The notes below the pieces were generated by a model, which had not been told where the DNA came from, searched no databases, and saw only the letters and a program-made list of their open reading frames with translations. A program made the translations under genes and the position numbers. From contig NZ_JABRXF010000001.1 of the NCBI RefSeq assembly GCF_013266695.1, positions 1,057,236-1,121,235 of the forward strand: a DNA stretch of 64,000 nucleotides, in the 5' to 3' direction. Numbering within the stretch: position 1 is the stretch's first letter; each line of letters opens with the position of its first letter. Origin of the DNA: Hongsoonwoonella zoysiae (GTDB lineage Bacteria > Pseudomonadota > Alphaproteobacteria > Rhizobiales > Stappiaceae). This document shows positions 1 through 64,000 of this stretch, piece by piece.

Positions 1-47
1 TTAATTGAAAGTAGCCCCGTCCGCACGGCGGAGGCGTATCTCCGGAG

Positions 48-863
48 TCACTTGCAGGGTTTCAGCTTGATACCTTCCGGAACACGTGTCCTGCTGTTCC
101 CGCACGCGTTGATGATGCGGCGTGGATCAAGGCCGCGCACGTCGGTAAGGTTGGCGCCTGCAAGCTTGGTATGTCGTAAAAGCGCGCCTTCCAGATTGGC
201 CCCGGTGAGATCCGCTTCGGAAAGATCGGCGCTCGTCATGCGCGCCCCGGAAAGATCCGCTCCGCGAAAAATCGCCCCAATAGCCACGGCGCGGTCGAAA
301 TCCGCATAGGGAAGGCGGGCATCGGTAAAATCCGCTCGCTCGAGGTTTGCCCGTTCGAAGTCGGCGGTGTCCATTTTCGCATCTCGGAACATCGCGCCCG
401 CGGCGCTTGCGCGAATAAGGTTTGCGGCGCGTAGGTCCGCCCCGGTGAAATCGACTCCCGTCGCATTGACTTCCGCCATATCCGCATCCCGCAGATCGGT
501 CTCAACCAGGATCGATTTTGCGATATTCGCTTTTTCCAGGTCGATTCCGCGCATCTTGGCATAGGTGAAGTCGCTGCCGGACAGATTGGCCCGCTCAAGT
601 TCCGCCCTGCGAAGGTCCGCTTCCCTGAGATCGGAGTTCGTCAGTATCGCACCTTTCAGGTCGGCCTCGCGCAAATTGGCTTTGTTCAGATTGCCTTCAT
701 CGGTATCGAGCGCACGCAGCTCCGCAAGCTTTAGATCGCACCCGGGGCAGGATCCGCTTGCCAGAAGCTTGTCGACCGATATCTGGTCGGCCTGAGCGGG
801 CAGGGCCGTTGCTGCGGCCAGGGTGAATGCGGCGGCGAGAGTGGCAAGGCGAGCGGCGATCAT
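48..863 (-). CDS. Exported pentapeptide-repeat protein
   Basis: The 271-aa product starts with a signal peptide (residues 1-25; hydrophobic Ala/Leu core, cleavage probably after AQA). From about residue 55 to 245 the chain is almost entirely A(D/N)Lxx-type pentapeptides such as ADLSEADLTGANL, which in this family fold into a right-handed quadrilateral beta-helix. Before the repeats lies a CPGC pair (Cys39, Cys42), and two more cysteines follow them near the C-terminus, so disulfides in the periplasm are plausible. The biochemical role is unknown; pentapeptide proteins are often scaffolds or DNA mimics, but a secreted one is unlikely to bind DNA. It stands alone, divergent from the L,D-transpeptidase gene. 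Confidence 0.85.
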   Translation of the reverse strand: MIAARLATLAAAFTLAAATALPAQADQISVDKLLASGSCPGCDLKLAELRALDTDEGNLNKANLREADLKGAILTNSDLREADLRRAELERANLSGSDFTYAKMRGIDLEKANIAKSILVETDLRDADMAEVNATGVDFTGADLRAANLIRASAAGAMFRDAKMDTADFERANLERADFTDARLPYADFDRAVAIGAIFRGADLSGARMTSADLSEADLTGANLEGALLRHTKLAGANLTDVRGLDPRRIINACGNSRTRVPEGIKLKPCK

Positions 864-1105
864 TTGTTCCGTCCCGGACAGACATCTTCTTTTCAGATTT
901 AGGGTATTCGCCCCTTGCAGGGAAGGTGGAGCGGTATGGATGCTGCATGAAAGTGACCATGGTGCTTGACGGGTGATCGAGTTTCGCGGCCGAGGCGATG
1001 AAATAATATGCTACCCTGACGTAATAATATTGTGCGCCGCGGGTGGTGCGTTACGAGATCAGGTCCCGGCCCGAAGGCACGTAGTCGGTTGTGGAGGAAG
1101 AGGTC

Positions 1106-1546
1106 ATGCGTAACTTTCACAAGGTGGTGGCATGCGTTTTCGTCTCCGCCATTCTCGTGGCTTATCCGATATCATCCGTCGAGGCGGCAAGCATCGTTGC
1201 CCGGATAGACCTCTCCGAGCAGCGGATGCGCGTCTACATAAACGGCTTTCCACGCCACAGTTGGCCCGTTTCCACCGCAAGGCGGGGGTATCGCACTCCG
1301 GTCGGCAGTTTCCGCCCGGGCCGGATGCACAGGCGCTATTTCTCGCGAAAATACGACGGCGCGCCTATGCCGTGGTCGGTGTTTTTCTATCATGGCTATG
1401 CCATTCACGGCACGGATCAGATCAGGCACCTGGGCCGGCCCGTGTCGCATGGGTGCGTTCGTCTGCATCCGGACAACGCACGGCGGCTTTTCACGCTGAT
1501 CAAGCAGAACGGAAAGAAGAATGCGCGAATCATCGTAACGCGCTAA
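1106..1546 (+). CDS. Small secreted L,D-transpeptidase (YkuD)
   Basis: 146 aa. I chose ATG 1106 because GGAGGAAGAGG lies just upstream; a GTG at 1091 is in frame but precedes that ribosome site. An N-terminal hydrophobic segment (about residues 6-28, ending VEA) is a signal peptide. The rest is a minimal YkuD domain with the conserved His of HGTDQ (near residue 101) and the catalytic SHGCVRL motif (near residue 115). Such enzymes make 3-3 cross-links in peptidoglycan or attach proteins to it, which matters in polar-growing Hyphomicrobiales. No binding domain accompanies it. It is one of three YkuD proteins in this window. Confidence 0.88.
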   Translation: MRNFHKVVACVFVSAILVAYPISSVEAASIVARIDLSEQRMRVYINGFPRHSWPVSTARRGYRTPVGSFRPGRMHRRYFSRKYDGAPMPWSVFFYHGYAIHGTDQIRHLGRPVSHGCVRLHPDNARRLFTLIKQNGKKNARIIVTR

Positions 1547-2007
1547 GATTTTGTTTACGAACCGGCGCTTCCGCTCTTCGCTGTCGCGAATGTCCTGAGG
1601 TAGGGTCCGTTCGAATCCGGCATTTCCCTTCGCACTGGAGCGGAATGCCATGAGTGGCGGAACGAAGAAGGCGGCGGGGTCGCATTGCCGTCCTTCTTCG
1701 TTCGCCAGTCGCTGACGACGCACAACCTGACGATCAGCGTGCCAATGATGGAGCAAAACTCTTGCCAAATCGTTGGTGCGCTGATCGGTCTACATGCGGT
1801 GTGAACCTCGATAAAAACCCCAATATCTGGCGGTTGTTAAGGATTGTGTAGTCTTCTCCGCGATGCAAGCTGCAATGCAGGACGCGAGTGGGGGTAAATA
1901 TCGGTTAACGCGTTAATTTTCTTAAGAAGTTTCGTTCGATTTCCAAAAGCGGCAACATCGGAATAGGGGCGTGGCCGGAGAGCGGTGTATGACTTCCCCG
2001 GATGAGG
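1547..2007. other. Intergenic region with a long hairpin and a TTAA palindrome
   Basis: No convincing gene is seen in these 461 bp between the small L,D-transpeptidase and the patatin gene. The region holds an imperfect hairpin at 1655-1707, whose core is a perfect 12-bp inverted repeat (GAACGAAGAAGG at 1660-1671 and its complement at 1692-1703). It also holds a TTAACGCGTTAA palindrome at 1905-1916, followed by another TTAA at 1922. Short open frames here have no family-like composition. Confidence 0.5.
1655..1707. repeat. Imperfect inverted repeat (hairpin)
   Basis: Arms 1660-1671 and 1692-1703 are exact 12-bp complements. Pairing continues outward (TGGCG against CGCCA, one bulged G) and inward (GGC against GCC). 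There is no T-run after it on either strand, so it is not a classical intrinsic terminator. It could be an RNA structure or a palindromic repeat unit. Confidence 0.6.
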
Positions 2008-3036
2008 TCATCCGAATTCCTCCCTGAGATTGATGGTCGAACGCTCGCCGATCGCCTCGAAGTTTTCGCGCGCCCATTCTTGCGCGGTGGCGCGTCCGAT
2101 ATCGCGAAGTTCGGTCAGAAAGGCCCATTCGGCATTGAGTTTCGAAGAGGACTGCAAGGGTTTCAGCTCTTCCGCCGTGATGCGGTGAACATGCACCTTC
2201 ATGTATGTGTTGCTGTCCAGCTTGCCTTCCTCGATAAGCCGGGTGACGAAGTCGATCGCGCGCATTTCCCTCATGAGGGTGGAATTGAATGTGATCTCGT
2301 TCAGCCGGTTCAGGATCTCGCGTGCAGAGCGCGGCGTTTGCCGCCGCTCCAGCGGATTGATCTGGATGAGAACGACATCAGGCGTTCTGGTGCCGTAAAA
2401 CAGGGGATAGAGCGGCGGATTGCCCATGTATCCGCCGTCCCAATAGGGCTCACCGTCGATTTCCACCGCCTGGAAAAGATGCGGCAGGCAGGCGGAGGCC
2501 ATGACGGCATCCAGCGTGACTTCCTTTTCCGAAAAAACGCGGATTTTGCCGGTGTGGACATTCGTGGCGGCGATGAAGAGCTTGATCTGCCTGCAGTGGT
2601 GGACGGCATCGAAGTCGACGGCGCCCGCCACGATGTCGCGAAGCGGATTGAAGTTGAGCGGGTTGAACTCATACGGCGAGGAGAACCGCGAGACGAGGTC
2701 GAAGGCCAGGTAACTGGGCGAAAAATCAAGGCTCCATTGCCCAAGCGCATAGTCAACCGGAGTGCGTTTGATCGGGCTCAGAAAAGCGCCGTAGCTCACC
2801 TCCCGCCAGAAATCCTCCAGCGCCTCGCGGGCTCCTTGCGCTCCGCCTTTCTGGTATCCGGAGGCAAGCACGACGGCATTCATCGCGCCCGCCGACGTGC
2901 CGGTGATGGCGTCGATCTCGAAATCCTCGGTCTCAAGCAGCCAGTCGAGCACGCCCCATGTGTAAGCGCCATGCGCACCGCCGCCCTGCAGCGCCAGGTT
3001 GATTCTTTTCGGCGCGCTCTTTTCCTTCTTTGCCAC
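2008..3036 (-). CDS. Patatin-like phospholipase (probable DUF3734 type)
   Basis: 342 aa from GTG 3036, with GAGGA about 8 nt upstream. The frame stays open further upstream, but that would overlap the dehydrogenase gene by over 600 nt. The patatin core is complete: glycine-rich oxyanion loop GGGAHGAY (residues 18-25), nucleophile elbow GTSAG (Ser48) and catalytic Asp200 in DGGYMG. There is no signal peptide or membrane segment, so a cytosolic lipid acyl hydrolase is predicted. The C-terminal third matches my memory of the DUF3734 extension common in alphaproteobacterial patatins found beside bdhA; that family assignment is inference. It lies about 60 bp downstream of the 3-hydroxybutyrate dehydrogenase gene on the same strand, suggesting joint expression and a link to lipid or polyhydroxybutyrate metabolism. 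Confidence 0.85.
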   Translation of the reverse strand: MAKKEKSAPKRINLALQGGGAHGAYTWGVLDWLLETEDFEIDAITGTSAGAMNAVVLASGYQKGGAQGAREALEDFWREVSYGAFLSPIKRTPVDYALGQWSLDFSPSYLAFDLVSRFSSPYEFNPLNFNPLRDIVAGAVDFDAVHHCRQIKLFIAATNVHTGKIRVFSEKEVTLDAVMASACLPHLFQAVEIDGEPYWDGGYMGNPPLYPLFYGTRTPDVVLIQINPLERRQTPRSAREILNRLNEITFNSTLMREMRAIDFVTRLIEEGKLDSNTYMKVHVHRITAEELKPLQSSSKLNAEWAFLTELRDIGRATAQEWARENFEAIGERSTINLREEFG

Positions 3037-3098
3037 GGTCGATGTCCTCACATGGCTGCGGCGCGACGCGGATAGCGCACGCTGCACCGCTAGCGCGC

Positions 3099-3881
3099 TT
3101 ACTGGGCCGTCCAGCCTCCGTCCATCTGCAGCATCGTGCCGGTGATGGAGCTTGCTGCATTCGAGCACAGGAAGATCGCCATTGCCGCGACCTGGTCCAC
3201 GGTCACGAACTCCTTGGTCGGCTGCGCGGCCAGCAGGACGTCGCGTTTCACCTGCTCCTCGGTCATGTTGCGCGCCTTCATCGTATCGGGAATTTGCGCT
3301 TCCACCAGCGGCGTCCAGACATAGCCCGGGCAGATTGCGTTGACAGTGATCTTCTGCTGGGCAACCTCGAGGGCCACGGTCTTCGTAAGGCCCGCAATGC
3401 CGTGCTTCGCCGCCACATAGGCCGATTTGAATGGCGATGCGACAAGGGCATGCGCCGAGGCCGTGTTTATGATCCGGCCCCAGCCCTTGCGTTTCATGCC
3501 GGGAAGGGCGGCGCGGATCGTGTGGAAGGAGGAAGACAGGTTGATGGCGATGATCTGATCCCACTTTTCGACCGGGAATTCGTCGATCGGGGAAACGTGC
3601 TGGATGCCGGCGTTGTTCACGAGAACATCCACCGCGCCGAATTCCTTTTCCGCATCGGCAATCATTGCCGAGATTTCGTCCGGCTTCGTCATGTCGGCGC
3701 CGGAATAGACGCATTTCACGCCGAATTCGCGCTCGATGCCGGATCTTTCCTTTTCGATGGCGCCCGCGTCTCCAAAGCCGTTGATCACGATATTGGCGCC
3801 TTCCCTGGCCATCGCCTTGGCGATTGCAAGTCCGATACCGGATGTGGAGCCGGTTACGACGGCGGTTTTATTGGCAAGCAT
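3099..3881 (-). CDS. bdhA: 3-hydroxybutyrate dehydrogenase (SDR)
   Basis: 260 aa, classical short-chain dehydrogenase. The Rossmann motif TGSTSGIG is at residues 10-17, NNAG at 89-92, the catalytic Ser near 142, and YVAAK gives Tyr155 and Lys159. The NAICPGYVWTPLVEAQI segment and the C-terminal MDGGW ending are typical of D-3-hydroxybutyrate dehydrogenase. It interconverts 3-hydroxybutyrate and acetoacetate with NAD in the cytosol, the step that returns polyhydroxybutyrate monomers to acetyl-CoA. ATG 3881 is chosen because the motif must start within about 10 residues and GGGAGA lies upstream. It is first in a likely two-gene unit with the patatin gene. Confidence 0.92.
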   Translation of the reverse strand: MLANKTAVVTGSTSGIGLAIAKAMAREGANIVINGFGDAGAIEKERSGIEREFGVKCVYSGADMTKPDEISAMIADAEKEFGAVDVLVNNAGIQHVSPIDEFPVEKWDQIIAINLSSSFHTIRAALPGMKRKGWGRIINTASAHALVASPFKSAYVAAKHGIAGLTKTVALEVAQQKITVNAICPGYVWTPLVEAQIPDTMKARNMTEEQVKRDVLLAAQPTKEFVTVDQVAAMAIFLCSNAASSITGTMLQMDGGWTAQ

Positions 3882-4044
3882 GCGGTGTCTCCCGTTTTCG
3901 TGCGTCGCCGGCTGCCGGATTTGGCCAGCGTGTCGTGTTCGCCTGCCCGCATATGAGCGCAACTCGCGTTGCACCGCAATATAGGGCGAAAGGCGAAGGG
4001 AAAACGGTACGCCCGGCATCGCGGTTCGCGGTTGCGGCTTAACC

Positions 4045-4830
4045 TCAGTCGCGCGCCAACCGCTCGAGCATGATCTTGTAGCCGCCGGTCAGAATGCCGA
4101 TCGTCAGGGCAAGCGAGAGGATCTGCAGCGCCACCCACAGTATCCCGGATTTCAGGACGAAGTAGACGCCGAGAAACCATTGAAAGGATACAAGGTTCAA
4201 GAGCGTGTCGATTAATTCCCGGGCCAGGCCGATGACGATGGAAATGCCGAGCAGTGCGAACAGCATCGGATAGCCGAGGCTTTTGCTCATGCGCCATGCT
4301 TCGCCCAGGCCGAGCGGCCTGTCGACCGCGCCTGCGGGCAAGATCAGCGAAAGACGCAAGACGGCAGGAACAATCAGGAAGATGACGGCCGCCGCTGTCA
4401 GGATGGCAAGGAAAGACATCGGGTCTGAAATCGCGCCCCTGGCGGCGGCGCTGAAGGAATGAACGGTAAAGCCGACCGCGAACATCAATGCAAAGGAAAT
4501 GACTCCGACCAGGACGGTTCGGCCCAGATAAGCCCATTCGCGCGCGCCGATCTTGAGGTGGGTGATGCCTGGCGTTTCATCCAGAAGAAGACAACGGTGC
4601 CAGCTGACGGCGATGGAAGCGTTCGCGACAAGGCCGAACAGGATGACGACGATCAATGCGGCACTTGTCAGTTCCGGGTCGCCTTTCGATCCGATGAAGG
4701 CCATGACGGCACTCATAAGCGCGATCAGGATCAGAAACCAGGCCCAGCAAAGGCGCACGAACACGTCGAAATTGTAATAGAGCGCCTTGAAGGTTCCCTG
4801 GAGCAACCGGAATGTCGTACGCATGGACAA
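4045..4830 (-). CDS. Polytopic membrane protein, paralogue A
   Basis: 261 aa with about six hydrophobic segments (around residues 28-50, 60-78, 103-125, 140-165, 185-210 and 225-250). No enzyme motif is recognised. The block LSLILPAGAVDRPLGLGEAW after the fourth segment is repeated almost exactly in the next gene upstream, so the two are diverged duplicates. The pattern resembles the broad YciC/glycerophosphoryl-diester-phosphodiesterase membrane-domain group, but I cannot place it firmly. ATG 4824 is an equally possible start. The 82-bp gap to the paralogue suggests one transcript. Confidence 0.75.
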   Translation of the reverse strand: MSMRTTFRLLQGTFKALYYNFDVFVRLCWAWFLILIALMSAVMAFIGSKGDPELTSAALIVVILFGLVANASIAVSWHRCLLLDETPGITHLKIGAREWAYLGRTVLVGVISFALMFAVGFTVHSFSAAARGAISDPMSFLAILTAAAVIFLIVPAVLRLSLILPAGAVDRPLGLGEAWRMSKSLGYPMLFALLGISIVIGLARELIDTLLNLVSFQWFLGVYFVLKSGILWVALQILSLALTIGILTGGYKIMLERLARD

Positions 4831-4912
4831 ATCCTTAAAAAATCGATGATTTTGCGCTATGGTTGCGTAAAGGCGGCATCGTTATCGTAGCGTCAACAAA
4901 TTGTTTCGAATC

Positions 4913-5572
4913 CTATCCGCGGTCGCGGCTCATGTGGTGGGCGGTTGCTATGGTCCTCAGGGCCTGGGACCGTTTCACGTCATCCGCCGAAAACCCCACC
5001 TCCTCGGCGAAGCGTTCGCGGACCAATGCGTATATTGTTGCATGCAGACTTGCGAATATCCAAGTGACGATCGCCATGGTCCCCATCGGGAAAAGGGCGG
5101 AGCGCAATTGGGCGGCCATTCCGCCTTGCGGGATGAAGGCGTCGGCAATGAAAAGCAGAAGCGCCCAGGCTCCCGTGGCAAGTCCGCACGCCAGGATCGC
5201 AACCGTCCCGGCAAGAACGAGGGCCAAGCCGAGCCCGCGGGTCGCACGCCAGGATTCTCCCAGGCTCAGATCGTCGTCGACGGCTGCCGCCGGCAGGATC
5301 AGCGATAACTTCAGCACCATCATGAGCGCCAGGAACGGGGTGGCGACAACCGCGAGCAGGCGTAGCGCCCTTGCCTTTTCGATGTCGTCGGCGCCTTCGA
5401 AAGGCTCGGTCATATAGGAGCCGGTGGTAAATCCGCCGTCGGGGGCAAGCGCCATGCTGATTGCGAGATTGACTGCGACCAGCAGCAGCATATACCCCCA
5501 GCCTGCGGCAAACAGCGTGCCGAAGCGGTTGAGTGCGAGTTGCGCGGTCCGGCTCAGGACGGCAATGATCAT
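4913..5572 (-). CDS. Polytopic membrane protein, paralogue B
   Basis: 219 aa, four to five hydrophobic segments, no signal peptide and no catalytic motif. Its LSLILPAAAVDDDLSLGESW block (about residues 90-110) aligns with the same block of the downstream gene, including the spacing to the following membrane helix, showing tandem duplication. It is first of the pair on the minus strand and divergent from ispG. Function unknown; a membrane-organising or transport-accessory role is only a guess. Confidence 0.72.
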   Translation of the reverse strand: MIIAVLSRTAQLALNRFGTLFAAGWGYMLLLVAVNLAISMALAPDGGFTTGSYMTEPFEGADDIEKARALRLLAVVATPFLALMMVLKLSLILPAAAVDDDLSLGESWRATRGLGLALVLAGTVAILACGLATGAWALLLFIADAFIPQGGMAAQLRSALFPMGTMAIVTWIFASLHATIYALVRERFAEEVGFSADDVKRSQALRTIATAHHMSRDRG

Positions 5573-5718
5573 TGCGGCTTTCGGCCTCGCAGGTCAGCTT
5601 CCTTGGCGTTTCGTGCAAGTTGCGGCATCCATCGCCTCTTGCCTACCGTCCTGCCGGGCATTAGGTCATGTACTCATAAAACGTGCGGCGGAAGTCCGCA
5701 AATGTTTGGGCTATCCTC

Positions 5719-6995
<1,277 letters not shown>

Positions 6996-6999
<4 letters not shown>

Positions 7000-7889
7000 T
7001 CGGCTCGCCCATGTCGCCGCAGCATCCTTCGCCGCTTCCCACCGTTCTTGTCGTCACGTCGCAGGTCGTCAGTGGCGCCGTCGGCGGGCGCGGAGCCGTC
7101 TTCGTTCTCGAGCGGCTCGGCTTTCCCGTCTGGTTCGTCCCGACGGTCCTGTTGCCATGGCACCCGGGTCATGGCCGGGGAACGCGCATTGTCCCGGCCA
7201 GCGAGAGTTTTTCAGGACTTGTCGATGATCTTGCCGGGTCTGGAAGCCTGAGCGGTATCGGCGCGGTCATCACCGGGTATTTGGGTGACGCCGGGCAGGC
7301 AGCGCAGGTCGGCCGGCTGGTGGATGCTGTCAAGGCGGCCAATCCCAAAGCCTGGCATGTCTGCGATCCCGTGGTCGGCGATGCGGCCGGGCTTTATGTC
7401 CCCGAAGCGACGGCAGACGCTATCCGAGATGAGCTTGTCGCCCGCGCCGATATCGCGACGCCCAATCGCTTCGAGCTTGCCTGGCTTGCCGGGTGCGAAA
7501 TCGAAACGGAAGCCGATGCGATCGCGGCGGCGCGCATGCTCGGGCCGGAACGCGTGGTGGTGACGTCGTCGCCGGCTCTCAGGCGCAACTCCGCCTGCAA
7601 TCTGCTGGTCGGGCCGAATGGCGTTCTGGCCGCCGAACACGGCCTTGTCCCTGATGCGCCGCATGGAACGGGCGATGTATTTTCCGCCCTGTTCACGGCC
7701 CGCCTTCTGGAGAAGCATGGTGAAGAAGGCGCGTTGAAGCGCGCGGCCGCCTCCACATTCGAGCTTGTGGCCCGTAGTGTGAAGCAGGGCTCCAGCGAGC
7801 TTCTGTTATATTCGGAGCAGGGCTCTATCCTTGGGCCGATGGCGCTTGTTTCTTCGCGGCGGGTGCTTGAGCGCCCTCGCACGGCGTGA
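6996..7889 (+). CDS. Pyridoxal kinase (PdxY/PdxK type, ribokinase superfamily)
   Basis: 297 aa from the GTG at 6996, which overlaps the ispG stop codon; ATG 7011 (292 aa) is the alternative. Family features include [24 protein letters not shown] near the N-terminus, WHPGHG in the lid region, CDPVVGD in the middle, and the C-terminal [17 protein letters not shown] block, whose GTGD holds the catalytic Asp and anion hole. It phosphorylates pyridoxal to pyridoxal 5'-phosphate in the B6 salvage pathway. Co-transcription with an isoprenoid gene is positional; no functional link is obvious. Confidence 0.88.
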
Positions 7890-8623
7890 GCGCGCCGGAA
7901 AAAGCGCTGGTTGCAGGGGTTGATGGCGCGCGCTCCGGCTGGATCGCCGTATTACGCGATCTTGCTGTGCCCGGGCGTGCCGAGGTCAGAACCGTCTCTC
8001 ATTTTTGCGAGATTCTGGCGTTTCGACATGCGCCCTCGGTTGTGGCCGTCGACATACCGATCGGCCTGCCAGATCGAGCTGGCATCGGCGGGCGCGGACC
8101 GGAGCGGACGGTTCGCCCGTTACTGGGTGAGCGGCAGTCGTCCGTATTCTCCATTCCCTCAAGAGCGGCAGTTTATTGCGATGATTATGGAAATGCCTGC
8201 CGTATAGCGCTGGAGACCTCCGATCCCCCGCGCAAGATATCGAAGCAAGCGTTCAACATTTTTCCGAAAATCCGCGAAATCGACGAACTGATGACGCCCC
8301 ACCTTGAGCACTGTATTTACGAGGTTCATCCGGAAGTGGCTTTCTGGCGGCTGAACGGCGAAAAACCGATGTCCTTGCCGAAAAAGGTGAAAAGCAGTGC
8401 AAACCGGCCCGGCCTTGAGGAAAGGGCGAGGCTTCTTGAAGGCTTCGGCTTTGCGAGGACGTTTCTCGATCAGCAACTGCCGAATGGCGCAGGGCGTGAC
8501 GATTTGCTGGACGCTTGCGTAAATGCGTTGATCGCGGAGCGCATCCTTCACGGTCGGGCGCGCCCGCATCCTGAAAACTTCGAAAGGGACGGGCGCGGCC
8601 TTCGCATGGCGATCTGGGCCTGA
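7886..8623 (+). CDS. DUF429 protein, predicted RNase H-fold nuclease
   Basis: 245 aa; its GTG start overlaps the pyridoxal kinase stop by 4 bp. The N-terminal GVDGARSGWIAVL strand-loop and AVDIPIGLP (about residues 53-61), the IYEVHPEVAFWRLNG block (near 145) and the late GRDDLLDACVNAL segment are diagnostic of the DUF429 / COG4923 family, predicted to be RNase H-like nucleases with acidic residues at these sites. Activity and substrate have not been established to my knowledge. It is last in the ispG operon. Confidence 0.82.
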   Translation: MSAPEKALVAGVDGARSGWIAVLRDLAVPGRAEVRTVSHFCEILAFRHAPSVVAVDIPIGLPDRAGIGGRGPERTVRPLLGERQSSVFSIPSRAAVYCDDYGNACRIALETSDPPRKISKQAFNIFPKIREIDELMTPHLEHCIYEVHPEVAFWRLNGEKPMSLPKKVKSSANRPGLEERARLLEGFGFARTFLDQQLPNGAGRDDLLDACVNALIAERILHGRARPHPENFERDGRGLRMAIWA

Positions 8624-8632
8624 AAGTGCCGC

Positions 8633-9877
8633 CTATTCGGGTTTGGCGGAAGGTGGCGGGGCTTCGCCAAGCGCGGGATCGGGAGCGGTGGCGGCCGTTT
8701 CCTCTTCACCGCCGAAACTGGGGATCCACCGGCTGAAGAAACCGCCCTTGGACGGCTTGTCCTGTGCGGCGAAGGCGGTTGTCGGGATGGGCGTCGCGTT
8801 GACGGCTCCGGCCTCCGTCGCCTGGGGCTTCGTTCCCGCTGTCGCGCTGGCAATCGCGGTGTCGGCCGCTTTTGCGGCATTCGTTGCCGTCGCAACTGCC
8901 GTGTCCGTTGTTTTTGCCGGATTCGCGTCAGGCGTTTCGCTCTCGGCCGCCTCGGCGCCACCGCCGAAGATCGAGGCGATTGCCTCTTTGCGCTTTTCGG
9001 CGCGTTCCCGGCTTGCGACGATCTGCCGGATCTTTTCCTCGTCCCGCTTCTGCTTGGCAAGGACGGCAAGCTCGACGGAATCCGGCACGTCGAATTCCGG
9101 GCATTGGCCCACTGCGTTGAAGGGCACGCCTTCCACCAGCTTCGTGGCATCGAAAACATATTGCTTGTCGCAAACGGCGATCTGCGGCGGGCGTTTTGTG
9201 ACCTCGAAGTGGTCGGAACCGCGCTTCAGCATCTTCCAGAAGTCGTAGTTCTCGTTGTCGACGAAACGCGCCATGTTTTCCGCCGTCATGCGGAAGGGGA
9301 GAGCCTGCACCTGGAAGGAACGCTGGCCGCCACGGAAGGAATCCCGCGCAAGCGCGTAGATGTCCTGGATCTGCGGGTCCGTCATCGCATAGCAGCCGCG
9401 CGACGAGCACGCCCCATGCACCATCAGGTGGCTGCCGGTACGCCCGTGCGCCCGGTCGAAGCTGTTCGGATAGCCCATGTTGAAGGCGAGGTGATAGTTC
9501 GAATTCGGGTTCATCAGGGCCGGCGTGATCTCGTAGAAGCCTTCGGGCGCCTGGCGGTCGCCCTCTTTCTTCTTCGGCCCCAGCTCGCCGGACCAACTGC
9601 AGATTTCGAAGGTATCGAGCAGCTTGAACTTTCCGTCCTTCGCTTCCTTCCAGACCTCCAGTTCCGAATCTTCCTTGTAGATGCGGATCATGATCGGAGA
9701 TTCAGGGGCGAGGTTCAGGCGCTCCATCTTGGCCTTGATCTCGGAACTGACGGGGCGCATGTGCTTGGGCCCGTAGCCCAGCTCGTCGGCCTGGCAGGCG
9801 GCAAGGAAGCCCGCGACAAGCAGGACGCTGGCTGTTTTGAGCCCTTTGGTCCGGAAGCGAGATGCGAGAGCCTTCAT
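8633..9877 (-). CDS. Lipoprotein L,D-transpeptidase (YafK family)
   Basis: 414 aa from ATG 9877. A lipobox VAGFLAAC follows a hydrophobic stretch (Cys near residue 27), so the mature protein is lipid-anchored in the periplasm. The catalytic domain (about residues 55-220) carries the family-typical MVHGACSSRGCYAMTD motif, with the His and the catalytic Cys. From about residue 280 the chain is low-complexity, rich in Ala, Thr and Pro, ending in PPPSAKPE, probably a flexible wall-spanning tail. YafK-type enzymes act on L,D-linked murein or on the link between murein and lipoprotein. Tail-to-tail with the DUF429 gene. Confidence 0.86.
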   Translation of the reverse strand: MKALASRFRTKGLKTASVLLVAGFLAACQADELGYGPKHMRPVSSEIKAKMERLNLAPESPIMIRIYKEDSELEVWKEAKDGKFKLLDTFEICSWSGELGPKKKEGDRQAPEGFYEITPALMNPNSNYHLAFNMGYPNSFDRAHGRTGSHLMVHGACSSRGCYAMTDPQIQDIYALARDSFRGGQRSFQVQALPFRMTAENMARFVDNENYDFWKMLKRGSDHFEVTKRPPQIAVCDKQYVFDATKLVEGVPFNAVGQCPEFDVPDSVELAVLAKQKRDEEKIRQIVASRERAEKRKEAIASIFGGGAEAAESETPDANPAKTTDTAVATATNAAKAADTAIASATAGTKPQATEAGAVNATPIPTTAFAAQDKPSKGGFFSRWIPSFGGEEETAATAPDPALGEAPPPSAKPE

Positions 9878-10145
9878 CGTCGAAGATCCAGCCTGTTGAT
9901 CCGTTTGAGCATTTACCGCGATGCGGGATTGACCACGCACCATATACGTTTGCCCCCGTCTGTCGACGCTATGCGCTTAAGGTTGATCAGACGTTACTGT
10001 GGTTCGGCAAAATCCCGGCACTAAAGTGCCGTAATCGGCTGGTCTTGCGTCAGGAATCCGGCAATTTGGCGGCAAAGGCTCCATGCAGGGAAAATCTCTG
10101 CGCGCCTGTTGCATCTTCGCGACTGTTCCCGGGCGGGGGGCCGGT

Positions 10146-11099
10146 TCAGAGGCCGCGCCCGATTTTTAGGAATTTTTCCCGCCGCTGCCTGCGGATTTCA
10201 TCTGCCGGCATGTCGTCGAAACGGGCAAGCGCGGCTTCGATAGCGCCGCCCGCGCGGTCGATGACGGTCTCCTTGGCGCGATGCGCCCCGCCGAGCGGCT
10301 CTTCCACGATCTCGTCGATGATGCCGAGTTTCATGAGATCCTGTGCGGTAATTTTCATGTTCGTTGCCGCATCCTGGGCGCGCGCGCTGTCGCGCCAGAG
10401 GATCGAGGCTCCGGCCTCCGGCGAAATCACGCTGTAGATCGAATGCTCCAGCATCGCCACATGGTTCGCCGTCGCGATCGCGATCGCGCCGCCCGATCCG
10501 CCCTCGCCGATGATGAGCGCGACATTCGCCGTGTCGAGCATGAGGCAGGCGTCGGTGGAGCGGGCGATTGCTTCCGCCTGACCGCGTTCTTCCGCGCCGA
10601 TGCCCGGATAGGCTCCGGCGGTATCGACCAGCGAGATGACGGGAAGGCCGAAGCGCCCCGCAAGTTCCATGATGCGTACCGCCTTGCGGTAGCCTTCAGG
10701 GCGCGCCATGCCGAAATTGCGCTTCAGGCGCGATTGGGTATCGTTGCCTTTTTCCTGGCCGATCACGGCGACGGAACGTCCGCGAAACCGGCCGAGCCCG
10801 GCGACGATTGCGGCGTCTTCGGAGAATTTCCGGTCGCCGGCAAGCGGTGAGAAGTCCTCGATCAGACCTTCGATATAGTCAATGGCGTGCGGCCGGTCGG
10901 GGTGCCGCGCCACCAACGTCTTCTGCCAGGGCGTCAGCTTCGCGTAAATGTCCTTCAGCGCCTGATCGGCTTTGGTTTGCAGCCGCGAAATCTCCTCGTC
11001 GACGTCGACCGCTTCGCCGCTCTGCGCAAGCGACTGCAGCTCGTGGACCTTGCCGGCCAGGTCGGCGACCGGCTTTTCAAATTCGAGGAAGCTGTGCAT
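10146..11099 (-). CDS. accA: Acetyl-CoA carboxylase carboxyltransferase subunit alpha
   Basis: 317 aa, the usual family length, from ATG 11099 (HSFLEFEKPVADLAGKVHEL start). The carboxyltransferase core is intact: ARPEGYRKAVRIMELA, PVISLVDTAGAYPGIGAEERGQAEAIA, GEGGSGGAIAIATANHVAMLEHSIYSVISPEAGASILW. With AccD it transfers CO2 from carboxybiotin to acetyl-CoA, making malonyl-CoA for fatty-acid synthesis in the cytosol. It is a single gene here; the neighbouring DUF3108 gene lies 125 bp upstream on the same strand. Confidence 0.97.
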   Translation of the reverse strand: MHSFLEFEKPVADLAGKVHELQSLAQSGEAVDVDEEISRLQTKADQALKDIYAKLTPWQKTLVARHPDRPHAIDYIEGLIEDFSPLAGDRKFSEDAAIVAGLGRFRGRSVAVIGQEKGNDTQSRLKRNFGMARPEGYRKAVRIMELAGRFGLPVISLVDTAGAYPGIGAEERGQAEAIARSTDACLMLDTANVALIIGEGGSGGAIAIATANHVAMLEHSIYSVISPEAGASILWRDSARAQDAATNMKITAQDLMKLGIIDEIVEEPLGGAHRAKETVIDRAGGAIEAALARFDDMPADEIRRQRREKFLKIGRGL

Positions 11100-11224
11100 G
11101 GGCTCAATATCTCGCGGATGGTGCCGGTAACGGAAGAATAGACACTCCGTTGCGTTGCGGCGCGACACTGGCGAGAGCGGGCGCCGCTGTCAAGGCTGCA
11201 AAGGGGCCTGTTGTCGTGACCGTA

Positions 11225-12076
11225 TCAGCGGGCTGCGGTATCCTTGCCGCCGTAGAGCTTGATCCGGTTGGCTTCCACCACCAGAGTGCCCGTCCCTGTC
11301 GACATCTGGATGCGATAGGGAACGAAAACCCGGCTCTCGCCGAGGGGGGCGAGCCAGGCCTCCATGTGCCGGTTCTCGATGCCCGAAGCCTTGATACGCG
11401 ACGGGCGGTGACCCGCCACCGGAATCCAGCGCGCTTCGCAGACAACCACCGGCCCGTCGTAGCCGCGGCCGGAAACCTCGCGCATTTCCTTGTAGGAAAG
11501 CTGAATGTCGAAGCGCGTCCAGCCGTCGTAGACCGGGATCTTGCGGTCGCAAGCGGCTTCGTTTTTCGCGCCCTTGTTGGCTGGAACGGGCATGAGGATC
11601 GCGCTCAGCGGATCGACCACCTTGCGGGTATGCTTCGACGTGACCTTGATGCGTTCCGGGCTTTTCTTGAGTTTCGGCGTGACGTCGGCGGATTTCACCC
11701 GCCCGCCGCCGAGTGCTATGTCGACATAGAAATCGCGGCTCGCCGCGCGCGAAGCCATCGTATAGCGCGACGGGCGCACGTCGTCCCGGCCGATCCATCC
11801 GGAAGCCTGCGCGCCGCCTTTGCCGGTGGAGAAGATCGTGCCGACGCCGGCCGGCTCCATTCCCGCCTTCGCGGAATAGGCGTTGCCCTGCACGACGAGA
11901 GAAAGCGAACCGCGGGCGATCTTGAGGCCTGCGAGGGAGACATCGTAGACGCCGCCGAGGCGGGCCGTCTGCGCCGAGGCGCCTTGCGCCGCCGCCGCGA
12001 AGGAAAACAACGCGATGGCCGCAGCGGATGCAAGTTGCGCTGCGATGCGGCAGGTGGGCTTGGTAAAACGGCTCAT
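11225..12076 (-). CDS. DUF3108 periplasmic protein
   Basis: 283 aa from ATG 12076, the first Met before a clear signal peptide (hydrophobic Ala-rich core residues 12-35, cleavage near ASA-QT). The mature part begins [20 protein letters not shown], the strand-rich opening typical of DUF3108, and continues as a beta-rich protein with RMxxPxxTG-like elements near the C-terminus. Members are periplasmic and may belong to a lipid- or lipoprotein-binding fold; the role is unknown. It is divergent from rpmB. Confidence 0.8.
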
Positions 12077-12419
12077 GACACTCGGCACTCTTCGACCCTC
12101 CATGCCGGCGGCGGCTTCGGTTCTCGCCGGATATCGCGCCCCCGTCCGGCGGGCCGTCATGGCCCGTCGCGGAGTGTCGCCAAATGCGGTAACCGTATGG
12201 TTAATGTACTGCAAACGGAAATTTCCCGCCATGCGGTTTGCCGAATTTGGTAAAGGGCGTGCGACTCCGCTTGACCTCGCAGCCCATGATGCTTATACGA
12301 ACCCGACTTTCCAATCAGCGCCGGGCGCGAGATTGCCGGACCGAAAGGGCCCGCACCGCTCCGGTTTTACGTGTTTCCGGCCTCGAGGCGAGGCCGTAGC
12401 GAGACAAGAAGGTGACCAA
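12077..12419. other. Divergent intergenic region DUF3108 / rpmB
   Basis: 343 bp without a gene. It contains a good sigma-70-type promoter facing rpmB (listed separately) and a leader of roughly 115 nt that ends in the AAGGTG ribosome site of rpmB. No riboswitch-like or L28-binding structure could be assigned by eye. Confidence 0.5.
12271..12298 (+). promoter_or_regulatory. Predicted housekeeping promoter of rpmB
   Basis: TTGACC at 12271-12276 and TTATAC at 12293-12298 are separated by 16 bp, close to the alphaproteobacterial vegetative pattern (TTGAC, CTATAT-like). It sits about 120 nt before the rpmB start codon. Confidence 0.55.
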
Positions 12420-12713
12420 ATGGCCCGCCGTTGCGAACTCACCGGCAAGGACGTGATGACCGGCAATAACGTCAGTCACGCCAACAACAAGACGCGCCGC
12501 CGTTTTCTGCCGAACCTGTGCAATGTATCGCTGATTTCCGATACGCTTGGCGAAACCGTGAAGCTGCGCATTTCCGCGCATGCCCTGCGCACGGTGGAGC
12601 ATCGTGGCGGTCTCGACGCGTTCCTGGCCAAGGCGGCCGACAGCGAACTTTCGCCGCGCGCCCGCATCCTGAAGCGCGAAATCAAGCGCCGTCAGGCTGA
12701 AGTCGCTGCGTAA
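12420..12713 (+). CDS. rpmB: 50S ribosomal protein bL28
   Basis: 97 aa, the usual length for alphaproteobacterial bL28. It begins [22 protein letters not shown] and contains the conserved [15 protein letters not shown] and the C-terminal [15 protein letters not shown] 12420 follows AAGGTG. It is a primary rRNA-binding protein of the large subunit needed for 70S assembly. It is monocistronic: a promoter and a leader stand before it and a hairpin terminator follows within 50 bp. Confidence 0.97.
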
Positions 12714-12741
12714 ATTCACCGCTTTAGCGCGATTGGAAGCC

Positions 12742-12765
12742 AGAGGCGCCCCGGCGCCTCTTTTC
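12742..12765 (+). terminator. Intrinsic terminator after rpmB
   Basis: The 8-bp stem GAGGCGCC/GGCGCCTC (12743-12750 and 12753-12760) is followed by TTTT, 30 bp after the rpmB stop codon. Confidence 0.75.
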
Positions 12766-12828
12766 GCGTTTATGCGATGCTTCTCGCATGGCCATTCCAA
12801 AACCAAAGATAATCGGGACACTCCGAAA

Positions 12829-13482
12829 ATGACGGGATTCCGCCGGTTTTCTCCACTTTCAGCTCTTCTTGCCATGAGCGTCATGGTGGCGGTCGTCGTC
12901 GCCGCGAATATTCTCGTTCAATATCCGGTGATGGGCATGCTCGGGCCCATAAATCTCGCGGATATCCTGACCTGGGGCGCCTTCACCTATCCGGCGGCCT
13001 TCCTCGTCAACGACCTGACGAACCGCCGTTTCGGCCCGGCCGCGGCGCGAAAGGTCGTGATCGTGGGTTTCGCCGTGGCGGTGATACTTTCCATCTGGCT
13101 GGCGACGCCCAGGATCGCGATCGCCTCCGGTTCGGCCTTCCTGTTCGCCCAGCTTCTGGACGTTGCGATCTTCGACCGTCTGCGCCTGCAGGCCTGGTGG
13201 AAGGCGCCGGTGATCTCGTCGCTGGTGGGCTCTTTCCTCGATACGGTTTTGTTCTTCAGCCTTGCTTTCGCTAGTGTTTTCGCGCCCGTCTTTGGTTTCG
13301 ACGAAGCTTTTGCGACCGAAACCGCACCCCTTCTCGGCGCATTCGCGATCGAGGTTCCGCGCTGGGTTTCCTGGGCGCTTGGCGATTATGTGGTGAAGAT
13401 CTTCGTCGCGACCGCGCTGCTTGCGCCTTACCGGGTTCTTCTGGCGGTTTTCGGCCTCAAGGCGGACCCGGCGGCGGCATAA
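12829..13482 (+). CDS. Queuosine-precursor transporter (YhhQ/VUT family)
   Basis: 217 aa from ATG 12829; a longer start at ATG 12772 would begin only 7 bp after the rpmB terminator and adds a non-family segment. Six hydrophobic helices are visible. Diagnostic segments are NILVQYPV (near residue 25), NLADILTWGAFTYPAAFLVNDLTNRRFGP (about 38-66) and VGSFLDTVLFFSLAF. Members of this family import the queuosine precursors preQ0/preQ1 through the inner membrane. No tgt or que gene is nearby, but gluQ (another tRNA-queuosine gene) is in this window. Confidence 0.85.
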   Translation: MTGFRRFSPLSALLAMSVMVAVVVAANILVQYPVMGMLGPINLADILTWGAFTYPAAFLVNDLTNRRFGPAAARKVVIVGFAVAVILSIWLATPRIAIASGSAFLFAQLLDVAIFDRLRLQAWWKAPVISSLVGSFLDTVLFFSLAFASVFAPVFGFDEAFATETAPLLGAFAIEVPRWVSWALGDYVVKIFVATALLAPYRVLLAVFGLKADPAAA

Positions 13483-13528
13483 AAAACGTCGGCGAAGAGA
13501 AATCCAAAAGGGTGCAACTCGCCGACAA
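13482..13528 (-). terminator. Intrinsic terminator of the cobS-cobT operon
   Basis: Reading on the minus strand, GTCGGCGA (13519-13526) pairs with TCGCCGAC (13488-13495) across a 23-nt loop and is followed by a six-T run (13482-13487). It lies 30 bp past the stop of the phytase-like gene. The loop is long, so efficiency is uncertain. Confidence 0.6.
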
Positions 13529-13558
13529 CGGGGGCGAAAAAGGTTCCTCAGAATTCCG

Positions 13559-14617
13559 TCAGCGATCCGCCAGGCGGAATCTGAGGAGCAGGCTGCGCTG
13601 CAGGATCGATCTGTTGTCGTCCGACAGGATCGTCAGGATCGTATCGCCGGACGCGGAGGTATGGACGGCGAGCGCCTCCATGTTGTCGATCTGGTGGGCG
13701 AAGCCAGCCTCGATGATCGTCACCCCGTCTATCACCGCCCCCGGCTTCAACTTGTCCCCGTCGATGCGGCGGATGCGCATGCCGATGCCGTGACGAAGGT
13801 TGAAGCGACGCTCCAGCAATAGCAGGTCGCCGTCGTCCAGGAAGGCGGCATCCGTCACGTCGAAATCGTCATGCCGCCTGACCGTGAAGGCGCCGGACAC
13901 GGCCCCGCCGATCAGGAAGCCCTGCATATCGTCGTCGAAGGATGCGCCGCGCTCGGCGATGGCGACGATTGTACCACCGAGCGGCCCGTCCGGGGATGAA
14001 ACGGCAACCGCTTCCAGCCCCTTGTTGGCGCGAAGGCGCGTTACGGCTTTCGGCACCGGTATGGAGTGCGCCCTTTCGGACGTGTCGAGCGGATAGCCGA
14101 AGGCGTAGATGGAGTGGTGCCCTTCCGCGGAAACGAGAAGGCGTGGAGCTTCGCCCGACCGGTCGATCGCTACGGCTTCGGTATCGCCGCGCCCGGCAAG
14201 GACGAGGGGCGTTCCGTCGGACCCAAGTATCGGAGCGACCTCGACAGGCCGCAGCCCAAGCGGGCGGCCCGCCGCATCCTGGCGAATGCCGCCAGTGACC
14301 CACAGACCGTTGTCGGTGACCGCGATGAATGATGCGCCGTCATCGGCGACGGCAAGGCCGGACAGCCCGCCGACATGACGGTTGCGGGGCAGAAGCTCCA
14401 GACCGCCCAGAAATTCCAGCTTGCCGAAACGATCGCGGTTCGCCTCGCCGATCCCGAAATAGGGGATTGGCTTGGTGTCGATTATCACCTTGCCGCGCGG
14501 CAGGTCGGGCGCGGCGGACAGGGGCGCGGTGAACGGGGGCGCGGCGAAGGGCGGCGCGGCAAGAAAGAGGGCCGCGCAGATCAAGGCCGCGAGGCCGGAT
14601 GGGGTCTTGCGCCTCAT
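13559..14617 (-). CDS. Exported phytase-like esterase-fold protein
   Basis: 352 aa from ATG 14617; the start overlaps the cobT stop as ATGA. The same frame stays open far upstream inside cobT but that stretch is a shadow. The signal peptide (residues 8-35, Ala/Pro-rich) leads into a beta-propeller-like domain with [22 protein letters not shown] near 75, [10 protein letters not shown], and DNMEALAVH close to the C-terminus. These match the 'esterase-like activity of phytase' family, whose real substrates are mostly unknown. The periplasmic location and link to cobST are positional only. Confidence 0.82.
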
Positions 14618-16512
14618 CTCGGCGCGGCGTGGCGCCTGCGGCCCGGCCGCGCCGGCTGGGGTGCTGCTTCCTCGTCGAAAAGATCGGCGAGCTGGTTGGT
14701 CATGGCACCCGCCAGTTCCTCCGCATCGACAATGGTGACGGCGCGGCGGTAATAGCGCGTGACGTCGTGACCGATGCCGATTGCGATCAACTCGACCGGC
14801 GAGCGCGTCTCGATGTCCTCGATCACCCAGCGCAGATGCTTTTCGAGGTAGTTGCCGGGATTGACAGAAAGCGTGCAATCGTCGACCGGCGCACCGTCGG
14901 AGATCATCATCAGGATCTTGCGCTGCTCCGGACGTCCGAGCAGGCGATGATGCGCCCAGTCGAGCGCCTCGCCGTCGATGTTTTCCTTCAACAGCCCCTC
15001 GCGCATCATCAGGCCGAGGTTGCGCCGCGAGCGGCGGTAGGGCGCGTCCGCCGACTTGTAGATGATGTGGCGAAGGTCGTTGAGGCGACCCGGCGTGGCC
15101 GGCTTGCCGCGCTGGAGCCAGGATTCGCGCGACTGTCCGCCCTTCCACGCGCGGGTGGTGAAACCCAGAATCTCGACCTTGACGCCGCAGCGTTCCAGCG
15201 TGCGGGCAAGGATATCGGCGCAAGTTGCGGCAACCGTGATCGGCCGTCCGCGCATGGAGCCCGAATTGTCGAGCAGCAGCGTCACCACGGTGTCGCGGAA
15301 ATTGATGTCCGTTTCTTCCTTGAAGGCGAGCGGCTGCATCGGGTCCGTGACGACACGCGTCAGGCGGGCGGTGTCGAGGATGCCTTCCTCGAGATCGAAG
15401 TTCCACGAGCGGTTCTGCTGGGCAAGCAGCTTGCGCTGGAGCTTGTTGGCAAGGCGGGCGACCGCGCCTTGAAGGTTGGTCAACTGCTTGTCGAGATAGC
15501 CGCGCAACCGGTCGAGCTCGGCCTGGTCGCAAAGATCCTCCGCCGTGACCGTCTCGTCGAATTCGGTGGTGAAAACCTTGTAATCGGGCCCCGGCGGCTG
15601 GTTGGAAAACGGCTGGTCCTGGCGCGGTGTTTCTCCCGGTTCTTCGGCGTCCATGTCGGCGTTTTCGTCGAACTCGTCGAAATCGCCGTCGAGCGCCTCG
15701 GTCTCGCCGGCCTCCTGCTCCTCGCCGGACATCTCCATTTCCTGCGGCGCGCCTTCCTCCTCGCCGGCGTCTTCCTCGCCGTCGGCAGACGTTTCGGCCC
15801 GCTCGTTGCGGCCTTCGTTTTCTTCCTCGCCCTCCTGCTCCTCGTCTTCGGCCTCGTCGCCGAGCTCGTCTTCCATGTCGAGCGCGGTAAGAACGTTTCT
15901 CAGCTGGCTGGCGAAGGCCGACTGGTCTTCAAGGCGCGTAACGAGCCGGTCCAGGTCGCTGCCCGCCTTCTCCTCGATCCAGTCGCGCCACAGGTCGACG
16001 AGCTTTTCGGCGGATGCCGGCGGCTTGCGGCCGGTCAGCCGCTCGCGCACGACAAGCGCAAGCGCGTCCTGAAGGGGCGCCTCGGAGCGCTGCGTGATCT
16101 GGGCCGCCCCCGCCTTCTGGTAGCGGTCCTCCAGCATGGCGGAAAGGTTTTCGGCCACGCCCGGCATGCGGGTCGCGCCGACGGCATCGCAGCGCGCGCG
16201 CTCCACCGCCTCGAAAATCTCCCGCCCCGTCTGACCTTGGGGCATGAGCTTTCGATGCACCGCCGCATCGTGGCAGGCGAGCTTCAGCGCCATGGAATCG
16301 CCGATGCCGCGGGTGATCGCCACCTGCTCGAGCGTGAGCTTGCGCGGCGGCTCGGGCACGCGTGCGATATTGCCGACGAGCGAGGGACGATCGGCGGTGA
16401 ACAGGATTTCCAGTTCCGGATCGCCGGCGATGGCGCGCATCGCGCCGGAAACCGCCTGTTTCAGCGGCTCCGTCGTCGGCTGTTTCGGCTTCTCGGAGGG
16501 AGGCTGACGCAT
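14614..16512 (-). CDS. cobT: Aerobic cobaltochelatase subunit CobT
   Basis: 632 aa. It begins with a helical domain, continues with a very acidic low-complexity linker (about residues 215-290, runs of Glu and Asp) and ends in a von Willebrand A domain with the metal-site motif DNSGSM (near residue 415) and later ISDGAPVDD. With CobS (AAA+ motor) and the large CobN it inserts cobalt into hydrogenobyrinic acid a,c-diamide in aerobic B12 synthesis. cobT follows cobS by 9 bp on the same strand. CobN is not in this window, which is usual because cobN sits in the main cob cluster. Confidence 0.96.
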
Positions 16513-16521
16513 ATTCGCCCG

Positions 16522-17508
16522 TTAGCTCATCACGACGTTGGTCGCCGATTCCGGCAGGTCCTCTCCGAAGCAGCGCTGATAGAACTCCGCGACCAGCGTG
16601 CGCTCCAGCTCGTCGCACTTGTTTAGGAAGGTGACGCGGAAGGCGAAGCCGAGGTCGCCGAAAATTTCCGCGTTTTCCGCCCAGGTGATGACCGTGCGCG
16701 GGCTCATGACGGTGGAGAGGTCGCCGTTGATGAAGGCATTGCGCGTCATGTCGGCAAGGCGCACCATCTTGGAAACGATCGCCCGGCCTTCCGCACCCTG
16801 GTAGTGCTTGGCCTTGGCGAGAACGATCTCCACCTCGTTGTCATGCGGAAGGTAGTTCAGCGTCGTGACGATGGACCAGCGGTCCATCTGGCCCTGATTG
16901 AGCTGCTGCGTGCCGTGGTAAAGGCCCGACGTGTCGCCCAGGCCGACCGTGTTGGCGGTCGCGAACAGGCGGAAGGCGGGATGCGGGCGAATGACGCGAT
17001 TCTGGTCGAGAAGCGTCAGGCGGCCGGATACCTCCAGCACCCGCTGGATCACGAACATGACGTCCGGACGGCCGGCGTCGTATTCGTCGAAGACCAGGGC
17101 GACGTTATTCTGCAGTGCCCAGGGCAGGATACCGTCCCGGAACTCGGTGATCTGCTGGCCGTCGCGAATGACGATCGCATCCTTGCCGACCAGATCGATC
17201 CGCGAAATGTGGCTGTCGAGATTGACGCGCACGCATGGCCAGTTAAGCCGGGCGGCGACCTGCTCGATATGGGTGGATTTGCCCGTGCCGTGATAGCCCG
17301 TCACCATGACGCGGCGGTTCTTCGCGAAACCGGCGAGGATCGCGAGCGTGGTCGCGCGGTCGAACAGGTAATCGGGATCAAGCTCGGGAACGTGCTCGTT
17401 GGCTTCCCGGTAGGCGGGAACTTCCAGATCGGTGTCAAAGCCGAACAGTTCGCTCGCCTTTACCTTGGTATCGGGCAGGCCTTCGGCCGTCGTCATTGTC
17501 TCAGTCAT
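16522..17508 (-). CDS. cobS: Aerobic cobaltochelatase subunit CobS
   Basis: 328 aa from ATG 17508, with a strong GGAGGA site 7 nt upstream. AAA+ ATPase of the MoxR-related group: Walker [10 protein letters not shown] (near residue 87), Walker [10 protein letters not shown], sensor-like [18 protein letters not shown]. It powers cobalt insertion by the CobNST complex. The upstream extension of the frame lacks family similarity. First gene of a cobS-cobT-phytase-like operon ended by the terminator at 13482-13528. Confidence 0.96.
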
Positions 17509-17728
17509 CGGTCCTCCGCAGGCCCGCGCCCAGGCGCGGGCTGGCGCTGATCTCCACAAATTCATACACGCGGGATTGCGCGCATACGAGGGAAGATTTC
17601 GATCGCAACAATTTGCATCTACGAAGCCGCAAGGCAATCCGCCAGCCCGAAAATGCGTGCGATCCAATCCACTTAGCCCGTTCGCGGCTAACCATGAGCG
17701 TGAACGGCCAGATCTTTTCGAAGACGGT

Positions 17729-18328
17729 CTAGCAGAAACCGGCCTTTTTCAGAAGAGTGTAGGCCTGAATGATTTGGCGAAGCCGGTCTTCCGACGAACG
17801 GTCGCCGCCGTTCGCGTCCGGATGATGGCGCTTCACAAGTTCTTTATAACGCGTCTTGATGTCGTTTCCACGCGCGGCATGACCGAGGCCGAGTGTCTCG
17901 AACGCTTTGGCTTCTAGCGGCTTCAGCTTGGGCGGGCGCGGTGCTTGCGCATGCCGGCGCCAGGCGCTGTGGTAGGACCGGTATCCGCCATTGGCCTTCG
18001 CGCCGGGCGCTTCGCCGTTCACACCGGCAGCCTTGGCGTTGACGCCCATTTTCCACGTCGGCCTGTGGCCCGTTGTCGCGGCCTTCTGCCACTGGCGCAC
18101 CCGATCGTCGTCCATGCCGGCGAAATAATTGTAGGACTTGTTGTATTCGCGGACGTGGTCGATGCAGAAATTCAGATACTCGCCCTCGTGATCGCGGCCC
18201 CTGGGCGCACGATGGGTGCCGGCGCGCGTGCAGCCGTCCCATTGGCACTCCTGGTGCAGATCCTCCTCAAGCCGTTCCTGTTCCGGCTTTATGCGGATGC
18301 GATCGAATATCTTCGAGTCGAGCTTCAT
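17729..18328 (-). CDS. Protein with C-terminal J domain
   Basis: About 199 aa from ATG 18328; a GTG at 18361 is the alternative. The J domain is at the C-terminus (about residues 135-199) with the Hsp70-stimulating HPD tripeptide in [12 protein letters not shown], the reverse of DnaJ, where it is N-terminal. The N-terminal half has CQWDGC and a [18 protein letters not shown] segment, whose Cys and His residues could bind a metal. This architecture is conserved next to cobS and bolA in Hyphomicrobiales. It probably recruits DnaK to an unknown client. Confidence 0.88.
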
Positions 18329-18468
18329 GAACCGATTATGTGAAGGTGGAGCATTGCTCACAAGCCGGGAAAGCGCCTCCCGGCGATTGCGAGGCGTTTA
18401 GATAATGGATCGGGCGGCGGTTCGGCAAGGTCTTGACGGCAATTCCCGAGCGGGCGAAAACGCGAATC

Positions 18469-18768
18469 ATGAGCATGCGCGAAACCATGGAAACCAGGCT
18501 GCGGGAGACGTTTTCTCCGCAAGAGCTGGATGTGATTGACGAATCCGAACGCCACCGCGGCCACGCCGGATGGCGCGAAGGCGGCGAGACGCATTTTCGC
18601 GTAAGGATCGTTGCAGAAGCCTTTACGGGCATGAACCGGCTTGCGCGCCACCGCGCCGTAAACGCCTGTCTGGACGGCGAACTGAAAGGCGGCGTGCATG
18701 CGCTCGCCATCGAAGCGCGCGCACCCGACGAGACGGACCCGCGTACTGTGAAGGTTTCCGGGCCCTGA
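18469..18768 (+). CDS. bolA: BolA family protein
   Basis: 99 aa from ATG 18469 (ATG 18475 is also possible). The BolA fold is recognised from ELDVIDESERHRGHAG (near residue 20), GETHFRVRIVAEAFTGMNRLARHRAVNACL and GGVHALAIEARAP. The His of the GHAG loop and the HAL motif match the glutaredoxin/[2Fe-2S] interface of the class. BolA proteins pair with monothiol glutaredoxins and affect iron homeostasis and cell shape. Divergent from the J-domain gene, as in many Hyphomicrobiales. Confidence 0.93.
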   Translation: MSMRETMETRLRETFSPQELDVIDESERHRGHAGWREGGETHFRVRIVAEAFTGMNRLARHRAVNACLDGELKGGVHALAIEARAPDETDPRTVKVSGP

Positions 18769-18811
18769 GGGGTGTGGCGTTTTCGCTGAATGGGCCGGGC
18801 AGCGGATCGAC

Positions 18812-18986
18812 ACGAAGGACGTCATCCCGGGTACGTGAAGCGAAGCTGAACGCAGACCCGGGATCCAGCGCGTAAATCGCGCGTAAGCGCGGCCATAAAA
18901 AATATGCGCGGGCTCCGCCCGCAGAAGATATCTGGATCCCGGCTCTTGCGATGCGCCAGGGCGCACGCAGGCCGGGATGACGTTCT
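18812..18986. repeat. Nested palindromic intergenic repeat
   Basis: Outer arms: 18812-18829 (CGAAGGACGTCATCCCGG) matches the complement of the end of the element near 18972-18986 at 17 of 18 bases. Inner arms: GACCCGGGATCCAG (18855-18868) pairs with CTGGATCCCGGCTC (18932-18945) at 12 of 14. The whole can fold into a long cruciform. Such GTCATCCCGGG elements are dispersed in many alphaproteobacterial genomes. It lies between bolA and the CorC-like gene, where it may end or stabilise transcripts. Confidence 0.7.
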
Positions 18987-19042
18987 TCGCATCTGCTGGC
19001 GTTTAGCGTGTCATCGCTACCGTGAATCGGTCGCGGTGCGCC

Positions 19043-20374
19043 TCACCCCTGGCCGGCGTTGGCCGAGGGGATGACCGCGCTCTTGACGCCGAAAACACGG
19101 TCGCCTTCGGCAAGCGGCATGATCCTGAGCCTGGTGATCCGGTTCTTCTCGCGGCGAAGCACCGTGAGGCGGAAGCCGTAGAAGGTGAAGACCTGCCGCT
19201 CTTCCGGAATCATGCGCGCCTCATGGATGACGAGGCCGGCGATGGTCGTCGCCTCCTCGTCCGGCAGGTTCCAGTCGGTCGCGCGGTTGAGATCGCGGAT
19301 CGCCACCGACCCGTCGACGATGACCGACCCGTCGGGCTGGGGGCGAACGCCTGGAAGCTCCACATCGTGTTCATCGGAAATCTCGCCGACGATCTCCTCC
19401 AGAATATCCTCAAGGGTGACCAGGCCCATCACCTCGCCGTATTCGTCGATGACGAGGGCGAAATGCGCCTTGCGCTTGAGGAAGGCGTTGAGCTGGTCCT
19501 GAAGGCTGGTCGTATCCGGCACGAACCACGGTGGGCTGGCGATATCCTCTATCTTGAGGTCGTCCGGCTTACCGTTCGCCCGCGCCAGCGCGCGCAACAG
19601 GTCCTTGGCGTGCAGGATGCCGATGAAATTGTCGCTTTCCCCGCGCCACAGCGGCAGGCGCGTGAAGGGGCTTTTCAGCGCCTCCTCGACGATCTTGTCC
19701 GGCGGGTCGTCCGCATTGAGCGCCATGACGTTGGTGCGGTGGACCATGATGTCGGACACTTCCAGCTCGGCAAGGTCGAGCAGGCCGCCGATCCGGTCGC
19801 GCTCGTCCTTCACGAGCCCGCCTTCCATATGCTGCAGATCGACCGTGCCGCGCAGTTCCTCATGCGCGGAAAGCACCGCCTGGCCTTCCTCCACGTTGAC
19901 GCCGAACAGGCGCAGGATGAAGCGCACGATCTTTTCCACCCCCGCGACGATGGGGCCGAAAATGCTGACGACGGGGCTCACGATGGGCGAGACGGCAAGC
20001 GCGAAGCGGTCCGGCCGGGAGATCGCCCATGTCTTCGGCAGGACCTCGGAAAAGATCAGCACCAGAAAGGTCATCACCAGCGTGGCATAGACGACGCCGG
20101 CATCGCCGAAGAGCGACAGGAGCACGTTCGTGGCAAGCGCGGAGGCGAGGATGTTGACGAGGTTGTTGCCGAGAAGCAGCGCGCCGATCAGCCGCTCGCG
20201 CGCGGCGATCAGCTTCGCCACGACGCCGGCGCGCTTGTCGCCCGATTTCTCGAGCTGGTGCATGCGCGCGCGCGAGGCCGCCGTCAGCGCCGTTTCCGAG
20301 CCCGAGAAAAAGCCGGAAAGCACAAGCAGCACCAGGATCGCCAGTGTTGAAATCCAGATTTCGGTATTGCTCAT
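19043..20374 (-). CDS. CNNM/CorC-type transporter with CBS domains
   Basis: 443 aa. Domains in order: DUF21/CNNM membrane domain with four hydrophobic segments (residues 1-185; SGFFSGSETALTAASRARM, GNNLVNILASALATNV and SEVLPKTWA are diagnostic), two CBS domains (about 210-330, IMVHRTNVMALN, GILHAKDLL, ALVIDEYGEVMGLVTLEDILEEIVGEI) and a CorC/HlyC C-terminal domain. Family members are implicated in Mg2+ export or resistance to divalent metals; older hemolysin annotations are not supported. Immediately upstream on the same strand is aroB (37 bp), so it may share the aroK-aroB transcript. Confidence 0.92.
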   Translation of the reverse strand: MSNTEIWISTLAILVLLVLSGFFSGSETALTAASRARMHQLEKSGDKRAGVVAKLIAARERLIGALLLGNNLVNILASALATNVLLSLFGDAGVVYATLVMTFLVLIFSEVLPKTWAISRPDRFALAVSPIVSPVVSIFGPIVAGVEKIVRFILRLFGVNVEEGQAVLSAHEELRGTVDLQHMEGGLVKDERDRIGGLLDLAELEVSDIMVHRTNVMALNADDPPDKIVEEALKSPFTRLPLWRGESDNFIGILHAKDLLRALARANGKPDDLKIEDIASPPWFVPDTTSLQDQLNAFLKRKAHFALVIDEYGEVMGLVTLEDILEEIVGEISDEHDVELPGVRPQPDGSVIVDGSVAIRDLNRATDWNLPDEEATTIAGLVIHEARMIPEERQVFTFYGFRLTVLRREKNRITRLRIMPLAEGDRVFGVKSAVIPSANAGQG

Positions 20375-20411
20375 GTCAGGCCCTGCGGGTCTCGGTTCGG
20401 TTCAGTTCAAC

Positions 20412-21536
20412 TCAGGCCAGTTCCCTTTCGAGGAACGCCAGCACGCGCTCTCGCTCGACGCCGCGTTCGACGAAGGACCGGCCGATGCCGCGCTTCAGGA
20501 TGAAGGTCAGCGTACCCTTCGTCACTTTCTTGTCCTGGGCGATGATGTCAAGAAGGGTTTCGGCGGGCGGCAACTGGCCGGGAATATCGCTCATATGGGT
20601 GGGGAGGCCCACCTTTTTAAGATGCGCCTCCACGCGCCGCGCGTCGTCTTCCGCGCAAAGGCCGAGGGAGACGGAGAAATCATGCGCAAGGCGCATGCCG
20701 ATCGCCACTCCCTCGCCATGGACGAGACGCTCGCCGTTGTAATCGACGGCGGCTTCCAGCGCGTGTCCGAAAGTGTGGCCGAGGTTCAAGAGCGCGCGGG
20801 CGCCCGCCTCGAACTCATCTTCCGCGACGATGCGCGCCTTGGCTCGACAGGATGTGGCGACGGCCCGCTCGCGCTCCGGCCCGCCGGAGAAGATGCCCGC
20901 GTGGTTTTCCTCAAGCCACGCGAAGAAATCCGCGTCGTCGATCAGCCCGTATTTCGCGACTTCCGCGTAGCCTGCGCGAAACTCGCGCGGAGAAAGCGTG
21001 TCGAGAAGTGCCGTATCGGCAAGGACGAGCCGAGGCTGGTGGAAAGCGCCGATCAGGTTCTTGCCGTGGCGCGAGTTGATGCCCGTCTTGCCGCCGACCG
21101 AACTGTCGACCTGAGCAAGCAGGCTCGTCGGCACTTGGATGAAATTCATGCCGCGGCGCACCGATGCCGCAACGAAGCCCGCAAGATCTCCGACGACGCC
21201 GCCGCCAAGGGCCACAATCGCGTCGCCGCGCTCTAGCTTCGCGCCCAGAACGTCGTCGCAAAGCCGCTCGAACATGGAAAAGCGCTTGGTGGATTCGCCC
21301 GCCGGCACCTTGAACGTCACATGCGAAACGCCCGCTTCATCGAAAGAGGCCTGAAGCGCCTCGAGATGCGTTTTCGCGAGATTCTCATCGGTGATGATCG
21401 CCGCCCGCGAGCCGGGAAGAAGTGCGGCAAGCCGCGCTCCGGCCTGCTCAAGAAGGCCGCGGCCGATGAGGATATCGTAGGAGCGGGGCCCGAGATCGAC
21501 GCGGACGGTCTCGGTGTCGGTCAGTTGTTCGGTCAT
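20412..21536 (-). CDS. aroB: 3-dehydroquinate synthase
   Basis: 374 aa. NAD-binding and catalytic blocks are present: DENLAKTHLEAL, IVALGGGVVGDLAGFVAASVRRGMNFIQVPTSLLAQVDSSVGGKTGIN, the AEVAKYGLI segment and metal-binding ALLNLGHTFGHALE and HGEGVAIGM. It converts DAHP to 3-dehydroquinate, step two of the shikimate pathway, using NAD and Zn or Co in the cytosol. Its ATG overlaps the aroK stop by 4 bp (ATGA), giving a coupled aroK-aroB unit. Confidence 0.97.
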   Translation of the reverse strand: MTEQLTDTETVRVDLGPRSYDILIGRGLLEQAGARLAALLPGSRAAIITDENLAKTHLEALQASFDEAGVSHVTFKVPAGESTKRFSMFERLCDDVLGAKLERGDAIVALGGGVVGDLAGFVAASVRRGMNFIQVPTSLLAQVDSSVGGKTGINSRHGKNLIGAFHQPRLVLADTALLDTLSPREFRAGYAEVAKYGLIDDADFFAWLEENHAGIFSGGPERERAVATSCRAKARIVAEDEFEAGARALLNLGHTFGHALEAAVDYNGERLVHGEGVAIGMRLAHDFSVSLGLCAEDDARRVEAHLKKVGLPTHMSDIPGQLPPAETLLDIIAQDKKVTKGTLTFILKRGIGRSFVERGVERERVLAFLERELA

Positions 21537-22234
21537 TGGCGGCTTTCCTCCCGGTCCGCCGGGACGGCGATGCCGAGGTGTTCTTCAAGGGCGTCCAGGA
21601 TTTCCAGGACCACGGTTTCATGCGGCACGTCGCGCGACAACACGGTGATATCGGCCTTCGCGTAGACGGGATAGCGCTCGTCTATCAGCCGGCGCATGAC
21701 GCCTTCGGGATCCGGCTGCTGCAAAAGCGGGCGGTTGGAGCGCCGGCGCACGCGCATCATGACCACATCGAAATCGGCCTTCAGCCAGATGCTTATCCCC
21801 GAGCGGGCGATCGCCTCGCGCGTTTCGGCGTTCATGAATGCGCCGCCGCCGGTGGCAAGCACGCCCGTGCCCTCGTTCAGGAGGCGGGCGATGACGCGCT
21901 GCTCGCCGGCGCGGAAATAGGCCTCGCCGTGTTCGGCGAAGATTTCGGGGATCGTCATGTTCGCCGCCGTCTCGATCTCGTGATCGGCGTCGACGAAGGC
22001 GACGCCCAGCGTGTTCGCAAGCCTGCGCCCGACGCTCGACTTGCCGCAGCCCATGATGCCGACGAGCACGATCGCGCGCTCGCCGATCGCCGCTCTCAGG
22101 CGGGCGATGCGCTCGCTCGTGGCGAGCGGCAGGGGCGGGGCCGGTGTCAAAGGCGCTTCTCCCTTCGCGTATCTCGATCGTTTCCGGTTAGGGGGCTTTG
22201 CCCGTCTCGCCCGCGTCCTGTCAAGCATAAGCAC
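21533..22234 (-). CDS. aroK: Shikimate kinase
   Basis: Up to 233 aa; the first 50 or so residues are variable and a later start is possible. The kinase core has Walker A GIMGCGKSSVGR (near residue 59), DADHEIE (Mg2+/shikimate Asp), FRAGEQRVIARL and ATGGGAF. It phosphorylates shikimate at O3 with ATP. The stop overlaps the aroB start. Confidence 0.95.
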   Translation of the reverse strand: MLMLDRTRARRAKPPNRKRSRYAKGEAPLTPAPPLPLATSERIARLRAAIGERAIVLVGIMGCGKSSVGRRLANTLGVAFVDADHEIETAANMTIPEIFAEHGEAYFRAGEQRVIARLLNEGTGVLATGGGAFMNAETREAIARSGISIWLKADFDVVMMRVRRRSNRPLLQQPDPEGVMRRLIDERYPVYAKADITVLSRDVPHETVVLEILDALEEHLGIAVPADREESRQ

Positions 22235-22326
22235 GGGGAGGTACGATTAAGACAGGCTTTTTCTTGCATGCGCGTGGCGGATCGACCAAAAGGAAAGACC
22301 CAGAGCTTCCACCCGACCGACGGCCG

Positions 22327-22470
22327 ATGCCCACCCTTTTTCGTCTCATTCTGACCCTTTCGATCATCGCCGGCATAGGCTATGGCGCGGTCTTTGCGCT
22401 TGGCACTTTCTACGAGCCTACGCCGCGCGAAATCACCGTGCGCATCCAGAAGGAAGGCTTCGGGCGCTGA
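22327..22470 (+). CDS. Small single-pass membrane protein
   Basis: 47 aa from ATG 22327: MPTLFRLILTLSIIAGIGYG begins a single transmembrane helix (about residues 4-25), followed by a short tail with PTPREITVRIQKEGFGR. A longer in-frame ATG at 22264 would add a non-hydrophobic stretch. I recall similar tiny proteins between aroK and xerD in other Hyphomicrobiales with the same PREITVRI tail, which supports it as a real gene; this is memory, not a search. It is divergent from aroK and 65 bp before xerD. Function unknown. Confidence 0.7.
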   Translation: MPTLFRLILTLSIIAGIGYGAVFALGTFYEPTPREITVRIQKEGFGR

Positions 22471-22535
22471 CGCGATGGCCGGTTTGCCGCGTTTCAATTA
22501 GAATCCGCTGACGAATCGGAGGTCCGGCCCGGCCA

Positions 22536-23459
22536 ATGGCAAGCGACGCCGTCCATATCGAAAGCTTTCTGGAAATGCTCGCCGCCGAGCGGGGGGCTGC
22601 CCTCAACACGCTGGAAAGCTACGCCCGCGACCTTGAGGATTTCTCAGGCTTTCACGCAAGCGGCGTGCTGGACGCCTCAAGCGACGATATCGCCGCCTAT
22701 CTGCGCGACCTCAACAAGCGGGGCTTTGCCGAAAGCTCGCAGGCCAGACGCCTTTCCGCACTCCGCCAGTTCTACAAGTTCCTTTATTCCGAAGGCCTGA
22801 GGGCGGACGACCCGACGCGCAAGGTGAAGGCGCCGAAGAAGCGGGCCTCCCTGCCACACGTCCTATCCGTGGAAGAGGTGGACCGGCTGATCGAGGCCGC
22901 GCGCTTCAACGCGCAACTGGAACACGGAACGCGCGGGGCGGCCCTTCGCGCAAGCCGTCTCCACACGCTGCTGGAGGTGCTTTATGCCACGGGTCTGCGC
23001 GTTTCGGAGCTGGTCGCCTTGCCGACAAGCGCGGCGATGCGCGACGAGCGCCTGATCCTGGTGCGCGGCAAGGGCGGCAAGGAACGCGCGGTGCCGCTGT
23101 CGGGGCGCGCTCGGGATGCCATGCGCGCCTATGTGGCGCTGCGCCGGGCCGAAGGGGCCTATGCGGGCAGCCCCTGGCTTTTCCCCTCGCACGGCGAAAG
23201 CGGTCATTTCACGCGCCAGGCGTTTGCCCGCGACCTCAAGTCGCTGGCGGCAAGCGTCGGCCTGAAGGCGGCAAGCGTTAGCCCGCATGTGCTGCGCCAT
23301 GCCTTCGCCTCGCATCTCCTGCAAAATGGCGCGGACCTGCGCGTCGTCCAGCAGCTTCTGGGCCATGCGGATATTTCCACCACGCAGATCTACACACATG
23401 TGCTGGACGAGCGGCTGCGCGAGTTGGTCGAAAGCCACCATCCGCTGGCAAGGTCTTGA
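22536..23459 (+). CDS. xerD: Site-specific tyrosine recombinase XerD
   Basis: 307 aa, with the CGGAGG ribosome site upstream. The N-terminal SAM-like DNA-binding domain (residues 1-95; [27 protein letters not shown]) precedes the catalytic domain. The catalytic set is complete: Arg in [10 protein letters not shown], Lys in [24 protein letters not shown] (His-x-x-Arg), GHADIS (His) and the nucleophile Tyr in TTQIYTHV. With XerC and FtsK it resolves chromosome dimers at dif. Its place among housekeeping genes argues against a mobile integrase. Confidence 0.95.
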
Positions 23460-23462
23460 CGG

Positions 23463-24497
23463 TTAATGCAGGCCGCGCTTGCCGAAGACCGAGCGTGAGC
23501 CGTATGGCCTGCGCTCCGGCCTGGGTGGAGGCGACGGGCGCAATGTCGATGAAGGCGCAGGGCGGGGTTGCGGTGCCGCGTGTGGAGGCGTCGCGGGCTC
23601 GGAAGGCGGCCGCGGTGTCTCCACGCCTTCCGGCATGTCGCCGATGCCGAAGTCCGGGCAACGCTCGAGCGTGAGGCCTATGAATTCCTCGGGATCCTCT
23701 GGCGACGGCGTATTGTAGGAGATGCGGATGATCTCGTCCGCGCTCGTGCCGAAACTGTCTCCCGCCGGGGGAAGCTCACCGCGTTCGCGCATGGTTGCGA
23801 CGAAGCTGTAGACGCGCGAAAGCATCCAGTCGAGCGGGACCGGCGCTTCGTTGAAGACGATCTCCTTGCCCAGAAAATGCGCCGCGCCGAATGTCCTGAA
23901 ACCGATCACCTGCCTGCCGCCGATCACCGCGCGGCTGGAAAACAGCGAAGGGTGGATATAAAGCGGCATGGGATCCGGCTGCTGAGCGAGAGAGCCATAG
24001 GCCTTGCCGCTCATCAGAATATTGGACTGACCCCAGTGGACCGCCATCGGCGCGGCCCGGTGGAAGAAAAAATTCGTCGCCACCTGGGCAAGGGTCATTA
24101 CGATCGAAAATTCCCCCTGAGAAAGCCCCGTCTCCGGCAGATTGATGCCTGTGATGGAGGGCATTGGAATGCCCTTGCCGATGCTGATCAGGACATGCGA
24201 GGCGTGAGAGCGAACGGCCTGGTCCGCTTCCGGAAACGAGATGCGCGTGAAGGGAGAAGAAAGCGTTTGCTGGAAACCGCCCGCGGACAGCGGATTGTCG
24301 CTTTGCTCGACCTGGATATAAAGCCCGCCGCCCGTGAAGAAGAAGTTTCGCCCGTGGCCGTATAGCGTATCTTCGAACCGGAGACCGGTGAACGCGATAA
24401 CCTTGTTGATCTGCTTGATGAATTCACCCGGATCGGCGGGTTTGCAGGTCTGGTAAAGCAGAGCGACCTGAACCTTGTCCGGCGGCAATGGTTTCAC
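23463..24497 (-). CDS. Hypothetical protein with Pro-rich tail
   Basis: 344 aa from GTG 24497, which follows AAGGGG; a GTG at 24527 is in frame. I do not recognise the family with confidence. The first 275 residues look like one globular mixed alpha/beta domain with several motifs (ALLYQTCKPADPGEFI, SIVMTLAQVATNFFFHRAAPMAVHWGQSN, RTFGAAHFLGKEIVFNEAPVP); a DUF4261-like assignment is possible but untested. From about residue 285 it is a basic Pro/Arg/Ser-rich tail. There is no signal peptide or membrane helix. It ends 3 bp from the xerD stop, tail to tail. Confidence 0.7.
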   Translation of the reverse strand: MKPLPPDKVQVALLYQTCKPADPGEFIKQINKVIAFTGLRFEDTLYGHGRNFFFTGGGLYIQVEQSDNPLSAGGFQQTLSSPFTRISFPEADQAVRSHASHVLISIGKGIPMPSITGINLPETGLSQGEFSIVMTLAQVATNFFFHRAAPMAVHWGQSNILMSGKAYGSLAQQPDPMPLYIHPSLFSSRAVIGGRQVIGFRTFGAAHFLGKEIVFNEAPVPLDWMLSRVYSFVATMRERGELPPAGDSFGTSADEIIRISYNTPSPEDPEEFIGLTLERCPDFGIGDMPEGVETPRPPSEPATPPHAAPQPRPAPSSTLRPSPPPRPERRPYGSRSVFGKRGLH

Positions 24498-24638
24498 GGC
24501 GAACCCCTTCACGAAATCTCGTCCCACTGGCGGGCGAACGATAGGGGATATCCTCTTACCGCTCCTTTAATTTTCATGTATCGGCATTGAAATTTCCGGC
24601 AGCCTTGAAACATCGCTGGCGAAATCGACGCAAAACTG

Positions 24639-25694
24639 TCAACGCGGGACGAGCGCCCAGTAATCGAAGTCGAGGATGACGTCCGGCTCGTACCTGCCCT
24701 CATGATCCTTTAGCGGATGACCGGCGCAGGGCCGGTTCCTGGTGGCGACGGTGCGAAGGCGCAGCGCCCCGACATCCGTGCGGCCCTCGATTGCGGATTT
24801 TTCGAGCACGCCCGACCAGGCATAGACCGTGTCGCCCGCGAAAAGCGGCGCCACGTGCCGCCCCCCGTTGATCGCCGCGATATGGAACGCGTTCGAAAGA
24901 CCGTTGAAGGAAAGCGCGCGGGCGAGAGAAATGACGTGGCCGCCGTATATGAGCCGCCTGCCGAAACGGCCCTTGCCTTCCGAATGCTGGTTGAAATGCA
25001 CCTTGGCCGTGTTCTGGTAAAGCCGCGTCGCGATCTGGTGTTCGGCTTCCTCCACCGTCATGCCGTCGACATGGTCGATCCGCTCGCCCACGTCGTAATC
25101 GGAAAATCGAAAAGGCGAGCCCGAAAGATCGTAATCCCATTCGCCGTTGTCGAGGATCGGGCAGGCATCCCCCAGTGCATCCGCCTCGATGGCGTCGGGC
25201 AGCACGGGAACGACAGGATCGGGCGCGGGCGATGCCTCGTCGCGTTTTCTCACCATCACCCAGCGCACATAGTCCAGAACCTCCGTGCCGTCCGACCGGT
25301 AGCCGGTGGAGCGCACATAGACGACGCCGGTCTTTCCGTTCGAGTTTTCCTTGAGGCCGATCACCTCGGAAACGGCCGACAGCGTGTCTCCCGGATAGAC
25401 GGGAGAAAGAAACCGGCCGCCCGCGTAACCGAGATTGGCGACGGCGTTCAGCGAAATATCGGGCACCGTCTTGCCGAAGACGATGTGGAAGACGAGAAGA
25501 TCGTCGACGGGCGCCTTCGAATAACCGACCGAATAGGCGAAGGCATCCGACGACTGCACGGCGAAACGCGAGCCGTAAAGCGAGGTGTAGAGCGCGACGT
25601 CGCCCGCAGTCACCGTGCGCGGCGTGGCGTGGCGGATCACCTGGCCTATCGAAAAGTCCTCGAAGAAATTGCCGGGGTTCGTCTTGTCGCTCAT
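24639..25694 (-). CDS. mch: Mesaconyl-CoA hydratase (double MaoC)
   Basis: 351 aa from ATG 25694. The start SDKTNPGNFFEDF and the segment TPRTVTAGDVALYTSLYGSRFAVQSS, followed by APVDDLLVFHIVFGKTVPDISLNAVANLGYAGGRF, match my memory of Mch from the ethylmalonyl-CoA pathway. A second hot-dog half follows (about residues 185-350; DHVDGMTVEEAEHQIATRLYQNTAKVHFN, RLIYGGHVISLARAL). The enzyme hydrates mesaconyl-C1-CoA to beta-methylmalyl-CoA during acetyl-CoA assimilation. It is divergent from the bicarbonate uptake cluster. Other pathway genes (ccr, ecm, msd) are not in this window. Confidence 0.88.
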   Translation of the reverse strand: MSDKTNPGNFFEDFSIGQVIRHATPRTVTAGDVALYTSLYGSRFAVQSSDAFAYSVGYSKAPVDDLLVFHIVFGKTVPDISLNAVANLGYAGGRFLSPVYPGDTLSAVSEVIGLKENSNGKTGVVYVRSTGYRSDGTEVLDYVRWVMVRKRDEASPAPDPVVPVLPDAIEADALGDACPILDNGEWDYDLSGSPFRFSDYDVGERIDHVDGMTVEEAEHQIATRLYQNTAKVHFNQHSEGKGRFGRRLIYGGHVISLARALSFNGLSNAFHIAAINGGRHVAPLFAGDTVYAWSGVLEKSAIEGRTDVGALRLRTVATRNRPCAGHPLKDHEGRYEPDVILDFDYWALVPR

Positions 25695-25955
25695 GAGGCT
25701 TTCCGTGTGGTGCGAATATTGTGGCGAACGATGAAATCCGGGATGGCGCCCGCCCGCAAGTGAGCCGTTCGACGAATAAGGCAAAATGACGCCGGACTGC
25801 GCTTCGTCTCCCTCCTGGCATCGACCTTTGGACGAGGGGAAAACCCTCTTGCCGTATCCGGTAAACTACTTATTTCACGGCTGCGTGATGTCCGAAACGG
25901 CCTGACCGAAAAGCGAATTCTTTCACTAGAGCCTGATCCCGGAGTGTGCGGCACG

Positions 25956-26933
25956 ATGGAAACATTGCTTGGCCTGGCGGCGGAAAACCTGATTTCGCCG
26001 ATCATCCTGTCCTTCGCGCTGGGGGTGGCGGCCGCCATGGCGCGATCGGACCTGACATTTCCGGAGGCCGCCGCAAAGGCGCTGTCGCTCTATCTTCTCT
26101 TTGCCATCGGCTTCAAGGGCGGGGTCAGCGTCTCGTCCCACGGGCTGGACGCAACCCTGGTGCTTTCGCTGATCGCGGGCGTGATCCTCTCCGCGGCGAT
26201 CCCCTTCGTCGCATTCGCCCTTCTAAGGGTCATGACGCGGCTTGGCACGGTGGACGCCGCCGCGGTTGCCGGGCATTACGGGTCGATCTCGATCGTCACC
26301 TTCGTCGCCGCCACGTCCCTTATCCAGGGGCGGGGCCTGTCGAGCGAAGGCTATATGGTGGCGGTAGCAGCTGCCATGGAAGCGCCGGCCATCCTTTCCG
26401 CACTGTGGCTTGCCGCGCGCGGGGGCGCGGGAGAGGGTGGACTGGACAAGGGCCTGTGGCGCGAAATCCTGCTGAACGGGTCTATCGTCCTGCTCGTCGG
26501 AGCCTTCCTCATCGGCATGGTTACGGGCGAGAAGGGGCTTGCGGAAATCGACAGCTTTATCGTTTCGCCCTTCAAGGGGGTGCTCTGCCTCTTCCTTCTC
26601 GACATGGGGCTTGTCGCCGGGCGCGGGCTGCGGACCAGCCGGGCGATCCTGACGCCGGGTCTCGTCGGTTTCGGGCTTATCATGCCGCTTGTGGGCAGCC
26701 TGTTCGGCTTCGCCGCCGGGCTTGCGCTCGGGCTTTCGGCGGGAGGCGTGGTGCTGCTGATGACGCTGAGCGCATCGGCATCCTATATCGCGGTTCCGGC
26801 GGCCATGCGCGTCGCCCTGCCGGAGGCGAACCCGTCCGTCTATCTGACGCTGTCGCTCGGAATAACCTTCCCCTTCAACCTCACGATCGGCATCCCGATC
26901 TACATTGCGCTCGCGACCGCGGCGGGAGGATAG
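25956..26933 (+). CDS. SbtA-like sodium-dependent bicarbonate permease
   Basis: 325 aa from ATG 25956 (GTG 25944 is in frame); about ten hydrophobic helices in two halves. Diagnostic is FAIGFKGGVSVS (about residues 47-58), and the second half contains GAFLIGMVTGEKG and the SAGGVVLLMTLSASASYIAVPAAMR segment. SbtA proteins import HCO3- driven by Na+ through the inner membrane. The next gene, 4 bp later, encodes a PII-like protein, the arrangement of cyanobacterial sbtA-sbtB. In a heterotroph this would supply HCO3- to carboxylases. Confidence 0.88.
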   Translation: METLLGLAAENLISPIILSFALGVAAAMARSDLTFPEAAAKALSLYLLFAIGFKGGVSVSSHGLDATLVLSLIAGVILSAAIPFVAFALLRVMTRLGTVDAAAVAGHYGSISIVTFVAATSLIQGRGLSSEGYMVAVAAAMEAPAILSALWLAARGGAGEGGLDKGLWREILLNGSIVLLVGAFLIGMVTGEKGLAEIDSFIVSPFKGVLCLFLLDMGLVAGRGLRTSRAILTPGLVGFGLIMPLVGSLFGFAAGLALGLSAGGVVLLMTLSASASYIAVPAAMRVALPEANPSVYLTLSLGITFPFNLTIGIPIYIALATAAGG

Positions 26934-26937
26934 GCAA

Positions 26938-27249
26938 ATGCAGATACACAAGGCAAAGCGTGTCGAAATCATCATCGAAGCGCCGATGGAGCGGCGGTTG
27001 ACCGACGCCTTGAGCGAAGCGGGCATCACGGGGTTCACGGTTCTGCCGGTTCTGGGCGGCAGCGGACGGTCGGGGCTGTGGAGCCGGGAGGGGCAGGTCT
27101 CGCGCGCAAGCGGCATGGTCGCCATCATCGCGATCGTGCGGGAGGAACGCCTCGACGCGCTGCTTGACGCAGCCTTCACCGTGGTGGAACGGCACATCGG
27201 CGTCGTGAGCGTGACGGACTGCGGCGTGCTGCGCGCGGAGCGTTTCTGA
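26938..27249 (+). CDS. PII-like regulator, SbtB type
   Basis: 103 aa; ATG 26938 follows GGAGGATAGG. PII-fold strands KAKRVEIIIEAP (residues 5-16) and ASGMVAIIAIVREERLDALL (57-76) are clear. The T-loop region (about 38-56) is short and Gly/Ser-rich (GGSGRSGLW) and lacks the uridylylated Tyr51 of GlnK. The C-terminus ends IGVVSVTDCGVLRAERF, with a lone cysteine where some carbon-linked PII proteins have a redox loop. SbtB trimers bind adenine nucleotides, including cAMP, and block SbtA; the same role is inferred here from the gene pair. Confidence 0.85.
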   Translation: MQIHKAKRVEIIIEAPMERRLTDALSEAGITGFTVLPVLGGSGRSGLWSREGQVSRASGMVAIIAIVREERLDALLDAAFTVVERHIGVVSVTDCGVLRAERF

Positions 27250-27405
27250 AACGGCCTTTGTGCGTAGACAGTGGAAATTTCGATCCACCCTCCGCCGTCC
27301 GTATACTGGGCAGGCCGGGATCGGGCCTTTATAACGGCGCGTGAACCAATGCCCGGACGCGCTCGACTTTCGCGCGTCCGCGAGGCGAGAAACGCGCGGG
27401 GCATC

Positions 27406-28056
27406 ATGATTTCTCAGTTTCCGGGCCGTCTGCTCGAAGGATACGGGCGTTATCGCGAAAAGGGATTCGTGCGATACCGCGAGGAATACGAGCGGCTTGC
27501 GATCTACGGCCAGACCCCGGAGACCATGGTCATCTCCTGCTGCGACAGCCGCGTGACGCCGGAGGGGATTTTCGGCGCCGGGCCGGGGGAGCTTTTCGTG
27601 GTTCGCAACGTCGCCAACCTCGTGCCGCCCTATCAGCCGGACAACGACTACCACGGGACGAGTGCGGCCCTTGAGTTCGCCGTCCAGGCGCTGAAGGTCA
27701 AGCACATCGTCGTCATGGGCCACGGGCGCTGCGGCGGCGTGTCCGCGTTCCTGAAGAAGGATTTCGAGCCGCTTTCGCCGGGCGACTTCATCGGCAAGTG
27801 GATGACGCTTCTGGAACCGGCCGCGGAAACCTTCGCCTGTCTCGAAATCCGCGATGAGGACGACCGCCAGCTCGCCATGGAATATGCCGGCGTCCGGCAG
27901 TCGATCGACAACCTCAGGACATTTCCTTGCGTGAAGATCCTTGAGGAGAAGGGGCGGCTTTCGCTGCACGGCGCGTGGTTCGACATCGGCCTTGGCGAAT
28001 TGCGCGTGATGGACTCCGAGACGGGCGCATTCTCGCTCGCCGGCGACGAGGGGTGA
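27406..28056 (+). CDS. Beta-class carbonic anhydrase
   Basis: 216 aa from ATG 27406 (an in-frame GTG at 27271 would add an Arg-rich leader). Zinc ligands of the beta class are visible: Cys45 and Asp47-Arg49 in CCDSRV, His106 and Cys109 in GHGRCGG. It interconverts CO2 and HCO3- in the cytosol. It lies 156 bp after the PII-like gene; the gap may hold its own promoter but the three genes form a plausible inorganic-carbon module. The FVVRNVANLVPPY segment is also typical. Confidence 0.93.
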   Translation: MISQFPGRLLEGYGRYREKGFVRYREEYERLAIYGQTPETMVISCCDSRVTPEGIFGAGPGELFVVRNVANLVPPYQPDNDYHGTSAALEFAVQALKVKHIVVMGHGRCGGVSAFLKKDFEPLSPGDFIGKWMTLLEPAAETFACLEIRDEDDRQLAMEYAGVRQSIDNLRTFPCVKILEEKGRLSLHGAWFDIGLGELRVMDSETGAFSLAGDEG

Positions 28057-28102
28057 GGGGAAAGTAGGAAGCGGCACCCGGGCTTGTTTCCGGTTTTGGA
28101 TA

Positions 28103-28187
28103 GGTTGCCGGGTCAAGCCCGGCAATGACGGAGGAGAGGCACTGCCTTATTGATTCGTCATCGCCGGGCTTGACCCGGCGATCCAAG
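28103..28187. repeat. Pair of GCCGGGCTTGACCCGGC palindromic elements
   Basis: Two copies lie in opposite orientation: TTGCCGGGTCAAGCCCGGCAATGAC near 28106-28130 and GTCATCGCCGGGCTTGACCCGGCGATCCA at about 28158-28186. Each is itself a palindrome. Elements of this sequence are widely dispersed in alphaproteobacteria. They sit between the carbonic anhydrase and the aconitase terminator. Confidence 0.75.
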
Positions 28188-28211
28188 GGTTCGCGAATAA
28201 AAAACTTACAA

Positions 28212-28238
28212 AAAGGGCCGGTGCTGGACCGGCCCTTT
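28212..28238 (-). terminator. Intrinsic terminator of acnA
   Basis: Stem GGGCCGGT/ACCGGCCC with a short loop; on the minus strand it is followed by TTTTTG. It lies about 25 bp after the acnA stop codon and may also act for the plus-strand carbonic anhydrase transcript. Confidence 0.8.
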
Positions 28239-28263
28239 CTCGTATTGGTCGGCTTTTTCAGGC

Positions 28264-31008
<2,745 letters not shown>

Positions 31009-31446
31009 GGCTGGCGATCCCCTTTATGTCAGCGGCGCGGGGCCCAGCGGCCGCAAGCGCCTTCAGGTATGGTTCCCCCGGCCGGGCTTGGGAGGTCCGC
31101 CGGCGGATGGGTCACGAAACACGCGGGCAGGGCGAAGGCTTTTGAAAATCCGGTGCCGCAAGCCCCGCCTCGCGCGGGTTGGCGCTCCTATAGCGAATTT
31201 TAAACCCGCGTGCCAGCACCGAGAGGCACCATTTTCCTCGGCATATAGGATAGTGTCGTGGCTTTTTCAGGCACCTTGCAGCCTTTCGCGCGTTCGGGCT
31301 TGATCTTGCTCAAGGAGCGGGAAGCGCGCGGGGGCGATTGATGCGGGCCTGCCGGGCGGCTGTCATGATCGTCCGCTCTTGATTGCGCAGCAACGCTCGG
31401 GCACAAGCGTCGGGTGATATTTCCTCGGGGGCACAAGTTCACGTCC
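31009..31446. other. Divergent intergenic region acnA / ccmA
   Basis: 438 bp without a credible gene. It must carry promoters for acnA (leftward) and ccmABCDG (rightward). I could not assign -35/-10 pairs or an iron-responsive operator with confidence. Confidence 0.4.
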
Positions 31447-32076
31447 ATGCAGCTCACCGCCGAAAAGCTTGCCTGCGACCGTGGCGGGCGCAGGGTCTTC
31501 GAAGGCGTCTCCTTCTCCCTCGGCAGGGGAGAGGCGCTGGCGGTGACCGGGCCGAACGGCGTCGGCAAGTCGAGCCTTTTGCGCGTGCTCGCCGGGCTGG
31601 TGCGGGCGTCGGAAGGCGAAATCCGCGTGGACGGCGGCGAGGCGGAGTTCACCGTTGCCGAGCATTGCCACTATTTCGGCCATCTCGACGCGCTGAAGCC
31701 CGCCTTGAGCGTTCTGGAAAACCTCGATTTCTGGCGTTCCTTCTCAGCACCCGCGCCCGGCCTTGACGGCGCCCATGAAGCGATGGCGCCGATGGAGGCG
31801 CTCGACACACTCGGCATCGGCCATACCGCGCATCTGCCGGCGGCCTATCTTTCCGCCGGCCAGCGGCGGCGGCTTTCGCTTTCAAGACTTCTGACGGTGC
31901 CGCGCCCGGTGTGGCTGCTCGACGAGCCGACATCGGCGCTCGACGCGGCTTCGGAGGCAAAGCTTGTCGAACTGATGAGCGCGCATCTCAATTCCGGCGG
32001 GATGATCGTCGCCGCGACCCACCAGACCCTTGGCCTTGTGGCCATGCGGAACTTGCGAATGGAGGCGGCGGCATGA
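31447..32076 (+). CDS. ccmA: Cytochrome c biogenesis ATPase CcmA
   Basis: 209 aa from ATG 31447; an in-frame start 33 bp earlier is less likely. ABC ATPase with Walker A GPNGVGKSS (near residue 36), signature LSAGQRRRLSLSR and Walker B VWLLDEPTSALD. With CcmB, CcmC and CcmD it forms the complex that releases holo-CcmE carrying heme in system I cytochrome c maturation. The stop overlaps the ccmB start (ATGA). Confidence 0.95.
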   Translation: MQLTAEKLACDRGGRRVFEGVSFSLGRGEALAVTGPNGVGKSSLLRVLAGLVRASEGEIRVDGGEAEFTVAEHCHYFGHLDALKPALSVLENLDFWRSFSAPAPGLDGAHEAMAPMEALDTLGIGHTAHLPAAYLSAGQRRRLSLSRLLTVPRPVWLLDEPTSALDAASEAKLVELMSAHLNSGGMIVAATHQTLGLVAMRNLRMEAAA

Positions 32077-32756
32077 GCGGCCCGAAGCAAGGATGGATCG
32101 CAGCACTTTTCGTGAAGGAATTCAGACTTTCCGTGCGCGTCGGCGGAGGGGCGCTGATCGGCGTATTGTTCTTCCTCGCCGTCGTGACCGTCATTCCCTT
32201 CGGCGTGGGGCCGGATCTCAACCTGCTGGCGCGCATCGGGCCGGCGGTGCTCTGGATCGGCGCGCTGCTGGCGACGCTTCTCGGCCTCGATCGTCTCTTT
32301 CAGGCCGACCGGGACGACGGCTCGCTCGACCTCATTCTCATGTCCGGCAGGCCGCTGGAACTCGTCGTGCTTTTGAAATGCCTCTCGCACTGGGCGGGAA
32401 CGGGCCTGCCGCTCGTCATCGCCGCGCCCGTGCTGGCGATTTTCCTGAACCTCGAACCCGTTGCCATGGGCGCGGTGACACTCACGCTTCTTGTCGGCAC
32501 GCCCGCACTGACGCTGGTCGGGGCAATCGGCGCGGCCCTCACGGTTTCGCTCCGGCGGGGCGGGCTCCTGCTTGCCGTTCTCGTGGTGCCGATCGCGATC
32601 CCCGTCCTCATCTTCGGCGTGAGCGCGGCCGATGCGGCGGTGACGGATCCCACACCCTTCCTGACGCCGTTTCTTTTCCTTTGCGCGCTGACGCTGATTT
32701 CCGCCGTCGTCGGCCCGGTCGCGGCGGCGGCGGCATTGCGCCACGCGAGCGATTGA
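32073..32756 (+). CDS. ccmB: Heme exporter membrane subunit CcmB
   Basis: 227 aa, six hydrophobic helices. The start KQGWIAALFVKEFRLSVR and the segment LFQADRDDGSLDLILMSGRPLELVVLLKCLSHW are family-typical; DDGSLD lies in the cytoplasmic loop that touches CcmA. Translationally coupled to ccmA. It completes the ABC-type complex of system I cytochrome c maturation. Confidence 0.94.
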   Translation: MSGPKQGWIAALFVKEFRLSVRVGGGALIGVLFFLAVVTVIPFGVGPDLNLLARIGPAVLWIGALLATLLGLDRLFQADRDDGSLDLILMSGRPLELVVLLKCLSHWAGTGLPLVIAAPVLAIFLNLEPVAMGAVTLTLLVGTPALTLVGAIGAALTVSLRRGGLLLAVLVVPIAIPVLIFGVSAADAAVTDPTPFLTPFLFLCALTLISAVVGPVAAAAALRHASD

Positions 32757-32884
32757 AAAACATGAAATTGCCGCAGGTGATTACTATCTGGCAGGTACAC
32801 CTGCTTTCGAGTTGACGCCGATCAAGGCGATTGGTCGCGGAACGTTGCATTGAAAGGCCCGCGTTCCCGGACTAGAACGGTTCC

Positions 32885-33643
32885 ATGGCTCTTATCGATC
32901 TCGCCAATCCCACACGTTTCCTAACCCTTGCCGGGCGGCTTTTGCCATGGCTGGTGGCGGCGACGCTCGCGTGTTTCGCGGTTGGCCTCTACATGGCCTT
33001 TTTCGTCGCGCCCGACGACTATCAGCAGGGTGCGACGGTGAAGATCATGTTCATCCACGTGCCGGCGGCCTGGCTTGCCATGTTCGCCTATTCGACGATG
33101 ACGCTGTCCGCGCTCGGCACCCTGGTGTGGAAACACCCGCTGGCAGACGTTTCCGCCAAGGCGGCAGCGCCCATCGGGGCGGCCTTCACCTTCATTTCGC
33201 TGCTGACCGGCTCGCTCTGGGGCAAGCCGATGTGGGGCACCTACTGGGTGTGGGATGCGCGGCTGACCTCGGTGCTGGTGCTTTTCATCATGTACCTCGG
33301 CCTGATCGCGTTGTGGCGGACGATCGAGGACCCGATCCGCGCCGGCAAGGCGGCGGCGATCCTGACGCTGGTGGGCGCGGTGAACCTGCCGATCATCAAG
33401 TTTTCCGTCGACTGGTGGAACACGCTGCACCAGCCGGCAAGCGTCATCCGCCTCGACGGACCGACGATCCACCCGACGATCCTCTGGCCGCTTCTTGTCA
33501 TGGCGCTCGCCTTCACGCTGTTCTTCCTGGTGGTTCACGTGATGGCGATGCGAAACGAGATCCTGCGCCGGCGTGTGCGCACATTGCAGATGCGTGCCGC
33601 CCAGATCCAGCCGGCGGCGGCGGCCGCGCAAGCTGCGGAGTAA
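32885..33643 (+). CDS. ccmC: Heme lyase partner CcmC
   Basis: 252 aa with six transmembrane helices. The tryptophan-rich heme-handling loop GSLWGKPMWGTYWVWDARLTS (about residues 100-120) and its flanking histidines (HVPAAW near 57 and the later NTLHQPAS) identify CcmC, which loads heme onto CcmE. It lies 128 bp after ccmB, and 3 bp before ccmD. Confidence 0.95.
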   Translation: MALIDLANPTRFLTLAGRLLPWLVAATLACFAVGLYMAFFVAPDDYQQGATVKIMFIHVPAAWLAMFAYSTMTLSALGTLVWKHPLADVSAKAAAPIGAAFTFISLLTGSLWGKPMWGTYWVWDARLTSVLVLFIMYLGLIALWRTIEDPIRAGKAAAILTLVGAVNLPIIKFSVDWWNTLHQPASVIRLDGPTIHPTILWPLLVMALAFTLFFLVVHVMAMRNEILRRRVRTLQMRAAQIQPAAAAAQAAE

Positions 33644-33646
33644 ACG

Positions 33647-33838
33647 ATGCTGGACCTTGGAGCGCACAGCACCTTCATCGTCGCCTCCTACGCGATCACG
33701 ATCCTCATTGCGCTGGGGCTGATCGTGTGGATACGCATCGATTTCGCGCGGCAGAAAAGCGCGCTTGGCGAACTTGATAGGCGCGGCGTCTCACGCCGTT
33801 CGGCAGAAACCGGGAACAAGGCACAAGATGTCCGCTGA
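33647..33838 (+). CDS. ccmD: Heme exporter small subunit CcmD
   Basis: 63 aa; one transmembrane helix (about residues 10-29, FIVASYAITILIALGLIVW) followed by the basic RIDFARQKSALGELDRRGV segment typical of CcmD. It stabilises the CcmABC-CcmE complex. Its end overlaps the ccmG start by 11 bp. Confidence 0.9.
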   Translation: MLDLGAHSTFIVASYAITILIALGLIVWIRIDFARQKSALGELDRRGVSRRSAETGNKAQDVR

Positions 33839-34457
33839 AAACACCACCGGCGAAAGCGGGCAAGCGCGCAAGCGCCGCCTTCCCGTCGCAGCCCTCCTGC
33901 CGCTCGTCGTCTTTTCAGCCCTCGCCGTTCTGTTTCTCGTGCAGCTTCTCGACGGCGGCGACACGAGCGAGGTTCCTTCCGCGCTGATCGGCAAGCCGGC
34001 ACCCGAATTCTCGCTGCCGCCCGTACCGGAACTGGAGCGTGGCGGCGACCAGGTGGCGGGCCTTTCGCGCGCGGACCTTCTCGGACATGTCAGCGTGGTG
34101 AATGTCTTCGCCTCATGGTGCGTACCGTGCCGGCAGGAACACCCTCTGCTGGAACGCCTGGCCGGAGATGACCGCTTGCAGGTTGTCGGCATCAACTACA
34201 AGGACAAGCCTGAAAACGCGCGCCGCTTCCTCGGCAGCCTTGGCAACCCGTATGCGCTTGTGGGAGCCGACGAAGCCGGCCGGGCGACGATCGACTGGGG
34301 CGTCTACGGCGTGCCGGAGACATTCATCGTCGATGCGGGCGGAACGATCCGCTTCAAATTCATCGGGCCACTGTCCGAAGAAACCTATGCGAGCACTTTT
34401 CTTCCGGAACTCGAAAAAGTGATCGCAGCTCCCGACAGGGCGAAAACCGGATCCTGA
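33828..34457 (+). CDS. ccmG: Periplasmic thioredoxin CcmG (DsbE)
   Basis: 209 aa from ATG 33828. One N-terminal anchor helix (about residues 18-40) and a periplasmic thioredoxin fold with the redox pair WCVPC (near residue 95), the GINYKDKPENARRFL element and the cis-Pro segment GVPETF. It reduces the haem-binding cysteines of apocytochrome c. Overlap with ccmD shows it is part of the ccm operon. ccmE, F and H are not in this window. Confidence 0.93.
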   Translation: MSAENTTGESGQARKRRLPVAALLPLVVFSALAVLFLVQLLDGGDTSEVPSALIGKPAPEFSLPPVPELERGGDQVAGLSRADLLGHVSVVNVFASWCVPCRQEHPLLERLAGDDRLQVVGINYKDKPENARRFLGSLGNPYALVGADEAGRATIDWGVYGVPETFIVDAGGTIRFKFIGPLSEETYASTFLPELEKVIAAPDRAKTGS

Positions 34458-34628
34458 CCGCCTGAAATGTCAGGAAAACCGTAGAATTAACGCTGCACCG
34501 AGCGATGGTTGGGAGGAAACGCGCCGGGCGCGCGCGAATGTTCTCACCGGCTCGTGACTCGTCTTGGCCACCTTGCTTGCATATCCTTTATTCAACCGAG
34601 CGACCCAAGATCGTGAGCAGGATCTTTC

Positions 34629-35357
34629 ATGCGGATATTCAACGCTTCCGCCCGGTTAGGGGCGGCAATATTGAGTGCAATGATGATTTCGAGCGTACCG
34701 GCAAGTGCCGGTGAGACGGCGGTGCTTGAGTTGTTTACAAGTCAAGGGTGTTCCTCCTGCCCGCCGGCGGATAAACTTCTGGAAAAGGTTGCCGACCACC
34801 CGGGAATCGTTGCTCTTTCCTTTCCGGTAGATTATTGGGACTACCTGGGGTGGCGGGACACGCTGGCCTCCCCGGCCTACAGCGCCCGCCAGCGCGCCTA
34901 TGCCGAGCGGCGCGGCGACCGTTCGGTCTATACCCCGCAGATCGTCGTGAATGGCGGCCCGCACATGGTCGGCTCCGACGCGCGGGCTATCGCGGCCCAT
35001 CTTCGCGCCGCTTCCGCCATGCCTTGCGATGTGGATGTGAAAGCCGCGGGCGAGCTCATCGAGATCGAGATCGACGGGGACTTGCCGGAAGGCGCGAGAT
35101 CCGCGACCGTCTTCTTCCTCTTCGTCGACAGCAGCGAGACGGTGCAGATCGGCAGGGGCGAGAACACGGGCCGAACCATCACCTATACCAATATCGTGCG
35201 CGATATGCGTGCGGTCGGCATGTGGAAGGGCGGAAAAGCAAGTTTCAGCCTGCCGGCGAGCGAACTTGAGCGCATGAAGACGGACCGATTCGCGGCTCTC
35301 GTCCAGATCGAGGAGCATGGCAGGCCTGGCCCGATCCTCGGTGCCGCGATCCACTGA
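34629..35357 (+). CDS. DUF1223 secreted thioredoxin-like protein
   Basis: 242 aa. Signal peptide residues 1-27 (cleavage near SASA/GE). The mature start AVLELFTSQGCSSCPPADKLL is the DUF1223 hallmark, a thioredoxin-like element with CSSC. Later YWDYLGWRDTLASPAYSARQRAY and TPQIVVNGGPHMVGSD are also family markers. A periplasmic redox role is inferred; no substrate is known. It follows the ccm operon and ends at a strong terminator. Confidence 0.87.
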   Translation: MRIFNASARLGAAILSAMMISSVPASAGETAVLELFTSQGCSSCPPADKLLEKVADHPGIVALSFPVDYWDYLGWRDTLASPAYSARQRAYAERRGDRSVYTPQIVVNGGPHMVGSDARAIAAHLRAASAMPCDVDVKAAGELIEIEIDGDLPEGARSATVFFLFVDSSETVQIGRGENTGRTITYTNIVRDMRAVGMWKGGKASFSLPASELERMKTDRFAALVQIEEHGRPGPILGAAIH

Positions 35358-35403
35358 ATATTCTGGCGCAGGGACACCCTGTTCTTTTGACAGCTCCCCG
35401 ATA

Positions 35404-35437
35404 CCCGGCGAATCCCCAAGGTTTCGCCGGGTTTTTT
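35404..35437 (+). terminator. Intrinsic terminator after DUF1223 gene
   Basis: A 9-bp stem CCCGGCGAA/TTCGCCGGG (35404-35412 and 35423-35431) is followed by TTTTTT, 46 bp past the stop codon. Confidence 0.85.
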
Positions 35438-35575
35438 GCGTGTTGACGCGGTAATCGGCGCGCCTTGCCTTGCGCGAGCGCAAAAAAATGATAGGCCATT
35501 GCCAGTTTTCACTGGCGACGCGCCGATTTTCCGGTTCCCGGAGGTCGGCCCTGCCCGGCAGAGAGTGTGGCGCGT

Positions 35576-36463
35576 ATGGATGTTCGTCTGCGCATCGCCT
35601 TCGGCAGCGTTGTCGTCGGCATTGTCGTGCTCGCGCTGAAATATGTCGCCTATCACCTGACGGGCTCGGTCGCGCTTTATTCCGACGCGCTGGAATCGGT
35701 CGTCAACGTTGCCTCCGCGATCGCGGCGCTGGGCGCCGTCTGGTACGCGGCAAAGCCCGCTGACAGCAACCACCCCTACGGCCACCACAAGGTGGAATAT
35801 TTCGCCGCCGTCTTCGTCGGCGTCATGATCGTCCTGGCCGCCGTGTCGATCGCCCGCGAAGCGTGGTTCGCCTTCATCGCGCAAAAGCCGGTCGAATTCA
35901 CCATTGAGGCCCTTGCGGTCAACGGCGGGGCCAGCCTCATCAACGGGGTGTGGGCATTCGTCCTGATTCGCCATGGCCGCAAGGCGCGCTCGATGGCGCT
36001 GGTAGCGGACGGGAAGCATCTCGTCACCGATGTCGTTTCCTCGCTCGGCGTGCTGGCGGGCGTGGCCCTTGTGTTCCTGACCGGGTGGCTCGCGCTCGAC
36101 CCGCTGCTCGGCGCGCTCGTGGCGCTCAACATCCTCTGGTCGGGCTGGCAGCTTGTGAAGGAATCCATCGGTGGGCTGATGGACGAGGCCGCCTCCCAGG
36201 AGGTGCAGGACAAGATCCGCGATATCATCTCCGGCGCGGGCGAAGGCGCGCTGGAGGCGCATGACCTGCGAACAAGGCCGGCGGGGCGCGTGACCTTCAT
36301 CGACTTCCACCTGGTGGTGCCGGCGGAGATGACGGTCGTCGATGCGCATGACATCTGCGACCGGATCGAGGCGGCCATCGGCGAGGCGGTGCCGGGCGCG
36401 AAGACGACGATCCATGTGGAGCCGGAGCAGAAGGCCAAGCACTCCGGCATCGTGGTTCTTTAG
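35576..36463 (+). CDS. Cation diffusion facilitator transporter
   Basis: 295 aa from ATG 35576; a GTG at 35567 is in frame. Six transmembrane helices in residues 1-205, then a cytoplasmic ferredoxin-like domain. Family markers are SVALYSDALESVVNVASA in helix 2, HPYGHHKVEYFAAVFVG, and ADGKHLVTDVVSSLGV in helix 5. The helix-2 motif is DxxxS rather than the usual zinc motif DxxxD, and helix 5 has DxxHxxTD, so the metal is uncertain. It exports divalent metal in exchange for protons. The FHLVVP and late His residues lie in the C-terminal domain. Confidence 0.9.
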   Translation: MDVRLRIAFGSVVVGIVVLALKYVAYHLTGSVALYSDALESVVNVASAIAALGAVWYAAKPADSNHPYGHHKVEYFAAVFVGVMIVLAAVSIAREAWFAFIAQKPVEFTIEALAVNGGASLINGVWAFVLIRHGRKARSMALVADGKHLVTDVVSSLGVLAGVALVFLTGWLALDPLLGALVALNILWSGWQLVKESIGGLMDEAASQEVQDKIRDIISGAGEGALEAHDLRTRPAGRVTFIDFHLVVPAEMTVVDAHDICDRIEAAIGEAVPGAKTTIHVEPEQKAKHSGIVVL

Positions 36464-36494
36464 AAAAAAAAGCCCGGAGCGATTGGCTCCGGGC
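36464..36494 (-). terminator. Intrinsic terminator of the first ammonium transporter
   Basis: Reading on the minus strand, the 9-bp stem GCCCGGAGC/GCTCCGGGC is followed by a run of eight T (36464-36471). It lies 47 bp past the transporter stop and just after the CDF stop on the other strand. Confidence 0.85.
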
Positions 36495-36541
36495 CGAGTC
36501 TTGAGGGCGGCTGCACCCTCAGGGAGAGCTTTTTCGCTGCC

Positions 36542-37756
36542 TTACCGCCCGATGTCCTGCTCAGGCGAGGCGCCGATTTTGTGAATGGAAAGGTCTGCGC
36601 CGCGCCGCTCCTCTTCCGGCGACAAGCGGATGCCTTGCGTTGCCTTGAGGACGCCGTAGACGAGGTAGCCAGCGGCGAAGGCGAAGGCGACGCCGGCAAG
36701 CGTGCCGATGAGCTGCGAGGCGAAGCTGACGCCGCCGATGCCGCCCATCGTCTCCAGCCCGAAGACGCCGGCCGCAATGCCGCCCCAGGCGCCGCAGATG
36801 CCGTGCAGCGGCCAGACGCCAAGCACGTCGTCCACCTTCAGCTTGAAGTGGCACCACTCGAAGCCCTTGACGAAGATCGCGCCTGCGACGCCGCCGACGA
36901 GAAGGCTGCCGAGCGGGTGCATGACGTCGGACCCCGCGCAGACGGCGACGAGGCCGGCGAGCGCGCCGTTGTGGACGAAGCCCGGATCGTTGCGCCCGAC
37001 GACGAGCGCGACGAGGATGCCGCCGACCATGGCCATGAGCGAATTGAGCGCGACGAGGCCCGAGACGGCTTCGAGCGAGCCCGCCGTCATCACGTTGAAG
37101 CCGAACCAGCCGACGCAAAGGAGCCAGGAGCCAAGCGCAAGCCACGGCAGCGAGGACGGGGGAATGCCGACGGCCCTGCCGTCCGGCGTGTAGCGGCCGA
37201 GGCGCGGGCCCAGATGAAGCACCGCGCCAAGGGCGATCCACCCGCCGACCGCATGAACGACGACGGAGCCCGCGAAGTCATGGAACGGTGCGCCGAAGGC
37301 GGCCTCAAGCCAACCCTGGAAGCCGAAATTGCCGTTCCAGACGATGCCTTCGAAGAAGGGATAGGCAAGGCCGACGAGGGCAACGGTCGCGAGGCACTGG
37401 GGCACGAATTTCATCCGCTCGGCGATGCCGCCGGAGACGATGGCCGGAATTGCCGCGGCAAAGGTGGTGAGAAAGAAGAACTTCACGAGCGTCAGGCCCT
37501 GAAGCTCGAAACCGCCGCCGTTTTCGCCCGATAGCGTGGCCGCACTTGCAAGGAACGTCGTGCCGTAGGCGATCGTGTAGCCGATGATGAAATAGGCAAG
37601 CGTTGAAAGCGCGAAATCGACGAGGATCTTGACCAGCGCGTTCACCTGGTTCTTGTGCCTGACCGATCCGACCTCCAGAAACGCGAAGCCGCCGTGCATG
37701 GCGAAAACCAGTATCGCGCCCAAAAGCACGAAAAAGACGTTTGCACCCTCGTTCAT
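36542..37756 (-). CDS. Ammonium transporter (Amt), without signal peptide
   Basis: 404 aa from ATG 37756, eleven membrane helices. Amt family signs: GGFAFLEVGSVRHKNQVNALVKILVDFALS, FHDFAGSVVVHAVGGWIALGAV (conserved Asp and first pore His), GFNVMTAGS, and the DDVLGVWPLHGICGAWGGIAAG stretch with the second pore His. It conducts NH4+/NH3 into the cell. It lies about 280 bp downstream of the second amt gene and has its own terminator, so it may be separately transcribed. It is a distant paralogue of the next gene, with fewer charged loops and no leader peptide. Confidence 0.93.
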   Translation of the reverse strand: MNEGANVFFVLLGAILVFAMHGGFAFLEVGSVRHKNQVNALVKILVDFALSTLAYFIIGYTIAYGTTFLASAATLSGENGGGFELQGLTLVKFFFLTTFAAAIPAIVSGGIAERMKFVPQCLATVALVGLAYPFFEGIVWNGNFGFQGWLEAAFGAPFHDFAGSVVVHAVGGWIALGAVLHLGPRLGRYTPDGRAVGIPPSSLPWLALGSWLLCVGWFGFNVMTAGSLEAVSGLVALNSLMAMVGGILVALVVGRNDPGFVHNGALAGLVAVCAGSDVMHPLGSLLVGGVAGAIFVKGFEWCHFKLKVDDVLGVWPLHGICGAWGGIAAGVFGLETMGGIGGVSFASQLIGTLAGVAFAFAAGYLVYGVLKATQGIRLSPEEERRGADLSIHKIGASPEQDIGR

Positions 37757-37955
37757 CAAACAATGCCCCTTGCCCGTTTCGCCGTTTGCCGGCATTTCGG
37801 GCAGTTATGAATTCAAGAGGCATGCCATCTGGGCAAGATGCCGTTTGCCACTGCAAACGCGCGGTTAATCTTTGGGCACGGTGCGCCTGTTGGCCGTAAC
37901 TGCCGAAAAACGAGGCATAAAAACTGGGCGCTTTGGGCAATCTGTGGGCAAATAA

Positions 37956-37981
37956 AAAGGACCCGGCTTTCGCCGGGCCCG
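37956..37981 (-). terminator. Intrinsic terminator of glnK-amtB
   Basis: On the minus strand GGGCCCGGC-GAAA-GCCGGGTCC is followed by TTTTTA. It lies about 50 bp after the amtB stop and separates the glnK-amtB unit from the other transporter. Confidence 0.85.
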
Positions 37982-38033
37982 AAGGTGGCGCTTTCCGAAA
38001 CGGGAAAGCGCGACGGGTAGAGATGTTGCGGTG

Positions 38034-39359
38034 TCAGACGCGCTGGCTGCCGACGCCGAACTCCGGATAGGCTTCCACGCCGATTTCCGCCTTGTCGAGG
38101 CCGAGCGCCTCTTCCTCTTCGGTGACGCGGACGCCGATGGTGGCCTTGAGGATGACCCAGATTACCAGGCTCGCGACAAAGGCGAAGACGCCGTAGGAGA
38201 CGATGCCGACGATCTGCGTGCCGAAGCTGGTGCCGTCGTTGGTGAGCGGGACAGCCAAAGTGCCCCAGATGCCGGCGACAAGGTGCACCGGAATGGCGCC
38301 GACCACATCGTCGATCTTCAGCTTGTCGAGCAGCGGCACGACGATGACGACGATGATGCCGCCGATGCCACCGATGACGACCGCCATGAAGATGCTGGGC
38401 GTCAGCGGCTCCGCGGTGATGGAGACGAGGCCGGCCAGAGCGCCGTTGAGCGCCATGGTGATGTCGACCTTCTTGTACATGATCTGCGTGGCGACGATGG
38501 CGACCACCACGCCGGCGGCTGCTGCCGCATTCGTGTTCACGAAGATGCGGGCGACGGAAGAAGCGTCCGCGATGGTGCCCATGGCAAGCTGCGAACCGCC
38601 GTTGAAGCCGAACCAGCCGAGCCACAGGATGAAGGTGCCGAGCGTGGCGAGCGGCATCGACGATCCGGGAAGGGCGTGAACCTGGCCGTCCGCGCCGAAT
38701 TTGCCCTTGCGCGCGCCGAGCACGAAGGCGCCGGCAAGAGCCGCCCAGCCGCCGACCGAGTGCACGAGCGTGGAGCCCGCGAAATCGGAAAAGCCCATTT
38801 CGGAAAGCCAGCCCGCGCCCCACTGCCAGGAACCGGCGATCGGATAGATGAAGCCGGTGAGGACGACCGTGAAGATCAGGAACGGCCACAACTTGATACG
38901 CTCGGCGAGCGTACCGGAGACGATGGAGGCCGTGGTGGCGCAAAAGACGAGCTGAAAGAAGAAGTCGGAAGCCGCCGCATAGTCGCCGGCGTCGGCGTCC
39001 GGAGCCGGGATCGCCTTCGGCGTGAAGGAGCCGATGAAGCCGCCGTCGACGCCGTCGTACATGAGGTTGTAGCCGAAGATCCAGAACATCAGCGAGGCGA
39101 TGGAATAAAGCGCGATGTTCTTCAGGCACTGCATCGACACGTTCTTTGAGCGGACGAGGCCCGCTTCCAGCATGGCGAATCCCGCCGCCATGAACATGAC
39201 GAGGAAGCCGCCGATCAAAAACAGCAGCGTGTTGAAGATATAGGCCGTGTCTGCGGCGGCCGCGAACTCTGGCGCCGTCGTTTCCTGGGCAATTGCGGCA
39301 TCGAAGCCGAAGATCAGACTGCCGGCCGCTGCGGCTGTAAGAAGGGTAAGTTTCTTCAT
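38034..39359 (-). CDS. amtB: Ammonium transporter AmtB
   Basis: 441 aa. A cleavable signal peptide (residues 1-25, ending DAAIAQE) is typical of proteobacterial AmtB. The pore signature is present: AMLEAGLVRSKNVSMQCLKNIALYS, DFAGSTLVHSVGGWAALAGAFVLG (Asp and first His), FNGGSQLAMG and VGAIPVHLVAGIWGTLA (second His). It follows glnK by 40 bp, the classic glnK-amtB pairing in which the PII trimer plugs the channel. Confidence 0.95.
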   Translation of the reverse strand: MKKLTLLTAAAAGSLIFGFDAAIAQETTAPEFAAAADTAYIFNTLLFLIGGFLVMFMAAGFAMLEAGLVRSKNVSMQCLKNIALYSIASLMFWIFGYNLMYDGVDGGFIGSFTPKAIPAPDADAGDYAAASDFFFQLVFCATTASIVSGTLAERIKLWPFLIFTVVLTGFIYPIAGSWQWGAGWLSEMGFSDFAGSTLVHSVGGWAALAGAFVLGARKGKFGADGQVHALPGSSMPLATLGTFILWLGWFGFNGGSQLAMGTIADASSVARIFVNTNAAAAAGVVVAIVATQIMYKKVDITMALNGALAGLVSITAEPLTPSIFMAVVIGGIGGIIVVIVVPLLDKLKIDDVVGAIPVHLVAGIWGTLAVPLTNDGTSFGTQIVGIVSYGVFAFVASLVIWVILKATIGVRVTEEEEALGLDKAEIGVEAYPEFGVGSQRV

Positions 39360-39399
39360 GGGTCTTTCCTTTGGGAATTTTGCTTTGGTCGCCGCGCGG

Positions 39400-40312
<913 letters not shown>

Positions 40313-40864
40313 TCAGGCCGAAAAGCCGCCGTCCGCGAGATAGGCGGCTTCGGCTTCCGTCGTTTCGCGGCCAAGGACTTCATTTCGGTGGGGAAAACGG
40401 CCGAAGCGGCGGATCACATCCATATGGATGAGCGAATAAAGCTGCTCGTTTTCCCGGCCGTTACGGCGGAAGAGATCAACCGAACGTTCCTGCGCGGCCA
40501 TGTCCTCCGCATGTTCGAACGGCAGATAGAAGAAGGTTCGTGCCTCCCTGGGAAACGCCCGGTCGAAGCCGGCTTCGACGCTGCGCTTTGCGATTTCCAG
40601 TGCCTTGGCGTCGCCCGCAAAGGCGCGCGGCGAGCCGCGAAAGATGTTCCGGGGGAACTGGTCGAGCAGGATGATGAGCGCCAGCGCGGAATGCGGCGCA
40701 TTCGCCCAATCGTCGAGATCGCCGTTGAGGCCCGCCTCCACCGCACCGGAAAAACGCGTGCGGATTTCCGTGTCGAAACTCTCGTTCCTGGCGAACCACT
40801 TCGACGGGCCTGCCCGCCACCAGAAATCCAGAATATCGACAGGGGAGGGAAAGCTAACACTCAT
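40313..40864 (-). CDS. DUF924 family protein
   Basis: 183 aa from ATG 40864. The DUF924 pattern is full: ILDFWWRAGPSKWFARNESFDTEIRTRF, LALIILLDQFPRNIFRGSPRAFAGDAKAL, FFYLPFEHAEDMAAQERSV and RFPHRNEVLGRETTEAE. The fold is all-helical, related to TPR-like proteins; function unknown. The left arm of the inverted-repeat element starts 17 bp upstream of the start codon, so the repeat may carry its promoter. Confidence 0.87.
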   Translation of the reverse strand: MSVSFPSPVDILDFWWRAGPSKWFARNESFDTEIRTRFSGAVEAGLNGDLDDWANAPHSALALIILLDQFPRNIFRGSPRAFAGDAKALEIAKRSVEAGFDRAFPREARTFFYLPFEHAEDMAAQERSVDLFRRNGRENEQLYSLIHMDVIRRFGRFPHRNEVLGRETTEAEAAYLADGGFSA

Positions 40865-40880
40865 AGGGTGGTCTCCGGTT

Positions 40881-41146
40881 AGGGTCTGGACGCATAAAAT
40901 TGACGGAAATGGTATGAGCCGATTTGAGGCGGATACGAGGAGCAAGAGCGCAAGAAACCAGGCAGGCTTTCAAGATCTTGCGACAAGGCAGCCGGCCAAA
41001 TCGGCCATATCTTCCAGACACCGAAACGGCTTCGATCTGCCGCGTCGAAGGGCTTGACCGGGTGGCCGACCCGCTCCGCGCCCTTCTTCTCGCATCTCTT
41101 TGCCGTTTCAGGTGCCATTTGCATCAATTTTATGGGTCCAGACCCT
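40881..41146. repeat. 266-bp MITE-like element with 32-bp inverted repeats
   Basis: The left arm 40881-40912 and the complement of the right arm 41115-41146 are identical at 29 of 32 positions (mismatches at positions 12, 24 and 26). Both include GGGTCTGGAC, CATAAAATTGA and AAATGG. No transposase is encoded. A further half-palindrome GGGTCCAGACCC lies at 41540-41551, suggesting a dispersed family. Confidence 0.8.
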
Positions 41147-41243
41147 TATTCAAGGTCTTTTCGAATATGGCGATTTTGACCTATATAGCAGCTTGGGACG
41201 CTTTCGTGGAAAGCCCTCCGGCATCCGAATAAATTCGCGCATA

Positions 41244-41278
41244 CCATTTCAGCCTTGTTAATGGGTCCATCACCTAGC
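41244..41278 (+). repeat. 35-bp intergenic motif, copy 1
   Basis: CCATTTCAGCCTTGTTAATG continues as GGTCCATCACCTAGC. It matches the copy at 43830-43864 at about 27 of 35 positions. It ends 16 bp before the TusA-like start codon. Confidence 0.55.
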
Positions 41279-41294
41279 GTGCGCACCGTCTGCA

Positions 41295-41537
41295 ATGGGG
41301 TTCATGTTGAGCGAAAGCGATTTGCATCTCGATCTGAAAGGGCTGAAATGCCCGCTGCCGGTCCTGAAAGCACGCAAGGCCATGTCCCGTCTTGCAAGCG
41401 GCGCAAGGGTCTCGATCGAAGCGACCGACCCTCTGGCGACGATCGACATCCCCCATTTCTGCAATGAAGCCGGGCACCGCCTTCTTTCCCAGGAGGTGGA
41501 AGGTGAGCTGTCACGTTTCGTGATCGAAAAAGGCTGA
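41295..41537 (+). CDS. TusA-family sulfurtransferase
   Basis: 80 aa from ATG 41295 (ATG 41304 is possible). Signature LDLKGLKCPLPVLKARKAM with the CPxP cysteine (Cys19), followed by VSIEATDPLATIDIPHFCNEAGH. TusA-like proteins carry persulfide sulfur for tRNA thiolation or other sulfur relay. The tusBCDE genes are absent, so the partner is unknown. It ends 13 bp from the convergent phhB-like gene. Confidence 0.88.
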   Translation: MGFMLSESDLHLDLKGLKCPLPVLKARKAMSRLASGARVSIEATDPLATIDIPHFCNEAGHRLLSQEVEGELSRFVIEKG

Positions 41538-41550
41538 TCGGGTCCAGACC

Positions 41551-41844
41551 CTATTCGCCGGCCAGCCTGTCGATCGCTTTCGCGAGCTTCACATCGAGTT
41601 CGGTCAAACCGCCCGCGTCATGGGTCGACAATGTTATTTCGACCCGCCCGTAGACGTTCGACCACTCGGGATGGTGGTTCATCTTCTCCGCCTTCAGGGC
41701 GACCCTGGTCATGAAGCCGAAGGCCTCGACGAAGGTCTTGAACTCGAACGTCCTTGTGATGGCGTCCCGCCTTTCGGCGAGCGACCAGCCCTTCAATTCG
41801 GCAAGTGCGCGTTTACGGCTTTCCCGGTCCAGCAAGTCGGCCAT
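41551..41844 (-). CDS. phhB: 4a-hydroxytetrahydrobiopterin dehydratase (PCD/DCoH)
   Basis: 97 aa from ATG 41844. The pterin-binding motif [31 protein letters not shown] is intact, with the paired His residues and Trp. It dehydrates carbinolamine pterin formed by aromatic amino acid hydroxylases, or acts as a fold-mate in molybdopterin metabolism. No phhA hydroxylase gene is in this window. Confidence 0.92.
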
Positions 41845-41952
41845 TCGCTTTCTCCCGTTGCGTCTGCATAATACCAACCCCAAATGAAATAACGAGGCGG
41901 GGTGCGCATGCCAGCGGATGCTCCGCCCCTGGGGAGGAAGGCCATCGCTTCA

Positions 41953-42417
41953 ATGTACTCGGTTCTGTTCGTCTGCCTTGGCAACATCTGCCGTTCGCCG
42001 CTGGCTGAAGGAATATTCCGGCACGAGGCCAAGGCCGCGGGACTTGGGCGCGGCGTCGTGGCCGATTCCGCGGGCACGGGCGCATGGCACATCGGCAAGC
42101 CGCCCGATCCGCGCTCGATCGATATCGCCCGCCTGAACGGCATCGATATAGCGGGTCTGCGCGCGCGGCAGGTGAAAGCGGATGATTTTTCCCGCTTCGA
42201 GCTGATCCTCGCCATGGACGGCTCCAACCTGACCGATCTCGAACGGTTGAGGCCGGCAAACGCAAAAGCCGAGCTTCGCCGGTTTCTCGCAAGCGATGTG
42301 CCCGACCCCTACTACGGCGGGAACGACGGTTTCGCGAGCGTTTACCGGATGGTTCGGGACGGGTCGCTTGCGCTGATCGACGAAATTCGAGCGCGCGGCG
42401 GCTTTGCGGCAGGGTAG
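41953..42417 (+). CDS. Low-molecular-weight protein-tyrosine phosphatase
   Basis: 154 aa from ATG 41953. P-loop VCLGNICRSP gives catalytic Cys8 and Arg14; the general acid is in VPDPYYGG (near residue 118). It hydrolyses phosphotyrosine, or may act on arsenate-like substrates. No tyrosine kinase or capsule gene is beside it. The next gene begins 50 bp later with the same direction. Confidence 0.93.
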   Translation: MYSVLFVCLGNICRSPLAEGIFRHEAKAAGLGRGVVADSAGTGAWHIGKPPDPRSIDIARLNGIDIAGLRARQVKADDFSRFELILAMDGSNLTDLERLRPANAKAELRRFLASDVPDPYYGGNDGFASVYRMVRDGSLALIDEIRARGGFAAG

Positions 42418-42467
42418 GCTGAATTCCGGGCTCGAGATTGAAACAGTCAGGATCAGGAGGACATGAC

Positions 42468-42920
42468 ATGAGCGGTGTGCGTATCGACCATGATGCATGG
42501 GTGCTCGTCGGCGACGGCGAGAAGGCGCTTGTCTTCCGAAACGAGGGCGACGCCGACTACCCGAACCTGCAGGTGGTGCAGATGCTCGAACATGAAAACC
42601 CCGCGACGCGCGAACAGGGGACGGATGCGCCGGGGCGTTTCAACGACGGGCCGAGCGAGCACAAGAGCGCCGTCGAGACGACCGACTGGCACAGGCTGGA
42701 AAAGCACCGTTTCGCCAAGGAAATCGCCGATGCGCTCTATAAGGCCGCGCACAAGGGGCGCTTTTCCAAGCTGGTGGTGGCGGCGCCGCCCATGACGCTG
42801 GGAGACTTGCGCAAGGCGTTCCACAAGGAAGTCCTGAGCCGTGTCGTGGCCGAAGTCGACAAGACCCTGACCGGCCATCCGCCTTCGGAGATCGAGAAGA
42901 TCCTGTCGACGAAGGACTGA
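42468..42920 (+). CDS. Host-attachment (baeRF-like) family protein
   Basis: 150 aa; AGGAGG lies upstream of ATG 42468. The family marks are DHDAWVLVGDGEKALVFRN at the start, TDWHRLEKHRFAKEIADALYKAAHKGRFSKLVVAAPPMTLGDLR and the late EVDKTLTGHP. The family is named for an Agrobacterium attachment gene but resembles release-factor-like domains, so a true host-attachment role is doubtful. Probably cytosolic. Confidence 0.85.
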   Translation: MSGVRIDHDAWVLVGDGEKALVFRNEGDADYPNLQVVQMLEHENPATREQGTDAPGRFNDGPSEHKSAVETTDWHRLEKHRFAKEIADALYKAAHKGRFSKLVVAAPPMTLGDLRKAFHKEVLSRVVAEVDKTLTGHPPSEIEKILSTKD

Positions 42921-42967
42921 CGCGGGAGACTGGTGATGAATCGTGCGTCGCGGGAAACCTGTGGCGC

Positions 42968-43810
42968 TTATTCCTTTCCGAACATCCCTGCCCAACGTGC
43001 CAAGCCGGAGCGAAGCCCGTTTGCGGCCTTCGCAAGATTGCGCTTAAGCGCCCGGCCGGCGCGCGAGAAGCCGCATTCGAGTGCTGCCTCGGAAAGGAAA
43101 GCCGGCGGCTGCACGTAGAAGACCCGGTGGACGATCAGCAGGATCAGGAATGTGATGCCCCAGGAAAGCAGCGTATCGGAAAGGAAATGCCCGCCGAAGG
43201 CGACGCGATTGAGCGAAAGTGCCGCCGCAAGGACGAGCACGGCGGCGGTTACCGGAAGCCGCCAGGTTTTCGGCGCGAGAAATGCCAGCGACAGGAGCCA
43301 GATGCTGGAGGACGCCTCACCCGAAACGAACGAGCAGTTGGTGTCGCAATGGTCCGTCACATGCCAGACTGGAACGTAGGGAAGGTCGCCGCCGAAGAAA
43401 TCGACGTTGCGCGGGCGCGGCCGGCCCCAGTTGTTCTTCAGGATCGCGTTGACGACGATGCCGGGCGCGAGAATGAGCGTCGAGATGAGAAATAGCGGGG
43501 CGCGCAAGGGCACGACGGATTTGCGATCGGGAAAGGCGAGCTTCAAGGCCAGAACCGCGAGGCTGGCGACGGCAATGAGCTTGACCAGATGAGGTCCGAG
43601 ATGGCGCAGCTCGACGAGAAAAGCGGTATCCTTTGCCCGGAATCCCTCGTCGCCTGAATAAAAAAGGCCGGAGGCCCAGCGGTCCACCCCCGGGAACAGG
43701 AGGAAGAACGCGGATACGAGCGCGATATAGGCGAGCGTCGCCAGCACCGGGTGGCGCGCCGCCGCCTTGACCGTTCCTGCCCATGGGCTTTTGATGAAGC
43801 TGTTCTGCAT
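42968..43810 (-). CDS. PAP2-family membrane phosphatase (LpxE-like)
   Basis: 280 aa, six membrane helices. PAP2 motifs in order: KNNWGRPRP (near residue 125), CSFVSGEAS (near 160) and SLNRVAFGGHFLSD (near 200), giving the catalytic His pair and Arg. The VWHVTDHCDTNCSFVSGEAS arrangement resembles lipid A 1-phosphatases (LpxE), so lipid A or undecaprenyl pyrophosphate is a possible substrate; not proven. It is divergent from the isomerase gene. Confidence 0.85.
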   Translation of the reverse strand: MQNSFIKSPWAGTVKAAARHPVLATLAYIALVSAFFLLFPGVDRWASGLFYSGDEGFRAKDTAFLVELRHLGPHLVKLIAVASLAVLALKLAFPDRKSVVPLRAPLFLISTLILAPGIVVNAILKNNWGRPRPRNVDFFGGDLPYVPVWHVTDHCDTNCSFVSGEASSSIWLLSLAFLAPKTWRLPVTAAVLVLAAALSLNRVAFGGHFLSDTLLSWGITFLILLIVHRVFYVQPPAFLSEAALECGFSRAGRALKRNLAKAANGLRSGLARWAGMFGKE

Positions 43811-43829
43811 CTCGTTGCCGTTTTAAGCG

Positions 43830-43864
43830 CCATTCCGGCCTTATTCATGAGCCCATCACCTAAC
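43830..43864 (+). repeat. 35-bp intergenic motif, copy 2
   Basis: CCATTCCGGCCTTATTCATG continues as AGCCCATCACCTAAC. It is the second copy of the motif at 41244-41278, here in the short divergent region between the phosphatase and isomerase genes. Confidence 0.55.
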
Positions 43865-43921
43865 CCAATTGACGGGCGCGTCCAATGGCCGATATGCCGC
43901 GTCTTTTAGCAGGACCCGATC

Positions 43922-44530
43922 ATGACCAGGCCCGCAATCTCCTTCTGGTTCGAATTCGCTTCGACCTACAGCTACCTCAGCGCGATGCGCATCGAGACGC
44001 TTGCGGCCAAGCGCGGCGTCGATATCGACTGGCGCCCGTTTCTGCTCGGCCCGATTTTCGCGGAACTCGGATGGTCGACCTCGCCCTTCAACATCCAGCC
44101 CGCCAAGGGGGCCTACATGTGGCGCGATATGGAACGCCAGTGCGAACTCCTGTCGCTGCCCTTGTCGCGCCCCGAACCGTTTCCCCAAAACGGCATCAAG
44201 GCGGCGCGCATCGCATGGTGCCTTAGGGGGGGTGAGTGGATCGGCGGTTTCGTGCGGGCCGTCTACACAGCCGAGTTCGGGCAACGACAGGATATTTCCG
44301 ATCCGGCGTTTCTCGCCTCCGTTCTGGTCGATATCGGGGCGCCGGCGCGGGATATCATGGAGCGCATCGAAACGGGCGAGGTGAAAGCCGCCCTCAGGGC
44401 GGAGGTGGAGGAGGCCAAGCGTCTCGGCATTTTCGGCGCGCCAGGCTTCGTCACGCCCGACGGCGAGCTCTTCTGGGGCAACGACCGTCTGGAGGACGCG
44501 CTGGAATGGGCGCATCGCCGTGCCGGATAA
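43922..44530 (+). CDS. 2-hydroxychromene-2-carboxylate isomerase-like protein
   Basis: 202 aa of the DsbA-related HCCA isomerase / kappa-GST family. ISFWFEFASTYSYLSAMRIE provides the active-site Ser14 in place of the DsbA CxxC. Later PRPEPFPQNG-like and GIFGAPGFVTPDGELFWGNDRLEDAL segments (cis-Pro loop) are intact. Activity may be glutathione-dependent isomerisation in aromatic degradation, or another glutathione transfer; no aromatic pathway genes are nearby. Confidence 0.88.
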   Translation: MTRPAISFWFEFASTYSYLSAMRIETLAAKRGVDIDWRPFLLGPIFAELGWSTSPFNIQPAKGAYMWRDMERQCELLSLPLSRPEPFPQNGIKAARIAWCLRGGEWIGGFVRAVYTAEFGQRQDISDPAFLASVLVDIGAPARDIMERIETGEVKAALRAEVEEAKRLGIFGAPGFVTPDGELFWGNDRLEDALEWAHRRAG

Positions 44531-44591
44531 ACCTGTCGCCCTTAACCGCGCGAAAGAGTAGATTGCACGCGCAATTCCGAATGGGTTCGCC

Positions 44592-45233
44592 ATGAATTTC
44601 GTGCCTGATACGCCTGTTCTGCTCGCGTTTTCCCTTGCCTGCGTGGTGCTGGCGGTCACGCCGGGCCCGGACATGACGCTTTTCGTGAGCCGCGCGCTTT
44701 CGCAAGGCAGGGGGGCGGGCTTCATGTCGATGGCAGGTGCACTCGCGGGAAGCGTCGTGCATACGATGCTGGTCGCCTTCGGCCTGTCGGCGCTGATAGC
44801 GGCTTCGGCATCGGCCTTTTTCGTCGTCAAGCTTGTCGGCGCGCTTTATCTCGTCTGGCTCGCTGTTGACACGATCCGGCACGGTTCGGCGCTCACGGTA
44901 TCCAAGGAGAATGCGCAGCGCAGGTCCATGTCGCGCGTCTTCATGACGGGCCTCCTCGTCAACCTGCTCAATCCGAAGATCGCGCTCTTCTTCCTGACTT
45001 TTCTGCCTCAGTTCGTGGAGGCGAGCGACCCCGACGCGGCCAGCAAGCTGATATTCCTCGGTCTTTATTTCGTGGCCGTCTCGATCCCCATATGCGGGGC
45101 GATGGTGGTTGGCGCGGATGCGTTTTCGAACGCCTTGCGACGCTCGCCCAGGATCATGCGGGCCTTCGACTGGCTTTTCGCCACAGTGATCGGCGGGTTC
45201 GCCGTGAAGCTCATCTTCGCGAGCCGGAGTTGA
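44592..45233 (+). CDS. LysE/RhtB-family exporter
   Basis: 213 aa, six membrane helices. The LysE start AFSLACVVLAVTPGPDMTLFVSRALSQGRGAGFMSMAGALAG and the middle GALYLVWLAVDTIRHG and FMTGLLVNLLNPKIALFFLTFLPQFV are typical. It probably exports amino acids or related metabolites. It lies 60 bp after the isomerase gene on the same strand. Confidence 0.9.
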   Translation: MNFVPDTPVLLAFSLACVVLAVTPGPDMTLFVSRALSQGRGAGFMSMAGALAGSVVHTMLVAFGLSALIAASASAFFVVKLVGALYLVWLAVDTIRHGSALTVSKENAQRRSMSRVFMTGLLVNLLNPKIALFFLTFLPQFVEASDPDAASKLIFLGLYFVAVSIPICGAMVVGADAFSNALRRSPRIMRAFDWLFATVIGGFAVKLIFASRS

Positions 45234-45461
45234 GGTGGAATGCGCGAACGTCAACGGTGCCTTAAGGCAACAGGGGTTAAAAACATAAAACATCCGCTTT
45301 ACCTTACTGGCGAGGGATGCGATTCGCCCCAGATTTAAAATAAGGTGAGCGAATCCACGGGTGATTCCGCCTGAATGCGGGCCGGCCCGGGGGCAGGCAG
45401 CGCGCGGGCGGCGAGCATTCGGGCAGGCGATTTCTATTCGACGGGCAGCGAAGGACCGACG

Positions 45462-47420
45462 ATGTCTTCGATAATGAGATATTCCGTTTCAGCGATTGCA
45501 TGCGTGGCCGCTGTCGGCGCGTTGCTGGCCTCATCGGCGCCGGCGGACGCGCAAGGCTTCCTGGACCGCCTGTTTAATCCGAAACATTACGACAACGGCC
45601 AGCGCCGGGAAGCCGAGCCGGTGCGCCGTGAAATCCCGAAGGTCCGTGTCAGCGGCCCGCGCTATTACACCTACAAGCCCGACACGCTGAAGACGGCAAG
45701 CCTCGCGAAGCTCGGCCGCGAACTCGACGCCTACGCCCAAGCCCTGCAAGAGCGGGTGGAAGAGGAAGCGCGGGCGGAGGATCGCCCCGGTGCGCCGGAG
45801 GGCGCGGCATCGGTGACAAAGGCAAGGGTGGACGTGCAGGCGCCGGTACCGGCAGAGGATTTCAAGGCTGATCCAGCCTTCCTGGATGCGCGTGCGGTGC
45901 TGGAGCAGACGCAGGTGCGGGCGTTGCCGGAAGTGATCGAGGCGATCGAGGCCTTCTACGCGACGCATCCGGCCTTTGTCTGGCTTGACGACGGGCAGAT
46001 CGGCCAAAAAGCGGTCGGGGCGATCAACACGATGAGCGAGGCGGCGCAGGTCGGCCTCGATCCCGCGGACTATCGCGTGGAATTTCCGGCCCTTGACGGC
46101 ACAGCTGACGATGCCGCGCGCCAGGCCGAACTCATGCGTTTCGAAATGGAACTTTCGGCAGCCGCGCTCACCTATGCGCTGGACGCTGCGCGCGGGCGCA
46201 TCGACCCGAACCGCATCTCCGGCTATCACGATCTGCCGCGCAAGGAGATCGACCTCAAGCTCGTCATGGGCAGCATCGCAGCCGCGGAAAACATTTCGGA
46301 GTATCTGGAAGGTCGCAATCCATCGAACGAGCAGTTCGTCCGACTGAAGCGGGCGCTGGCGAGCTTGAAGGAGGCCGATGAGGCCGAGCGCGTTGAAATC
46401 GCCGAAGGCACGTTCCTGCGGCCCGGCGGCAGCAGCGCAGAACTCAAGAACGTTATCGCCGCGATCGGCCTCAAGGGATCGGACAACCTCAGGGCCGCGC
46501 ATGCCGACACGCTTGCCGCCTATGACGGGGGCGAAGACTATGCGCCCGAACTCGTGGCGCTGCTCAAGGATTTCCAGGCCGAAAACGGACTGACCGCCGA
46601 CGGCATCATCGGCAAGAATACGATCCGTGCGCTCGAGGGCATTTCCAACGCCGACAAGATCGAGAAGGTGAAGCTCGCGATGGAGCGGCTGCGCTGGCTT
46701 CCGCGCGACTTCGGCCCGCGCTACGTCTTCATCAACCAGCCGGCCTTCATGGCCACCTATGTGGACGAGGAACGCGAGCCGCTTTCCATGCGCGTCGTCG
46801 TCGGCCAGAAATCGAACCAGACGTATTTCTTCTCCGACAAGATCGAAACGGTGGAATACAACCCCTATTGGGGCGTGCCCTATTCGATCATCGTCAACGA
46901 GATGCTGCCGAAGCTCGCGCAGGACCCGTCCTATCTCGACAGGATCGGCTATGAGGTGTCGACGGTTTCGGGCCAGCAGGTTTCTTCAGCCTCCGTCGAC
47001 TGGTATGCGGTTGCCAGGAAGCAGCAGCCGATCAACGTGCGCCAGCGTCCGGGAAGCGACAACGCTTTGGGCGAACTGAAGATCCTCTTCCCCAACAGGC
47101 ATGCGATCTACATGCACGACACGCCAGCCAAGCGGCTTTTCAAGAAGGACGCCCGCGCCTTTAGTCACGGTTGCGTGCGCCTTGAGGATCCGCGCGCCAT
47201 GGCCGCCGCCGTGCTCGGCAAGCCCATCGACTATATCGCCTCGCGCATCGCCCAGGGCAGGAACGACAACGACCGCGTGACCCGCGACATTCCCGTTCAT
47301 GTGGCCTATTTCACCGCCTGGCCGGAAGCCGACGGCGGCATGGGCTATTACGCCGACGTCTACGACCGCGACGAATACCTGAGGAAGGCGATCGAGGCGA
47401 CGCGGGCCGCGCGAATCTGA
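45462..47420 (+). CDS. Large L,D-transpeptidase (YcbB-type)
   Basis: 652 aa from ATG 45462, with AAGGA upstream. Signal peptide residues 1-32 (SAPADAQ). A first half without catalytic motifs (residues 60-360) is followed by a peptidoglycan-binding helix bundle (about 370-400; LVALLKDFQAENGLTADGIIGKNTIRAL) and a YkuD catalytic domain (about 430-600) with MHDTPAKRLFKKDARAFSHGCVRLEDP (catalytic His and Cys). The VGQKSNQTYFFSDKIETVEYNPYWGVPYSI block is the YcbB subdomain. It would cross-link murein at 3-3 positions. Third YkuD protein of the window. Confidence 0.93.
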   Translation: MSSIMRYSVSAIACVAAVGALLASSAPADAQGFLDRLFNPKHYDNGQRREAEPVRREIPKVRVSGPRYYTYKPDTLKTASLAKLGRELDAYAQALQERVEEEARAEDRPGAPEGAASVTKARVDVQAPVPAEDFKADPAFLDARAVLEQTQVRALPEVIEAIEAFYATHPAFVWLDDGQIGQKAVGAINTMSEAAQVGLDPADYRVEFPALDGTADDAARQAELMRFEMELSAAALTYALDAARGRIDPNRISGYHDLPRKEIDLKLVMGSIAAAENISEYLEGRNPSNEQFVRLKRALASLKEADEAERVEIAEGTFLRPGGSSAELKNVIAAIGLKGSDNLRAAHADTLAAYDGGEDYAPELVALLKDFQAENGLTADGIIGKNTIRALEGISNADKIEKVKLAMERLRWLPRDFGPRYVFINQPAFMATYVDEEREPLSMRVVVGQKSNQTYFFSDKIETVEYNPYWGVPYSIIVNEMLPKLAQDPSYLDRIGYEVSTVSGQQVSSASVDWYAVARKQQPINVRQRPGSDNALGELKILFPNRHAIYMHDTPAKRLFKKDARAFSHGCVRLEDPRAMAAAVLGKPIDYIASRIAQGRNDNDRVTRDIPVHVAYFTAWPEADGGMGYYADVYDRDEYLRKAIEATRAARI

Positions 47421-47445
47421 CGGACCGGAGCGGGACCGCAGCTAT

Positions 47446-48618
47446 TCAATCGCCGGGATTTATATCCGCATGGACCTTTTCGAGCGCCGCATGGAGCGAT
47501 GCGGGATCGATGGGCTTCTCCATGACGCTATGGAAGCCGCTGGCCAAAAGCGCCTGACGGTCGGGATTGGATGCCGCGGTAATGGCGATCGCGGGCAGGC
47601 CGCCGCCGCCTTCTTCCTTGCGCAATGCCTCAAGTGTCTGAAATCCGTCCATTCCCGGCATGGTCAGGTCTATCAGAGCGGCGTCGAAAGGCATGTGCTC
47701 GACCGCCGCTTCGAAGCGGGCGAGCGCTTCCTCCCCGCTTGCCGCCATCGCGGCATCGACCCCGAAGGCATGAAGCATCGTGACGAGGAGCCGCCGGTGC
47801 GTCTCATTATCATCGACGATGAGCACGCGTTTCGGCAGGACACCCGATGCCGCCGAAGCGATTTTTTCCGACTTGTCGCCACGATAGGAAGGCCGTTCGG
47901 TCTCCATGATCGGGAGTGTGAGGCGGAAACAGCTTCCTGAGGTGGATGTATGCACAAGCTCAAGGCTCCCGCCCGCGCCTGCCGCGAGATGACGGGCGTT
48001 CCAGAGGCCGAGCCCGGTGCCGGCGTTTTCGCCGTTCGCGCCTTCGCCGCGTCGATATGGCTTGAAGAGTTTGCTCCGGCCAACGTCGGAAAATCCGCCG
48101 CCGCTGTCTTCGACGTCCAATATGAGGTGCCGGGATGAGGCCTCGGCAACCGCCTTCCCCTTGAAGCCGACCGATCCGGCGTCGGTATATTTGACGGCGT
48201 TTTCCGCAAGAGCAGACGCGATCCTGCGCAAGGAGGCCGGATCGGCGACGCGATAGCCGGCCAGCGCGTCATCTATATCAAGGCAAAACTCAAGCCCCTT
48301 TTCCCTCGCCGCCGTGGCGAAAAGCCCGCCGACCCCGCTCAGCACAGCGTGGATCGTCGGCGCTTCTCCGTCCGACCGCTCAAGGGCGTTCGCCCTTGCG
48401 GTGTCGAGTAGGTTCGTTGTCATCGCCAGCAAAGCGTCGATGGCTTCCAGAACGGTGCCGAGTGCTTGCGCCTGCGTGTCGCTCAATGGTTCGCGCATCG
48501 CAACCTCGGTTGCCGTCCGCATGGCGGAAAGCGGCGTGCGCAGGTCGTGAACGAGGGCGGCCTGCCGGTCGCGCTCTTCTTCGTGCGGGCGTTTGTCCGT
48601 CGGTTTCCTGTCGCTCAC
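47446..48618 (-). CDS. Soluble hybrid histidine kinase/response regulator
   Basis: 390 aa from GTG 48618. The chain starts almost directly at the dimerisation helix: LVHDLRTPLSAMRTA gives the phosphoacceptor His24. HATPase follows with N-box AENAVKYTD (Asn140), DSGGGFSD and GTGLGLWNARH (about 170-210). A receiver domain (about 263-385) has VDDNETH, Asp317 in LIDLTMPGMDG and the Lys of MEKPIDP. There is no membrane helix, PAS or GAF domain, so it likely gets its signal from a partner protein or works as a relay. It ends 25 bp from the large L,D-transpeptidase, tail to tail. Confidence 0.9.
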   Translation of the reverse strand: MSDRKPTDKRPHEEERDRQAALVHDLRTPLSAMRTATEVAMREPLSDTQAQALGTVLEAIDALLAMTTNLLDTARANALERSDGEAPTIHAVLSGVGGLFATAAREKGLEFCLDIDDALAGYRVADPASLRRIASALAENAVKYTDAGSVGFKGKAVAEASSRHLILDVEDSGGGFSDVGRSKLFKPYRRGEGANGENAGTGLGLWNARHLAAGAGGSLELVHTSTSGSCFRLTLPIMETERPSYRGDKSEKIASAASGVLPKRVLIVDDNETHRRLLVTMLHAFGVDAAMAASGEEALARFEAAVEHMPFDAALIDLTMPGMDGFQTLEALRKEEGGGGLPAIAITAASNPDRQALLASGFHSVMEKPIDPASLHAALEKVHADINPGD

Positions 48619-48774
48619 CGGCCTCGCCTGCGTTCCACGCCGCGAAGGGAAGATTGCGCGGCGCCCATATGTATCTTCCAGCTATCGGCGAGGAGGCTTC
48701 CGGAATCAAGCAAGTATCGCACTTCCGGACCTCGATCCCTTGATTGCGTTGCGCCTTCGTGCGAATTAGCGCCA

Positions 48775-49728
48775 ATGATCACACAAATTCTGACGGTTGT
48801 GCTGCCGGTCTTCGCGCTGATCGGGATCGGCTACGGGTCCGCGCGGGTCGGGCTTCTGGACGCGAAGATCGGCGATGCGCTCGGCCAGTTCGTCTTCGTG
48901 ATCGCGATCCCTGTCCTCATCTTCAAGACGCTTGCCACAAGCTCGCTCGGCGGGGTTTCGCCCTGGGGGTTCTGGTTCTCCTATTTCACCGGCGTCGCCG
49001 TGGTCTGGGCGCTCGGGACGCTGATTGTGCGAAAGGCGTTCGGGCGGGAGGCGCGCGCCGGCGTGATTGCCGGCATCAGCGCGGCCTTCGCAAACACGGT
49101 CATGGTCGGCATTCCGCTGGTTACCGCCGTCTTCGGCGAGCCGGGGCTGGTGCCGCTCTTTGTGCTGATTTCCATTCACCTGCCGCTCCTGACGATCGTC
49201 TGCGCGATCGTGATGGAGCGTGCGGCGGTCGTCGACGGAACGGAGAAAGGGCGCCCCCTTGCCGAAATCCTCAGGACGGTGCTGAACAACCTCATCACCA
49301 ACCCGATTGTGGTCGGCATTCTCGCCGGCGCATTCTGGCAGGTCGCGGGGTTTCCGGTCGGCGGCCTTTTCAAGATCATCCTCGACCAGATCGGCGCTGC
49401 GGCGCTGCCCATGGCGCTTTTTTCGCTCGGCATGAGCATGGTGCGCTACGGCGTGCGCGGCAACGTGGGGCCGGCGATCATCCTCAGCATGCTAAAGGCT
49501 TTCGTGATGCCGGCGGTTGTCTATGTCATGGCGCGCTATGCGGTCGGCCTGCCGCCGCTCTGGGTCTCCGTGGCCACTCTCACAGCCTGCTGCCCGACAG
49601 GCATAAACGCGTTTCTCTTCGCAAGTCGCTATGGCACCGGGCATGCGATGTCGGCCAACTCCATCACCTTCACGACGGCGGCGGCCGTCTTTACGACAGG
49701 CCTCTGGATGGCTTTCCTCGGCCTGTAA
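48775..49728 (+). CDS. AEC-family auxin-efflux-type transporter
   Basis: 317 aa from ATG 48775; the frame extends upstream inside the kinase gene as a shadow. About ten hydrophobic helices; AEC marks include FALIGIGYGSARVGLLDAKIGDALGQFVFVIAIPVLIFKTLA and the central SMLKAFVMPAVVYVMARYAVGLPP. Bacterial members export organic acids or dipeptides (MdcF, MleP-like); substrate unknown. Confidence 0.9.
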   Translation: MITQILTVVLPVFALIGIGYGSARVGLLDAKIGDALGQFVFVIAIPVLIFKTLATSSLGGVSPWGFWFSYFTGVAVVWALGTLIVRKAFGREARAGVIAGISAAFANTVMVGIPLVTAVFGEPGLVPLFVLISIHLPLLTIVCAIVMERAAVVDGTEKGRPLAEILRTVLNNLITNPIVVGILAGAFWQVAGFPVGGLFKIILDQIGAAALPMALFSLGMSMVRYGVRGNVGPAIILSMLKAFVMPAVVYVMARYAVGLPPLWVSVATLTACCPTGINAFLFASRYGTGHAMSANSITFTTAAAVFTTGLWMAFLGL

Positions 49729-49735
49729 GCAGCAA

Positions 49736-50623
49736 TCACCGAAGACCGACCATCGCCCGGATTTCCGCAGGCGTGTGGCCGGCGGCGCGAAGCTCGCGAA
49801 GGGCTGTGTCGCGCGAGGACTTGGAAAGCTTGCGGCCGTCCGGCCCGAGAATCAGCCGGTGATGGTGATAGACCGGCTCCGGCAGATCCAGAAGCGCCTG
49901 CAACAGGCGGTGAACGGCGGTCGCGAAGAAAAGATCCTGCCCCCGCATGACTTGGGTGATGCCCTGCAAGGCATCGTCGACGACGACGGAGAGGTGATAG
50001 CTCGTGGGCGTGTCCTTGCGCGCGAGCACGACATCGCCCCAAAGCGCGGGGGCGGCGGCAAGCAGGCCGTTTTCGCCGTGAGGCCCGCTTCCCTCCTCCC
50101 GCCATGTCAACGGCCTGCCCATGCGCGCCAGTGCCTTTTTCATGTGGAGGCGAAGCGCAAAGGGCGCATCGCAGCGCCTGCGCGCCTCAATTTCCGCAGC
50201 GTCCAGTACGGCCCGGTCGCCTGGATAAAGCGGTACGCCGTCCGGATCGCGCGGCCAGGGCTTGCCGCGCGCCTCACTGGCTGCGACATGCGCCTTGATC
50301 TCGCTTCGTGTGAGATAGCCGCGATAAAGAAGCCCCATATCGTCGAGCCGGGCGAGGGTAGCGCGGTAATCGTTGAAATTCTCCGACTGGCGTCGAACGG
50401 GTTCTTCCCACGAAAGGCCGAGCCAGGAAAGATCCTCCAGCATCTCGCGGGTGAGTTCCTGCGTGCAGCGGACGATGTCGATATCTTCGATCCGCAAGAG
50501 GAAACGGCCGCCCGTATGCCGCGCCGCTTCGAAGTTGAGCAAACCCGACAGCGCATGGCCGAGATGCAGATGCCCGTTTGGCGAGGGCGCAAAGCGGTAA
50601 ATAGGGCGGGAGGAGGTGGGCAT
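49736..50623 (-). CDS. gluQ: Glutamyl-Q tRNA(Asp) synthetase
   Basis: 295 aa from ATG 50623. It is a truncated GluRS: nucleotide motifs HLHLGHALS (HIGH-like, near residue 18) and KLSKSSRD (KMSKS-like, near 258), with no anticodon-binding domain. Length fits GluQRS, which attaches glutamate to queuosine of tRNA-Asp. It is divergent from the glycosylase gene and tail-to-tail with the AEC transporter (7 bp gap). Confidence 0.92.
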   Translation of the reverse strand: MPTSSRPIYRFAPSPNGHLHLGHALSGLLNFEAARHTGGRFLLRIEDIDIVRCTQELTREMLEDLSWLGLSWEEPVRRQSENFNDYRATLARLDDMGLLYRGYLTRSEIKAHVAASEARGKPWPRDPDGVPLYPGDRAVLDAAEIEARRRCDAPFALRLHMKKALARMGRPLTWREEGSGPHGENGLLAAAPALWGDVVLARKDTPTSYHLSVVVDDALQGITQVMRGQDLFFATAVHRLLQALLDLPEPVYHHHRLILGPDGRKLSKSSRDTALRELRAAGHTPAEIRAMVGLR

Positions 50624-50699
50624 GGGGCTTGATGCGCGAAGAGGGATGGTGAAGGTTCCTTCTTCTATCAATGCAGTGGATGAACGGAAAGGACGCCAT

Positions 50700-51341
50700 T
50701 TGAAGCCGATCGATTCGCTTGAAGTCATCGCCGAGGGGATCGAGCACCTGAAGCAGGCTGACCCGCGTCTCGTGCCTGTCGTTGAGATGGCGGGCGAAGT
50801 GCCGCTCAGGAGGCGCACGCCCGATTTCGCGGGGCTCGTGAATATCGTCGTTTCCCAGCAGGTGTCGGTTGCCAGCGGCAATGCGATCTTTTCGCGCGTG
50901 GAGCAACTTGTGGCGCCGTTCGAGGCGGTCACGCTTGCCGGCATCACCGATGAGGAACTGGCCAAGGCCGGTCTCTCGCGACCGAAGATCCGCACAATGC
51001 GGGCGATCGCGGGTGCCATAAACGGGGGCCTCGATCTTGCGGAACTTGCCTCCCGCCCGCCGGAGGAAGCCCACGCCGCCCTTTGCGAGATCAAGGGCGT
51101 GGGCCGCTGGACGGCGGATATCTACTTGCTTTTCTGCGCGGGCCATCCGGATATTTTCCCGAGCGGCGATGTCGCGCTTCAAAACGCCGTTCGCGACGCC
51201 TTCGGCATGGAAGACCGGCCGAAGCCGGATGCGCTTGACGAGATCGCCGGGCAATGGGCCCCATGGCGCGGCGTCGCGGCCCGGCTGTTCTGGGCCTATT
51301 ATCGGGTACTGCGGCAAGGCCGGGAAACGCTGCCCGTATAA
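50700..51341 (+). CDS. DNA-3-methyladenine glycosylase II (AlkA-type)
   Basis: 213 aa if translated from TTG 50700, which follows AAAGGA and precedes the family start KPIDSLEVIAEGIEHL. Other starts are ATG 50646, ATG 50622 and GTG 50616; the last two overlap gluQ. The helix-hairpin-helix LCEIKGVGRWTADIYLLFCAGHPDIFPSGDVALQ with catalytic Asp of PSGDVA is intact. It removes alkylated bases in base excision repair. The ada-like N-terminal half is absent. Confidence 0.85.
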   Translation: MKPIDSLEVIAEGIEHLKQADPRLVPVVEMAGEVPLRRRTPDFAGLVNIVVSQQVSVASGNAIFSRVEQLVAPFEAVTLAGITDEELAKAGLSRPKIRTMRAIAGAINGGLDLAELASRPPEEAHAALCEIKGVGRWTADIYLLFCAGHPDIFPSGDVALQNAVRDAFGMEDRPKPDALDEIAGQWAPWRGVAARLFWAYYRVLRQGRETLPV

Positions 51342-51393
51342 TCATGCATAATGGCCGCGAAGCAGGTTTTTGACCCTGACGGAGCCATGCGTG

Positions 51394-52683
51394 ATGACGG
51401 AAAACTGGCTGGAATCGCTTCTTACCGAAACCTGGTTCTATGTCACCCGGTTGAAGGAACGGCTCTGGGTCAGGCCACTTGCCTATTGCCTGTCTGCGGT
51501 TGCCTGTGTGCTTCTTGCCCGTTTCGCCGATCTCAAGGGCGCGGAGTGGCCGACACCTTACGTCGAGCCGGAGATGGTCGAGAAACTGCTTACAATCCTT
51601 TCCACTTCCATGCTGGCGGTGGCGACCTTCGCGGTTTCTTCCATGGTCGCGGCCTATGCCTCGGCAAGTACCTCGGCAACCCCGAGGGCCTTTTCCGTGG
51701 TGGTGGCGGATGACGTGTCCAAGACCGCGCTTTCGAGCTTTATCGGCGCGTTCATTTTCTCGGTCGTCGGCGTGATTGCCGTGAAAACCGGCTTTTACGA
51801 GCGTTCCGGCCTGTTCGTGCTTTTTCTCATGACGCTTGGCCTGTTCGCCTGGGTGGTGCTGACCTTCATCCGCTGGGTGGATCGTATCGCGCGCCTTGGC
51901 CGCATGGGCCACACGATCCAGAAGGTGGAGGCGGCAACCCGAGCCGCGCTCGATTTTTGGGGCGGCAACCCGAACCTCGGCGGGGTGCCGCCGGATGAAC
52001 GCGCCTATCCGGGCGAGCCGGTCACCATCGAGCGGATAGGTTTCGTCCAGATGATTGACATGCCGGCCCTGCAGGAATTCGCGGAAAAGCATGATGCCAC
52101 GGTCACAGTCGCGAGCCTGCCGGGAACTTTCATGACTCGCGAGCGTCCGGCCGCTTTTGTCCGCTTCAACAAGGAGATGGAAAATACGCCCGGCACGGAT
52201 GCTGTCGGAGAGGCGTTCATCACGGGAAACGAGCGGACTTTCGCCGCCGATCCACGCTTCGGCTTCATCGTGCTTTCGGAGATTTCAAGCCGGGCTTTAT
52301 CTCCCTCCGTGAACGATCCCGGCACCGCGATTGCCGTGATCGGCAGCATCACGCGCCTGTTGAGCGATTGGGCGAGGCGAAGGAACGGGGAAAGGCCAAA
52401 ACCGAAGTTCGACCGGGTGTTCGCGCCGAATGTTTCGGTGTCGGCCCTGTTCGACGATGCGTTCATGGCGATTTCGCGTGACGGAGCGGCTTTTATCGAG
52501 GTGGGGCTCAAGCTACAGCGCACATTCGCGGCGCTTGATGCGACCGGCGACCAGGACGTGTGCCGCGAGGTGCGCCTGCACGCATGGGAAGCGGCGAAAC
52601 GCGCGCAAGAGATGCTGGTCCACGAAAGCGACCGGCAAAGGCTGAAGGCTGCAACGCCGGCCGAGCTTGAGTCGGCTCAATAG
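51394..52683 (+). CDS. DUF2254 membrane protein
   Basis: 429 aa from ATG 51394 (an in-frame TTG at 51370 exists). Membrane helices at about residues 25-45, 65-90, 112-132 and 138-160, then a soluble C-terminal half. DUF2254 marks: AVSSMVAAYASASTSATPRAFSVVVADDVSKTALSSFIGAFIFS and the RFGFIVLSEISSRALSPSVNDPGTA block. Function unknown. Its end overlaps the convergent VOC gene by 7 bp. Confidence 0.87.
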   Translation: MTENWLESLLTETWFYVTRLKERLWVRPLAYCLSAVACVLLARFADLKGAEWPTPYVEPEMVEKLLTILSTSMLAVATFAVSSMVAAYASASTSATPRAFSVVVADDVSKTALSSFIGAFIFSVVGVIAVKTGFYERSGLFVLFLMTLGLFAWVVLTFIRWVDRIARLGRMGHTIQKVEAATRAALDFWGGNPNLGGVPPDERAYPGEPVTIERIGFVQMIDMPALQEFAEKHDATVTVASLPGTFMTRERPAAFVRFNKEMENTPGTDAVGEAFITGNERTFAADPRFGFIVLSEISSRALSPSVNDPGTAIAVIGSITRLLSDWARRRNGERPKPKFDRVFAPNVSVSALFDDAFMAISRDGAAFIEVGLKLQRTFAALDATGDQDVCREVRLHAWEAAKRAQEMLVHESDRQRLKAATPAELESAQ

Positions 52684-53258
52684 GGCTGTTTCGGCCCCCG
52701 GTCGTCCGACAGCGAGTCCTGCGAGCGCTTGACGAGATCTTCGATCGCGTCCGCCAGATGCACATCCGAAATCGCCATGTCGCCGCGTGCCACGCGGATG
52801 CGATGCGCCTCCAGAAGCACCTGAGCGTGGGTGAAGCCCACCGGCGGCTCGAACTTGTAGGAGGCGAGTTCGATGAGATGGCCGAGCGGATCGCGGAAAT
52901 AGATCGAATCCATGAAGCCCCGATCCTTGTGGCCGGAGTTGGGGATGCCGCGTTCTTCAAGCCGCTTTTCTACCTGCGTGAAGGTGGCGCGCGACACCGA
53001 GAATGCGATGTGATGCACCGTGCCCGGCGCATTTGGATTGGGGGAGGCATCCTTCTTGCGCGCTTCATCGGTGAAAACGGTGATAAGCCGCCCGTCGCCC
53101 GGATCGAAATAGAGGTGGTTCACATCGTGGTCGTCGAGATTGGGCTGCTCGAAGACGAAGGGCATGCCGAGCACGCCTTCCCAGAAGTCGATAGACGTTT
53201 GCCGGTCCGCCCCGTTCAGCGTGATATGGTGCACGCCCTGTGTCTGGATCTTCTGCAT
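52677..53258 (-). CDS. VOC-family metalloprotein (ring-cleavage dioxygenase-like)
   Basis: 193 aa from ATG 53258 (a GTG two codons earlier is possible). Two VOC repeats: the metal site starts at GVHHITLNGADRQTSIDFWEGVLGMPFVF (first His), and GTVHHIAFSVS with LIELASYKFEP supplies the other His and Glu. It resembles proteins annotated as PcpA-like or glyoxalase-like dioxygenases. Substrate unknown; no degradation cluster is near. Confidence 0.85.
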   Translation of the reverse strand: MQKIQTQGVHHITLNGADRQTSIDFWEGVLGMPFVFEQPNLDDHDVNHLYFDPGDGRLITVFTDEARKKDASPNPNAPGTVHHIAFSVSRATFTQVEKRLEERGIPNSGHKDRGFMDSIYFRDPLGHLIELASYKFEPPVGFTHAQVLLEAHRIRVARGDMAISDVHLADAIEDLVKRSQDSLSDDRGPKQPY

Positions 53259-53398
53259 GGTCACGCCCTTGCCGCGTTTTGATTGGGGGTCATGTTATGA
53301 CGGGTTCGGATCGGGGTCGAGTGTCGGTTCAAAGGACGCTACAAAGGTGGTTTCCGGTTTCTGTCTTACGTCGATGACCGGGCCGAAATGGAGATCAC

Positions 53399-54043
53399 AT
53401 GCTGGACGGACCGCGCCTTTCCCCGCTTTCCGGCGAGCCCGCGAAACGGCTTGTCATCATCCTGCATGGCTACGGCGCGGACGGTGCCGACCTGATCGAG
53501 CTGGGCCGCGCCTGGGCGGAAGCCCTTCCCGAAACGGCATTCGTCGCGCCGAATGCGCCGGACGTCTGCGATATCTGGGCGGCGGGGCGGCAATGGTTTC
53601 CCCTCACGATGCGCGACCCTTCGGAATACTGGCGCGGCGTGGTGGCGGCCAGACCCGTGCTCGACGAATTCATCGATGCCGAACTTGCCCGCCACGCCTT
53701 GAGCGAAGCCGAGACCGCGCTCGTCGGCTTTTCGCAAGGCGCGATGATGGCGCTCCATGCCGGACTTCGCCGCAAGAACCGCCTTGCGGGGATCGCAGCC
53801 TATTCGGGACTGTTGGCGGGGCCGGAATTCGTAGCGGAAGAAGCCGTCAGAAGGCCGCCGATCCTGCTGGTCCACGGTGAGGAAGACGATGTCGTCCCGC
53901 CCTGGCACCGCATTAATGCGCAAGCGGCCCTCGAAGAAGCGGGATTCGAGGTTTCAAGCCACGGCATCGAAGGGTTGGGCCACGGCATAGACCCCGCAGG
54001 CACGCAACTTGGCGCGGCCTTCCTGCGGCGCGTCCTTGCCTGA
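53399..54043 (+). CDS. Phospholipase/carboxylesterase (YpfH type)
   Basis: 214 aa alpha/beta hydrolase. HGYGADGADLIELG (oxyanion loop near residue 24), nucleophile GFSQGAMM (Ser near 105), Asp in HGEEDDVVP and His in GLGHGID complete the triad. It likely hydrolyses short acyl esters; no signal peptide. Its divergent neighbour is the VOC gene. A two-base gap separates it from the convergent EEP gene. Confidence 0.9.
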   Translation: MLDGPRLSPLSGEPAKRLVIILHGYGADGADLIELGRAWAEALPETAFVAPNAPDVCDIWAAGRQWFPLTMRDPSEYWRGVVAARPVLDEFIDAELARHALSEAETALVGFSQGAMMALHAGLRRKNRLAGIAAYSGLLAGPEFVAEEAVRRPPILLVHGEEDDVVPPWHRINAQAALEEAGFEVSSHGIEGLGHGIDPAGTQLGAAFLRRVLA

Positions 54044-54045
54044 AA

Positions 54046-55023
54046 TCAGGAGTTGCCAGAATCCAGGTCGAATTCGGCAACGACTGGCGCGTGGTAGGAC
54101 CCTGCCGTGCTCTCGCTGTCCGCTTCATCCTCAAGCCGCGCGTTGAGCACGCGCACCGCTCCCGCGGTTTCCGCCATTTTCGGACTTGCCAGGACATGAT
54201 CGAGCATCCGCCCGTGCCCGTGATGGAGCACGCTGTGGCGCAGGCTTTCGTCGATCTCGCGGTCGAGAAGGCGCATATGGCGCGCTTCGAGCGGCGCGCT
54301 GCCGGTTTCCTCCGGATCGGCGGTAACGATCCTGAGCGCCGGCTCGACCCCGCCGGCGTTGAAATCTCCGGCGGCAAAAATCAGCGGTTCGTCCTCGGCG
54401 TCGAAAACCGCATCGATCGCAAGCCTCAGTTCCAGCGCCTGGGCGATGCGTTTCATCGAAGCCAGGAACAAGCCTTCCGCCCACGTGCCGGTTGCGTTCC
54501 AGGCATGGGCGCTTGCCTTGCCGCCCGGAATGGGGGCCGCGATCGGCGCGCGCAGATGGACGGTAAAAAGATGCAGCTTCCGCCCGTCGGGCAGATGCGC
54601 GGCCGTCTGCAGGATCGGCCTGTCGAAGGTGAAGGGTTCCGGCTCGGCAATCGGCGGGTCGGCGTGGCGAGGGCGCCAGAGCGGGGGCGCGACCCTTTGC
54701 CACCAGATCGATTGCGGCGCTTCCAGGGGGTAACGCGACACGACGGCGAGGCTGTGACGGTCGGCCGGGCCCTTTCCGTCGGCGCGCATGCTGAAGGCCT
54801 TGTGAAATGTTTCGTAGCGTGTGCCTTTCAAAAGCGCATCGAGCGCGGCGAAGGCGCGTGTGTCCTGCCCGTCCACGTGTTGGGCATTCACTTCCTGAAG
54901 GCAGAGGATATCGGCTTCGAGCGCTTCGAGTTGCGGACGCAGAACGGCGACGCGCGGGGCAAGGTCTTCCGGTTCCAGCTTGTCGGAGCCGAAGGATTCC
55001 AGGTTGAAAGTGGCTGCCCGCAT
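54046..55023 (-). CDS. Endonuclease/exonuclease/phosphatase-family protein
   Basis: 325 aa. EEP motifs: ATFNLESFG at the start, LCLQEVNAQ (metal-binding Glu), AAGDFNAGGVEP (Asp-Phe-Asn) and SYHAPVVAEFDL (catalytic His). No signal peptide or extra domain. Such proteins cleave phosphodiesters in nucleic acids or lipids; the substrate is unknown. Confidence 0.88.
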   Translation of the reverse strand: MRAATFNLESFGSDKLEPEDLAPRVAVLRPQLEALEADILCLQEVNAQHVDGQDTRAFAALDALLKGTRYETFHKAFSMRADGKGPADRHSLAVVSRYPLEAPQSIWWQRVAPPLWRPRHADPPIAEPEPFTFDRPILQTAAHLPDGRKLHLFTVHLRAPIAAPIPGGKASAHAWNATGTWAEGLFLASMKRIAQALELRLAIDAVFDAEDEPLIFAAGDFNAGGVEPALRIVTADPEETGSAPLEARHMRLLDREIDESLRHSVLHHGHGRMLDHVLASPKMAETAGAVRVLNARLEDEADSESTAGSYHAPVVAEFDLDSGNS

Positions 55024-55097
55024 CTTGCCCCGCTTGCCCGCGAACCGATACTCAATCTTTCACATAGTGCCATGATAGCAAATCGGAAACGTCAGAT

Positions 55098-55496
55098 ATG
55101 CCTGATCCCTGCCCCTGCGGTTCCAAACGCGACTATGACGCTTGCTGCGGCGGGTTCCATTCGGGCGTGAGCGTACCCGAAACGGCGGAAGAGCTGATGC
55201 GCTCGCGCTATTCGGCCTATGTGCGCCAGGCGATGGACTACATCGAAGAAACGCTCTGGCCGGCGAAGCGGCGCCATTTCGACAGGCAGGCGGCCGAGCG
55301 CTGGGCGTCGGAGAGCGCGTGGGTGGGGCTTTCCGTTCTGAAGACGGAAGCCGGGGGAAAGGACGACGCAAGGGGAACGGTGCTTTTCATGGCCCGTTTT
55401 TTTTCCGGTGGCGATATGCATGAGCACCGCGAGCTTAGCCTGTTCCGCAAGAAGGGCGGGCGCTGGTACTACGTCGAGGGTCTGCCGGAAAGCTGA
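55098..55496 (+). CDS. YchJ/UPF0225 protein
   Basis: 132 aa. The N-terminal SEC-C-like zinc motif CPCGSKRDYDACCGGFHSG, then the YchJ block TAEELMRSRYSAYVRQAMDYIEETLWP and an NTF2-like fold ending LFRKKGGRWYYVEG. Function unknown; zinc binding is inferred from the Cys set. Confidence 0.92.
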   Translation: MPDPCPCGSKRDYDACCGGFHSGVSVPETAEELMRSRYSAYVRQAMDYIEETLWPAKRRHFDRQAAERWASESAWVGLSVLKTEAGGKDDARGTVLFMARFFSGGDMHEHRELSLFRKKGGRWYYVEGLPES

Positions 55497-55520
55497 GACG
55501 CGGCGCGAGTGACGTACGGT

Positions 55521-55976
55521 TCAATCGATCGGGAAGGGACGCTGTTCCTCGATTGCTTCCATCGCGAAGTAGGATGTGACGGAGTCCAGTTCCACGCCGG
55601 AAATCAGGCGTCGGTAGACCGCGTCGTAGCCGGCCATATCCGCCGCCACGACCTTCAGGAGATAATCGTAATCGCCGCCGATCCTGTAGAAGTCGATCAC
55701 CTCCGGGATGGAGGAGACGTGCCGGCGGAATTCCTTCAGCCAGTCTATGGAGTGATGGCGCGTCCTTACCATGACGAAGACAACGAGACCGAGACCAAGC
55801 TTGCCCCGGTCGAGGCGCGTGGTCTGGCCGAGGATAATGCCGTCGCGTTTCAGCGCCTGGACGCGGTTCCAGCAGGCATTGGCGGAAAGGTTCACCTTCT
55901 CTGCGATTTCGCGCTGCGTGAGCGAACCGTCCCTTTGCAGCAGGCGCAAGATTGCCCTGTTAAATTGATCGAACAT
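55521..55976 (-). CDS. Lrp/AsnC-family transcriptional regulator
   Basis: 151 aa. HTH domain (residues 1-55; LTQREIAEKVNLSANACWNRVQALKRDGII) and a C-terminal RAM/ligand domain (about 65-145; GGDYDYLLKVVAADMAGYDAVYRRL). Leucine-responsive-type regulators often control adjacent amino-acid genes. It is divergent from the class V aminotransferase across 119 bp, so autoregulation and control of that gene are likely. Confidence 0.92.
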   Translation of the reverse strand: MFDQFNRAILRLLQRDGSLTQREIAEKVNLSANACWNRVQALKRDGIILGQTTRLDRGKLGLGLVVFVMVRTRHHSIDWLKEFRRHVSSIPEVIDFYRIGGDYDYLLKVVAADMAGYDAVYRRLISGVELDSVTSYFAMEAIEEQRPFPID

Positions 55977-56095
55977 TCCTCATTTCTCCCGAACAAAATT
56001 GCATGAAATTATAGAAATTACCGGAAATCATAAAACAAATCTCACGCACTCTCGCATATTTATCCACACCGGTTCGACAAGGAAACGGTGAGAAA

Positions 56096-57541
56096 ATGGA
56101 TCTTGCAGGCTTTCGGCGCTCACTTCGCGGTGACGACATCATGGCAAGGCTGCGTGGCGGCCTTATCGGCGAAGGCGTGCCCGTGCCGGGCCCTTTCGGC
56201 GAACATCCCCTTGTTTATGCGGATTATACGGCGTCGGGACGAGCTCTGCGGCCCGTCGAAGATTTCATAGCCGAGCATGTGCTGCCTTATTACGCCAATA
56301 GCCATACCGAGGCTTCTTTCTGCGGGGCGCGGATGACGGCGCTGAGAGCTGAAGCTCGCAGCGTTATCGCAAAAGCCGTCAACACAGGACCCGATGAGAC
56401 GGTGATCTTCACCGGGGCGGGTGCGACGAGTGCCGTCAACCGCCTCGTCTCGTTGCTGGCGCTCGACAACTCCCGGGCGATCCGCCCGCTCGTTTTGATC
56501 GGCCCTTACGAACACCATTCGAATATCCTCCCATGGCGGGAATCCGGCGCCGAGGTCATCGAGATCCCGGAAGCGGAGTGCGGCGGGCCGGATCTGGTCG
56601 AACTTGAACTCATGCTCGTCCGCCAGCCGGCGGAGCGCCTTGTGGTCGGTGCGTTTTCCGCCGCCTCAAACGTCACCGGCATCAAGACGGATGTGGACGC
56701 CGTCACCGCGCTCCTGAAGCGCTACGGTGCGCTCGCCGTCTGGGATTATGCGGGCGGCGGGCCGTATCTGCCTATCGACATGAACCCCGGCGAAGGTCTT
56801 GAGAAAGACGCCGTGTTTCTTTCGCCGCACAAGTTTCCCGGCGGGCCGGGCGCTTCGGGGGTGCTGATCGTGCGCAACAACGCGGTGGGTCGGTCGCGCC
56901 CGACATGGCCGGGCGGCGGCACCATTTCCTTCGTGTCCCCCTGGGGGCATGACTACGCAGCTTCGCTTGCCGCGCGCGAGGAAGCCGGCACGCCCAATGT
57001 CATCGGCGATATCAGGGCGGCGCTGGCCTTCATCGTGAAGGATGCCGTGGGCGAGGACTTCATCGCCCGGCGCGATCGTGAACTGACGAAACGAGCGTTC
57101 ACCGCGTGGAACGGCCATCCGTGCATAGAGATACTGGCGTCGAACCGGCGCGACCGCCTGCCGATCTTTTCCATTCGCCTGTTCGATGAAAACGGCCGGC
57201 CGATCCATCAGCAGCTTGCGACGCGCATGTTGAGCGATTTTTACGGCATTCAGGCGCGCGGCGGCTGCGCCTGCGCCGGACCTTACGCTCACCGCCTGCT
57301 CGGCATAGGGCGTGAGGCATCGGACGTGATGCGCGCGTCGATCCTTTCGGGCCGCGAAATCGAAAAGCCAGGCTGGTGCCGGCTCAACTTCGGCTATCTG
57401 ATCGATGACGAAACGGCGGACTTCATTCTCCGCTCCGTCATGGATCTGACCAAAAAAGCGGTCGACTGCCTGCCGCACTACCAAAGCGATGAAGCCACGG
57501 CCCGCTTCCGACACGAGAAGGAAGCGGCAGCCATCGGTTGA
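56096..57541 (+). CDS. PLP-dependent class V aminotransferase-fold protein
   Basis: 481 aa. The fold type I signs are complete: ETVIFTGAGATSAVNRLVSLL (phosphate-binding region near 103), VWDYAGGGPY (Asp217, pyridine) and SPHKFPGG (Lys246, Schiff base). It resembles the cysteine-desulfurase/selenocysteine-lyase branch, and the GIQARGGCACAGPYAHRLL segment includes a cysteine in the spot of the sulfur-accepting loop. The exact reaction is unknown. Control by the divergent AsnC-type regulator suggests amino-acid catabolism. Confidence 0.85.
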   Translation: MDLAGFRRSLRGDDIMARLRGGLIGEGVPVPGPFGEHPLVYADYTASGRALRPVEDFIAEHVLPYYANSHTEASFCGARMTALRAEARSVIAKAVNTGPDETVIFTGAGATSAVNRLVSLLALDNSRAIRPLVLIGPYEHHSNILPWRESGAEVIEIPEAECGGPDLVELELMLVRQPAERLVVGAFSAASNVTGIKTDVDAVTALLKRYGALAVWDYAGGGPYLPIDMNPGEGLEKDAVFLSPHKFPGGPGASGVLIVRNNAVGRSRPTWPGGGTISFVSPWGHDYAASLAAREEAGTPNVIGDIRAALAFIVKDAVGEDFIARRDRELTKRAFTAWNGHPCIEILASNRRDRLPIFSIRLFDENGRPIHQQLATRMLSDFYGIQARGGCACAGPYAHRLLGIGREASDVMRASILSGREIEKPGWCRLNFGYLIDDETADFILRSVMDLTKKAVDCLPHYQSDEATARFRHEKEAAAIG

Positions 57542-57550
57542 CCGTCAGAA

Positions 57551-59350
57551 TCAATCGCCGGCGGGCTTCTTGCCGCGGGACTTGGCCTTGAATTTCTTCG
57601 CGGGAGGTTTTCCGGAGGTTTTCTTCTCCCCGTACGGCTTTCGATCTTTCGGCTTTCCGTATCCGGAGCGACCGCGGGAAGGGGCGTGCTCGCCCTCGTC
57701 GGAAAGCGTGATTTTCACGTTCTTTTCGCCCGTGCCGTTTACGACGATGGTCTGCCAGAAGCGGTCCGCGGCCTCGGGCGAAATCTCCACCCGCGTATCC
57801 GCCTCGTTGATGCGGATCGTGCCGACCTCGCGCTTGGTCACATGCCCGGCGCGGCAAATCATCGGCAACAGCCAGCGCGGGTCGGCGCGGTGCTTGCGGC
57901 CAAGCGAGATGCGGAACCAGACGCCGCCCTCGAAATTCGGCTGGCGCGGCGCACCCTCCCGCTTCAACTCCCGTCCGCCGGCTCTGTCCGGCCGATCCTT
58001 GCCAGCACGGCGCTCGCCTTCTTCCCGCCTGGCGGGAACGGCCTCGATAAGGTCTTCCGGTGCCGGGTAGCGCGCCTGAAGCAGGCGCAGGTAGGCGGAT
58101 GCAATTTTCGTTGCGCCGTGCCGTTCCAATAACTCTTCTGCGAGAGAGACATCCTCTTCGCCCGCTTCTCCTGTCAGCGAGGGATCGTCGAGAATCCGCT
58201 CCCTGTCGCGAATGCGGATATCGTCCGCCGTGGGGGTCTGTGCCCAATTCACCTCCACGCCCGCGCTGCCGAGCAGCCGTTCCGCCGCGCGCCGCCGGGT
58301 ATAGGGCACGATCACGGCGCTCACGCCCTTGCGCCCCGCCCGCCCAGTGCGCCCGCTCCTGTGCAGGAGCGCTTCGCGCCCTGTCGGCAAGTCGGCGTGG
58401 ATCACCAGGTCGAGGTTCGGCAGATCGAGCCCCCTTGCCGCGACATCGGTCGCGACGCAGATGCGGGCGCGCCGGTCGCGCATCGCCTGCAGAGCGTGGG
58501 TGCGTTCGCTCTGGCTCAGCTCTCCCGACAGCGCGACGACGGAAAAACCGCGATTGGAAAGCCGTGCGGAAAGATGCTTTACCGCCTCGCGCGTCGCGCA
58601 GAAAACAATGGCGCTATCCGCTTCGTGGAAGCGCAGCACGTTGACGATGGCGTTCTCGCGATCCGCCGGCGCGACCGGATAGGCGCGATAGTCGATATCG
58701 CCATGCGGCGCGCGCTCCTCGATCGTCGAAAGCCTGAGTGCATCCTTCTGGAAGCGCTTGGCAAGCTGCACGATCGGGCGCGGGACGGTCGCGGAAAACA
58801 AAAGCGTCCGGCGGCTTTCAGGGGCCGCGTCGAGGATGAATTCAAGGTCTTCGCGAAAGCCGAGGTCGAGCATCTCGTCGGCCTCGTCCAGAACGACGAC
58901 GCGCAGTGCGGAGAGATCCAGATAGCCACGCTCGACGTGATCGCGCAGGCGCCCCGGTGTGCCGACGACGATATGTGCGCCTTGCGACAGCGCGCGCCGC
59001 TCCTTGCGCATGTCCATGCCGCCCACACAGGTGGCAATCCTGACGCCCGTTTCTCCGTAAAGCCATTCGAACTCGCGCGCGACCTGAAGCGCCAGCTCGC
59101 GGGTCGGTGCGATGGCCAGCGCCGACGGCTCTCCGGCGCCGGAAAAGCGCTCTTCCTGCCCGAGCAGGGTTGGAGCGATCGCGAGGCCGAAGGCAACCGT
59201 CTTGCCCGATCCCGTTTGCGCGGAGACGAGCAGATCAGCCTCGGGGGTCTCCAACTCCAGGACCGCGGTCTGAATCGGCGTAAGCTCGGAATAACCGCGC
59301 TTTTCGAGCGCTCTTGCGAGCGCCGGGTGGGCACCTTCGATGAGGGGCAT
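57551..59350 (-). CDS. DEAD-box RNA helicase (CsdA/DeaD-like)
   Basis: 599 aa. Motifs: Q SELTPIQ, I SAQTGSGKT, Ia PTRELALQ, Ib TPGRL, II LDEADEML, III FSATV, IV IVFCATR, V ARGLDLPNL, VI HRSGRTGRAGRKG. A DbpA-type RNA-binding domain follows (about residues 455-540), then a basic Lys/Gly-rich tail. The tail includes the RKHRADPRWLLPMICRAGHVTKREVGTIRI signature of that domain. It remodels RNA in ribosome assembly or cold adaptation. Confidence 0.93.
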   Translation of the reverse strand: MPLIEGAHPALARALEKRGYSELTPIQTAVLELETPEADLLVSAQTGSGKTVAFGLAIAPTLLGQEERFSGAGEPSALAIAPTRELALQVAREFEWLYGETGVRIATCVGGMDMRKERRALSQGAHIVVGTPGRLRDHVERGYLDLSALRVVVLDEADEMLDLGFREDLEFILDAAPESRRTLLFSATVPRPIVQLAKRFQKDALRLSTIEERAPHGDIDYRAYPVAPADRENAIVNVLRFHEADSAIVFCATREAVKHLSARLSNRGFSVVALSGELSQSERTHALQAMRDRRARICVATDVAARGLDLPNLDLVIHADLPTGREALLHRSGRTGRAGRKGVSAVIVPYTRRRAAERLLGSAGVEVNWAQTPTADDIRIRDRERILDDPSLTGEAGEEDVSLAEELLERHGATKIASAYLRLLQARYPAPEDLIEAVPARREEGERRAGKDRPDRAGGRELKREGAPRQPNFEGGVWFRISLGRKHRADPRWLLPMICRAGHVTKREVGTIRINEADTRVEISPEAADRFWQTIVVNGTGEKNVKITLSDEGEHAPSRGRSGYGKPKDRKPYGEKKTSGKPPAKKFKAKSRGKKPAGD

Positions 59351-59591
59351 CGTCTTTCGCTTTCAGGAAACGCTACGCGCGCAGGGTTTGCATCGGCGCC
59401 GATGACATCCGGGTGGGCTATCGCCCCGGCTTCGGAAGCGGCCTTTCGAACATCGTTTTGGCCAGCCCGGACCATCTGAAGAAAAATCCGGCATGATCCC
59501 GTGGCTTCTATCGATTGTGCGAGGAAGCGTCAATGACAGTCGGCATGGGGAAACGTGCGGTTGGCACGAAAGGATTTCGTTCTTTCGCGCA

Positions 59592-61073
59592 TCAGGCATT
59601 CGATGCCGAATGCGGGCGGAAGGCCACGACCGTCAGATCGTCGAGACGGGGTTCGTTGCGCGAATAATCGTTCAGCCGGGATTCGAGCGTGTTCAGGATT
59701 TCCCGCAGGCTTTGCGTGGCGTGGGTTTCTATCAGCTTCATCGTCCGCCTGTAGCCGAATGCGATGCGCTTTTTTCCGCCGATCTGGTCAGTCAGGCCGT
59801 CGCTCAACATGAAAAGCGAGGAATTCTCGCCGATCTCAAGAGCGGTTTCGGTAAAGCGCGGCGATTTGCGAGTGTCCGGATATCCGAGGCTTATTCTGTC
59901 GCCCTTTATGCGCTCCACCTTTCCGTCCTTCAAATGCAGAAGGGAAAGCCGCGCACCGGCGAATACCGCCTTGCCGGTCGCGGCATCGATCTGGCAGATC
60001 GCGGCATCCATGCCGTCGTTCGACGAGGCCTCTTTCGTATCCTGGTTGAGAAGGCCGCGGGTCAGGTCGCTCAACAACGTCAGGATCGTTCCCGGCGTCA
60101 GGCTTTCGTTTTCGGTAAAGATCCGCTCAAGCGTGGCAATGGCGAGCATTGTCATGAAGCCGCCCGGAACGCCATGGCCCGTGCAGTCGAGGAGCGCGAC
60201 CGTCGTTCGTTTCCCGCTGGAAAAGATCCAGTAGATATCGCCGCCGACAAGGTCGCGCGGCTGCCAGATAACGGCGGCTTCGCTGAACGCCGCCGCGATC
60301 TGTTCCTGTGTGGGCAGCAAGCCCCGCTGAATGCGGGTGGCATATGTCACGCTGTCCAGAATGGCCTTGTGCGCCTCCCGGATTTCGCTCACCCGCTCGA
60401 CCTCCCGGTCAAGCATCATGTTGTAGCTTGCCACCACCTTTCCGATTTCGTCCTCTGCCCTGTAATCGACTTTCTGCGGATCCCCGTGCCGCTCAAAGCT
60501 TTCGATGGCGCCCAGCATGAGAGAGAGGGGGCGGTTTATGAACCAGAGGAAAGCGGCGACACCGGCAAGCGTCAGCGCAAGGCCGCCTGCAACGCCGAGC
60601 GCCACCAGCACGAGAAATTCATTGCGCAGGTCCATCGCCAGCTTGTCGGGATCGATCCGCACATGCATTCGAGCATCCTTGCCCACAAGGGGAAGGGGCA
60701 CTTCGAGCGACCGGCCGGTTTTCTGGATGCGCGTGCAGCCGATAACGGGCCATGAAGCGGCCGGCGCCTCGTTTGCGGCAATATGCAGGTCAGCGCAGAT
60801 GACATAGTAGAAGGCGGCGAAGATCGACAGCAGCTCGCGCGCTTCTGCCGGTTCGCCCCTCTGCGCGAGCCATGCGGCGGGACCGGCGACGCGGTTCGAG
60901 ATCGTAGCGATTTCGGCCGCAATCTCGCCGGTCTGTTCCGCTTGTCGTTGCTGGTAGTAGAAGGTAAGGATCAGGGAATTGAGCGCGACGCCAATCAGGA
61001 TCGTCGCCAGGATATACTTGAAGAATATCCGGCGGCGCACGAGCCTTGCAACTCCCGCTGCCGGCACTTTCAC
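59592..61073 (-). CDS. SiaA-like membrane PP2C phosphatase
   Basis: 493 aa. Topology: membrane helix 17-40, periplasmic loop about 41-151, helix 152-178, HAMP-like linker about 179-232, then a SpoIIE-type PP2C domain (about 245-490). The metal Asp residues are in LVGGDIYWIFSSGKRTTVALLDCTGHGVPGG (Asp279, Asp296) and in SLFMLSDGLTDQ and LDDLTVVAF. In Pseudomonas SiaA dephosphorylates SiaC and so activates the output enzyme. The mature architecture matches SiaA; the name is inference from the gene neighbourhood. It lies 5 bp after the small secreted protein gene. Confidence 0.88.
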   Translation of the reverse strand: MKVPAAGVARLVRRRIFFKYILATILIGVALNSLILTFYYQQRQAEQTGEIAAEIATISNRVAGPAAWLAQRGEPAEARELLSIFAAFYYVICADLHIAANEAPAASWPVIGCTRIQKTGRSLEVPLPLVGKDARMHVRIDPDKLAMDLRNEFLVLVALGVAGGLALTLAGVAAFLWFINRPLSLMLGAIESFERHGDPQKVDYRAEDEIGKVVASYNMMLDREVERVSEIREAHKAILDSVTYATRIQRGLLPTQEQIAAAFSEAAVIWQPRDLVGGDIYWIFSSGKRTTVALLDCTGHGVPGGFMTMLAIATLERIFTENESLTPGTILTLLSDLTRGLLNQDTKEASSNDGMDAAICQIDAATGKAVFAGARLSLLHLKDGKVERIKGDRISLGYPDTRKSPRFTETALEIGENSSLFMLSDGLTDQIGGKKRIAFGYRRTMKLIETHATQSLREILNTLESRLNDYSRNEPRLDDLTVVAFRPHSASNA

Positions 61074-61078
61074 GGGCC

Positions 61079-61456
61079 CTACTTGCCGAGCTTGGAGATC
61101 GCGCCCTGAACGGCCTGGCGGTTGTCCATGATCAACTGGACGACCTTGTACTGGTCATCGATGCGGCGGACGAGAAAGTCGGCATTGATGGACTTCCCCG
61201 CGTCGTCGATCATCTCCGAGCAGACGAAATAGTCATCCCCCATGGTGACGATAAAGGGATGAACATTTGCGGGGTAAACGGTTTTTAAAACGCCTTCCTT
61301 GGTGTCGACATAGCTGTATCCGCCGTCAACCAGGATCGATTCAGTGAATTGCAACATTGCTGATTGCAACTCAACCTGAAATTCGGTGCTGAGTTCTTCT
61401 GATTTAACCGGAAAAATCGCCAACCAAGCGAAGACGAGGAGTGCGAACATTCTCAT
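61079..61456 (-). CDS. Small secreted protein upstream of the SiaA-like gene
   Basis: 125 aa from ATG 61456 (ATG 61471 is also in frame). The first ~20 residues (MRMFALLVFAWLAIFPVKSEE) are a signal peptide. The remainder is a soluble mixed-fold domain with SILVDGGYSYVDTKEGVLKTVYPANVHPF and a single late cysteine; no family recognised, though some such proteins are annotated as DUF-type periplasmic. It is first in the minus-strand transcript with the phosphatase, so a periplasmic ligand or sensor for it is plausible. Confidence 0.75.
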   Translation of the reverse strand: MRMFALLVFAWLAIFPVKSEELSTEFQVELQSAMLQFTESILVDGGYSYVDTKEGVLKTVYPANVHPFIVTMGDDYFVCSEMIDDAGKSINADFLVRRIDDQYKVVQLIMDNRQAVQGAISKLGK

Positions 61457-61471
61457 TTCTACGACCCTCAC

Positions 61472-61586
61472 GTCTTAGACTGTTTTTTATGTTATCATTT
61501 TCTTTCATGCACGGCGAGCTTGGAATTGGCCGACGCTGCGGACAGCAACTTGTTTACGCGCGCAATATCCGACCCGGAGTACGCGA
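61472..61586. promoter_or_regulatory. Divergent promoter region of the sia-like locus
   Basis: 115 bp separate the two transcripts. It contains an AT-rich stretch (about 61482-61508) fitting for overlapping -10 elements, but I could not assign a clear -35/-10 pair. The GGAG ribosome site of siaB lies at its right end. Confidence 0.4.
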
Positions 61587-62153
61587 ATGCTTGCAAGTGA
61601 ACTTTACGGGTTGAGAAAGGATTTGCGTGAGCGCGGAATAGTCTTCGCCTATAGCGGCTATGTGACTGAAAACGTCCTGAGCGGCGTGGGCGATGCGCTG
61701 AAGAAGAAACTTGCCATCGAGGATGCGGATACGCGGACCATCCGCAGCGTTTTTGCCGTTTTCGTGGAGCAGATGCAAAACATCATCCGCTATTCGGTGG
61801 AGCAGCTCCCGCCTCCCGACATTCCGGAAGCGCAGGAACACCCTGCTGAATTGCGCTATGGGATTCTGACGATCGGGCAGGAAGGGGCGGACTACGTCGT
61901 TCATGCCGGTAACCTTGTGAGAACGTCCGACGTGCCGCGCATGCGCGAGCGGCTTTCCGCCATTCAGGCGATGAATCGCGAACAGTTGAAATTCGCCTAC
62001 AAGGAACAGCTGCGCAGCGGCCCGGGCGAGAACAGCAAGGGCGCGGGCATCGGCTTCATCGAGATCGCCAGGCGCGCTTCGAGCCCGATCGAGTTCGATT
62101 TCATGAATATCGACGGGAAGCTCGCCTTCTTCGCGTTGAAAGCTAAGATCTGA
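61587..62153 (+). CDS. SiaB-family protein kinase (DUF6272)
   Basis: 188 aa; GGAG precedes ATG 61587. The order of helices and strands and the motifs ELYGLRKDLRERGIVFAYSGYVTENVL, VFAVFVEQMQNIIRYS and KGAGIGFIEIARRASSPIEFDF match the SiaB family, with a degenerate GHKL ATPase fold; NIIRYS corresponds to the N-box and KGAGIGFIEIAR to the glycine lid. In Pseudomonas SiaB phosphorylates SiaC. It lies 12 bp before the SiaC-like gene. Confidence 0.87.
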   Translation: MLASELYGLRKDLRERGIVFAYSGYVTENVLSGVGDALKKKLAIEDADTRTIRSVFAVFVEQMQNIIRYSVEQLPPPDIPEAQEHPAELRYGILTIGQEGADYVVHAGNLVRTSDVPRMRERLSAIQAMNREQLKFAYKEQLRSGPGENSKGAGIGFIEIARRASSPIEFDFMNIDGKLAFFALKAKI

Positions 62154-62165
62154 GCGGGGGTGGAT

Positions 62166-62555
62166 ATGGAAAATCTCGAGATTCCAGCCTCGACGCGCAC
62201 GCCCGCAGTTGCGTTCGACTTTGCCAGGCACCACCTCAAGATCAGTGGAGAATCCTATCCCGAGGACGTGACGAGCTTCTACACACCCTTGTTCGATGCG
62301 CTCGATATTTATCTGGAGGGGCGCGTGGATGGCTCATGCCGGTTCGATTTCGAGCTGATCTACTTCAACTCGAGTAGCGCCAAGGCGATCATGATGCTGA
62401 TGGAAAAGCTGGATGAGGCGGCGAAAGCCGGCATGAACGTCGATGTCCACTGGTTCTACGACCCGCAGGACGAGACGATGCACGAACTGGGCGAGGAATT
62501 CGGCGAAGATCTTCAGCATGCCGCATTTCACCTCGAGAGCATTCCACGCCGATGA
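62166..62555 (+). CDS. SiaC-family regulatory protein (DUF1987)
   Basis: 129 aa from ATG 62166. DUF1987 pattern: TRTPAVAFDFARHHLKISGESYPEDVTSFYTPLFDALDIYL and FDFELIYFNSSSAKAIMMLMEKLDEAA. The phosphosite in Pseudomonas SiaC is a Thr (T68) in the matching strand; here the tract is NSSS (Ser69-Ser71), so phosphorylation would fall on a serine. SiaC acts as a phospho-switch that binds the output enzyme when dephosphorylated. Its stop overlaps the cyclase start (ATGA), showing tight coupling. Confidence 0.87.
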   Translation: MENLEIPASTRTPAVAFDFARHHLKISGESYPEDVTSFYTPLFDALDIYLEGRVDGSCRFDFELIYFNSSSAKAIMMLMEKLDEAAKAGMNVDVHWFYDPQDETMHELGEEFGEDLQHAAFHLESIPRR

Positions 62556-63622
62556 CGACCGACGATCTGTTCGCCAGGGAAGAAAAGGTTATCGCCGCGG
62601 CGGAAAGCCGGCTCGCCGAAAATCCGCCTGATGATGGGGAAAACCGCGCTGCCTTCGAAAGGCTGCTTTCCGAATACCGCAAGCTCTTCAAGACGACCCG
62701 GCGAATGATGCGCCTGAGCGACCGCAACGAGCGCGAACTCAACGCATTGGCCGAGCAGCGCCAGAAGGCGGCCGACGAAATCTCTCGCAAGAACCACGAG
62801 TTGGAAGCGCTTTCGGTAAAGCTGTCCAAATACCTTTCGCCGCAGGTCTATGGATCGATCTTTTCGGGCCAGCAGGAGGTGAAGCTTGCAAGCCGGCGCG
62901 AGAAGCTGACGGTGCTTTTTTCCGATATCGCCGGCTTCACCGAACTGACAGACAAGATGGAATCAGAGGATCTCACCCTCCTCCTCAACCAGTATCTGAC
63001 CGAAATGTCGCGCGTCGCGCTCGAATTCGGGGCGACGATCGACAAATACATCGGCGACGCGATCATGATTTTCTTCGGCGATCCGGAAACGCGCGGCGTG
63101 CGCGAGGATGCGCTCGCCTGCGTGAAAATGGCGATCGCCATGCAGGCGCGCCTGCAGGACCTTCAGGGCGAGTGGCACGACCAGGGTCTTCGCGAAGCGC
63201 TTGCCTGCCGTATCGGCATCAACACCGGCTATTGCACGGTTGGCAATTTCGGCAGCGAAGACCGCATGGACTATACGATCATCGGCGGCGCGGTGAACGT
63301 CGCCTCGCGCCTTGAGCATGAAGCGGGCGCCGGCGAGATCTATATTTCCTATGAAACCTACGCCCATATCCGTGACGAGGTGGAATGCGAGGAAATCGGC
63401 TCGCTGCGGGTCAAGGGCGTCGCCTATCCCGTCACCGTCTACCGGGTGGTGGGGCTTGCGGGCGAGGCCGAACGCTCCCGCAGGATCGTTGCCGACAGTC
63501 CCCATTTCCGCATGCATATGGAGCCTGAAAGAATGGGCCCGGACGAGCGGGAGGAAAGTGCCGCGCTCCTGCGCAGGGCCCTCGCTGCGCTGGGCGAGCA
63601 GGCGGGAAAAGAACATCCGTAA
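62552..63622 (+). CDS. Class III adenylate cyclase with N-terminal coiled coil
   Basis: 356 aa. Residues 31-95 form a heptad-like coiled coil; a cyclase domain follows (about 112-300). Metal Asp125 (FSDIAGFTEL) and Asp169 (KYIGDAIMIFFG) are present. Lys165 and Asp240 (MDYTIIGGAVN) are the purine-specifying pair of adenylate cyclases, and Asn249 and Arg253 (NVASRLE) are the catalytic pair, so ATP to cAMP is predicted. It occupies the position of the diguanylate cyclase siaD in Pseudomonas; the coiled coil is where SiaC would dock. No membrane helix. Confidence 0.9.
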   Translation: MTTDDLFAREEKVIAAAESRLAENPPDDGENRAAFERLLSEYRKLFKTTRRMMRLSDRNERELNALAEQRQKAADEISRKNHELEALSVKLSKYLSPQVYGSIFSGQQEVKLASRREKLTVLFSDIAGFTELTDKMESEDLTLLLNQYLTEMSRVALEFGATIDKYIGDAIMIFFGDPETRGVREDALACVKMAIAMQARLQDLQGEWHDQGLREALACRIGINTGYCTVGNFGSEDRMDYTIIGGAVNVASRLEHEAGAGEIYISYETYAHIRDEVECEEIGSLRVKGVAYPVTVYRVVGLAGEAERSRRIVADSPHFRMHMEPERMGPDEREESAALLRRALAALGEQAGKEHP

Positions 63623-63663
63623 TTGCTCCGCAACGTAAACCGTCGCAAGCTGCGGGACATCGG

Positions 63664-64000
63664 ATGGCCGCAACGACAGGCGGAGTGGTGGAGATGGCGG
63701 AGCTTTCCTTCTTCGGTGCGGCGGGCACGGTTACGGGTTCCTGCTCTCAGGTGCAAACCGGAAACTGCCGTTTCCTGATCGACTGCGGCATGTTCCAGGG
63801 CAACCGTTCGGTGCGGGAATTGAACGCCAAACCGTTCCCTTTCGACGCCGCCTCGCTCGATTTCGTTATCCTGACGCACGCGCATATCGACCATACCGGC
63901 CTCGTGCCGAAGTTGATCCATCACGGCTTTCGCGGGCCGATCTACACGACGCCGGCGACGCGTGACCTGCTGGAGTTCATGCTGCCGGACTCCGCCTCCA
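63664..64000 (+). CDS. MBL-fold RNA-processing-type hydrolase, 5' part
   Basis: At least 112 codons, cut by the window end. ATG 63694 is an alternative start just before the family opening AELSFFGAAGTVTGSCSQVQTG. The CPSF73/beta-CASP branch of metallo-beta-lactamases is shown by FLIDCGMFQGNR and the zinc motif LTHAHIDHTGLVPKL (HxHxDH). Such proteins are RNA exo/endonucleases or related hydrolases. It lies 41 bp after the cyclase, so co-transcription with the sia-like locus is possible. Confidence 0.85.
   Translation, partial: MAATTGGVVEMAELSFFGAAGTVTGSCSQVQTGNCRFLIDCGMFQGNRSVRELNAKPFPFDAASLDFVILTHAHIDHTGLVPKLIHHGFRGPIYTTPATRDLLEFMLPDSAS

Follow-up and report, generated by a model that had tools for sequence, protein, structure and literature searches.

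The window, by which we mean the whole stretch of 64,000 nucleotides of Hongsoonwoonella zoysiae DNA that was analysed, carries what we read as a SiaABC partner switch with an adenylate cyclase as its output, in which unphosphorylated SiaC docks on the cyclase and cAMP is made; we give this reading a probability of about 0.78. In Pseudomonas aeruginosa, SiaABCD is described as a phosphorylation switch that turns on the c-di-GMP-making SiaD (PMC8457831, PMC7647112, PMC7278518). An earlier note on this DNA had proposed an adenylate cyclase as the output of the switch, and the core of the proposal is supported, as the cyclase starts with a helix homologous to the SiaC-binding one of SiaD, its receiver and SiaC are the only ones found in the genome, and the arrangement recurs elsewhere. 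Three points change: the base-recognition residue, the phosphosite, and the view of the case as a one-off replacement of SiaD.

The locus and its switch proteins

The locus is made up of two divergent gene groups. On the minus strand lie a siaA-like gene for a membrane PP2C (SpoIIE) phosphatase (59592..61073, 493 aa) and, just upstream of it, the gene of a small, probably secreted protein (61079..61471, 130 aa), and on the plus strand follow genes for a siaB-like serine/threonine kinase of the DUF6272 type (61587..62153, 188 aa), a siaC-like phosphoprotein (62160..62555, 131 aa) and a class III cyclase with an N-terminal SiaC-receiver helix (62552..63622, 356 aa). The 115 bp between both groups (61472..61586) presumably hold the promoter region. 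The siaC gene shares its last 4 bp (62552-62555) with the cyclase gene, whose ATG overlaps the siaC stop. This overlap and the divergent layout had both been pointed out in the earlier note, with which the gene listing of the window agrees in the place of every gene.

The phosphatase matches SpoIIE in Pfam (E 5e-21), with a HAMP match below its cut-off, and it has two clear hydrophobic segments at about 16-40 and 149-180 in the hydropathy profile, a weak third one near 81-100, a HAMP-like linker and a PP2C domain at 287-486. Its closest PDB chain is the SiaA PP2C domain 6k4e (E 1e-40), whose catalytic and metal-binding Asp and Gly positions are retained in a by-eye comparison. The small protein matched no Pfam family and is probably secreted, judging from its hydrophobic N-terminus in the hydropathy profile, and its homologues adjoin the phosphatase in genome G005, in four Ruegeria and at two further cyclase-coupled loci. 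The kinase matches DUF6272 (Pfam, E 5e-42), scores above the SiaB_fam_kinase cut-off (NCBIfam NF038262), has SiaB 6kko_A as its closest PDB chain (E 1e-20), and contains an ExxxN box (61-65) and a glycine-rich box (152-157), presumably with their usual roles.

SiaC belongs to PF09345 (Pfam, E 6e-40), and the PDB chains closest to it are SiaC in 6kko, 6kkp and 7e6g. The N-[ST]-S site pattern is found as N70-S71-S72, and the site Asn is retained in all 138 paired SiaC rows. The predicted phospho-acceptor is not a Thr but Ser71, counted from GTG 62160 (codon 62370..62372, plus strand), the equivalent of Thr68 in P. aeruginosa; homologues suggest that the true start is ATG 62166, in which case it becomes Ser69. 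The NCBIfam equivalog models of SiaA, SiaB and SiaC gave 209, 114 and 96 bits against cut-offs of 700, 225 and 150, and because these scores lie below the curated cut-offs we call the three proteins family members and not orthologues.

The cyclase and its receiver helix

The catalytic domain of the cyclase (residues 114-296; 62891..63439, plus strand) matches Guanylate_cyc (Pfam PF00211, E 2.5e-27), and the closest solved structure is the adenylyl cyclase CyaB (3r5g) with 56% identity (107/190 residues). With positions assigned by alignment, the class IIIb residues are present, and we take D125 and D169 to bind metal, K165 and T242 to form the base pair, and N249 and R253 to be the Asn/Arg pair. 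Under the class IIIb rule it is the Lys/Thr pair that recognises the base. A Lys165/Asp240 pair had been named before, of which Lys165 holds and Asp240 gives way to Thr242, while the prediction of ATP as substrate is unaffected: the cyclase is predicted to make cAMP from ATP. We judged a guanylate cyclase identity unlikely on account of Lys165 and of CyaB being the nearest structure. A single-chain prediction (pTM 0.54) places helices at 3-23 and 29-92, followed by a CyaB-like domain, and no hydrophobic segment was found in the cyclase. Its structural matches also include a guanylyl cyclase of solved structure, Cya2.

The receiver domain covers residues ~2-78 (62555..62785, plus strand), is predicted to be helical and has the core motif RLSDR at residues 54-58 (62711..62725, plus strand), equivalent to SiaD R80-I81-S82-D83-R84, the residues that contact SiaC in the SiaC-SiaD crystal (PMC8457831). 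An HMM built solely from the N-termini of 40 GGDEF partners recovered all 9 cyclase, all 4 kinase and all 5 GAF partners together with 9 of the 17 partners then unclassed, at E 4e-8 to 6e-18, and the remaining frames (E up to 10; GGDEF frames unlisted) were all the same proteins or other receivers. When the receiver profile A1 was compared with 177,635 PDB sequences, the first match was SiaD as crystallised with SiaC in 7e6g (E 2e-6, or 5e-4 for the best stretch by itself; next PDB match 0.024), and the alignment falls on the SiaC-contacting residues. The receiver of the window scores 59.0 bits against 12.4 bits for the best of 2000 shuffles, and the Asp of the motif is present in 138 of 138 partners. 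Judged by these profile comparisons, the N-terminal helix of the cyclase is homologous to the stalk of SiaD that is clamped by SiaC.

The proposed switch and competing explanations

We hypothesize that SiaB phosphorylates SiaC at Ser71, and that SiaA would remove the phosphate upon disturbance of the envelope, the probably secreted protein perhaps acting as its input partner. Unphosphorylated SiaC would dock on the RLSDR receiver helices and hold two cyclase chains as a parallel dimer where the class III active sites form and cAMP is made, and phosphorylation of SiaC would block docking, so that cAMP synthesis stops. The receiver may then be a portable SiaC-binding helix, grafted onto various enzymes that work as dimers. 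The most likely arrangement is thus one in which SiaC without its phosphate holds the cyclase dimer together and so starts the synthesis of cAMP, with the sign taken over from SiaD; the window has one SDR motif against two in SiaD, and the stoichiometry may therefore differ.

The same wiring could have the opposite sign, if SiaC binds but inhibits the cyclase or if phospho-SiaC activates it, which we find improbable. In the accounts of the P. aeruginosa system cited above, the sign of control is on record for the GGDEF case only. The GAF/HD partners, if they degrade c-di-GMP, also suggest that docking need not raise a second messenger. Against this, a class III cyclase is most naturally turned on by keeping its two chains in a parallel dimer. 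Moreover, the phosphosite sits in the part of SiaC that, in the crystal as described (PMC8457831), reaches in between the helices of the stalk, and as this part is conserved in each output class, phosphorylation should block docking here too.

A further thought is that the N-terminal helix is an ordinary coiled-coil or signalling-helix linker and that SiaC regulates something else. Coiled-coil linkers are common in enzymes of this sort, and the helix is predicted as a plain helix, but the explanation is very unlikely, and we rejected it on co-occurrence, covariation and the match to SiaD in the PDB, to which the invariant Asp of the motif can be added. Of 397 Pseudomonadota genomes, 54 had a SiaC match and 51 a receiver; the two were found together in 50 genomes and 342 had neither, so that the receiver occurs in 50 of the 54 genomes with a SiaC match against 1 of the 343 without. 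The columns of the receiver and of SiaC also covary: over the full set of pairs, with relatedness still in, 10 of the 20 strongest column pairs lie in the crystal interface (SiaC 64-82 and 100-115, stalk 70-92, a range taken from the crystal description and fixed after the first ranking) against 1.5 expected, a score matched by 9 of 7106 label shifts. Within the cyclase and GAF/HD partners alone (48 rows, the smallest subset used) the signal was not significant, with 0 in the top 10, 2 in the top 20 and 5 in the top 40 against 2.7. A comparison of registers over 19 named contact pairs gave the best score to the right one (0.029), with two wrong registers close (0.027 and 0.024).

That the genes are chance neighbours and the cyclase works separately from SiaABC is hardly credible, for although 33 class III cyclases were matched in the genome, the 4-bp overlap, the same gene order in G005 and four Ruegeria, the recurrence in other lineages and the fact that the window's pair is the one SiaC and the one receiver found in the genome led us to reject it.

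Spread, wider meaning and known systems

SiaC is widespread: a single scan turned up at least 583 stretches that match it. Of 80 named loci 15 are cyclase-coupled, as are 8 of the 65 loci in the phylum sample, two sets that overlap. Some named loci moreover lie on the same contigs as unnamed ones (e.g. L192 and L052), and the counts of named and unnamed loci are not additive; the phylum sample consists of 67 SiaC matches minus the weak partial ones in G256 and G526, and 13 of the 65 had no receiver adjoining by the rule used. Modules with a cyclase partner recur in several proteobacterial classes and in other phyla, the latter by MAG labels. Eleven of 87 genomes in the window's own family have SiaC, and in 9 of the 11 SiaBC is GGDEF-coupled. 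In a tree of SiaB and SiaC (159 loci, 109 after redundancy reduction) the window falls in a cyclase-coupled clade, while the SiaBC that are GGDEF-coupled in its own family form another, and on account of these separate clades we rejected an output swap inside the family. Second copies (L001, L011, L016, L017, L019, L020, L023) and the sub-threshold L024 had been omitted before the tree, the covariation and the partner counts.

Receivers were found on GGDEF, class III cyclase, histidine kinase, GAF/HD and PP2C domains. That the docking helix is fitted to at least five kinds of enzyme suggests that the switch is a general plug-in device. We think it likely that SiaC and the receiver helix serve widely as a phospho-Ser/Thr signalling currency, much as the receiver domain does in two-component systems. 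A single type of docking helix would have been joined again and again to outputs that are not related to each other (diguanylate cyclase, adenylate cyclase with or without PilZ, histidine kinases and their hybrids, GAF/HD, PP2C), and some cells would have several receivers addressable in trans by one or more SiaC. The window would then be its simplest cAMP form. This predicts how a bacterium could direct one phospho-switch towards cAMP rather than c-di-GMP, and the named docking helix and residues make output swap and specificity testable with small purified proteins. Should the receiver prove general, a single motif would be enough to predict an upstream regulator for many kinases, cyclases, HD proteins and phosphatases.

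A literature search of titles and abstract openings gave no paper tying SiaC to an adenylate cyclase. The window resembles P. aeruginosa SiaABCD in its PP2C phosphatase, DUF6272 kinase, SiaC phosphoprotein and partner stalk with an R-x-S-D-R site, and many SiaC contact residues are retained, but its output is a class III cyclase (PF00211) and not GGDEF, its predicted phosphosite is Ser and not Thr, it has one SDR motif and not two, its layout is divergent with a small, probably secreted protein, and its SiaA is shorter (493 aa against a 658-position model). P. aeruginosa CyaB (3r5g) and Spirulina CyaC (1wc1) have the same catalytic positions as the window cyclase, which differs in having a SiaC receiver helix before the catalytic domain and no hydrophobic segment found. 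For Campylobacterota, PP2C/kinase/STAS circuits with a c-di-GMP enzyme have been predicted, and there too phosphatase, kinase and phospho-carrier genes lie beside a second-messenger enzyme, but the turnover proposed is that of c-di-GMP, and the cAMP pathway described is distinct from it and involves FecR-domain and TPR proteins (PMC9239204). HsbA-HsbD and BgrV-BgrR, as presented in PMC8457831, are alike in that a second-messenger enzyme is under the control of a partner-switch protein, but this protein has a STAS domain and is not a SiaC, and the outputs are diguanylate cyclases.

The module and its cyclase

The gene positions in the earlier note hold: siaA (59592-61073, minus strand) and a gene for a small protein (61079-61471, minus strand) diverge from siaB, siaC and the cyclase gene (61587-63622, plus strand), the last two overlapping by 4 bp. 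The module genes carry the Pfam domains SpoIIE, DUF6272, SiaC and Guanylate_cyc; in NCBIfam the SiaB subfamily model passes its cut-off, and three Pseudomonas equivalog models stay below theirs for the window proteins. The closest solved structures are the SiaA PP2C 6k4e for siaA (E 1e-40), 6kko_A for siaB (E 1e-20), 6kko/6kkp/7e6g for siaC (E 5e-19) and CyaB 3r5g for the cyclase (E 5e-70). The PP2C residues named in PMC7647112 are kept in the window SiaA, in an alignment judged by eye. The phosphosite region reads Y-F-N-S-S in the window SiaC and Y-L-N-T-S in P. aeruginosa, and the predicted phospho-acceptor is therefore Ser71, counted from the GTG at 62160.

The catalytic domain of the cyclase is 56% identical to CyaB (107/190), and its conserved blocks contain Asp125, Lys165, Asp169, Thr242, Asn249 and Arg253. 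The base pair of class IIIb cyclases is Lys/Thr. The pair had been read as Lys165/Asp240, of which Lys165 stands, while the place given to Asp240 is held in the alignment by Thr242; with this correction ATP is still the predicted substrate. An AlphaFold2 model (16 rows, mean pLDDT 77.8, pTM 0.54) has helices at residues 3-23 and 29-92 followed by a catalytic fold, for which the top PDB match is CyaB.

The predicted docking helix

In the SiaC-SiaD crystal (PMC8457831) SiaC sits on the SiaD stalk, where its contacts span R74 to D91 and include R80, I81, S82, D83, R84 and Q86, and phosphorylation of Thr68 stops the binding. The window cyclase has RLSDR at residues 54-58, within its N-terminal helix, hereafter the receiver. 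An HMM trained solely on the N-termini of 40 GGDEF partners recovers 9/9 cyclase, 4/4 kinase and 5/5 GAF partners (E 4e-8 to 6e-18) and, in the same range, nine of 17 partners then without a class, the remaining eight being non-receiver frames adjoining siaC. Up to E 10, second copies aside and GGDEF frames unlisted, its other matches were the cyclase of locus L075 and, in L026, a cut frame that is the start of the receiver kinase L145. The receiver profile A1 (32 rows) includes no row from the eight two-motif-SiaD loci (L035, L040, L041, L045, L049, L054, L057 and L079). Against 177,635 PDB sequences its top match is SiaD 7e6g, aligned on the contact residues, with E 2e-6 overall and 5e-4 for the best stretch by itself; the second-ranked match has E 0.024. 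The window receiver scores 59.0 bits, and the best of 2000 shuffles of it 12.4. After siaC, locus L028 (1398-2021) has a hemerythrin-domain gene whose product begins much as the receiver does, without the SDR motif.

Covariation was analysed in 138 SiaC-receiver pairs (effective number 91), and the motif Asp is present in all 138 partners. With an interface range set after a first look, 10 of the 20 top column pairs fall in the crystal interface, 1.5 being expected, which was matched by 9 of 7106 label shifts. The 63 rows of GGDEF partners, taken separately, gave 7/20 against 1.4 (103 of 6099 shifts), and the 75 rows of non-GGDEF partners 6 of the top 20 against 1.4 (81 of 7175) and 13 of the top 40 against 2.8 (40 of 7175). 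In the subset of cyclase and GAF/HD partners (48 rows) enrichment was not significant (2/20 against 1.4, 5/40 against 2.7). For 19 contact pairs compiled from PMC8457831, the correct register, at a mean of 0.029, ranked first among 25, and two wrong ones followed closely at 0.027 and 0.024. Stalk position 85, most commonly Met in GGDEF partners, Asn in cyclases, Leu in kinases and Ser in GAF/HD proteins, with relatedness still in the data, is a candidate specificity residue.

Partners of SiaC and the history of the outputs

Partner classes were assigned by custom profiles, with a Pfam check on 20 proteins, and a partner was a receiver at most 1600 bases from siaC on the same strand. The window's own genome has one SiaC, 33 PF00211 matches and 11 cNMP-binding matches. 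Of the 33 class III cyclase matches in this 4.4-Mb genome, four lie at C1:251745-262398; at C2:474801-475646 a cyclase and a cNMP-binding match share a strand, with about 190 bases between them and a 440-aa frame for each, and probably belong to one fusion of a cyclase with a cyclic-nucleotide-binding domain. SiaC occurs in 11 of 87 genomes of the Stappiaceae, adjoined by GGDEF in nine and by a cyclase in two, both of the window's genus. In the alphaproteobacterial sample 14/385 genomes match SiaC, the 13 above cut-off having GGDEF (8), cyclase (3) and kinase (2) partners. In the Pseudomonadota sample it was found in 54/397 genomes (53 above cut-off); among 65 of the 67 matches, two weak partial ones being excluded, the receiver partner is a GGDEF protein at 25, a GAF/HD protein at 14, a cyclase at 8 and a kinase at 4, while 13 have no receiver by the 1600-base rule and one no SiaB.

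The named loci are the best 80 of at least 583 matches, picked for similarity to the window SiaC, a choice that favours its relatives. Their partners are kinases in 23, GGDEF proteins in 21, cyclases in 15 and GAF/HD proteins in 9; another 9 have none, and 3 have no scored SiaB. Cyclase-coupled among these 80 are four Ruegeria, Methyloceanibacter marginalis, Microvirga massiliensis and Azospirillum canadense, together with MAGs labelled as Granulosicoccaceae, gammaproteobacterial (two others), Magnetococcales (two), deltaproteobacterial, Pseudodesulfovibrio and Helicobacteraceae. By profile, a Rhodocyclaceae MAG (L231:6387-8257) has histidine kinase and GGDEF receiver genes in tandem after siaC, and nine Magnetospirillum-group loci (L171, L173, L174, L180, L183, L184, L185, L189 and L190) have a histidine kinase upstream of siaB-siaC and a receiver histidine kinase downstream; no PP2C gene was found within the fetched stretches of these nine.

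In a SiaB+SiaC tree of 109 rows, made by a quick method and with four long branches flagged, the window falls within a set of eight rows (SH-aLRT 95), every one of them cyclase-coupled, and its nearest rows are Ruegeria. Mapping the cyclase label onto the tree requires 10 changes, at least five of these forced by well-supported branches, compared with 17.8 in shuffles, and outputs have thus been exchanged repeatedly.

Unlinked receivers and the proposed pathway

Receivers were sought in a draw of 397 genomes that shares the settings and handles of the SiaC sample; scoring was limited to 14 first-look candidates per genome, so weak receivers could be missed, and the one receiver found in the window's own genome comes from 14 of 49. 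Of 51 genomes with a receiver 50 also have SiaC, the exception, G640, being weak (E 1.9e-4); four have SiaC and no receiver found (G256, below cut-off; G513; G526, a weak match; G592), and 342 have neither. Since these SiaC genomes supplied much of A1, finding receivers in them is to some extent built into the profile, but the absence of receivers elsewhere is not. Away from siaC, receivers occur on SpoIIE phosphatases (L143, L144 and L155 by Pfam; L147, L149, L150 and L152 by profile only) and on hybrid histidine kinases (L145 and L156, by Pfam). In L148, L153 and L154 a receiver and class III cyclase are joined by a C-terminal PilZ match (Pfam), and these proteins may answer to both SiaC and c-di-GMP. 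Genomes G538, G559, G524 and G552 each have, besides other SiaC, one with SiaB and no adjoining output gene (L030, L033, L043 and L065, one clade in the SiaB+SiaC tree), and each has an unlinked receiver-cyclase (L153, L151, L148 and L154; PilZ checked in three of the four), seemingly addressed by SiaC in trans. The four genomes are close kin and therefore not independent cases.

The small protein (61079-61471) is probably secreted, has no Pfam family and is kept beside siaA in several cyclase-coupled loci. Homologues adjoin the phosphatase in genome G005, in four Ruegeria, and in L088 and L089, two cyclase-coupled loci of more distant kinship; none was found in the other fetched loci at the threshold used, many of them being too short to show one. 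It is a putative partner of SiaA outside the cytoplasm; in P. aeruginosa, SiaA is reported to act as a sensor of membrane perturbation (PMC12834913). Our literature searches, with subscription literature mostly outside their reach, found no paper linking SiaC to an adenylate cyclase. The predicted order from phosphatase and kinase to SiaC, receiver helix and cyclase dimer is strongly supported by the sequence comparisons. If the sign is taken over from SiaD, it would be unphosphorylated SiaC that activates the cyclase.
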